The notes under the pieces: generated by a model
Seen by the model: the letters and a program-made list of their open reading frames with translations, nothing else
Told to the model about the DNA's origin: nothing
Database searches by the model: none
Virus record (IMG/VR): IMGVR_UViG_3300021961_000633
Span: 1 to 23,909 of that record
DNA from: a virus
Reading direction: 5' to 3' (one strand)
DNA: 23,909 nucleotides
Translations under genes and position numbers: made by a program
Shown: piece by piece, positions 1 through 23,909 of the stretch
How the letters are laid out: every line of letters starts with the position of its first letter
Numbering within the stretch: the first letter of the stretch is position 1

Positions 1-353
1 TTGATAGCGCATCTATCACAGGAATTGCCACAGTCACAGCATTAGGTGGTTATGTAGTATCAGGTGTTGCAGATATAGATGCTTTTGCTATTGTTACAGT
101 AAGCCCTAACGCTATACTAGCAGGCTTTGCTTATGTAGAAGGTGTAGGAGCAGTAACCGCTCAAGGCACAATATTAGGCGAAGAGTGGGTAGATGTACCA
201 GTAGGTACAGAAACATGGACACCAGTATCAGCAGGATCAGAAACATGGACAGCAGTATCACCTTCTACAGATACATGGACAGAAATCACAGCAGGAACAG
301 AAACTTGGACTGATATTTCTCCAAGTACAGACATTTGGTTACGACAAGGATAA
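1..353 (+). CDS. C-terminal part of a phage tail protein with decapeptide repeats (5' partial)
   Basis: The open frame enters from the left edge (first full codon at 3) and stops with TAA at 351-353, giving 116 residues. The first ~60 residues are Ala/Val/Gly-rich and low in charge, as in beta-rich phage fibre domains. Residues ~61-110 are five imperfect 10-residue repeats with a Trp near the start of each unit (for example TWTPVSAGSE, TWTAVSPSTD, TWTDISPSTD). A tail-collar fibre gene begins 3 nt later, so a tail fibre or tail-tip protein is the natural reading. The true start and length lie outside the window and no named family is visible. Confidence 0.75.
   Translation, partial: DSASITGIATVTALGGYVVSGVADIDAFAIVTVSPNAILAGFAYVEGVGAVTAQGTILGEEWVDVPVGTETWTPVSAGSETWTAVSPSTDTWTEITAGTETWTDISPSTDIWLRQG
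183..345 (+). repeat. Coding tandem repeat, 30-bp period (decapeptide units)
   Basis: About five consecutive 30-bp units encode [ED]TWT-x-[VI]-[ST]-x-[GS]-[ST]-like decapeptides. Units vary at synonymous and non-synonymous sites, so this is a diverged protein repeat rather than a recent DNA duplication. It forms the C-terminal stalk of the tail protein. Confidence 0.7.
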
Positions 354-356
354 AAG

Positions 357-1073
357 ATGGCAAAGACAAAAATTAGTGAATATTCAGCAACCTCATCAGA
401 CAATACTGATATAAGTAATATTAATATTGCAGAAGGATGTTCACCTGCTAACTTAAACAATGCTATTAGAACGGTAATGGCACAGTTAAAAGACCAACAA
501 GCAGGAACTTCTGGTGACAGTTTTACAGTTGCTGGAACTTTAACATCTTCAGGAACATTAGCAGTTACAGGTGGTGTAACATTAGACGGTTCAGCAGGCA
601 CGTCTGGTCAAATATTAGTATCAGCAGGTTCAGGTAATACTCCTACATGGGGTAATGCTTTTGTAGCTGGTATGATTATATTATGGTCAGGCTCTTCAGC
701 CACTATCCCTACTGGATGGTTATTATGTGATGGTTCAAGTTCTACACCAGACTTAAGAAACCGTTTTGTAGTAGGTGCTACATCTACTTATGCTGTAGGC
801 GCAACTGGTGGTAGCGCAGATGCTATTGTCGTATCTCATACTCATACTGCAACAGTAACAGACGCAGGTCATAATCATACAGTTTTTGTTGGGAATCAAG
901 GCACTCAAAATATTGCAGGTGGTGGCGGTGCTGGTTCAACCATAGCTGGTGCAACACTTACAACCGCTTCAAATACTACAGGCATCACGGTAGCAAATAG
1001 TACAACAGGTTCTAGTGGCACTAATGCTAACTTACCTCCATACTATGCTCTTTGCTACATTATGAAGTCTTAA
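357..1073 (+). CDS. Tail fibre protein with phage tail-collar domain
   Basis: 238 aa, preceded by AAGGA at 345-349. The N-terminal part (residues ~23-47, with EGCSPANLNNAIRTVMAQLK) resembles N-terminal segments shared by fibres of many small aquatic podophages. Residues ~104-150 carry the tail-collar signature: AGMIILWSGS, IPTGWLLCDG, TPDLRNRFVVG. Then come the HTHT and HNHT histidine pairs (161-174), which in related fibres bind metal at the trimer axis. The C-terminus NANLPPYYALCYIMK is the usual end of collar-domain fibres. The role is receptor contact at the virion tail. Host specificity cannot be read from the sequence. Confidence 0.9.
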   Translation: MAKTKISEYSATSSDNTDISNINIAEGCSPANLNNAIRTVMAQLKDQQAGTSGDSFTVAGTLTSSGTLAVTGGVTLDGSAGTSGQILVSAGSGNTPTWGNAFVAGMIILWSGSSATIPTGWLLCDGSSSTPDLRNRFVVGATSTYAVGATGGSADAIVVSHTHTATVTDAGHNHTVFVGNQGTQNIAGGGGAGSTIAGATLTTASNTTGITVANSTTGSSGTNANLPPYYALCYIMKS

Positions 1074-1074
1074 T

Positions 1075-2685
1075 ATGCCAGTACAACGCATAGCTTTTAA
1101 AGACTGGTTGCCTGACCAACCATCTATATTAGACACAGTATCTGAAGCCAACAATGTTATTCCTTTAGCTGTAGGATATGGTCCATTTAAGTCAGCAGTA
1201 AATTATTCAGGTGTAGCTACAGAAAACCTTACTAACTGTTTTGCAGCTAAAGTAAATGCAGACGTATCTATATTTGCAGGTGGCTTTACCAAATTATTTA
1301 AAGTATCTGCTACAGACTTAACTATGGAAGATGTGTCTAAAGCTGGTGGATATACAGGTATTAATAGATGGCAATTTGTGCAGTTTGGTGACTATGCGTT
1401 AGCTTCTAATGGCTCTGAAAAAATACAATATTTTGATGTAAATTCATCTACAGACTTTGCAGATTTAGCAGCCGCAGCTCCAGTAGCTAAATACATTACA
1501 GTAGTTCGTGACTTTGTAGTAGGTGCTAATATAGGTGCTGGCTCAAATCCATCAAGAGTAAACTGGTCAGATATTAACGATCCTACAGATTGGACAGCTG
1601 GTGGTGCATCACAATCAGATTTCCAAGAACTTCCTGACGGTGGTGACATTACAGGTATTACAGGTGGCGAGTTTGGTATTGTATTTCTAGAAAAAGCCAT
1701 TGTGCGTATGTCATACATTGGCTCACCATTATTCTTTCAGTTTGACACCATCTCTCGTAACGTAGGATGTATAGAAGGTGGGTCTATTGCTCAATATGGT
1801 GGCATAACATACTTCTTATCAGATGATGGTTTCTACTCATGTAATGGTCAACAAGTTACAGGTATTGGTTCAGAAAAAGTAGACAGATACTTTTTTAGTA
1901 ACGCTAACATTGGCGATATTGATTCTATTTCAGCAGCAGTAGATCCAGAACGTAATTTAGTTATTTGGAATTACACAACAGTATCAGGTAATAGAGCTTT
2001 ACTTATCTATAACTTTGAAACACAAAAATGGTGTGAAGCAGATACAGATGTAGACTATTTATCTACACTAGCTACCACAGGTACAACTTTAGACGGTATA
2101 GATACAGCTTATAATGTAACAGCAGGTTCTTTTGTAATAGGTAAATCATACACAATTAGAAGTGTAGGTACAACAGACTATACTCTTATTGGTGCAGTAG
2201 CTAATACGGTAGGTGTATTATTTACAGCGACAGGTGTAGGTTCTGGTACAGGCGTTGCTATAGATATGGCAGCCTCTGCTGCAGCAACCAGAACTATAGA
2301 TACTCTTACTACAACACTAGACGATAGACTTTATGCTGGTGGTAAATTTTTATTTGGTGGTGTTCGTGATACTAAAATTATTACATTTACAGGAGTTCCA
2401 GCTACAGCAACTATTACTACAAACGATTTAGAGTACGGTTATAACTCTGTGCTTACTCTTATTAGACCTTCTGTAGATAGTGGCTCTGCAAGCGTTTCTG
2501 TGGCTTCTAGACGTATGTTAGATGATACCATTACATATTCAACACCTATATCAGCAAGTTCAGAAAACAGATGTCCTGTAAGAAGTGCTGGTCGTTATCA
2601 TAGAGTAAGTATAACACCTACAGGAGCTAACTGGTTTTCAGCTATTGGACTAGACTTGGATTACACAGAGCAAGGAACTAGATAA
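1075..2685 (+). CDS. Virion structural protein, P22 gp10-like (tail/DNA stabilisation)
   Basis: 536 aa. Repeated blade-like motifs rich in W, G and D (WSDINDPTDWTAGG, DFQELPDGGDITGI, FFQFDTISRNVG, GGITYFLSDDGFYSCNG) resemble the beta-propeller phage stabilisation proteins (P22 gp10 type), which close the tail channel after DNA packaging. Residues ~345-398 form a separable insert with GKSYTIRSVGTTDYTLIGA and NTVGVLFTATGVGSGTG, a small beta module common in aquatic phage structural proteins. It lies between the fibre gene and a small structural gene and ends in a TAATG overlap with the latter. The virion role is secure; equating it with gp10 is by motif memory only. Confidence 0.65.
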   Translation: MPVQRIAFKDWLPDQPSILDTVSEANNVIPLAVGYGPFKSAVNYSGVATENLTNCFAAKVNADVSIFAGGFTKLFKVSATDLTMEDVSKAGGYTGINRWQFVQFGDYALASNGSEKIQYFDVNSSTDFADLAAAAPVAKYITVVRDFVVGANIGAGSNPSRVNWSDINDPTDWTAGGASQSDFQELPDGGDITGITGGEFGIVFLEKAIVRMSYIGSPLFFQFDTISRNVGCIEGGSIAQYGGITYFLSDDGFYSCNGQQVTGIGSEKVDRYFFSNANIGDIDSISAAVDPERNLVIWNYTTVSGNRALLIYNFETQKWCEADTDVDYLSTLATTGTTLDGIDTAYNVTAGSFVIGKSYTIRSVGTTDYTLIGAVANTVGVLFTATGVGSGTGVAIDMAASAAATRTIDTLTTTLDDRLYAGGKFLFGGVRDTKIITFTGVPATATITTNDLEYGYNSVLTLIRPSVDSGSASVSVASRRMLDDTITYSTPISASSENRCPVRSAGRYHRVSITPTGANWFSAIGLDLDYTEQGTR

Positions 2686-3002
2686 TGGCTCGTAGTGATA
2701 TGTACCGTAAACTTGCTTGGACAGGTGGTGATCCAAGACAGGTTGCAGAAATTGTAAATAACCTTGTAGAAGGTAAGTCTAATAATACAGGTGAGTTTTC
2801 CACAGCAACAAGCACAACAACTACTACACTTAATAATGAACGTATAGGGTTTAACTCTGTTATCTTATTTATGCCACTAGATCTAAACTCTGCAGCAGAA
2901 CTTAAAGACATTTACTTTGATACATTTACACAAGGTTCTTGCACAGTCCATCATGGTAGTCATGGCGTTTCAAGGAATTATCGTTATATAATAGTAGGAT
3001 GA
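2685..3002 (+). CDS. Small virion-associated protein, unknown function
   Basis: 105 aa, starting inside the TAATG junction with the gp10-like gene. It has an N-terminal basic/aromatic patch (ARSDMYRKLAW), a helix, a Ser/Thr-rich stretch (STATSTTTTTL) and a C-terminal beta-like part ending RNYRYIIVG. Its position among tail genes and the tight coupling point to a structural role. No family is recognised. It overlaps the next gene by 4 nt (ATGA). Confidence 0.65.
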   Translation: MARSDMYRKLAWTGGDPRQVAEIVNNLVEGKSNNTGEFSTATSTTTTTLNNERIGFNSVILFMPLDLNSAAELKDIYFDTFTQGSCTVHHGSHGVSRNYRYIIVG

Positions 3003-3397
3003 TATTACATTACATACCTAAAGATAATTTACGTTCACATTGGGATTACATTAGACACGGATTAGAAATAGTCAGGTCTAAAGGTCATACCGAGTATATA
3101 CCAGAAGACGTGTATTGTGATTGCTATGAGCAACGTTCTATGTTGTTTATGGGAATAATAGACAATAAACCAGTAGGATTCGTAGTACTTCAACCAATCG
3201 GAAACAGGCTTCATGTATGGGCTGCTTGGTCATTAATTAATGATGAGGCACTCTTTATGCAAGCATTTCAAGAGATTCAACAAATAGCAAAACAAGGCGG
3301 CAAGACTAAAGTTACATTCAACTCCGAAAGGCGTGGATGGGAACGTAAAGCAAGACAGATGGGTTTTAAACCTCAAACATGGGAATATACACTTTAA
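2999..3397 (+). CDS. GNAT-fold protein in the virion operon
   Basis: 132 aa. The layout is that of an acetyltransferase fold: N-terminal helix, central beta pair with RSMLFMGIIDNKPVGFVVLQ, a helical region, and a C-terminal GWERKARQMGFKPQTWEYTL typical of GNAT ends. Genes of this type sit beside internal virion proteins in many T7-like and pelagic podophages (T7 gp13 region). It may be an assembly or virion protein that reuses the fold rather than an active enzyme, because no clear Q/RxxGxG/A acetyl-CoA loop is visible. It starts within the upstream stop (ATGA). Confidence 0.6.
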   Translation: MILHYIPKDNLRSHWDYIRHGLEIVRSKGHTEYIPEDVYCDCYEQRSMLFMGIIDNKPVGFVVLQPIGNRLHVWAAWSLINDEALFMQAFQEIQQIAKQGGKTKVTFNSERRGWERKARQMGFKPQTWEYTL

Positions 3398-3407
3398 GGA
3401 ACTAGAT

Positions 3408-4520
3408 ATGTTTAAGTTACACAATTGGGTACAAGAATTAGTACAGTCATTTACATTTTATGGTGGTGGTGGTTCAGGCGGTGGTGGCACATCTGAAACC
3501 AAAAGCGAACTAGATCCTACTGTAAGACCATTCGTAGAATATGGTTTGGGTGAAGCTAAAAACTTATATCAAACTACTACGCCTGAATACTTTAAAGGTC
3601 AAACATATGTTAGCCCATCTGCTCAAACAGAATCTGCATTGGCACAAGCTGAAGCACAAGCAAGAGCAGGAAGCCCACTTACAGGTGCAGCACTTAATCA
3701 ACAATTAGGTACTGTACAAGGTCAATATTTAGGTGCTAACCCATATTTCCAAGCTGCTATGCAACCAGCTGTTCAAACAGCTACACAAGCTTATAACGAT
3801 GCTATTAAGCAAGCACAAGGTTCAGCGTCTATGGCTGGTCGTTATGGATCTAATGTATCTGCTGACCTTCAAAATAGAGCTGCTAATACTTTGGCTACAA
3901 CTTTGACTGGCAAAGCGGGTGAACTTGCTTATCAAAACTATGCTACAGAACGTGGTAGACAAGAAGCTGCTGCATTACAAGCTCCTCAATTAGCTCAATC
4001 TAGATTCCAAGATATTAACCAACTTATGAATGTTGGTCAAGCTAGAGAACAATATTCACAACAAGCTCTTGAAGATGAAATTGCTAGATTTGAATTTGAA
4101 CAAAACAAACCATACACTAAACTACAAGCTTATTTGGGTGCTGCATACGGTGCTCCAATGGGTCAAGTTACAAAAACAACTCAATCAGGTGGTGGCAAGA
4201 TTGTATGTACAGCTATGAATGCTGAATATGGCTTTGGTAGCTTCCGTAATTCTATCTGGTTAGCTCAATCTAAAGATTTAGACCCAGCATACGAAAAAGG
4301 ATACCATAAACTATTCTTACCATTAGTAACCTATGCTTATAAAGCAGGTGAAAAAAATGCCCTACAACGCATTTTAAGGGGTGTTTTAGAGCATATCGCA
4401 AGACATAGGACTGCTGATATATGGAAACAAAAACGTGGTAAAAACAGAGATAATATTGGTATGGTTTACAGATTTATTCTTGAACCTATTTGTTATATAG
4501 TAGGAAAGGTAGGCAAATAA
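3408..4520 (+). CDS. Probable internal/injection virion protein
   Basis: 370 aa from the ATG at 3408, preceded by AAGGAAC (3396-3402). The open frame extends upstream to 3333, but that part overlaps the GNAT gene without an SD. After an amphipathic N-terminus there is a Gly-rich linker (GGGGSGGGG), then a long Ala/Gln-rich helical region (~residues 55-245) with heptad-like spacing. A distinct basic C-terminal domain follows with one clustered Cys-Thr-Ala motif (KIVCTAMNAEYGFGSF) and a hydrophobic end (YRFILEPICYIVG). Composition and neighbourhood fit an ejected internal virion or tail-tip protein. The stop shares a TAATG with the next gene. Confidence 0.6.
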   Translation: MFKLHNWVQELVQSFTFYGGGGSGGGGTSETKSELDPTVRPFVEYGLGEAKNLYQTTTPEYFKGQTYVSPSAQTESALAQAEAQARAGSPLTGAALNQQLGTVQGQYLGANPYFQAAMQPAVQTATQAYNDAIKQAQGSASMAGRYGSNVSADLQNRAANTLATTLTGKAGELAYQNYATERGRQEAAALQAPQLAQSRFQDINQLMNVGQAREQYSQQALEDEIARFEFEQNKPYTKLQAYLGAAYGAPMGQVTKTTQSGGGKIVCTAMNAEYGFGSFRNSIWLAQSKDLDPAYEKGYHKLFLPLVTYAYKAGEKNALQRILRGVLEHIARHRTADIWKQKRGKNRDNIGMVYRFILEPICYIVGKVGK

Positions 4521-5308
4521 TGTTTAAATATTTTAACCCTATATGGCTTATTAAGAACTTCTTACAACCTTCTCTTGGTCCAGAAATTTTAGTTCCAGCA
4601 GCTATCGGAGCTGTAGGTTCTGGTGTAATGGGTGGAAACCCTATTAAAGGTGCATTGCTAGGTGGTGCTACTGGTGGTATTTTAGGTGGTGCAGGTGGTG
4701 CAGGTAGTAATTTATTTTCAGGATTTAAAAGTGCATTACCTACAGGATTACAAGGCACATCAGCAGCAGTTGCTCCTAGTTTAGGCTCTGGTGGTTATGC
4801 TGCATTTGCTCCTGCTGCAACTCAAACCGTAGCTTCTAATGTAGCTAATCCTATATTAAGTAACGCATCTAATATGGGTAATATTGGTATGGCAAATACA
4901 TTTAATACTGGGGCTTCTAATATTTCAAACGTTGCTATGGCTACTCCAGAATATGTTAATCCAGCATTAATTACAAATCCATCACAATTACCTCCTCCAG
5001 CGCCACAAACTTATACTGATGGAGTTGCTGATGTTATTAGACCTAGATTTGATGAACCAATTAGAGTAACTGAACAAGCAACAAAAACAGGTGGATATGA
5101 AACTCCATTTTATGAAAAAACATTTAATAGTATTTTAAATTACGCACAAAAAAATCCATTAGATATTGCTGGTGTAGGTTTAGTTGCTTCTGGTAAAATT
5201 GGACCAAAAGCACCACCATTACAGCCAAGAGATGCAAATATTATTAAAGGCACAACTCCACAATTGGGTCAACTTTTACAAGTTAGAAGACCAACAAGAT
5301 TTTCATAA
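4520..5308 (+). CDS. Glycine-zipper virion protein, unknown function
   Basis: 262 aa from the ATG at 4520 (TAATG junction). The N-terminus is hydrophobic and basic. Residues ~30-65 are a glycine-zipper stretch (AAIGAVGSGVMGGNPIKGAL, GGATGGILGGAGGAGS), a pattern found in membrane-penetrating phage ejection proteins. The middle is Asn/Ala-rich and low in charge. A Pro-rich hinge (QLPPPAPQTY) precedes the C-terminus, which ends in RRPTRFS. Likely part of the injected core or channel. No named family can be assigned. Confidence 0.6.
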   Translation: MFKYFNPIWLIKNFLQPSLGPEILVPAAIGAVGSGVMGGNPIKGALLGGATGGILGGAGGAGSNLFSGFKSALPTGLQGTSAAVAPSLGSGGYAAFAPAATQTVASNVANPILSNASNMGNIGMANTFNTGASNISNVAMATPEYVNPALITNPSQLPPPAPQTYTDGVADVIRPRFDEPIRVTEQATKTGGYETPFYEKTFNSILNYAQKNPLDIAGVGLVASGKIGPKAPPLQPRDANIIKGTTPQLGQLLQVRRPTRFS

Positions 5309-5317
5309 GGATAAAAA

Positions 5318-6967
5318 ATGGCAAACGGATTATTAGATTATATTCAAAATTTTGATGTTAATAAAACATTAGGCGTTCAATATGGATTGCCTAAAGGCAT
5401 GCTATCTCCTGACATTGAAAGTCAAATGGGTGTAAGTGGTGCACTTACTGGAGTAGGAAATGTTATAGAGGGCATACAACAAGGTGCTAGTGTTCCAGAA
5501 AATATATTTAGATTTTTGTCTGGTCAAAGAACAGGTCGCCAAAATATTGCTAATACAGCTGTTCAAAACTACATGAATCAATTAAATGTTGCTAAATTAC
5601 AAGGCGATATTGCACAAGATCCTTTTAAACTTGCTAAATTAAAATTTGAAGTAGAAAAAGCACCTTATGAACTTGGCAACTTACAAAATCAATATTTTCA
5701 AAGTTCGTTTAAAACGCAAGGTATTAAAAGTGAACTTAAAAAATTAGAAGACGCTGGAAAATTTGACGAATTAAATACATTAGCTGCAAATCCTGATGAG
5801 TATTTTAAGCGATTACTTTCTACAGATATTAATAAAAAAGAGTACACCCAGCCAGAATTAAGTGCTGCAAGAATATTAAACCTTGATCCAAGAAACAGAT
5901 CAAATTGGAATGAACAAGATGAATTAAATTATAATGCAATTATATCTGCTCCAAGTCAAGCTGAAGCATTTAGAATTAATGCAGAATCACTTGCTAGACA
6001 TAAAGCAGACCCTAATCGTGTTCCTTACATTCCTGTTCCATCTAGAAATGATGTTATTGCACAAATTAGAAAAGAAACCAAAGGAACATCTATTGCACAA
6101 ACAAATGGTCAAGTAAATGTTACTCAACCTAATTACAATCCTTCCGAATTATCTAATTTACCAGTAGGTCAATTTGCTCCTACACCAAAATATAAAGAAG
6201 GTGGCGTTAAAGGTGCAGACGGAAAAATATATTCTACAGAAGAATTTAATAAATTAGGCACAGAAAAACAAAATTTATTATTAAGAGATGTAACTCGTGA
6301 AGAATATGTTAAAGAAGATAAAACATTGTATGAAAACATAAGGCAAGATAAAGCAAGTGCACAATATGCTAATTATAATGCTGATAGAACATCAAAATAC
6401 ATAGAAAAAATATTAGATAATCCTGAAAAATTTACAAAATTATTTAGTACTTTTGGTGGTAGATTACCTATTACAATTAATAAAGCAACAGGTAACTTTG
6501 TTGCAACAGAATCAGCTGCACAAGATATTGTTAATTTATTAAACACAATTAAAGGTCAACAATTTACAAATGAAATTCAGCTTATGAGAGCAAATAACAA
6601 AACTGGTGGTGCTGTAGGTAACGTATCTGATAGAGAAGTAAGTATGTTTCAAGATATGGCTGCTAATTTAAATTACAGTGGTTCTGCCGAGCAATTATGG
6701 AGCGAATTAAATTCTCTATATAATCAAGGTCATAAAATGAATAATATCTATTTAAATAACTTTAAAGATTATTATGGTGAATCAGAATTTAATAGATATA
6801 AAATAAATAATTTAAAATTAAATCAAAAACAATTTAGTCCATTATTAAATGAAGCTTTAACTTTACAAAAACAAACTAAATTAAAAAATAGAGTAGAAAA
6901 TATTAGCCCTATTCAAGGGCTTTCTCCAGAAGGTCAATCAGCATACGATTTATATAAACCTAAATAA
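5318..6967 (+). CDS. Large internal virion protein, unknown function
   Basis: 549 aa, preceded by AAGGATAAAAATG, the same SD context as the collar fibre. It is mostly alpha-helical, with long charged helices at residues ~90-160 and ~330-420. The segment NNKTGGAVGNVSDREVSMFQ (~residues 425-445) is a recurring motif in large internal proteins of aquatic podophages. No catalytic motif is seen. It sits between two glycine-zipper proteins, so an ejected core protein is likely. Confidence 0.6.
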   Translation: MANGLLDYIQNFDVNKTLGVQYGLPKGMLSPDIESQMGVSGALTGVGNVIEGIQQGASVPENIFRFLSGQRTGRQNIANTAVQNYMNQLNVAKLQGDIAQDPFKLAKLKFEVEKAPYELGNLQNQYFQSSFKTQGIKSELKKLEDAGKFDELNTLAANPDEYFKRLLSTDINKKEYTQPELSAARILNLDPRNRSNWNEQDELNYNAIISAPSQAEAFRINAESLARHKADPNRVPYIPVPSRNDVIAQIRKETKGTSIAQTNGQVNVTQPNYNPSELSNLPVGQFAPTPKYKEGGVKGADGKIYSTEEFNKLGTEKQNLLLRDVTREEYVKEDKTLYENIRQDKASAQYANYNADRTSKYIEKILDNPEKFTKLFSTFGGRLPITINKATGNFVATESAAQDIVNLLNTIKGQQFTNEIQLMRANNKTGGAVGNVSDREVSMFQDMAANLNYSGSAEQLWSELNSLYNQGHKMNNIYLNNFKDYYGESEFNRYKINNLKLNQKQFSPLLNEALTLQKQTKLKNRVENISPIQGLSPEGQSAYDLYKPK

Positions 6968-6977
6968 GAAGAAATAA

Positions 6978-8639
6978 ATGACACCTACCTTACAAGAATT
7001 AGAAGCTGCATTAATAAATGCAAATAATGCTGGAGATGCAACTGCAGCAACAGCAATAGCTAATGACATGAGTAAGATAATGCAACCTGCTCAACAAGTT
7101 CAATCAGAATATAAAGGCATGCCTGCTATAACTGTTGCTGAAAGAGCACTAGGAAATATTGGGTCAGATGTAGGGCAACTTGCTAAACAAACTTATGAAG
7201 CTATTACTAGTCCAGCACAAACAGCAACAGGAGTGTTAGATTTAGCTTCTGCTGGAATGTCTAAAGTATTAGATGTAACTGGATTAGGAAAATATGCTGA
7301 TCCACAAAAAATGGAAAAATATAGACAAATTCGTCAAGTTATTGGACAAGATGTTCAAAGCTTATTAACAGAAGAAGGATTAAAACAACGTATAGCTGAA
7401 AAACCAATTACTTCTTTACTTGATGTTAGTATGGTAGGTCAAGCAGCTACTGCACCATTAAAAGCAACTAGATATGGCGGAGCGTTAAATAAAGGTTTTC
7501 AAACTATTGACCCAACACAAATTATTACTAAACCTGCTGGTGCTGCATTTGAAAAAATATCAGATATTGCACAAACAAAAGCATCACAATATGCACCAAC
7601 ATTAGAAAAAGTAAAATCATATACAGAATCTGGATTTGTAATTCCTCCTAGTGAAGTTAAAGGATCTGGAGCAATTAAAAAAGGATTGGAATACTTGTTA
7701 GGTGAAAAAACACCTGTTAAAGCAACAATAAAAAATCAAGAAGTTGTAAATGCTAAAATTAGATCATTTTTAGATGTGCCAGAAAATACTCCTCTTAATA
7801 ACGCAATGCAAATTATTAAAGATAGAACTAAACCAATATATGATGAAGTAGCAAAAATTAAACCTATTCTTGTATCTAAATCAAAAACAATTCCACAAAC
7901 TAGAACTGGTGCAATGGGTGAAGTTATTGATATACCATCTAAAAAAGTTGCAGCACAAAAAACTAGAAGCGGACAACAAATATTAAATGATATAGAAAAA
8001 CAAAGAGCAACAACGTCTAAATCATATAGAGATGCTAATAATAAAGCAAATAGTGAAAACAAATCTCCTGATTATAAAAAAGCCGAACAGTCTTTAGCTA
8101 AACAACAAAAATTAGAATCTGAATTAGAAGATTTAGCTGCTTTGTCTGGCAACAAAGAATTAGCTGCTAAATTAAAAGAAGCACGAACAGATAGAGCTAA
8201 AGGACATTCAATAGAAAATGCTATTGATAAAGGCGATTTAAATGCTAATTTATTTGCCAAGCAAAACAAAAAAAGATATGTAACAGGTGAAGGTAAAGAA
8301 ATTATAGACTTTGCTACTGATTATCCTAACCTTGTTAAAAAACAACCAAAGCCATCTATTTTGGCACAAGTGCAAAGTTTAATTCAACCTTTAATAGTTG
8401 GTGGTGGTGCAGGGCTTTTAGGAGGTCCAATGGGAGCAGCAGCATTTCTTGGAGCAAGACAAATAACACCGCCTTTGTTATTAAGTAAACAATTACAATC
8501 AGGATTAGGTACATCTAATTTTATGCCTACAGGTTCTGGATTGTTAAAAGCATTAGCAAATCAACCAGCTGTTACAGGAGCTACATATATTCCTAGCTTA
8601 TTACAATCTGCTGACATTGATCTTGCAAGAGAATATTAA
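6978..8639 (+). CDS. Large internal virion/DNA-injection protein
   Basis: 553 aa with a nearby AGAAGAAAT SD. The N-terminal helix (LQELEAALINANNAGDATAA) is the LE-AL--A--AGD--AA repeat seen at the N-terminus of many phage internal virion proteins. The middle (~residues 250-430) is strongly basic and acidic with long coiled-coil-like helices. A glycine-rich hydrophobic segment near residues 470-490 (IVGGGAGLLGGPMGAAAFLG) could insert into a membrane. The stop is shared with the start of a 20-aa microprotein (TAATG). Confidence 0.6.
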   Translation: MTPTLQELEAALINANNAGDATAATAIANDMSKIMQPAQQVQSEYKGMPAITVAERALGNIGSDVGQLAKQTYEAITSPAQTATGVLDLASAGMSKVLDVTGLGKYADPQKMEKYRQIRQVIGQDVQSLLTEEGLKQRIAEKPITSLLDVSMVGQAATAPLKATRYGGALNKGFQTIDPTQIITKPAGAAFEKISDIAQTKASQYAPTLEKVKSYTESGFVIPPSEVKGSGAIKKGLEYLLGEKTPVKATIKNQEVVNAKIRSFLDVPENTPLNNAMQIIKDRTKPIYDEVAKIKPILVSKSKTIPQTRTGAMGEVIDIPSKKVAAQKTRSGQQILNDIEKQRATTSKSYRDANNKANSENKSPDYKKAEQSLAKQQKLESELEDLAALSGNKELAAKLKEARTDRAKGHSIENAIDKGDLNANLFAKQNKKRYVTGEGKEIIDFATDYPNLVKKQPKPSILAQVQSLIQPLIVGGGAGLLGGPMGAAAFLGARQITPPLLLSKQLQSGLGTSNFMPTGSGLLKALANQPAVTGATYIPSLLQSADIDLAREY

Positions 8640-8701
8640 TGATTGAATGGCACGATTTATACCTACCCCCTATAAACTTATATAACGCTCCGAAAGGATA
8701 A
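8639..8701 (+). CDS. 20-aa conserved-looking microprotein
   Basis: ATG at 8639-8641 lies in the TAATG junction of the upstream virion gene and the frame ends with TAA at 8699-8701. The peptide is aromatic and proline-rich (WHDLYLPPINLYNAP core). Very short W-x-DL-x-PPINL-x-x-P peptides recur at this place, after the internal virion genes and before the lysis genes, in other podophages as I recall. The 3' end also supplies the AAAGGATAAG SD of the next gene. Function unknown. Confidence 0.55.
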   Translation: MIEWHDLYLPPINLYNAPKG

Positions 8702-8702
8702 G

Positions 8703-8861
8703 ATGGTGAAGTCAGACGTAGAATCAAGATTAAGTACACACGAAGAAGTATGTGCATTACGTTACGAACAAATAAATGCAAGACTAAAACGATTAGAACA
8801 AATTCTTTTAGGTACAGCAGGTTTTGTGATTGTATTTCTATTAACTAATAAATTTATGTAA
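8703..8861 (+). CDS. XhlA-like small membrane protein, putative lysis accessory
   Basis: 52 aa, SD AAAGGA just upstream. An N-terminal amphipathic coiled coil (EEVCALRYEQINARLKRLEQ) is followed by one membrane segment (residues ~35-48, GTAGFVIVFLL) and a very short basic tail. This soluble-helix-then-tail-anchor layout matches haemolysin XhlA-type phage proteins, which accompany holins. It opens the lysis/envelope block. Its role is inferred from topology and position. Confidence 0.6.
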   Translation: MVKSDVESRLSTHEEVCALRYEQINARLKRLEQILLGTAGFVIVFLLTNKFM

Positions 8862-8862
8862 C

Positions 8863-9369
8863 ATGAAAACATTTTCTAAAATATTTAGTTGGACAATTAT
8901 TGTTTTACTTGTTTTATTTATGGTTCATACTGCACACGCTGATACTACTACTATTAACTATAAAGGTCAACCACCACCTAGTGCCATTAGCCCTTCTATA
9001 AGTGCTTTTAGCCAAGACGTTTGCCTTGTCCCTGTTAGTGGTTCTGTTTCTAGTACTTTGTTTGGCGTAAGTGGTGGCTCTGGCTATAAAGACGAGAACT
9101 GTGAGCGTATTAAATTAGCTAAAACTCTCAACGATTTAGGTCTTAAAGTTGCAGCAGTTTCTATACTTTGTCAAGATAATAGAGTATTTGAAGCTATGTT
9201 GCAATCAGGTTCACCATGCCCTATAAACGGTTCTATCGGTGATGCTGCAAAGCGTGGCTGGTATGAATTAAAACCAGATACATTTAAGAAACTTTATGGT
9301 CAAACATTCACTATACCGCTTGTTCCTGACGAGCCTATTACTACTTCTCTCCCTACTAAAGGTAAATAA
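8863..9369 (+). CDS. Exported protein of unknown function in the lysis region
   Basis: 168 aa. A clear signal peptide (residues ~1-26, basic start, hydrophobic core, HTAHA|D cleavage site) is followed by a mature protein beginning with a Pro-rich stretch (KGQPPPSAISPSISAF). It has four cysteines that could form disulfides, and a helical core (KLAKTLNDLGLKVAAVSILC). There is no lipobox. Similar exported proteins occur beside holin genes in aquatic podophages, but no function is known to me. Its last 74 nt are read in another frame as the signal peptide of the next gene. Confidence 0.65.
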   Translation: MKTFSKIFSWTIIVLLVLFMVHTAHADTTTINYKGQPPPSAISPSISAFSQDVCLVPVSGSVSSTLFGVSGGSGYKDENCERIKLAKTLNDLGLKVAAVSILCQDNRVFEAMLQSGSPCPINGSIGDAAKRGWYELKPDTFKKLYGQTFTIPLVPDEPITTSLPTKGK

Positions 9370-10354
9370 CGCCTATGCTTGGTATTGCAACTATACTCCA
9401 ACGCCTGAAGGCTATATGCTTCAAGGTTCTCTCGTATGTCATGGCATTGATCCACAAATTGCAATTAAAGACTATTGGTGCGTATCTTATAACCCAAGTG
9501 ACCCAATATGTAGTGCGTATCAAACTCCTGCTTGTTCAGACTTGGTTGAAAATCAAACCACTGCTTGCACGTTACCTCACTATAGCGGTGCTGTTAATCA
9601 AAGCAGGAACTTTAGTTGTTCTACGCAAAGCTGGTCAGCTTGGACAGAAACTTCTAACAATTGCACACAAGACCCTCCAACGTGTCAAACAAGCACTGAA
9701 ACTAGACAAGTAGCCTGTCAAGCAGACTATGTAGGTTCTATTACTGAAACTAACATTTCATCTTGCCCAGATCCTTATGGAAGTCCTGTATGGAATGGTT
9801 GGGTAGAAACAAATAATACATGTGTTAAGAGTGCTACAAACGTCACTAACGTGAGTTCTCCAGTTAGCCCTAGCTCACCCCTTAACCCAGTAAATAACCC
9901 ACCTCCACCACCGCCTGCAGCACCTCCACCGTTACCAGCTGAACCGCCTAGAGTAGAGTCAGTTCCTGTTAAGGTTGAACAACCAAAACAAGAAACTAAA
10001 AGTGAGCCAAAAGCAAAAGAAGACAGCCCAAAAGACCCACCAAAGACTGAACAAAAGAATGAGAGCAAGGAAAGTCCTAAACTTGACGTACCAAAGGGTA
10101 AAGAACTTGTACATGGCTTTGGGATAGTCCTTTCTTTAGAAATACTTAACAGACCTATTATACAGCAAATAGAAATAACAGACGCATTTAAATTTGATAC
10201 GGAGATAAACAATGAGTTCGGAAAAAATCAAAACCTTCAGCTTGAGCTTATCCAGCTCGGCACTTCTGAAATTGATTTTAATAGCATTGCCAATAGTAGC
10301 TGGCTCGGCATACGCAGGCATAACTTTTTACAACAAGATGGTTACGGCAATTGA
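9296..10354 (+). CDS. Exported Cys-rich, Pro/Lys/Glu-rich protein, possibly periplasm-spanning
   Basis: 352 aa. It has a signal peptide (residues ~1-28, Leu-rich core, NNAYA|W site). The Cys-rich part that follows has WSAWTETSNNC and WNGWVETNNTC units, resembling thrombospondin-type or phage C-x-x-x-W repeats. Then comes a TonB-like stretch: PPPPPPAAPPPLPAEPP followed by alternating Lys/Glu/Pro to about residue 275. Such stretches are extended and suited to crossing the periplasm. The last ~47 codons (10212-10354) overlap the next gene out of frame. No lipobox. The export signal and composition are clear; a spanin-like or outer-membrane role is inference. Confidence 0.6.
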   Translation: MVKHSLYRLFLTSLLLLLSLLKVNNAYAWYCNYTPTPEGYMLQGSLVCHGIDPQIAIKDYWCVSYNPSDPICSAYQTPACSDLVENQTTACTLPHYSGAVNQSRNFSCSTQSWSAWTETSNNCTQDPPTCQTSTETRQVACQADYVGSITETNISSCPDPYGSPVWNGWVETNNTCVKSATNVTNVSSPVSPSSPLNPVNNPPPPPPAAPPPLPAEPPRVESVPVKVEQPKQETKSEPKAKEDSPKDPPKTEQKNESKESPKLDVPKGKELVHGFGIVLSLEILNRPIIQQIEITDAFKFDTEINNEFGKNQNLQLELIQLGTSEIDFNSIANSSWLGIRRHNFLQQDGYGN

Positions 10355-10619
10355 AGCTGTTGACAGTTTAGATTTAGCTCCTATAGAGTCTAAATTAAAT
10401 GGTTTAGAAATACAAGTTAAAGCAATAAATGAAAGACAATATCAACTGTCAGAGTCTATAATGAAAGCTAGTGAAAAGTCTTCAGATGCTATTGCTAACT
10501 CTCGTGAAACTGCAGCTATGGTATCAGGTCTGCGTAAAGAATTAGAAGCTACTGTTAATGCTATGGATGATAAATTAAATACTGTTAAACGCAGCACAAT
10601 GAACCCATTATCAAAATGA
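10212..10619 (+). CDS. Inner-membrane coiled-coil protein, candidate i-spanin-like
   Basis: 135 aa, with GGAG at 10201-10204 as SD. One N-terminal membrane segment (residues ~17-40, LLKLILIALPIVAGSAYAG) leads into an extended charged helix with heptad spacing (~50-125). This is the topology of Rz-type i-spanins, but also of other phage membrane coiled-coil proteins. It overlaps the 3' end of the Pro-rich gene by 143 nt and is joined by ATGA to the metallopeptidase gene. The partner lipoprotein expected of a classical Rz1 is not seen. Confidence 0.55.
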   Translation: MSSEKIKTFSLSLSSSALLKLILIALPIVAGSAYAGITFYNKMVTAIEAVDSLDLAPIESKLNGLEIQVKAINERQYQLSESIMKASEKSSDAIANSRETAAMVSGLRKELEATVNAMDDKLNTVKRSTMNPLSK

Positions 10620-10975
10620 CATTCATCACAGAAAATAATATAGCTAACCTCTATAGTGCAATTATAGAGATGCCTATATTTGATGAATACAAATTACCAC
10701 CAGCATCTAAAGTAGATTTTGTTATTGTAAATGACAATGCTATATGTGGAGAGTATCAACCACCAGAAAAAAGTGAACCACATGTCATTACTATATCTAC
10801 TGCAAGACATTCTCACTTATACCCTGTGTTAATTACACTTTGCCATGAAATATTGCATATGTGTGTATATACAGTTTCACCAAAAACAGAGCAGTACACA
10901 AGTCATAAAGGCTTGTTTCTTAAATTACAAAAACGTGTAGCCAAAATGTATGGCTTTGATCCAAAGGAGTTATAG
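10616..10975 (+). CDS. SprT-like zinc metallopeptidase domain protein
   Basis: 119 aa. The zincin motif HEILH is at residues 77-81 (H77, E78 and H81), with a candidate third ligand H97 in TSHKGLF. Small single-domain SprT/WSS-like metalloproteases of this size occur in many phages. The substrate is unknown. Placement between a spanin-like protein and the holin would suit cleavage of an envelope or lysis protein, but without a signal peptide the enzyme is cytosolic. Starts in an ATGA overlap. Confidence 0.7.
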   Translation: MTFITENNIANLYSAIIEMPIFDEYKLPPASKVDFVIVNDNAICGEYQPPEKSEPHVITISTARHSHLYPVLITLCHEILHMCVYTVSPKTEQYTSHKGLFLKLQKRVAKMYGFDPKEL

Positions 10976-11473
10976 ATGTTAAGTATTTTATCAGGTATAT
11001 TAGGTTTTGCTACTTCAGGCTTACCCAGTGTTTTAGGTTTCTTTCAGCAAAAGGGTGACCAAAAACATGAAAGAGAAATGGCTAAACTACAAACAGAACG
11101 TGAATTAGAATTAGCTAAAGCAGGCTTTATATCACAAGAAAAGATAGAAGCTATTAAGCTAGACCAAATAGAAGTTCAAACATACGCACAAGAACGTGAA
11201 GCATTATACGACCACGATAAGAAGTTAGTAGAAAATGCAAGCCCTACAGTTAAGAATTGGAACGCTATGGTTAGACCTGTAGTAGCCTTTATCTTTGTAG
11301 GTGAGTTAGTGCTTATCAACCTTATCTCATTAGCATGGGCTATGTGGTCAGGTGTAGACTTTGTTGTAGCATCTCAAGAAGTATTTGGTTCTGAAGAAAT
11401 GGCTATTACTGCATCTATTATTGGTTTCTATTTCGGTTCTCGTACATGGGAAAAGAAACGTGAAAGTATCTAA
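10976..11473 (+). CDS. Holin of the three-TM type
   Basis: 165 aa, SD AAAGGAG at 10964-10970. The N-terminal hydrophobic segment (~residues 1-23) is followed by a long charged helix (25-90), a second membrane segment (~98-124, RPVVAFIFVGELVLINLI) and a third (~143-154, ITASIIGFYFG), ending SRTWEKKRESI. This layout and the NWNAMVRP / GFYFGSRTWEK signatures match the 3TM holin family found next to endolysins and in gene-transfer agents. It permeabilises the inner membrane to trigger lysis. The lysozyme start overlaps its 3' end. Confidence 0.8.
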   Translation: MLSILSGILGFATSGLPSVLGFFQQKGDQKHEREMAKLQTERELELAKAGFISQEKIEAIKLDQIEVQTYAQEREALYDHDKKLVENASPTVKNWNAMVRPVVAFIFVGELVLINLISLAWAMWSGVDFVVASQEVFGSEEMAITASIIGFYFGSRTWEKKRESI

Positions 11474-11909
11474 AGAGGCTATCAAGTTAATCCGACATCA
11501 TGAAGGTGTTCGTAATAAGCCTTACAAGTGTCCTGCTGGTTTATGGACTGTCGGTGTGGGTCATCTTATTGGAGATGGCAAGTCTCTTCCAGAAGCGTGG
11601 AATAAAACATTTACAAACGAGGAAATAGATGGAATTCTTAAACACGACCTCAATCGTTTCGAGTTGGGAGTACGCAAGATGCTACCTAACGTGCCTCTTC
11701 GACAACACGAATTCGACAGCATTGTTTCTTTTTGCTTCAATCTGGGTCTTGGATGCTTTCAGCGTTCAACCATCCGTCAAGCGTTGCTTCGTGGCGATAA
11801 AGAAGCGGCTATGGAATCGCTAGTTAAATATTGTAGAGCTGGTGGTAAAGTCCTAAAAGGCTTACAAAACAGAAGATTGGATGAACGCAGACTATTTCTT
11901 GGTATATAA
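11460..11909 (+). CDS. GH24 (T4-type) lysozyme, endolysin
   Basis: 149 aa from GTG at 11460, inside the holin end. Residue E15 in HHEG, C24 and T30 in LWTVGVGH have exactly the E-8-x-5-T spacing of the GH24 catalytic triad (E11/D20/T26 in T4), with Cys in the Asp place, a known natural variant. NLGLGCF and a C-terminal RRLDERRLFL end fit the family. It cleaves peptidoglycan glycan strands. The frame is open further upstream to a TTG at 11385, which would add a hydrophobic LLLHLLLVSISVLV segment like a signal-arrest-release anchor. No clear SD decides between the starts. Confidence 0.85.
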   Translation: MKVSKEAIKLIRHHEGVRNKPYKCPAGLWTVGVGHLIGDGKSLPEAWNKTFTNEEIDGILKHDLNRFELGVRKMLPNVPLRQHEFDSIVSFCFNLGLGCFQRSTIRQALLRGDKEAAMESLVKYCRAGGKVLKGLQNRRLDERRLFLGI

Positions 11910-11936
11910 TAAGTAAACTTATAACTAAAGGTTATT

Positions 11937-12674
11937 ATGAAAATTTTACTTATTGATATAGAAGTAGCACCAAATACTGCTCATGTCTGGGGTATTTTTG
12001 ACCAGAACATCTCTATAAATCAATTATTAGAATCATCTTATACCCTTTGCTATGCAGCTAAATGGTACGGTGAATCTAAAATCATGTTTGATTCTATTCA
12101 AAAATCTGGCAAACAAAAGATGCTAGACTCTGTGCATAAACTTCTCGATGAAGCTGATGCCATCGTTCACTACAACGGTTCTAGGTTTGACATACCCATA
12201 CTACACAAAGAGTTTTTATTAGCAGGTATGCCGCCTCCAGCACCTGCCAAACAGATAGATTTATTACAAGTAGCAAGAAGACAATTTAGGTTTGTTTCTA
12301 ACAAACTAGATTATGTATCACAGGCTTTAGGTTTAGGTTCTAAAACAGAACATGAAGGTCATACATTGTGGGTTAAGTGTATGAACGATGATCGTAAAGC
12401 TTGGAAGACTATGGAAGAGTACAATAAAAACGATGTAGTACTACTTGAAAAAGTTTATGACAAGTTTAAAGCATGGATTAAAAACCACCCTAACCACAAT
12501 GCGTATTCCGCAAATACAGTATGTCCAAATTGCGGTTCTAGCAAATTACAAAAGCGTGGTTCAGCAGTTAATTTATCACGACACTATCAACGATTCCAAT
12601 GTCAAGGATGTGGTAAATGGAGCAGATCAGTGAAATCAGAACAAGTTACAAAAGAATCAGTTATCAGCATATAA
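11937..12674 (+). CDS. DEDDy 3'-5' exonuclease (YprB-like) with zinc ribbon
   Basis: 245 aa. RNase H-fold exonuclease motifs in order: Exo I D7/E9 (LIDIEV), Exo II D85 (HYNGSRFDIPIL), Exo III Y162 and D166 (EYNKNDVVLLEKVY). These are the four acidic residues plus Tyr of the DEDDy class. A C-terminal zinc ribbon follows with C196/C199 and C222/C225 (CPNCG, CQGCG). Such enzymes digest single-strand ends and may serve recombination or host DNA breakdown. It follows the lysozyme by 27 nt with AAAGG as a weak SD and is rightward, unlike the other recombination genes. Confidence 0.8.
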   Translation: MKILLIDIEVAPNTAHVWGIFDQNISINQLLESSYTLCYAAKWYGESKIMFDSIQKSGKQKMLDSVHKLLDEADAIVHYNGSRFDIPILHKEFLLAGMPPPAPAKQIDLLQVARRQFRFVSNKLDYVSQALGLGSKTEHEGHTLWVKCMNDDRKAWKTMEEYNKNDVVLLEKVYDKFKAWIKNHPNHNAYSANTVCPNCGSSKLQKRGSAVNLSRHYQRFQCQGCGKWSRSVKSEQVTKESVISI

Positions 12675-12682
12675 GGAAAATT

Positions 12683-12850
12683 ATGAACATTCAACAATTA
12701 TGTGAGCACATGGTAGGCAAAATGGTAGTAGAAGCAGAAGCCTACTACGGTGAAGACGTGCTTATTATAATGTTAGATGACGGAAGCCACATCGAAATTA
12801 GTGGTGATGGGCTTTCCGTTTATTCAGAAGTGCCAGAACTAGACGATTAA
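12683..12850 (+). CDS. Small acidic protein, unknown function
   Basis: 55 aa from the ATG at 12683, SD AAGGA at 12673-12677. Strongly acidic (ends SEVPELDD), with alternating beta-like segments (VLIIMLDDGSHIEISGDG). No family is recognised. It is the last gene of the rightward late block, and its 3' end overlaps the convergent leftward nuclease gene by 12 nt. Confidence 0.6.
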   Translation: MNIQQLCEHMVGKMVVEAEAYYGEDVLIIMLDDGSHIEISGDGLSVYSEVPELDD

Positions 12851-13348
12851 GTTAAAATCATTTAATTCTTTGTTTTGTAATTCATACAAATCAGCTTTTG
12901 TTTGAAAAGCTGTATTATCACTTCTAGTTCTTACAGTACCTTTTTTATAAAAACTAGCTTTTTCAATAAAATCATTTTTATCTATCCAGCCACAAATAGT
13001 TAATATCATATTGGTTCTATTTAAACTACAAAATATGTATCTATCTACTTTGTATTTATCTTGCAATCCAATTAGATTATTTACAAAGTATGGCTTTGGC
13101 TCACAATTTCTTCCCATAGTTTTTACATCATACGTTTTATCTTTATATGTAAAATCTACTCCATTATCAAATCCATTAGATTCAATGAATGGTAATCCTA
13201 AAAAATCTAAAACAACAGACTGACCTACAATACCTCTTAACTGTTCAGAGGCATTACCATCAGCAACACCTCTATTACCAAAGTTAGTTTTTTTTAGTAA
13301 ACTTCTACAATGACTAACAATTTCATCCTTGATCGGAATGTTAATCAT
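12839..13348 (-). CDS. PD-(D/E)XK nuclease-like protein
   Basis: 169 aa from the ATG at 13346-13348; one codon further out is a TTG. The pattern GIVGQSVVLDFLG, then D65 in GVDFTYKDK, then D74-V-K76 (YDVKTMGR) is the PD-(D/E)XK core of a restriction-endonuclease fold. Downstream KYKVDRYIFCSLN and ICGWIDK beta strands are common in phage members of the fold. It may act on host DNA or branched DNA. Last gene of the leftward operon, overlapping DUF3310 by 8 nt at its start and the convergent acidic gene by 12 nt at its end. Confidence 0.65.
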   Translation of the reverse strand: MINIPIKDEIVSHCRSLLKKTNFGNRGVADGNASEQLRGIVGQSVVLDFLGLPFIESNGFDNGVDFTYKDKTYDVKTMGRNCEPKPYFVNNLIGLQDKYKVDRYIFCSLNRTNMILTICGWIDKNDFIEKASFYKKGTVRTRSDNTAFQTKADLYELQNKELNDFNLIV

Positions 13349-13619
13349 CAACCATTTCTAGTCTTTGTAATTGAGCAGCAACCTCTGGTGGATTAACAAC
13401 ATCTTCATCTTTAACTATCTCTAATAGTTTATTTTTATACCATTCAGACTTGTCTAAATCTTCCTCAAACTTGCCTTTAAAAGGGTAGCGTAAGTCGTAT
13501 TTCATCTTACAACCTTTTAGGTATCCAATAAACTCTTCTTTTGTCAAGCGACTTTCAATGACATCTATTGCTTCTATACCACCTACCAAGTAATGCTTTG
13601 GATGATTTATATTATCCAT
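13341..13619 (-). CDS. DUF3310 (SaV-like) protein
   Basis: 92 aa, SD AAAGGAG before the ATG. NHPKHYLVGGIEAIDVIE at the N-terminus, then EEFIGYLKGCKMKYDLRY and a DLDKSEWYKNKLLE segment, match the DUF3310 phage family closely. The family has no proven function; members often sit among nucleotide and DNA metabolism genes. Here it lies between the FkbM methyltransferase and the nuclease in the leftward operon. Confidence 0.85.
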   Translation of the reverse strand: MDNINHPKHYLVGGIEAIDVIESRLTKEEFIGYLKGCKMKYDLRYPFKGKFEEDLDKSEWYKNKLLEIVKDEDVVNPPEVAAQLQRLEMVDD

Positions 13620-13631
13620 ATGATTCTCCTT

Positions 13632-14216
13632 TTAAAATTTACCTCTTAAATACTTTAAGATTCCGTAATTATAACCACGCATTGTGCAATCTATCAAGGT
13701 ATAGTCATACAATAGTTCATCTATACGTCTTCTATTCCAAGCACTATGGAATTCTATAAGAAATACTACTGGTTGTACAGTCAAGTTCTCTAGTATCTCT
13801 ATTTCTGCACCTTCAGTATCTATTTTCATGATGGCACACTCTGGCAAGTGTTTAGCAGACATGACTTTAACTATCTCACCTTCTTGTCTTTGTTCTTCAC
13901 CTTCGTACAGACTGGCTTCCCCACAGTTATGTAATCCATAATACATCATACGCTCACCATCTTCTTTGCCAATAGCAAAGTTTCTAATGGCTATGTCAGT
14001 TCCTGCTGTATTTTGTCTTAATAAACTATAGTTAGCTTTTATAGGTTCATAACAATCTATCTTTGGTTTATCAAAGTATTCATGTGCCCATACTGCAAAG
14101 CCACCTACATTAGCACCTATGTCTATAATATAAGGGCTTTTTCCTATACCTTCTATAGCATATTCACCTTGAAATATCTTACCTACATGGCTAATCATGT
14201 CATTAGGTATAATCAT
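13632..14216 (-). CDS. FkbM-family SAM-dependent methyltransferase
   Basis: 194 aa. SAM motif I IIDIGANVGGFAVWA (residues ~30-44), acidic E57 in IDCYEPI, and the FkbM motif KIDTEGAEIEIL (131-142) are all present. Family members methylate sugar or polyketide hydroxyls. It is ATGA-coupled to the glycosyltransferase, so the two probably act on one glycan. The target could be the host surface polysaccharide (receptor masking), a virion protein, or something else; the sequence does not tell. Confidence 0.85.
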   Translation of the reverse strand: MIIPNDMISHVGKIFQGEYAIEGIGKSPYIIDIGANVGGFAVWAHEYFDKPKIDCYEPIKANYSLLRQNTAGTDIAIRNFAIGKEDGERMMYYGLHNCGEASLYEGEEQRQEGEIVKVMSAKHLPECAIMKIDTEGAEIEILENLTVQPVVFLIEFHSAWNRRRIDELLYDYTLIDCTMRGYNYGILKYLRGKF

Positions 14217-14950
14217 ACAAGCCTGCCACTAAATTGATAAGTGCCTGTGTGACCTAGTTGAGCCCATGCTGCACCCCAAACCTTAATACCATTATCCCTA
14301 GCTAGTTTACAGAAGTGATAATCTTCACTTAACAAATGATTTTGTTCATCAATGCTAGTGGTAAAGTATTCTACAACTTGGTCGCCTATATTTGAATTGT
14401 CATTAACATCATTCATGTTGTGTTTATAAGATGGACACTTGTCTTTTAGCTTTTCAAATACTTCACGTTTAATCAACATAAATCCAGTGCCACCATGTTT
14501 AATCTCAAATGGTTTATCTAATGGCACAAGTTGTTTCTCAACATCGCCAACCATATTTACTACATACTCGCCAGTAAAGTATTTAAGTTGATCCTGTGGC
14601 ACTTTCTTTTCAATAGCAAAAGATACTGCACCCCAGTTAATTTCTTTTTTAGGATACAAGCCACATATAATCTCTACGTCAGAGTCAATCATCTTTAATA
14701 AATCTTTTGCTTCAAACTGTATGTCAGCATCAATAAACATTAAGTGTGTAGAGTCGCTTTTTAAGAAATCATTGACTAAAGTATTACGACCTCTAGTAAT
14801 AAGGCTCTCGTTGTATAGAAATGAAAAGTATGCTTCTATGTCTTTAGCATTAAGCCATGCTTGCAGTTTAAGCATAGACTCTAAATAAGTGCCATAACAT
14901 AAACCTCCATACATTGGTGTTGCTATAAATAAGTTTGGTTTAGTTGCCAC
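14213..14950 (-). CDS. GT-A fold glycosyltransferase
   Basis: 245 aa. N-terminal FIATPMYGGLCYGTYLES, ITRGRNTLVNDFL (residues ~51-63), the DXD-like metal/nucleotide-sugar motif D74-A-D76 in LMFIDADIQF, a GGTGFMLIKREVFEKL acceptor-loop region (~153-168) and SEDYHFC (208-214) are the standard order for Anp1/GT-A phage glycosyltransferases. No membrane segment is seen. It is coupled to FkbM downstream and overlaps the 76-aa gene upstream by 11 nt. It would transfer a sugar from a nucleotide donor; the acceptor is unknown. Confidence 0.85.
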   Translation of the reverse strand: MATKPNLFIATPMYGGLCYGTYLESMLKLQAWLNAKDIEAYFSFLYNESLITRGRNTLVNDFLKSDSTHLMFIDADIQFEAKDLLKMIDSDVEIICGLYPKKEINWGAVSFAIEKKVPQDQLKYFTGEYVVNMVGDVEKQLVPLDKPFEIKHGGTGFMLIKREVFEKLKDKCPSYKHNMNDVNDNSNIGDQVVEYFTTSIDEQNHLLSEDYHFCKLARDNGIKVWGAAWAQLGHTGTYQFSGRLV

Positions 14951-15170
14951 CGTAAGCCTCCGTTAGTTTTTTGCTATCATATTTTTTAACATTAGTTACT
15001 TTTACAATATTTTTGGTATCTGGTATTAATGGTGTTATCGTAACATTATGAAGTTTTAATTTAAGGTCTTTTAACCATGAAAGTTCCGTAGGTTCTGAAG
15101 TCATAAGACCAGACCATACAAGTTTCCCTGTGCTGTCAAACTCTTCTACAAGCCATGCTATAGGTTTCAT
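14940..15170 (-). CDS. Hypothetical 76-aa protein
   Basis: 76 aa, beginning in a TAATG junction after the SleB-like gene. Beta-rich N-terminus (KPIAWLVEEFDSTGKLVWSG) and basic C-terminus (VTNVKKYDSKKLTEAYGGN). Short proteins starting with M-P-IAW-- sit among phage early genes, but I recognise no function. It is kept as real because it is fully coupled to both neighbours in the operon. Confidence 0.6.
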   Translation of the reverse strand: MKPIAWLVEEFDSTGKLVWSGLMTSEPTELSWLKDLKLKLHNVTITPLIPDTKNIVKVTNVKKYDSKKLTEAYGGN

Positions 15171-15559
15171 TAATAAAATACCATCCTTCCTATGTGGACT
15201 ACTTTCTTTTTATTCCAAATAAATCTCATATCTATACTATCATCATGAAAATAAAGACTATTTGCAACTGGGTTAGCATACTTCTTAAAAACTAATGTGT
15301 CAAGTACCAGTAATTGAGTTTCTAAAAACATTTTTTGATCTGGTTTAGCTTGCTTACCATTTACATAGTTTTCTACTCCTATGAACTGCCCACGACTATA
15401 CACAACCTCACAAGCATCTTTGCCAAACCTTTTAGACCTTACTCTATTTGCAATCACATGAATAACCCCTAACTTTTCCTCTAGTGATTGCGTATTGACT
15501 TCTGTATAAACTGCTGTAGCTATACAATGAACGTCATGCTCTGTCAGTTGCATGTCCAT
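15170..15559 (-). CDS. SleB-type cell wall hydrolase (Hydrolase_2)
   Basis: 129 aa. TEHDVHCIATAVYTEVNTQS, then GVIHVIANRVRSKRFGKDAC and EVVYSRGQFIGV, match the SleB/CwlJ catalytic core: Glu in the YxE segment, NRV, and the VVYxxxQF end. A late histidine region (LYFHDDSID) also fits the fold. Such enzymes cleave peptidoglycan. It lies in the leftward early operon, away from the lysis genes, and has no export signal. It may serve lysis, remodelling, or an unrelated job. TAATG-coupled to the 109-aa gene. Confidence 0.75.
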   Translation of the reverse strand: MDMQLTEHDVHCIATAVYTEVNTQSLEEKLGVIHVIANRVRSKRFGKDACEVVYSRGQFIGVENYVNGKQAKPDQKMFLETQLLVLDTLVFKKYANPVANSLYFHDDSIDMRFIWNKKKVVHIGRMVFY

Positions 15560-15888
15560 TATGGTTTGTAAACATTATACACAAGTGGATGAATAACATC
15601 TGCACCTATAATATCTATTATCTTTTTTCTAATAGAATCTTTATGCACGTTTACTACAAAACAACATGAATCTAATAATTCGCTATTAGTAAACAACCAT
15701 TTAATAGCGTCTATTTTGTTTTCAAAATTAATCTTATGATGATACTTCATATTTTTAGTACCTGATTTATTAGGTGCGTGTCTATATAAAGCATCTTCTA
15801 CTGCTTGCGTTAGTATACATGTCAGCAATTTACCCTCTGGGGTATGTGCTAACACACTATTGTCATCAAAATCTATAATCTCTTCCAT
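15559..15888 (-). CDS. Hypothetical 109-aa protein
   Basis: 109 aa, SD GGAG before the ATG (complement of 15893-15896). The N-terminus is acidic; a central basic segment (RHAPNKSGTKNMKYHHK) precedes DAIKWLFTNSELLDSCCFVV and a helical end. No family is recognised. It is the first leftward gene after the pqqA gap, so it either needs its own promoter or is reached by read-through from the SSB-like gene. Confidence 0.55.
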   Translation of the reverse strand: MEEIIDFDDNSVLAHTPEGKLLTCILTQAVEDALYRHAPNKSGTKNMKYHHKINFENKIDAIKWLFTNSELLDSCCFVVNVHKDSIRKKIIDIIGADVIHPLVYNVYKP

Positions 15889-16020
15889 AATGTCTCCGTA
15901 TTTTCATTAGGGTAATATAAATATTTCTTACTTGCTTTTGTATCGCAAAAACAGCATAATTTTATATACAAACTACTTTGTCTTGCATGTATTACATACA
16001 AAGGTGTTTGTGTAGCAAAA

Positions 16021-16038
16021 TGTGTAATATATTACACA
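16021..16038. promoter_or_regulatory. 18-bp perfect palindrome, candidate operator
   Basis: TGTGTAATATATTACACA is identical to its reverse complement. It lies 46 bp upstream of the PqqA-like start and within the gap between two leftward genes. A smaller related palindrome (ATGTATTACAT) lies nearby at 15987-15997, sharing TGTA and TACA ends. No strong -35/-10 pair is visible around it. It looks like a protein-binding site for a dimeric regulator. Confidence 0.6.
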
Positions 16039-16084
16039 CAAATGTACTAAATATTAGAACAATTGATCTATTAAGGAGAACAAT

Positions 16085-16156
16085 ATGTGGACAACACCAT
16101 CAGCAACAGAAATGCGTTTTGGCTTTGAAGTAACTATGTACGTTATGAACAAGTAG
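16085..16156 (+). CDS. pqqA: PqqA-like coenzyme PQQ precursor peptide
   Basis: A 23-codon frame with a strong SD (AAGGAG at 16074-16079) ending TAG. It begins MWTTP and ends N-K, and holds the family core RFGFEVTMY, with E15 and Y19 in E-V-T-M-Y at exactly the positions of the Glu and Tyr that PqqE cross-links to build PQQ. Length, the Trp at position 2 and the core all match bacterial PqqA. It is antisense to the flanking leftward operon and no pqqB-E gene is in the window, so maturation would use host enzymes. Expected effect: more precursor for PQQ-dependent dehydrogenases such as methanol dehydrogenase. Identity by motif is strong; function is inference. Confidence 0.85.
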   Translation: MWTTPSATEMRFGFEVTMYVMNK

Positions 16157-16169
16157 TTATAAGCATGTT

Positions 16170-16197
16170 GGGGATGCTCCTAAAAAGGAACATCCTC
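16170..16197. other. Stem-loop between the PqqA-like gene and the convergent SSB-like gene
   Basis: GGATGCTCC (16172-16180) and GGAACATCC (16187-16195) pair as a 9-bp stem with one mismatch (C16177/A16190), extended by a G-T and a G-C pair, around the loop TAAAAA. The stop codon of the leftward SSB-like gene lies at its edge. Neither strand has a following T-run, so it is not a standard intrinsic terminator. It may still slow both convergent transcripts or protect RNA ends. Confidence 0.4.
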
Positions 16198-16410
16198 ATC
16201 TACTGCTGCTTGTTTAGGCTTAACATCACCATCTTTTAGCTGTACAGATCCACTAATAAACTTACCTTTAGCACTTTCTCTAATCCAGCCACTAATTCTA
16301 AATTCAATACCATCTACGTTAGCAATACCTGTGTAATCTGGTCTTTTAGGATTGTCTCCCTTATCATTCTTAAATAAAGTAAACGTGTTTGTGTTGTCAT
16401 ATTCTGCCAT
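16180..16410 (-). CDS. SSB-like protein with acidic DEDVPF tail
   Basis: 76 aa. TFTLFKNDKGDNPKRPDYTG, FRISGWIRES and GKFISGSVQLKD suggest a small OB-like beta barrel. The C-terminus ends DEDVPF, close to the DDDIPF tip that bacterial SSB uses to recruit repair and replication proteins. With ERF and YqaJ upstream in the same operon it probably binds single strands or docks host SSB partners. SD GGAAAATAAA. Much shorter than E. coli SSB (about 178 aa). Confidence 0.65.
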   Translation of the reverse strand: MAEYDNTNTFTLFKNDKGDNPKRPDYTGIANVDGIEFRISGWIRESAKGKFISGSVQLKDGDVKPKQAAVDEDVPF

Positions 16411-16411
16411 T

Positions 16412-16612
16412 TTATTTTCCTTGTGTTTTATAAAAATTTGCTACTGTGCTACCTGTAAAGTTATCAGGATTACGTTTAATTAACTGACCAATAACTTTAT
16501 CTAACTTTGCCATTTGCTTTTCTTGCTCTTCAATATCTAATGAATGAAATGTTTCTGCATGTAATCCACTAGAAGCCCTGATTAACATTTGCCTTTCTAT
16601 ATCATTAAACAT
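16412..16612 (-). CDS. Hypothetical 66-aa protein
   Basis: 66 aa, helical, start in a TAATG junction after YqaJ. Motifs seen: ERQMLIRASSGLHAETFHSL and DKVIGQLIKRNPDNFTG. It lies between the exonuclease and the SSB-like protein, so a recombination accessory role is plausible. No family is recognised. Confidence 0.55.
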   Translation of the reverse strand: MFNDIERQMLIRASSGLHAETFHSLDIEEQEKQMAKLDKVIGQLIKRNPDNFTGSTVANFYKTQGK

Positions 16613-17214
16613 TACTTAATCTCCTTAAGTTTATTTATGATTGTATCTACTTCTTCCAAGAATTGTTTTACTTCTGACTCAAGTTCTTTTTGATACACTG
16701 GGTCTGCTTCTATACGCTTTACAAATACCTGTAAATGCTCTGGGAACATAGGGTTGTAGCTCACAAAGTCACACCATTTACGACCTGTCACTAAAAGCTG
16801 AAACTGTACTTGAGGAACGTACTTACTTGGAATATCTTGTGTCATTAATGTTTCTGTATGCGTACTTCCCATAGGACATTTAATTTCAATAATCCCATCA
16901 TCGCCTACCATACCATCTGGACTAGCACCAGCTTCCAAAGTGGGATGCTTAACGAATCCCACTTCTTCCACTTCCCCGAATTGTTGCACATATCTATCTC
17001 TAGCAAATTGCTCTCTATCTATACCGTCTTGCATTGCTTGATTAATATATGTTTCTTGCCTTTCACCTGTAAGCCTTTCGCTTACTAGCTGAATTTTGTA
17101 GTTACGTCTAGATGCAGATTCACCACTCTTAATCTTTGCTAATACATCAGCTACACGACTGGCTGTAACCAAACCGAGCCTCGCTTGAAACCACTCTTCT
17201 GATCGTTGTTCCAT
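16612..17214 (-). CDS. YqaJ / lambda Exo-type exonuclease
   Basis: 200 aa. N-terminal RSEEWFQARLGLVTASRVA, E68 in GIDREQFARDRY, D100 in GASPDGMV and E110-x-K112 in IIEIKCP give the PD-(D/E)XK active site of the YqaJ viral recombinase family. QVQFQLLVTGRKWCDFVSY follows as usual. It resects duplex DNA 5' to 3' to load the annealase. It is coupled end to end (TAATG) with the ERF gene, the classical two-component recombination pair. Confidence 0.9.
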   Translation of the reverse strand: MEQRSEEWFQARLGLVTASRVADVLAKIKSGESASRRNYKIQLVSERLTGERQETYINQAMQDGIDREQFARDRYVQQFGEVEEVGFVKHPTLEAGASPDGMVGDDGIIEIKCPMGSTHTETLMTQDIPSKYVPQVQFQLLVTGRKWCDFVSYNPMFPEHLQVFVKRIEADPVYQKELESEVKQFLEEVDTIINKLKEIK

Positions 17215-17633
17215 TAGATAAAGTCCTCTGCTTTAGTATCTTTCATCTTGATAACTGCACCTGCACTAGCGTCAATAGCATCATGCTCTACAATCTCAAA
17301 GGCATTAGTCCATAAATATCTACGCAAGTAAGTTTGCACTGCACCTAAATTTTGAACGTCATGGCAACCTTTTAAAGCTGCACTTGACATAGGGCATTTA
17401 AACTCAATAAATTGTGTAACATCATCCATATCTGTAATAGTAAGAATTGCTATGTCTGTATAAAATGTTACTGTGCCACAGATACCCACCTCATTACAAA
17501 TCTCTTGAATAGTAGGTAAGAAATCACCTAACTCAAAATACTTGTATCCTGCAAATTTATTGTGACCAGATTTTTTAAGGTCTGCTGTTTGTAACTTTAA
17601 TCTTGCTTTCATTAATTTACTGTGTATGCTCAT
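17214..17633 (-). CDS. erf: ERF-family single-strand annealing protein
   Basis: 139 aa from the ATG at 17631-17633, which has GGGGAG (complement of 17640-17645) at good distance; this start gives the family N-terminus SIHSKLMKARLKLQ. A longer frame to 17726 exists but has no homology-like sequence and would overlap the upstream gene by 110 nt. Diagnostic parts: KSGHNKFAGYKYFELGDFLP, NLGAVQTYLRRYLW and FEIVEHDAIDA. It anneals complementary single strands produced by the YqaJ exonuclease. Overlaps the 65-aa gene by 17 nt. Confidence 0.85.
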   Translation of the reverse strand: MSIHSKLMKARLKLQTADLKKSGHNKFAGYKYFELGDFLPTIQEICNEVGICGTVTFYTDIAILTITDMDDVTQFIEFKCPMSSAALKGCHDVQNLGAVQTYLRRYLWTNAFEIVEHDAIDASAGAVIKMKDTKAEDFI

Positions 17634-17814
17634 CTTTTTCTCCCCTGTTACATAATTTAACGTCTCTAATACTTCTTTCTGATGTTGCTCCATCATTACT
17701 TGATCGTAATGTTGTTGTTGACTCATTTGCTTTCTCCCATTTGTCGTTATCTTCTTTAAGTTCTTTTACAAGATCAGCAAGAATAACTGATATATGTTTT
17801 AAAGAATGTGCCAT
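17617..17814 (-). CDS. Hypothetical 65-aa protein upstream of ERF
   Basis: 65 aa from the ATG at 17812-17814 with GGGG (complement of 17823-17826) as SD. Helical, charged N-terminal part (AHSLKHISVILADLVKELKE) and a Ser/Thr-rich, basic C-terminus. The frame continues past the SD of ERF and stops inside its start region. It overlaps the upstream 43-aa gene by 16 nt. No family is recognised. Confidence 0.5.
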   Translation of the reverse strand: MAHSLKHISVILADLVKELKEDNDKWEKANESTTTLRSSNDGATSERSIRDVKLCNRGEKDEHTQ

Positions 17815-17930
17815 AAAAAATATCCCCAAAATATTACTAAAAACCACTTTACCACATAATAGAACTTTTGTGTAAACTTTTTTTGTAGTCTGTCATTAGT
17901 GATAATTCTCATAAATTTATTTAAATTCAT
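17799..17930 (-). CDS. 43-aa membrane protein, first gene of the leftward operon
   Basis: ATG at 17928-17930 with AGGAG (complement of 17935-17939) six bases upstream, about 18 nt after the predicted transcript start. The N-terminal half is basic (MNLNKFMRIITNDRLQKKF). The second half is one aromatic membrane segment (FYYVVKWFLVIFWGYFLWHI). As the first leftward product it should be made very early. Small early phage membrane proteins often affect host membrane functions or exclude other phages, but nothing in the sequence fixes its role. Confidence 0.6.
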   Translation of the reverse strand: MNLNKFMRIITNDRLQKKFTQKFYYVVKWFLVIFWGYFLWHIL

Positions 17931-17954
17931 GTCTACTCCTAAACTTGAAAACAC

Positions 17955-17983
17955 ACTATACGCTTACTTTAATAAATTGTCAA
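17955..17983 (-). promoter_or_regulatory. Leftward early sigma70 promoter
   Basis: On the minus strand: TTGACA (17983-17978), 17-bp spacer, TATAGT (17960-17955). The start should fall near 17948, leaving a short leader to the SD of the 43-aa gene. It has the same -35, -10 and spacing as the divergent rightward promoter 45 bp away, so the pair is probably co-regulated. Confidence 0.8.
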
Positions 17984-18027
17984 CAAGTATTTTAATAGGG
18001 GAGGTATTTATCCGACTTTTATATTTA

Positions 18028-18056
18028 TTGACAAGATTTAAATTAGGTGTTATAGT
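18028..18056 (+). promoter_or_regulatory. Rightward early sigma70 promoter
   Basis: TTGACA (18028-18033), 17-bp spacer, TATAGT (18051-18056), with a start near 18063 and the SD AAGGAG at 18073-18078 of the Cro-like gene just after. It drives the replication operon. The 44 bp between the two -35 boxes would hold operators, but no convincing repeated site was found there. Confidence 0.85.
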
Positions 18057-18084
18057 CGCCATTCATTTCAATAAGGAGATTTAA

Positions 18085-18279
18085 ATGAACTTTACAGAGG
18101 CTGTAGCACACTTTAATAACTCAAGACGTAAGATGGCATATGCTTTAGATATATCTATTCAAGCTATTCAATATTGGGCTAAAGACCCAGCAAAAGATAT
18201 TCCAAAGAAGCGTGTAGAACAAATTGAAGAGATTTTAGTTAAGCGTAGACAATCTGAAACTATTCCTCAAGGAGAATAA
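18085..18279 (+). CDS. Cro/YdaS-like helix-turn-helix repressor
   Basis: 64 aa, SD AAGGAG. The N-terminal FTEAVAHFNNSRRKMAYALD and ISIQAIQYWAKD with IPKKRVEQIEEIL is a Cro-type HTH: the recognition helix is expected at ~24-35, and the Q-x-W-x-x-D stretch is typical of DicC/YdaS-like proteins. It is the first gene after the rightward early promoter, as cro is in lambda, and probably turns down both divergent promoters. No CI-type repressor or integrase is present in the window. Confidence 0.8.
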   Translation: MNFTEAVAHFNNSRRKMAYALDISIQAIQYWAKDPAKDIPKKRVEQIEEILVKRRQSETIPQGE

Positions 18280-18280
18280 T

Positions 18281-18451
18281 ATGACATCAAGAGAAGCATT
18301 ATTATCAGCAAAATACGCATTAATTAAAATTCATACTATTTTAGAATTAGCAGATGGGCATACTAACAATGGTGGTTTGGAACTAACAGAACCAGAATGG
18401 GAAGGTATTTATGATGCTATAAGAGATGGATTGGGTGGGGAAGATGTATAA
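18281..18451 (+). CDS. Hypothetical 56-aa protein
   Basis: SD AAGGAG (18269-18274), ATG at 18281, TAA at 18449-18451. Helical N-terminus (SREALLSAKYALIKIHTILE) and an acidic end (DGLGGEDV). Overlaps the replication protein gene by 8 nt. No family is recognised. It sits between cro-like and O-like genes. Confidence 0.6.
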   Translation: MTSREALLSAKYALIKIHTILELADGHTNNGGLELTEPEWEGIYDAIRDGLGGEDV

Positions 18452-19055
18452 AATTAAAAACTGGGAAAAGTTTAATTTATACAATGTTTCTAATCCAAAA
18501 TATCGTAAAGAAATGACTTGGTTTAAAATTTATGGTAGAGATATTTTAAATAATTTAGATTGGTTTACACTTACTTCTGACCAAAAATCAACACTTTTTG
18601 AATTATGGTGTTTAGCTAGTCAAGATGAAGGTAAATTACCTAGTGTTGATATTATAGCATTTAGACTTCGAAAAGATAAAGACTATATAATCAATGCTTT
18701 AGAAACTTTAAAGGATTGGCTCTGCCCTTTGTCTACCCAAAGTCTAGACATTGTCTGCCCATCGGATGCCCTAGATAAGATAAGAGAAGATAAGATAATA
18801 TCTATTGTGCGATTTGAAGAGTTTTGGAAAGAGTATCCAGTCAATAGAAAAGTAGGTAAAAAACCTTGTATGGAAAAATGGGGTAGCAAGGGGTTGGATA
18901 AAATTGCAGAAAAGATTATTAATCATGTAAAAACTATGAAACAAAGTAAATCATGGAAAGAAGGATTTAACCCAGCACCATTAACATACATTAACCAAGA
19001 GAGATGGGAAGATGATAATACACCTAAACGAAATGTATGGGATAACGCATTATGA
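18444..19055 (+). CDS. Replication initiation / helicase-loader protein (O-like, DnaD-type)
   Basis: 203 aa from the ATG at 18444 (GGGG upstream). The N-terminal domain has WFKIYGRDILNNLDWFTLTS and LFELWCLASQDEGKLP with an RLRKD recognition-like segment, matching phage replisome organiser winged helices. A short linker leads to FEEFWKEYPVNRKVGKKPC and FNPAPLTYINQERWED, the usual C-terminal helicase-contact motif. It should bind the origin and load the helicase encoded next (ATGA overlap). An origin is often inside such genes, but I found no clear iteron set here. Confidence 0.75.
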   Translation: MYKIKNWEKFNLYNVSNPKYRKEMTWFKIYGRDILNNLDWFTLTSDQKSTLFELWCLASQDEGKLPSVDIIAFRLRKDKDYIINALETLKDWLCPLSTQSLDIVCPSDALDKIREDKIISIVRFEEFWKEYPVNRKVGKKPCMEKWGSKGLDKIAEKIINHVKTMKQSKSWKEGFNPAPLTYINQERWEDDNTPKRNVWDNAL

Positions 19056-19972
19056 ATTTAGGTGATGCTATGGAGTCACTAACGGTTAGTCAGTCCGTCA
19101 TTACTGACTACTATCAACAAAAGGAATATGCTTATGCAGAGTTTAAGGTTAAGGATACGTCTGTATTTACTGACGATGTCTTGCGATATTTTAATACTGA
19201 AATACATAGTGGGAAAACATTGGGGTTTATTAAAACGGAAGATGGGTTTAGGGTAAGACCAAGTGAGCTGACTGTGTTGACAGGTGTATCAGGTCATGGT
19301 AAGTCTATGTGGCTATCACAAGTCATATTGTCTTTAATGACACAAGGAACAAAGTGTTTAGTAAGTTCGTTAGAGATGAGACCTGTGTTGACATTGGCTC
19401 GCATGATTACACAGACTTTAGGCTCACCAGAACCGACAGATGAATTCATAACTAAATTTTGTGAACGTGCAAAAGACAAGTTATATATCTACGATCAGAC
19501 TGGTTCAACATCTAGTGAAGACATGATTGCTACATTGTATTGGGGTAAACACATTTTAGGTGTAGAAGTATTTGTGATTGACTCATTGATGAAAATGTCA
19601 GACATCTCTGAAGACAATTACGAGAAGCAAAAGTTGTTTATAGATAGGCTTGCTGTCACTTGCAGAGACTTGGAGATTCATGTATTCTTGGTAGCACATA
19701 CAAGAAAGATGGCAGACGAATCAGAGATTCCAGATGCTACTCACATATTAGGATCGAGCCATATACGAAACTTATGCGATAACATAATTTGTGTGTGGAG
19801 AAACAGAAACAAAGAACGTGATGTAGAAAACAATGAGAAGACGGAAGATGAATTAAAGAAGATACCAGACGCTATGGTGTTTGTTCAGAAGCAACGTAAT
19901 TATCAGTTTGAGGGTAAGTTTAGTTTTTGGTTTGACCCTAAAGGATTAAAATACAAAGAGTCACCACGATGA
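19052..19972 (+). CDS. DnaB-like replicative helicase (RecA-fold, no primase)
   Basis: 306 aa. Walker A GVSGHGKS (residues 78-85), Walker B VFVIDSL (173-179), the sensor strand VFLVAHTRK (211-219) and a basic FVQKQRN finger region (277-283) are in DnaB-family order. It lacks the DnaB N-terminal domain and any primase zinc motif, so priming should come from the host. ATGA-coupled to both neighbours. With no DNA polymerase in the window the replisome is likely host-based. Confidence 0.9.
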   Translation: MNLGDAMESLTVSQSVITDYYQQKEYAYAEFKVKDTSVFTDDVLRYFNTEIHSGKTLGFIKTEDGFRVRPSELTVLTGVSGHGKSMWLSQVILSLMTQGTKCLVSSLEMRPVLTLARMITQTLGSPEPTDEFITKFCERAKDKLYIYDQTGSTSSEDMIATLYWGKHILGVEVFVIDSLMKMSDISEDNYEKQKLFIDRLAVTCRDLEIHVFLVAHTRKMADESEIPDATHILGSSHIRNLCDNIICVWRNRNKERDVENNEKTEDELKKIPDAMVFVQKQRNYQFEGKFSFWFDPKGLKYKESPR

Positions 19973-20139
19973 CAATAAATGATTTTATAAAAGAATGTAA
20001 AAAATTGTTTGGTGATGACATTGCTTACAAAGCCACATCTAATGACGGTGTGACTTTTAAATCTAAAGGATGGAAGGATGAATATGATTCGATTCGTTTT
20101 GACGAAATACAATTACGAAAACTTGATAACAAAAATTAA
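19969..20139 (+). CDS. Hypothetical 56-aa protein
   Basis: ATG at 19969 in the ATGA junction with the helicase, TAA at 20137-20139. Sequence parts INDFIKECKKLFGDD and WKDEYDSIRFDEIQL give a small mixed helix/beta protein. The last 56 nt overlap the NinB-like gene in a different frame. It supplies that gene's SD. No family recognised. Confidence 0.55.
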   Translation: MTINDFIKECKKLFGDDIAYKATSNDGVTFKSKGWKDEYDSIRFDEIQLRKLDNKN

Positions 20140-20440
20140 GGCTCTTGATTTAACTAAAAGATGGCGTGTAAACATTAGCGAGGAAAAAGTTGTGAGGTCA
20201 CTTGAACAGAACGAAAGACTTTGGTCGTTGTATGGTTCAGTTGCTAACTATACAGGTGAAGACCCAACCACTATTCATGAGTTAATGGGTTATAAGTTTC
20301 TTCGATATCAAACTGAAATTGCTGGCAATCCAGTTGAGTTGGTGAAGTCTACTACTAAACTTACTACTAAAGAAATGACAGAGTATCAAGAACATATTGA
20401 GCAATGGGCTAGTCAGTTAGGTTGGAGTTGGGAATTATGA
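20084..20440 (+). CDS. ninB: NinB-like recombination protein
   Basis: 118 aa from the ATG at 20084 with GGA five bases upstream; an ATG two codons earlier at 20078 is also possible. RWRVNISEEKVVRSLEQNERLWSL and the later PVELVKSTTKLTTKEMTEY match the NinB (Orf) family, which binds single-stranded DNA and SSB and helps RecA-like loading. This matches the SSB-tail protein in the leftward operon. It is part of the nin-like region downstream of replication genes. Confidence 0.8.
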   Translation: MIRFVLTKYNYENLITKIKALDLTKRWRVNISEEKVVRSLEQNERLWSLYGSVANYTGEDPTTIHELMGYKFLRYQTEIAGNPVELVKSTTKLTTKEMTEYQEHIEQWASQLGWSWEL

Positions 20441-20535
20441 GACAACCAATCATTGATGGCATAGTTATATTTTGCATCGTATGGTTTATTGGTGGTGTTG
20501 CTAAACTCATTAGGTATTTTTATGAATTATCGTAG
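20437..20535 (+). CDS. 32-aa membrane microprotein
   Basis: ATG in an ATGA junction with ninB, TAG at 20533-20535. One membrane segment (GIVIFCIVWFIGGVAKL) with a basic tail. The last 14 nt overlap the YbcO-like gene. Too short for a family call. The coupling on both sides supports translation. Confidence 0.45.
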   Translation: MRQPIIDGIVIFCIVWFIGGVAKLIRYFYELS

Positions 20536-20812
20536 CAAGAAATTGTTAGAAGCGGTTCGTGAGTTTCCTTGTGCTATGTGTGGCAGACAAGACGGAACAG
20601 TTTGTGCAGGTCATTCTAATCAACAGCGTGATGGTAAAGGCACAGGTATCAAGGCTCATGATTATAGAATCGCTAGTCTTTGTTATCAATGTCATGATAT
20701 GATAGACAACAACAAAGAGTTAGACAGAGCAGAAAGAATTGAAGCATGGGAGCAGGCTCATCGTAAAACTGTGGGTTGGTTATTTGATAGAGGGGTAATT
20801 AAAATTGGGTAA
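20522..20812 (+). CDS. YbcO-like (DUF1364) zinc-dependent nuclease
   Basis: 96 aa from the ATG at 20522; the frame is open to 20489 but only this start matches the family. MNYRSKKLLEAVREFPC, CAGHSNQQRDGKG, GIKAHDYRIASLCYQCH and the WEQAH end match the YbcO family. C17/C20 and C54/C57 with H58 should bind zinc. Related Rap/NinG-type enzymes resolve recombination junctions. Its place after ninB repeats the lambda nin order. Confidence 0.8.
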   Translation: MNYRSKKLLEAVREFPCAMCGRQDGTVCAGHSNQQRDGKGTGIKAHDYRIASLCYQCHDMIDNNKELDRAERIEAWEQAHRKTVGWLFDRGVIKIG

Positions 20813-20987
20813 AGGTTCTGGAAGAAGACCATTGTTAATTTCTGAACAAGAAGCAGAAGACAACTGGAATAAAATATTTAAAAAAAATTACGAATACGAA
20901 TTAAACAAGTCTACAGGTGAAGTAGAAAAACGTTTTATAGATGGCATATCTAAACCTAATAGCGAGCAGTTTAATAATGTCAAATAA
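20805..20987 (+). CDS. Small basic protein of the MGxGSxxRP type
   Basis: 60 aa with a TTG start at 20805 and AGGGG nine bases before. N-terminus GKGSGRRPLLISEQEAEDNW is a common opening of small phage early proteins; the remainder is charged. Function unknown. Overlaps the YbcO-like gene by 8 nt and the methyltransferase start by 11 nt. Confidence 0.55.
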   Translation: MGKGSGRRPLLISEQEAEDNWNKIFKKNYEYELNKSTGEVEKRFIDGISKPNSEQFNNVK

Positions 20988-21576
20988 AGATTGGACTGGA
21001 AATAGTGTTGCGTATTCTAAAACATTGGGAGCAAGCAGTCACGCTAACCATGAAAGAGAAGCCAATGATTATTATGCTACAGAACCTAAAGCTGTTAGAT
21101 TGTTTCTTGAAATAGAAAAATTTGAAGGCAAGATTTGGGAGTGTGCTTGTGGTGAAGGTAGTTTATCCAATGAAATGAAATCACTTGGGTATGATGTTTA
21201 CAGTTCTGATTTAGTTGATAGAGGTTATGGTGAAGTAAAAGACTTTCTTTCTATAGAAAATAATCAACAAATAAATATGAATATTATTACTAACCCACCA
21301 TACAAATATGCTAACGATTTTATTGTAAAGTCTTTATCTATTATGAAACATGGTAAAAAGTTAGCATTATTTTTACCCATAAGATATTTAGAAGGCAAAG
21401 CTCGCAAAAAGATATTTAAAGAAAATCCACCTAAAATTATTTATGTAAGCAGCAGTAGATTAATATGTGCAATTAATGGTGAATTCCATAAACAAAAAGG
21501 TTCAGCAGTTTCTTATGCTTGGTTCGTATGGGAAAAAGGCTATCAAGGTTCAACAACTATAGATTGGTTTAATTAA
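20977..21576 (+). CDS. DNA N6-adenine methyltransferase (NPPY type)
   Basis: 199 aa from the ATG at 20977. DYYATEP (31-37), motif I ECACGEGSLSNEM (56-68), an acidic motif II (SSDL, 77-80) and the catalytic motif IV TNPPY (105-109) are present in that order, as in phage Dam-like enzymes. No target-recognition domain is distinct, so the target site cannot be read. It may protect phage DNA from restriction. Overlaps the next gene by one base (TAATG). Confidence 0.85.
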   Translation: MSNKDWTGNSVAYSKTLGASSHANHEREANDYYATEPKAVRLFLEIEKFEGKIWECACGEGSLSNEMKSLGYDVYSSDLVDRGYGEVKDFLSIENNQQINMNIITNPPYKYANDFIVKSLSIMKHGKKLALFLPIRYLEGKARKKIFKENPPKIIYVSSSRLICAINGEFHKQKGSAVSYAWFVWEKGYQGSTTIDWFN

Positions 21577-21890
21577 TGGCAACTAGCCCAACGCAGTTAA
21601 GCCTTAAGAAGTTAAGAGCAGATGGATATTTAGTATCAATTACAGAAAAATTTAATCATTTCTGTAAGATAAGACAAGACATGTGGGGTTGGTGTGATCT
21701 CCTTGCTATAAAAGAAGATGAAGTGTTAGCAGTTCAAACTACAAGTTATACAAATATATCTGCAAGAGTTAAAAAAATTGCTGATAGCGATACTATAGGA
21801 ATAGTAAGAAAAGCTAACATAAAAGTCAACGTGCATGGTTGGCATAAGGTTGGCAGTCGTTGGGAGTGTAAAGTAGTTGATGTATCATAA
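21576..21890 (+). CDS. PD-(D/E)XK-like protein, possible resolvase relative
   Basis: 104 aa. KKLRADGYLVSITEKFNHF, then RQDMWGWCDLLAI and VLAVQTTSYTN, follow the archaeal-resolvase/VRR-NUC-like pattern of G-x-D followed by a strand with the ExK position. Here the strand reads VQTT, so the usual ExK is altered and activity is uncertain. Common in phage nin-like regions. TAATG-coupled to the methyltransferase. Confidence 0.6.
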   Translation: MATSPTQLSLKKLRADGYLVSITEKFNHFCKIRQDMWGWCDLLAIKEDEVLAVQTTSYTNISARVKKIADSDTIGIVRKANIKVNVHGWHKVGSRWECKVVDVS

Positions 21891-21898
21891 GGAAAAAT

Positions 21899-22246
21899 AT
21901 GGAAGCTAAAGTTAGAGAATATAACGTTAAAGGTCGTTTAGTTCATATAGAAAAAATGCGTAATTTAATTTTAGATGCGTTAGGTGATAAGTCTTTAACT
22001 ATTGCAGAGTTATCTGAAGAAATGGGTATGGAACACAGAAAGATTCAATACATTGTATTAAACATGAAAAATTTAGGTATGTTAAATTCAACAGAACGTG
22101 AACAACAAGGACAAAAGAAAATATACAGATACTTTAAACCTAAAGTTAATTTATTACAAAACATATTTCACCCTATGCCAGACTTTAGCGACAGGATCAA
22201 AGGCATTTATATTCACACTGAAGAGGAAGCTAATGCACATAGATAG
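21899..22246 (+). CDS. Winged-helix DNA-binding protein
   Basis: 115 aa, SD AAGGA. Residues ~17-75 form a winged helix: KMRNLILDALGDKSLTIAEL, SEEMGMEHRKIQYIVLNMKN, then a wing with KKIYRYF. The C-terminus is acidic. It may regulate late or early genes; no target is evident. Overlaps the Q-like gene by 14 nt. Confidence 0.65.
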   Translation: MEAKVREYNVKGRLVHIEKMRNLILDALGDKSLTIAELSEEMGMEHRKIQYIVLNMKNLGMLNSTEREQQGQKKIYRYFKPKVNLLQNIFHPMPDFSDRIKGIYIHTEEEANAHR

Positions 22247-22559
22247 GCTTAAACAGATTTTAGATGATTGGGCTAGATGGATGCACGCACCTAGCACTAA
22301 ATTAGGTTATCCAAGCAAGTCATTGGGCATGATTAGTGGTGGCGAGTCTACTAGCGATGCGTTTGAAGACATGGTGTCAGAGATGGATATAACCAATGTC
22401 AGAACCATTGATGCAATTATAAGCAGTTTGCCCAAACATCAGAAAGATGCAGTATACGCTAGATACTTAAAGACATTTAAATACGATGACTATGAGTATC
22501 AATTAGGGCTTGCCTTTGACAACATGCTATCTATGGCTTCTAGGCGTATAGTCGCTTGA
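22233..22559 (+). CDS. Q-like late antitermination protein
   Basis: 108 aa from the ATG at 22233, SD AGAGGAAG. WARWMHAPSTKLGYPSKS, then a sigma-like helical half with IDAIISSLPKHQKDAVYARY and an aromatic-basic end, match small phage antitermination Q / RinA-like proteins. The strongest support is the place: a consensus promoter overlaps its last codons and an intrinsic terminator follows closely, as with lambda Q, pR' and tR'. Confidence 0.6.
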   Translation: MHIDRLKQILDDWARWMHAPSTKLGYPSKSLGMISGGESTSDAFEDMVSEMDITNVRTIDAIISSLPKHQKDAVYARYLKTFKYDDYEYQLGLAFDNMLSMASRRIVA

Positions 22560-22584
22560 CACAAGTATTTAGTTATGGTATAAT
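22556..22584 (+). promoter_or_regulatory. Consensus sigma70 promoter, candidate late promoter
   Basis: TTGACA (22556-22561), 17-bp spacer, TATAAT (22579-22584): a full match to both boxes with ideal spacing. The -35 overlaps the TGA of the Q-like gene. Start expected near 22591. Confidence 0.85.
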
Positions 22585-22590
22585 CACGCT

Positions 22591-22658
22591 ATTGGATAAG
22601 TCTCGCCCATACTCTCCGTAAGTCTCCTATTCCCCTGCTCTCACAGGGGATTTTTTTT
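22591..22658 (+). ncRNA. Predicted short leader RNA between promoter and terminator
   Basis: If transcription starts near 22591 and ends at the T-run, the RNA is about 68 nt. It contains two copies of TAAGTCTC (22597-22604 and 22619-22626), 22 bp apart, followed by the terminator hairpin. In lambda the matching RNA is the 6S transcript that Q extends. Predicted from sequence only. Confidence 0.5.
22631..22658 (+). terminator. Rho-independent terminator (tR'-like)
   Basis: T-CCCCTG (22631-22637), loop CTCTCA, CAGGGG-A (22644-22650), then eight T residues (22651-22658). It lies between the consensus promoter and the DUF6496 gene. Confidence 0.9.
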
Positions 22659-22668
22659 GAGGTAAATA

Positions 22669-22845
22669 ATGAAAAAACCTACTACCAAAAAAGGTAAATT
22701 AGCCAAAGTAGCCAAAGTTATGGGTGAATTTAAGCAAGGTAAGCTTCATTCAGGTAAAAGCGGTAATATTGTCAAAAGCACAAAACAAAGTTTAGCGATC
22801 GCTTTATCAGAGGCGGGCATGTCAAAACCTAAAAAACGTAAATAA
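22669..22845 (+). CDS. DUF6496 small basic protein
   Basis: 58 aa. KVMGEFKQGKLHSGKSG and SLAIALSEAGMSKPKKRK are the hallmark of the DUF6496 family, small lysine-rich proteins often found near phage late genes. DNA binding is likely from charge, not shown. It is the first gene after the terminator and so would need Q-type read-through. Its 3' end overlaps the convergent 42-aa gene by 24 nt. Confidence 0.75.
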   Translation: MKKPTTKKGKLAKVAKVMGEFKQGKLHSGKSGNIVKSTKQSLAIALSEAGMSKPKKRK

Positions 22846-22950
22846 TCGTTTCAGGGTAAACTCAATTACTTTAAACAGGATTGTCAATAATCCTAAAATG
22901 ACAATTCCTATTAAAAAATCTATAATTAGATTTTCTATTGCTTTTTCCAT
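22822..22950 (-). CDS. 42-aa membrane microprotein
   Basis: ATG at 22948-22950 with AAGGGC upstream; TGA at 22822-22824. Acidic N-terminus, a strong membrane segment (IIDFLIGIVILGLLTILF) and a basic aromatic tail (TLKRLFTFFRF). Orientation should be N-out/C-in or reverse by charge; function unknown. Last gene of the right-hand leftward cluster. Confidence 0.5.
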   Translation of the reverse strand: MEKAIENLIIDFLIGIVILGLLTILFKVIEFTLKRLFTFFRF

Positions 22951-22951
22951 G

Positions 22952-23122
22952 TTATGCCCTTTTAAGTTGTTTTTGAATAAATTTTGTAGCATCTTTTTTA
23001 GTAGGCATAAATAGATAGCTTTTAAGGCTTCTATTATACTTGATTAACTCATTGACCCATATAGATAGGTCTTTATTAGAAAAACGCTTTATGGTGCGTT
23101 CCTGTGTGTTTAAGACGTACAT
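22952..23122 (-). CDS. Hypothetical 56-aa basic protein
   Basis: 56 aa from the ATG at 23120-23122, SD AGGAG; a longer frame to 23257 overlaps the upstream gene and lacks an SD. YVLNTQERTIKRFSNKDLSI, then WVNELIKYN, and a Lys-rich C-terminus. It is separated by one base from the 42-aa gene. No family recognised. Confidence 0.55.
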   Translation of the reverse strand: MYVLNTQERTIKRFSNKDLSIWVNELIKYNRSLKSYLFMPTKKDATKFIQKQLKRA

Positions 23123-23123
23123 T

Positions 23124-23333
23124 TTAGTCTCCTTGATAGTCAATAGCGTTTTTAACGGCATACTCAATAAGATTATAGAGTTCCTCGCCGTATTCAGTAT
23201 TGCGAGTGCCGTCTTTAATATCAGGGTCATGCTCAATACATTTTTTAGCAATTCCAAAATGGTCTACAATGTCAAAGTAAACCTCTTGGGTAATATCACA
23301 TACTTGATCTAGTTCTAAAATGTTTATAGTCAT
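23124..23333 (-). CDS. Hypothetical 69-aa acidic protein
   Basis: 69 aa, SD GGAGG. Acidic helices (ILELDQVCDITQEVYFDIVD; EYGEELYNLIEYAVKNAIDY). It overlaps the upstream gene by 4 nt (ATGA). Unrecognised; it could mimic nucleic acid by charge, which is speculation. Confidence 0.55.
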   Translation of the reverse strand: MTINILELDQVCDITQEVYFDIVDHFGIAKKCIEHDPDIKDGTRNTEYGEELYNLIEYAVKNAIDYQGD

Positions 23334-23554
23334 TTTGAAGCCTCCTTATGAAATGCAATAAAAGATAAAGCTAAATTTTCAATATGTCCTAGTAAGTCAT
23401 CGGCTTCACAATCTTCAAATGGTGACCATATAGAGACATCATCGGGAATTACATTGTCACATAAAGCATCATAAAACTGATTATGAGTGTTATCTCCTAA
23501 ATCAGATGTAAAGAAGTCTATTGCATGATTAGTAGCTAATTCGCAAGTATTCAT
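23330..23554 (-). CDS. Hypothetical 74-aa acidic protein
   Basis: 74 aa. Parts such as NHAIDFFTSDLGDNTHNQFY and EDCEADDLLGHIENLALSF resemble its downstream neighbour in acidity and helix content. Coupled by ATGA to that neighbour and by overlap to the 58-aa gene. No family recognised. Confidence 0.55.
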   Translation of the reverse strand: MNTCELATNHAIDFFTSDLGDNTHNQFYDALCDNVIPDDVSIWSPFEDCEADDLLGHIENLALSFIAFHKEASK

Positions 23555-23730
23555 TATGTTATCTCCATATTTGATATTTCAGTAGTAATTTCGGATAGTC
23601 TATAACGCATATCTTCTAAATACGAATTTATGGTTAAGTATCCGCTAGGTGTAATGCCTCTATTGACATCTTCTAAATTAAGATCAATAGCGTGTAGAGC
23701 CTCTGTAATATAGTCTAGTTCTATTTGCAT
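23554..23730 (-). CDS. Hypothetical 58-aa protein
   Basis: 58 aa from the ATG at 23728-23730, SD AAGGAG (complement of 23737-23742); the longer frame to 23841 lacks an SD and would overlap the upstream gene. Helical, acidic (IELDYITEALHAIDLNLEDV and EDMRYRLSEITTEISNM). Unrecognised. Confidence 0.55.
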   Translation of the reverse strand: MQIELDYITEALHAIDLNLEDVNRGITPSGYLTINSYLEDMRYRLSEITTEISNMEIT

Positions 23731-23740
23731 GTTATTCTCC

Positions 23741-23909
23741 TTAATTAAAGCATTTTTTAATGCGTTTTTGTAATAACTTACTATTGTTAATAATATTGAG
23801 TGCGATCGAATCAGTAATAAAGCATTGATTCTCATTGTCAAACTTAACGCCTTGCTTTATAAATTGATTATGTAATTGTTTCATTAAATGTGGGCTGTTA
23901 ATGCACCGC
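23741..23909 (-). CDS. Hypothetical protein, 5' end possibly outside the window
   Basis: The minus-strand frame is open from the right edge to TAA at 23741-23743, at least 56 residues. An internal ATG at 23882-23884 (KQLHNQFIKQGVKFDN follows) has no clear SD, so the start may lie outside. Basic, Asn/Lys-rich end (NNSKLLQKRIKKCFN). No family recognised. Confidence 0.45.
   Translation of the reverse strand, partial: RCINSPHLMKQLHNQFIKQGVKFDNENQCFITDSIALNIINNSKLLQKRIKKCFN
23814..23841 (-). promoter_or_regulatory. Weak candidate promoter for the right-hand leftward cluster
   Basis: Minus strand: TTGACA (23841-23836), 16-bp spacer, TATTAC (23819-23814), four of six -10 matches. It lies inside the partial gene, so it would only serve the 58-aa gene and those after it. 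Low certainty. Confidence 0.3.

Follow-up and report, generated by a model that had tools for sequence, protein, structure and literature searches.

A phage-borne gene for the PQQ precursor peptide PqqA in viruses of Methylophilales bacteria, and its probable contribution to host methanol oxidation

Background

The cofactor PQQ is excised from the peptide PqqA, one molecule of which is consumed for each PQQ produced; residues Glu15 and Tyr19 of PqqA are the ones that PqqE cross-links. A 23-codon open reading frame (ORF) resembling pqqA in a stretch of viral DNA of 23,909 nucleotides (the window, which is a complete IMG/VR virus record) raises the question of whether a phage encodes a genuine PqqA and, if so, what such a gene contributes during infection.

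Identity and phage context of the ORF

The translation of the ORF, MWTTPSATEMRFGFEVTMYVMNK followed by a stop codon, contains the sequence E15-V-T-M-Y19, in which Glu15 and Tyr19 have the E-x-x-x-Y spacing expected of the PqqE cross-link pair. It matches the full profile (positions 1-19) of Pfam PF08042 with an E value of 1.4e-10 and 41.3 bits (cut-off 21.1), and NCBIfam TIGR02107 with an E value of 6.9e-10 and 38.5 bits (cut-off 20). The initial annotation had read the ORF as PqqA from its length, its strong Shine-Dalgarno site and the E15-V-T-M-Y19 motif, and had proposed a family search; the translation, the AAGGAGA site (Table 1) and both family profiles, matched well above their curated cut-offs, agree with that reading, and by family membership the ORF encodes a real PqqA. 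PqqA of the Methylophilaceae, recognized by the same two profiles, has the same length, the pattern MWTxPxATEMRFGFEVTMYVMNK, Glu15 and Tyr19, and a dyad upstream of its gene; AAGGA-type sites recur upstream of pqqA in both phages and hosts. A chance ORF is ruled out by the PF08042 and TIGR02107 matches, by constraint at the codon level and by retention of the ORF in 75 of 76 phage loci recruited through a neighbouring gene.

The gene is surrounded in the window by genes for a cell wall hydrolase, YqaJ and ERF recombination proteins and a DnaB-like helicase, and phage ctXG6705 (from Manatee Spring) has 86% DNA identity with the window across one third of its length. With the virus record itself and the presence of the same ORF in phage isolates, this places pqqA in a real phage genome, as had been proposed from the sequence. 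Host contamination is ruled out by the virus record, the identity with ctXG6705, the phage genes alongside and the lack of PqqB-E matches in viral loci.

Table 1. Features of the pqqA region; positions are numbered from the first nucleotide of the window
Feature	Position	Strand	Remarks
Dyad match CTCCGTATTTTCATTAG	15894..15910		13.0 bits, middling; no other site in the window reaches 12 bits
Possible weak -35 box TTGCTT	15932..15937	+	Prediction; 17 bp before CATAAT
Predicted -10 box CATAAT	15955..15960	+	Prediction; 44 bp past the dyad
Shine-Dalgarno AAGGAGA	16073..16079	+	5-6 nt ahead of the ATG; read from the sequence
pqqA	16085..16156	+	23 codons; PQQ precursor peptide PqqA; family matches and conservation in relatives
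Stable hairpin	16169..16198	+	-16.4 kcal/mol, z -3.9; just 3' of pqqA
Small convergent gene, SSB-like	16180..16410	-	Counterpart in ctXG6705 annotated 'putative single-stranded DNA-binding protein'; neutral bait for relatives

Distribution among phages

Among 50,697 phage records searched at the protein level, the same ORF is present in ten (P19250A, Venkman, MEP301, MEP401, MEP402, four Melnitz records and ctXG6705), nine of which are named as Methylophilales or Methylophilaceae phages; the host of P19250A is a freshwater methylotroph of the LD28 group. These related records support a methanol-eating Methylophilales host for the window virus, and with it the earlier suggestion of a PQQ-using methylotroph. 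None of the ten records labels the ORF as PqqA, and the annotations of ctXG6705 and Melnitz place an antisense ORF across it; at only 23 codons, the gene was short enough to go unnoticed. The carriers differ widely, comprising one siphovirus-like phage, podovirus-like phages and one T4-like myovirus, with MEP402 filed under Zobellviridae and the T4-like Melnitz under Kyanoviridae.

Relatives were found by a DNA pattern and by neighbouring genes, not by the 23-amino-acid peptide. A degenerate DNA-pattern scan of IMG/VR yielded at least 120 loci, and the PqqA ORF is present in 119 of the 120 among the matches listed. The gene families flanking pqqA form 91 different pairs among 126 phage loci; thus pqqA does not belong to a single inherited neighbourhood. 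A search of IMG/VR for PqqA of the alphaproteobacterial (VGMEVT) type gave matches in only two contigs. Several viral contigs (L004, L012, L017, L023, L024, L027, L073 and L077) encode PqqA of another type and have no upstream dyad, and probably belong to phages of other PQQ-making bacteria. Matches in Acinetobacter 'phage' sequences lie next to pqqBCD and a gene of the radical-SAM type; they were treated as bacterial and left out.

Selection on the phage gene

Neighbouring genes served as bait so that relatives were not chosen through the peptide itself. With the SSB-like gene of the window as bait, pqqA is in place in 75 of the 76 sufficiently long loci, and omega in this lineage is 0.056 (33 distinct DNA versions). 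In the sole exception (L352), another gene, oxygenase-like by eye, follows position 4240. Recruitment through a neighbour in P19250A recovers pqqA in 64 of 80 loci (omega 0.07), and through a neighbour in Venkman in 55 of 80 (omega 0.08); with the MEP402 neighbour, pqqA is present in 4 of 45 loci (omega 0.10), most relatives being without it. Constraint is tightest over codons 9-23, where omega ranges from 0.004 to 0.04 across the four phage sets and where, in the window lineage, the synonymous difference is 0.58 and the protein-changing difference 0.0045. Glu15 and Tyr19 are invariant in all 199 neighbour-recruited copies of the four sets, every set retains a host-like C-terminal tail, and the dominant phage peptides do not differ in sequence from those of hosts. 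Judged by these codon comparisons, pqqA is under purifying selection in phages. The initial annotation had proposed looking for the same ORF and for purifying selection in related phages, and had named loss of Glu15 or Tyr19 there as evidence against its reading; the ORF is kept, at an omega of about 0.06, and neither residue is lost.

A substrate supplied without its enzymes

Queries with PqqB, PqqC, PqqD and PqqE of Methylophilus methylotrophus found no match in 251 viral loci (the window and 250 others, 2.07 Mb), and the same queries matched 25, 24, 19 and 17, respectively, of 150 host loci as a positive control. In none of the loci examined does the phage copy adjoin pqqB-E and, unlike host pqqA, it usually stands alone among phage genes; the phage would provide only the substrate that is consumed. 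Among Methylophilaceae genomes, 185 of 187 contain pqqA, most of them in multiple copies (as many as 12), and a published account gives 3-12 copies of pqqA versus a single pqqBCDE (PMC4109929). Multiple host copies of pqqA with a single pqqBCDE are consistent with selection on the dosage of the precursor.

A dyad common to phage and host pqqA

A motif model built only from host data (115 different pqqA upstream regions) has the consensus CTCATGATTTTACTTAG, a 17-bp dyad that marks most pqqA genes of Methylophilaceae and the pqqBCDE genes of M. methylotrophus. Matches of at least 12 bits occur in 92% of host regions and 52% of distinct regions upstream of phage pqqA, compared with 0.5% of shuffled sequences and 1% of random phage stretches. 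With further lineages included, 62 of 116 distinct phage upstream regions contain the dyad, among them 32 of 32 in the P19250A lineage; it was not found in MEP402 or in about half of the distinct phage upstream regions. Exact matches in five host genomes lie upstream of pqqA or pqqB in 10 of 14 cases, and at pqqB of M. methylotrophus the dyad CTCATGATTTTACTTAG occupies positions 6166-6182 of the locus (L441). The 500 nucleotides upstream of methanol-dehydrogenase-type ORFs contain it in none of 20 cases. In one host genome (L411), an exact dyad precedes ORFs that by eye resemble a cytochrome and a PQQ-dependent sugar dehydrogenase.

Host regions most often have 44 bp between the dyad and the closest TATAAT-like box (47 of 106), and in phages the commonest spacing is 21 bp (24 of 62); the dyad typically lies closer to the phage gene, starting at about -92 versus about -127 in hosts. 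From ordinary promoter geometry, these spacings would place the centre of the dyad around -41 or -64, positions used by activators, and the dyad is a candidate activator site common to phage and host pqqA. Its presence at phage pqqA as at host pqq genes implies that the host regulator of pqqA probably switches on the phage copy too. In the window the dyad stands ahead of CATAAT at exactly the commonest host spacing, and it overlaps the Shine-Dalgarno (ribosome-binding) site of a divergent gene at 15559-15888; because of this overlap, the case for the dyad is weaker here than in P19250A or Melnitz.

Proposed role and alternatives

The phage gene probably encodes a functional PqqA that raises the supply of substrate for PqqB-E of the host, under host pqq control, and so sustains methanol oxidation. 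The phage would carry the substrate alone, expressed from a stand-alone unit with a host-type dyad upstream, and the host's own PqqE/PqqD, a protease, PqqB and PqqC would convert it to PQQ. Extra PqqA would sustain PQQ synthesis while host genes are shut down, if the peptide is then limiting, and PQQ-dependent methanol dehydrogenase (XoxF/MxaF) could, up to lysis, go on yielding energy and, by way of formaldehyde, carbon. It also seems rather likely that many unrelated lineages of Methylophilales phages have converged on one extra gene for a consumed precursor, placed under the putative pqq-specific activator site of the host. The strategy resembles that of cyanophage psbA (D1), an auxiliary metabolic gene that replaces the fastest-consumed host component and keeps the energy supply going, with the difference that psbA encodes an enzyme subunit and PqqA is a precursor peptide that is consumed.

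A phage PqqA that is made and processed might instead provide PQQ for a need other than methanol oxidation, such as another PQQ-dependent dehydrogenase, redox protection or release at lysis. The exact dyad ahead of cytochrome-like and sugar dehydrogenase-like ORFs and the lack of dyads at methanol-dehydrogenase-type ORFs are in keeping with this possibility, but it is unlikely, given that the PQQ enzymes known from these hosts are mainly methanol dehydrogenases (PMC4109929) and that a virus population of Lake Baikal has both pqqA and a methanol dehydrogenase gene (PMC7678222).

The initial annotation had offered two uses of the peptide, raising PQQ supply and competing for PqqE/PqqD. The second would make phage PqqA a decoy that occupies PqqE/PqqD of the host, or a later step, and cuts PQQ synthesis, starving competitors or slowing the host; a substrate can indeed compete with the host's substrate, and pqqB-E are absent from the phage loci. 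A decoy, however, should tolerate or even favour loss of Glu15, Tyr19 or the processing region, and these residues and the C-terminal tail are kept in four phage sets whose dominant peptides are those of the host; nor would a lytic phage evidently gain from blocking the main energy source of its host. Since all residues required of a substrate, and the tail, are as in the host, a decoy is improbable; raising supply is the better fit of the two, because the whole substrate stays host-like. That the phages merely captured short, functionless stretches of host DNA in recent times is very improbable: the peptides are near identical to those of hosts and four nucleotide sequences are exactly common to host and phage, but strong divergence at synonymous sites (pS about 0.5) contrasts with all but unchanging protein sites (omega 0.06), the gene is present in nearly all relatives of the window and in 91 different contexts with no other pqq gene alongside, and the 199 neighbour-recruited copies contain no stop codon or loss of frame.

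Relation to earlier reports and implications

Whether a phage pqqA had been described before was left undecided by the initial annotation. One prior report exists: a 2020 study described PqqA alongside a methanol dehydrogenase gene in VP_266, a T4-like Methylophilaceae virus population of Lake Baikal (PMC7678222). Like the window, VP_266 is a virus assigned to Methylophilaceae that encodes PqqA; in contrast, the window is a small phage in which no methanol dehydrogenase gene was seen, and here the gene is found in many unrelated phages. In the open-access literature, the papers on the OM43 phages Melnitz, MEP401/402, Venkman and MEP301 make no mention of pqqA, and other reports may exist. The occurrence of pqqA in cultured phages, its breadth and prevalence, the strength of selection on it and its apparent wiring to host pqq control through the regulatory site appear to be new.

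The presence of so small a gene in very many viruses of these bacteria implies that PQQ supply probably matters in infection, and suggests that it is a bottleneck in infected methylotrophs. Phage pqqA ranks among the smallest metabolic genes in phage genomes, and offers an easy sequence marker for viruses that infect methanol oxidizers of marine and fresh waters. The dyad gives a starting point for identifying the regulator that controls PQQ synthesis in Methylophilaceae, and the cultured carriers (P19250A, Venkman, MEP301, MEP401/402 and Melnitz) make the role of the gene directly testable.

Predicted transcription unit in the window

A simple sigma-70 scan gave no promoter site for pqqA, at 15932-15937 or elsewhere, and the promoter in Table 1 was then predicted by comparison. 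A simple terminator scan likewise found none by pqqA. The hairpin past the gene, which overlaps the 3' end of the convergent SSB-like gene and recurs in relatives, is a possible transcript end, though it has no clear U tract. The leader of pqqA in the window contains a perfect palindrome, TGTGTAATATATTACACA, at 16021-16038, which is absent from a close relative (L285), and more inverted repeats at 15967-16012; these could form a phage repressor operator or an RNA hairpin. In phages and hosts, pqqA leaders (from about -60 to -10) have a mean folding z of about -1.3 to -1.4 relative to shuffled copies, compared with about -0.2 to -0.6 for the flanks, and a 5' stem-loop in the leader may protect the short mRNA.

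What the first reader, a model, noticed from the sequence alone, without database searches (positions are those of the whole stretch)
22556..22668. Promoter, 68-nt RNA and terminator right after a Q-like gene
A full consensus promoter is followed about 45 nt later by a strong intrinsic terminator, leaving only a short RNA. In lambda this is the Q-controlled late switch. The RNA here carries two TAAGTCTC repeats one 22-bp step apart, possible Q or RNA polymerase contact sites. It predicts late genes are read through to the right, even against the leftward cluster.
Basis: partly seen in the sequence, partly recalled or inferred. Interest (0 to 1): 0.6.

Follow-up and report, generated by a model that had tools for sequence, protein, structure and literature searches.

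The report
Phage late-gene switch beside Q gene
Right after a Q-like gene this environmental phage carries a perfect promoter that would make only a 68-letter RNA before a stop signal, the kind of switch lambda uses to hold back its late genes, but here the conserved control sequence sits at the start of the RNA rather than inside the promoter.

Summary
In detail: TTGACA-17-TATAAT (12/12) at 22556-22584, fused to the Q-like gene's stop codon, an inferred 68-nt RNA (22591-22658), and a GC stem plus U8. The block recurs directly downstream of the Q-like gene in 80 of 82 loci examined; one exception has it 732 nt further on, the other contig ends too soon. A DNA scan for -10 plus leader found 68 stretches, 67 fused to a visible Q end; the 68th is cut by its contig end. 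Best reading: a Q-type P-R'/t-R' late switch. The protein's best structural match is phage 21 Q (modest score). Terminase runs the same way in 23 of 23 records with both genes; in 12 of 12 close genomes a leftward cluster lies between, with t-R' the only rightward intrinsic terminator found. The two TAAGTCTC repeats are not the conserved feature (exact pair in 3 of 82). The whole leader +1..+30 is (12.5% pairwise difference, against 43% at Q fourfold sites and 46% in the -35/-10 spacer). Known Q-type proteins bind in that spacer; here it drifts like neutral sites. New variant of a known kind; the loading mechanism is inferred.

The parts
22233..22559 (+). Q-like gene (ATG 22233; TGA stop 22557-22559 lies inside the -35 box)
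   Evidence: sequence; homologues annotated antitermination Q / antitermination-like; best structural match phage 21 Q, VIA-align Z 6.0
22556..22561 (+). -35 box TTGACA, overlaps the Q stop codon
22562..22578 (+). -35/-10 spacer, conserved only at the extended -10 end
22579..22584 (+). -10 box TATAAT
22591..22620 (+). conserved leader block +1..+30 (start site inferred); candidate Q-loading and pause element
   Evidence: mean pairwise difference 0.125 against 0.425 at Q fourfold sites
22593..22609 (+). inverted repeat TGG..CCA (3 pairs here, more in most relatives)
22608..22613 (+). candidate -10-like hexamer CATACT (+18..+23); A at its position 2 and T at 6 invariant in 32 of 32 distinct cores
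   Evidence: function inferred
22619..22626 (+). second TAAGTCTC copy, not conserved
22631..22658 (+). intrinsic terminator (t-R'-like): stem 22631-22650 and U8
22669..22845 (+). first gene beyond the terminator, small basic protein, DUF6496
   Evidence: Pfam PF20106 E 1e-8
22822..23909 (-). leftward gene cluster that read-through RNA would cross antisense (runs off the contig)
   Evidence: ORFs; same layout in 12 of 12 relatives

Best explanation
A Q-type late switch. RNA polymerase starts at a consensus promoter built onto the end of the Q-like gene and, without Q, stops at the intrinsic terminator after about 68 nt. When the rightward early operon has made enough Q-like protein (a small protein with a phage-21-Q-like fold: a sigma-region-4-like DNA-binding part and a flexible N-terminal segment that would be the nozzle), it loads onto polymerase held up in the conserved +1..+30 leader; the polymerase then ignores this terminator and runs rightward through the DUF6496 gene, antisense through the leftward cluster, into terminase and the virion and lysis genes. 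Shown: promoter, leader, terminator, their conservation, their linkage to the Q gene, the gene order. Inferred: start site, pausing in the leader, Q loading there, read-through.
For: Exact promoter fused to the Q stop in 80 of 82 loci, 32 distinct cores. Pattern scan of the viral contigs: 68 stretches, all 68 with TTGACA 16-18 bp upstream, 67 preceded by the Q C-terminus, the 68th cut 29 bases upstream. Terminator hairpin kept in 43 of 44 distinct leader-to-U-run sequences although letters and distance change (RNA 60-82 nt; L017 weak). Leader under strong constraint. Same plan in phages whose Q is 56-63% identical (promoter, leader, terminator right after Q) and in EBPR podovirus 1 (Q 38.6%), where terminase follows at once. 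Element kept 732 and 747 nt downstream of Q in L080 and L297 behind an inserted gene. Terminase in the same direction in 23 of 23 records holding both; t-R' the only rightward intrinsic terminator found between Q and terminase in 12 of 12, and no other rightward promoter of 11/12 or better in 10 of 12. 21Q is the top VIA-align row.
Against: No transcript or read-through data. Q membership by sequence is weak: the window protein matches no Q family; 4 of 37 relatives reach Phage_antitermQ at E<=1 (best 0.0088) and 2 of 37 PHROG 79 (best 0.012). Foldseek gives no match at E<=0.001 and Z 6.0 is within the range of common helical arrangements; the model has pLDDT 73 and the other four models 43-55. 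Venkman-like phages with a 50-53% identical Q have no such element next to Q, and Venkman's late genes run leftward. 11 further loci show no element within 1.4 kb of Q or before the contig end. Weaker promoter-like sites precede terminase (9-10 of 12, and one 12/12 with a 15-bp spacer in L065), so a separate late promoter is not excluded.
Confidence: 0.78

Rival explanations
1. The short RNA is itself the product: a trans-acting small RNA like StxS of Shiga toxin phages, and the leader is conserved because it pairs with messenger RNAs.
For: StxS is made from a P-R'/t-R' unit and regulates stx1B and rpoS (PMC7873438, passages). The conserved UCUCCGUA is fully complementary to UACGGAGA in front of a leftward gene (window 15562-15888), in a 5' region kept across proteins only about 40% identical. 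The best duplex is matched by only 2-6 of 60 shuffled leaders in 4 of 5 genomes.
Against: In the fifth genome (L098) 26 of 60 shuffles do as well, and mean pairing is not special in any (10-31 of 60). The complement is lost in the L098 and L136/L137 clades although the leader is kept. C/U-rich leaders pair with any Shine-Dalgarno sequence.
Confidence: 0.12
2. Promoter and terminator form an ordinary attenuator or insulator for the DUF6496 gene; the Q-like protein is a DNA-binding regulator acting elsewhere and the late genes have their own promoter.
For: A small gene follows directly; weak promoter-like sites precede terminase; Venkman-like phages have Q without the element.
Against: Fusion of the element to Q; +1..+30 conservation is more than an attenuator terminator needs; 21Q-like fold; no conserved strong rightward promoter near terminase.
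Confidence: 0.1

Closest known systems
Phage 21 Q with its late promoter and terminator (21Q family)
   Same: Strong promoter followed by an intrinsic terminator, served by a small protein with a sigma-region-4-like fold and a flexible N-terminal segment (PMC6606751, parts 1 and 2 of 6 read)
   Different: In 21 the binding element is two TGAGCA repeats between -35 and -10 (PMC6606751); here that spacer is not conserved and the leader is. No significant sequence match to a solved Q.
Lambda Q and 82 Q switches
   Same: Order cro, replication genes, ninB, Q, promoter, terminator, late genes (lambda order recalled)
   Different: Different sequence families (PMC9371919, Discussion); lambda's element lies in the spacer; late genes here lie beyond an opposed cluster
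AlpA (Pseudomonas) and GafZ (Caulobacter gene transfer agent)
   Same: Antiterminators loading at their target promoters ahead of terminators; GafZ's putative site is an inverted repeat (PMC11150451, PMC7969949, passages)
   Different: Both sites lie between -35 and -10; here the inverted repeat lies at about +3..+19
StxS small RNA of Shiga toxin phages
   Same: Short RNA from a late promoter/terminator unit
   Different: Target support here is weak

Membership tests
Q-type late antitermination switch | Strong promoter followed by an intrinsic terminator directly downstream of the Q gene | tested here: met
Q-type late antitermination switch | Late genes downstream in the same direction | tested here: met
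   23 of 23 records holding both genes, of 30 searched; the window itself ends before terminase
Q-type late antitermination switch | Protein-dependent terminator read-through | not testable with these tools
   needs transcription assays
Q-type late antitermination switch | Promoter-proximal pause at a -10-like element in the transcribed region | tested here: inconclusive
   A and T of a hexamer at +18..+23 invariant in 32 of 32 group-1 cores, but not recognisable in group 3 or EBPR
Characterised lambda Q / 21 Q / AlpA / GafZ promoters | Protein-binding element between -35 and -10 | tested here: not met
   spacer differs 45.7% pairwise, like fourfold sites (42.5%); only the extended -10 is kept
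21Q protein fold | N-terminal helix and nozzle segment plus sigma-R4-like helix-turn-helix | tested here: inconclusive
   top VIA-align row 6jnx_P, Z 6.0, 83 residues, rmsd 3.9; model pLDDT 73
Pfam Phage_antitermQ / PHROG 79 | Profile match of curated strength | tested here: not met
   no match for the window protein; weak in 4 and 2 of 37 relatives

The most novel reading that the evidence does not exclude
The Q-utilisation site of this phage group has moved out of the promoter into the first 30 transcribed positions: an inverted repeat, kept by paired changes across groups, is read either as DNA or as a hairpin of the nascent RNA, so that a Q-type protein loads on polymerase that has already left the promoter and carries it antisense through an early gene cluster.
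Probability: 0.35. Interest if true: 0.7.

Novelty: new variant of a known kind. Interest (0 to 1): 0.45.

Why it matters
It gives a large, unstudied group of environmental phages a defined late switch, and a natural case where the other parts of a Q promoter are perfect while the expected binding site in the spacer is missing and the leader is conserved instead: a direct test of where a Q-type protein must sit to load. Antitermination across an opposed cluster would also make antisense RNA to those genes.

Tried and rejected
TAAGTCTC pair as the site: exact pair in 3 of 82 elements (WIN, L023, L024); a scan for the pair in viral contigs gave 17 stretches, of which, by contig name, 2 are in contigs of the Q list. 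Covariation of the inverted repeat: supported on the combined alignment A4 (53 rows; 0 of 500 shuffles reach the number of double changes, 1 of 500 the covariation score), not on group 3 alone in the MAFFT alignment A5 (22 rows; 362 of 500 shuffles reach the score), where by my reading 9 rows carry the stem in a shifted register; a register-free swap of leader halves gives 6 of 2000 (group 3) and 62 of 2000 (group 1) swaps as good, without correction for relatedness. In the window the stem is only 3 pairs, -0.6 kcal/mol for +1..+26, so an RNA hairpin is doubtful there. Venkman: a promoter-plus-terminator search on both strands gave no convincing element. Rfam: no match. Solved structures by sequence: no relevant match. 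Bacterial genomes: 36 pattern matches, none a relative, so no prophage or host was found. EBPR-Q query: 2 near copies only. Papers: searches listed no description of this element; that covers only this library.

Full report
What is there. The window is a 23,909-base linear virus record. At 22556-22584 lies TTGACA, 17 bases, TATAAT, with TG before the -10: the full consensus, found once, 0.03 expected. The Q-like gene's TGA stop lies inside the -35 box. With the start site put 7 nt after the -10 (22591, inferred), the RNA to the end of the U-run is 68 nt. The terminator has a 7-pair stem with 5 G-C pairs and eight T. The two TAAGTCTC copies are exact and 22 bp apart.

Relatives. The best 80 of 130 viral-contig relatives of the Q-like protein, the window and MW202481 make 82 loci, many nearly identical; 80 have the exact promoter consensus (spacer 17 in 41, 18 in 39) fused to the Q stop, giving 32 distinct -10-to-+31 cores (one locus, L009, too short for the core). 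Of the two others, L080 has the element 732 nt further on behind an inserted gene and L081 ends 109 nt after Q. Scanning the viral contigs for the -10 plus leader pattern gave 68 stretches; all have TTGACA at the right distance, 67 are preceded by the Q C-terminus and one (L245) is cut 29 bases upstream. In this scan the element was not seen away from Q; the scan pattern excludes the L054-type and displaced versions.

Constraint. Among 32 representatives the mean pairwise difference is 0.125 in +1..+30, 0.457 in the spacer, 0.473 in +31..+40 and 0.425 at fourfold sites of the Q gene. The leader is strongly held; the spacer drifts except for T at -17 (32 of 32) and the TG of the extended -10 (31 of 32 each). 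Invariant leader positions are T2 T3 G4 G5 A9 C14 G15 C17 A19 T23 T25 C26 G28. The terminator is kept as a hairpin with U-run in 43 of 44 distinct sequences while letters and distance change (RNA 60-82 nt); L017 is weak; L009 was too short to judge.

Other groups. A second large group (254 relatives, best 80 kept; sampled Q proteins 56-63% identical to the window's) has Q, a TTGAAC/TATAAT-type promoter, a leader with an inverted repeat (GGACA/TGTCC, GGCA/TGCC, GGGCA/TGCCC) and a terminator with a conserved loop. EBPR podovirus 1 (Q 38.6%) has Q, TTGACA-17-CAGAAT, GGGC/GCCC, a terminator and then terminase. In the script, 14 of 86 entries (duplicates of some contigs included) gave no adjacent hit: L080 and L297 have the element further on, L307 has its own version that the search rule missed (seen), 11 show none within 1.4 kb or before the contig end. 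Venkman-like phages (sampled Q 50-53% identical) keep Q but have no such element beside it, and Venkman's late genes run leftward: a result against a universal pairing.

Inverted repeat. The best-stem score of 38 distinct leaders averages 6.97; shuffles 5.11, highest of 200 means 5.87. Paired changes are supported on the combined alignment, not on group 3 alone as aligned, and supported without a fixed register. In the window the repeat is only TGG/CCA.

Protein. PHROGs and Pfam do not name the window protein; weak Q-family hits occur in 2 and 4 of 37 relatives, sigma region 4 in 31 of 37. AlphaFold gives five helices, pLDDT 73, low confidence at 21-38, a stretch that is nevertheless highly conserved (GYPSKS..GGEST). 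VIA-align ranks phage 21 Q first (Z 6.0, 83 residues over the whole model), the next rows being sigma region 4; Foldseek is not significant. 21Q itself is described as sigma-R4-like with a segment that forms a ring in the RNA exit channel (PMC6606751).

Gene order. Terminase was found in 23 of 30 records searched and, taking orientation from the locus tables, runs in the same direction as Q in all 23; in G021 (L272) it sits at the other contig end, which fits only if that genome is circular. In 12 close genomes (11 contigs and MW202481) terminase starts 4.0-6.4 kb after Q, leftward ORFs make up 2.1-3.4 kb between, the only rightward terminator found by the scan is the one after Q, and a rightward promoter of 11/12 or more occurs in 2 of 12 (L020, L077), inside called ORFs. 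In 11 loci of the other groups the leftward part is 0.3-0.9 kb. Looser scans show scattered 9-10/12 sites, and one 12/12 with a 15-bp spacer in L065, in the gap before terminase. Rho-dependent termination was not examined.

Interpretation. The parts, their linkage to Q and the gene order fit a P-R'/t-R' switch. In lambda, 21, AlpA and GafZ the protein's DNA element lies between -35 and -10 (PMC6606751, PMC7969949, PMC11150451). Here that stretch is free to vary, so the loading element is most simply placed in the leader; pausing there is inferred. Two pause candidates exist: GATA-type hexamers at about +5..+11 and the hexamer at +18..+23; neither holds in all groups. The small-RNA rival has a precedent in StxS and one suggestive 8-nt complement, but the complement is lost in two clades and the overall pairing is not special.

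Noticed in passing
window about 15889-15923 (-), before ORF 15562-15888: A 5' region ACCCTAATGAAAATACGGAGACATTATG is kept in front of proteins only about 40% identical; its UACGGAGA is complementary to the leader's UCUCCGUA.
   Followed up: partly
gap before terminase, e.g. L011 (about Q end +3304..+3461) and L098: Repeated ATTGTAA units about 11 bp apart in the divergent gap, possibly an origin or packaging site.
   Followed up: no
L099 (phage Venkman), intergenic gaps: Many copies of the palindrome GTTTAAAC.
   Followed up: no
L251-L324 terminator loops: The terminator loop TGCACTCTCTCCGTG is almost unchanged across group 3, more than a terminator needs.
   Followed up: no
L080, L297 after Q: An inserted gene between Q and its promoter, starting MLKLLHGDC..DPPY, methyltransferase-like by that motif (recalled).
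   Followed up: partly
window 15173-15559 (-) and 11385-11909 (+): Two different endolysin-type genes, one in the leftward operon and one among the late genes.
   Followed up: no
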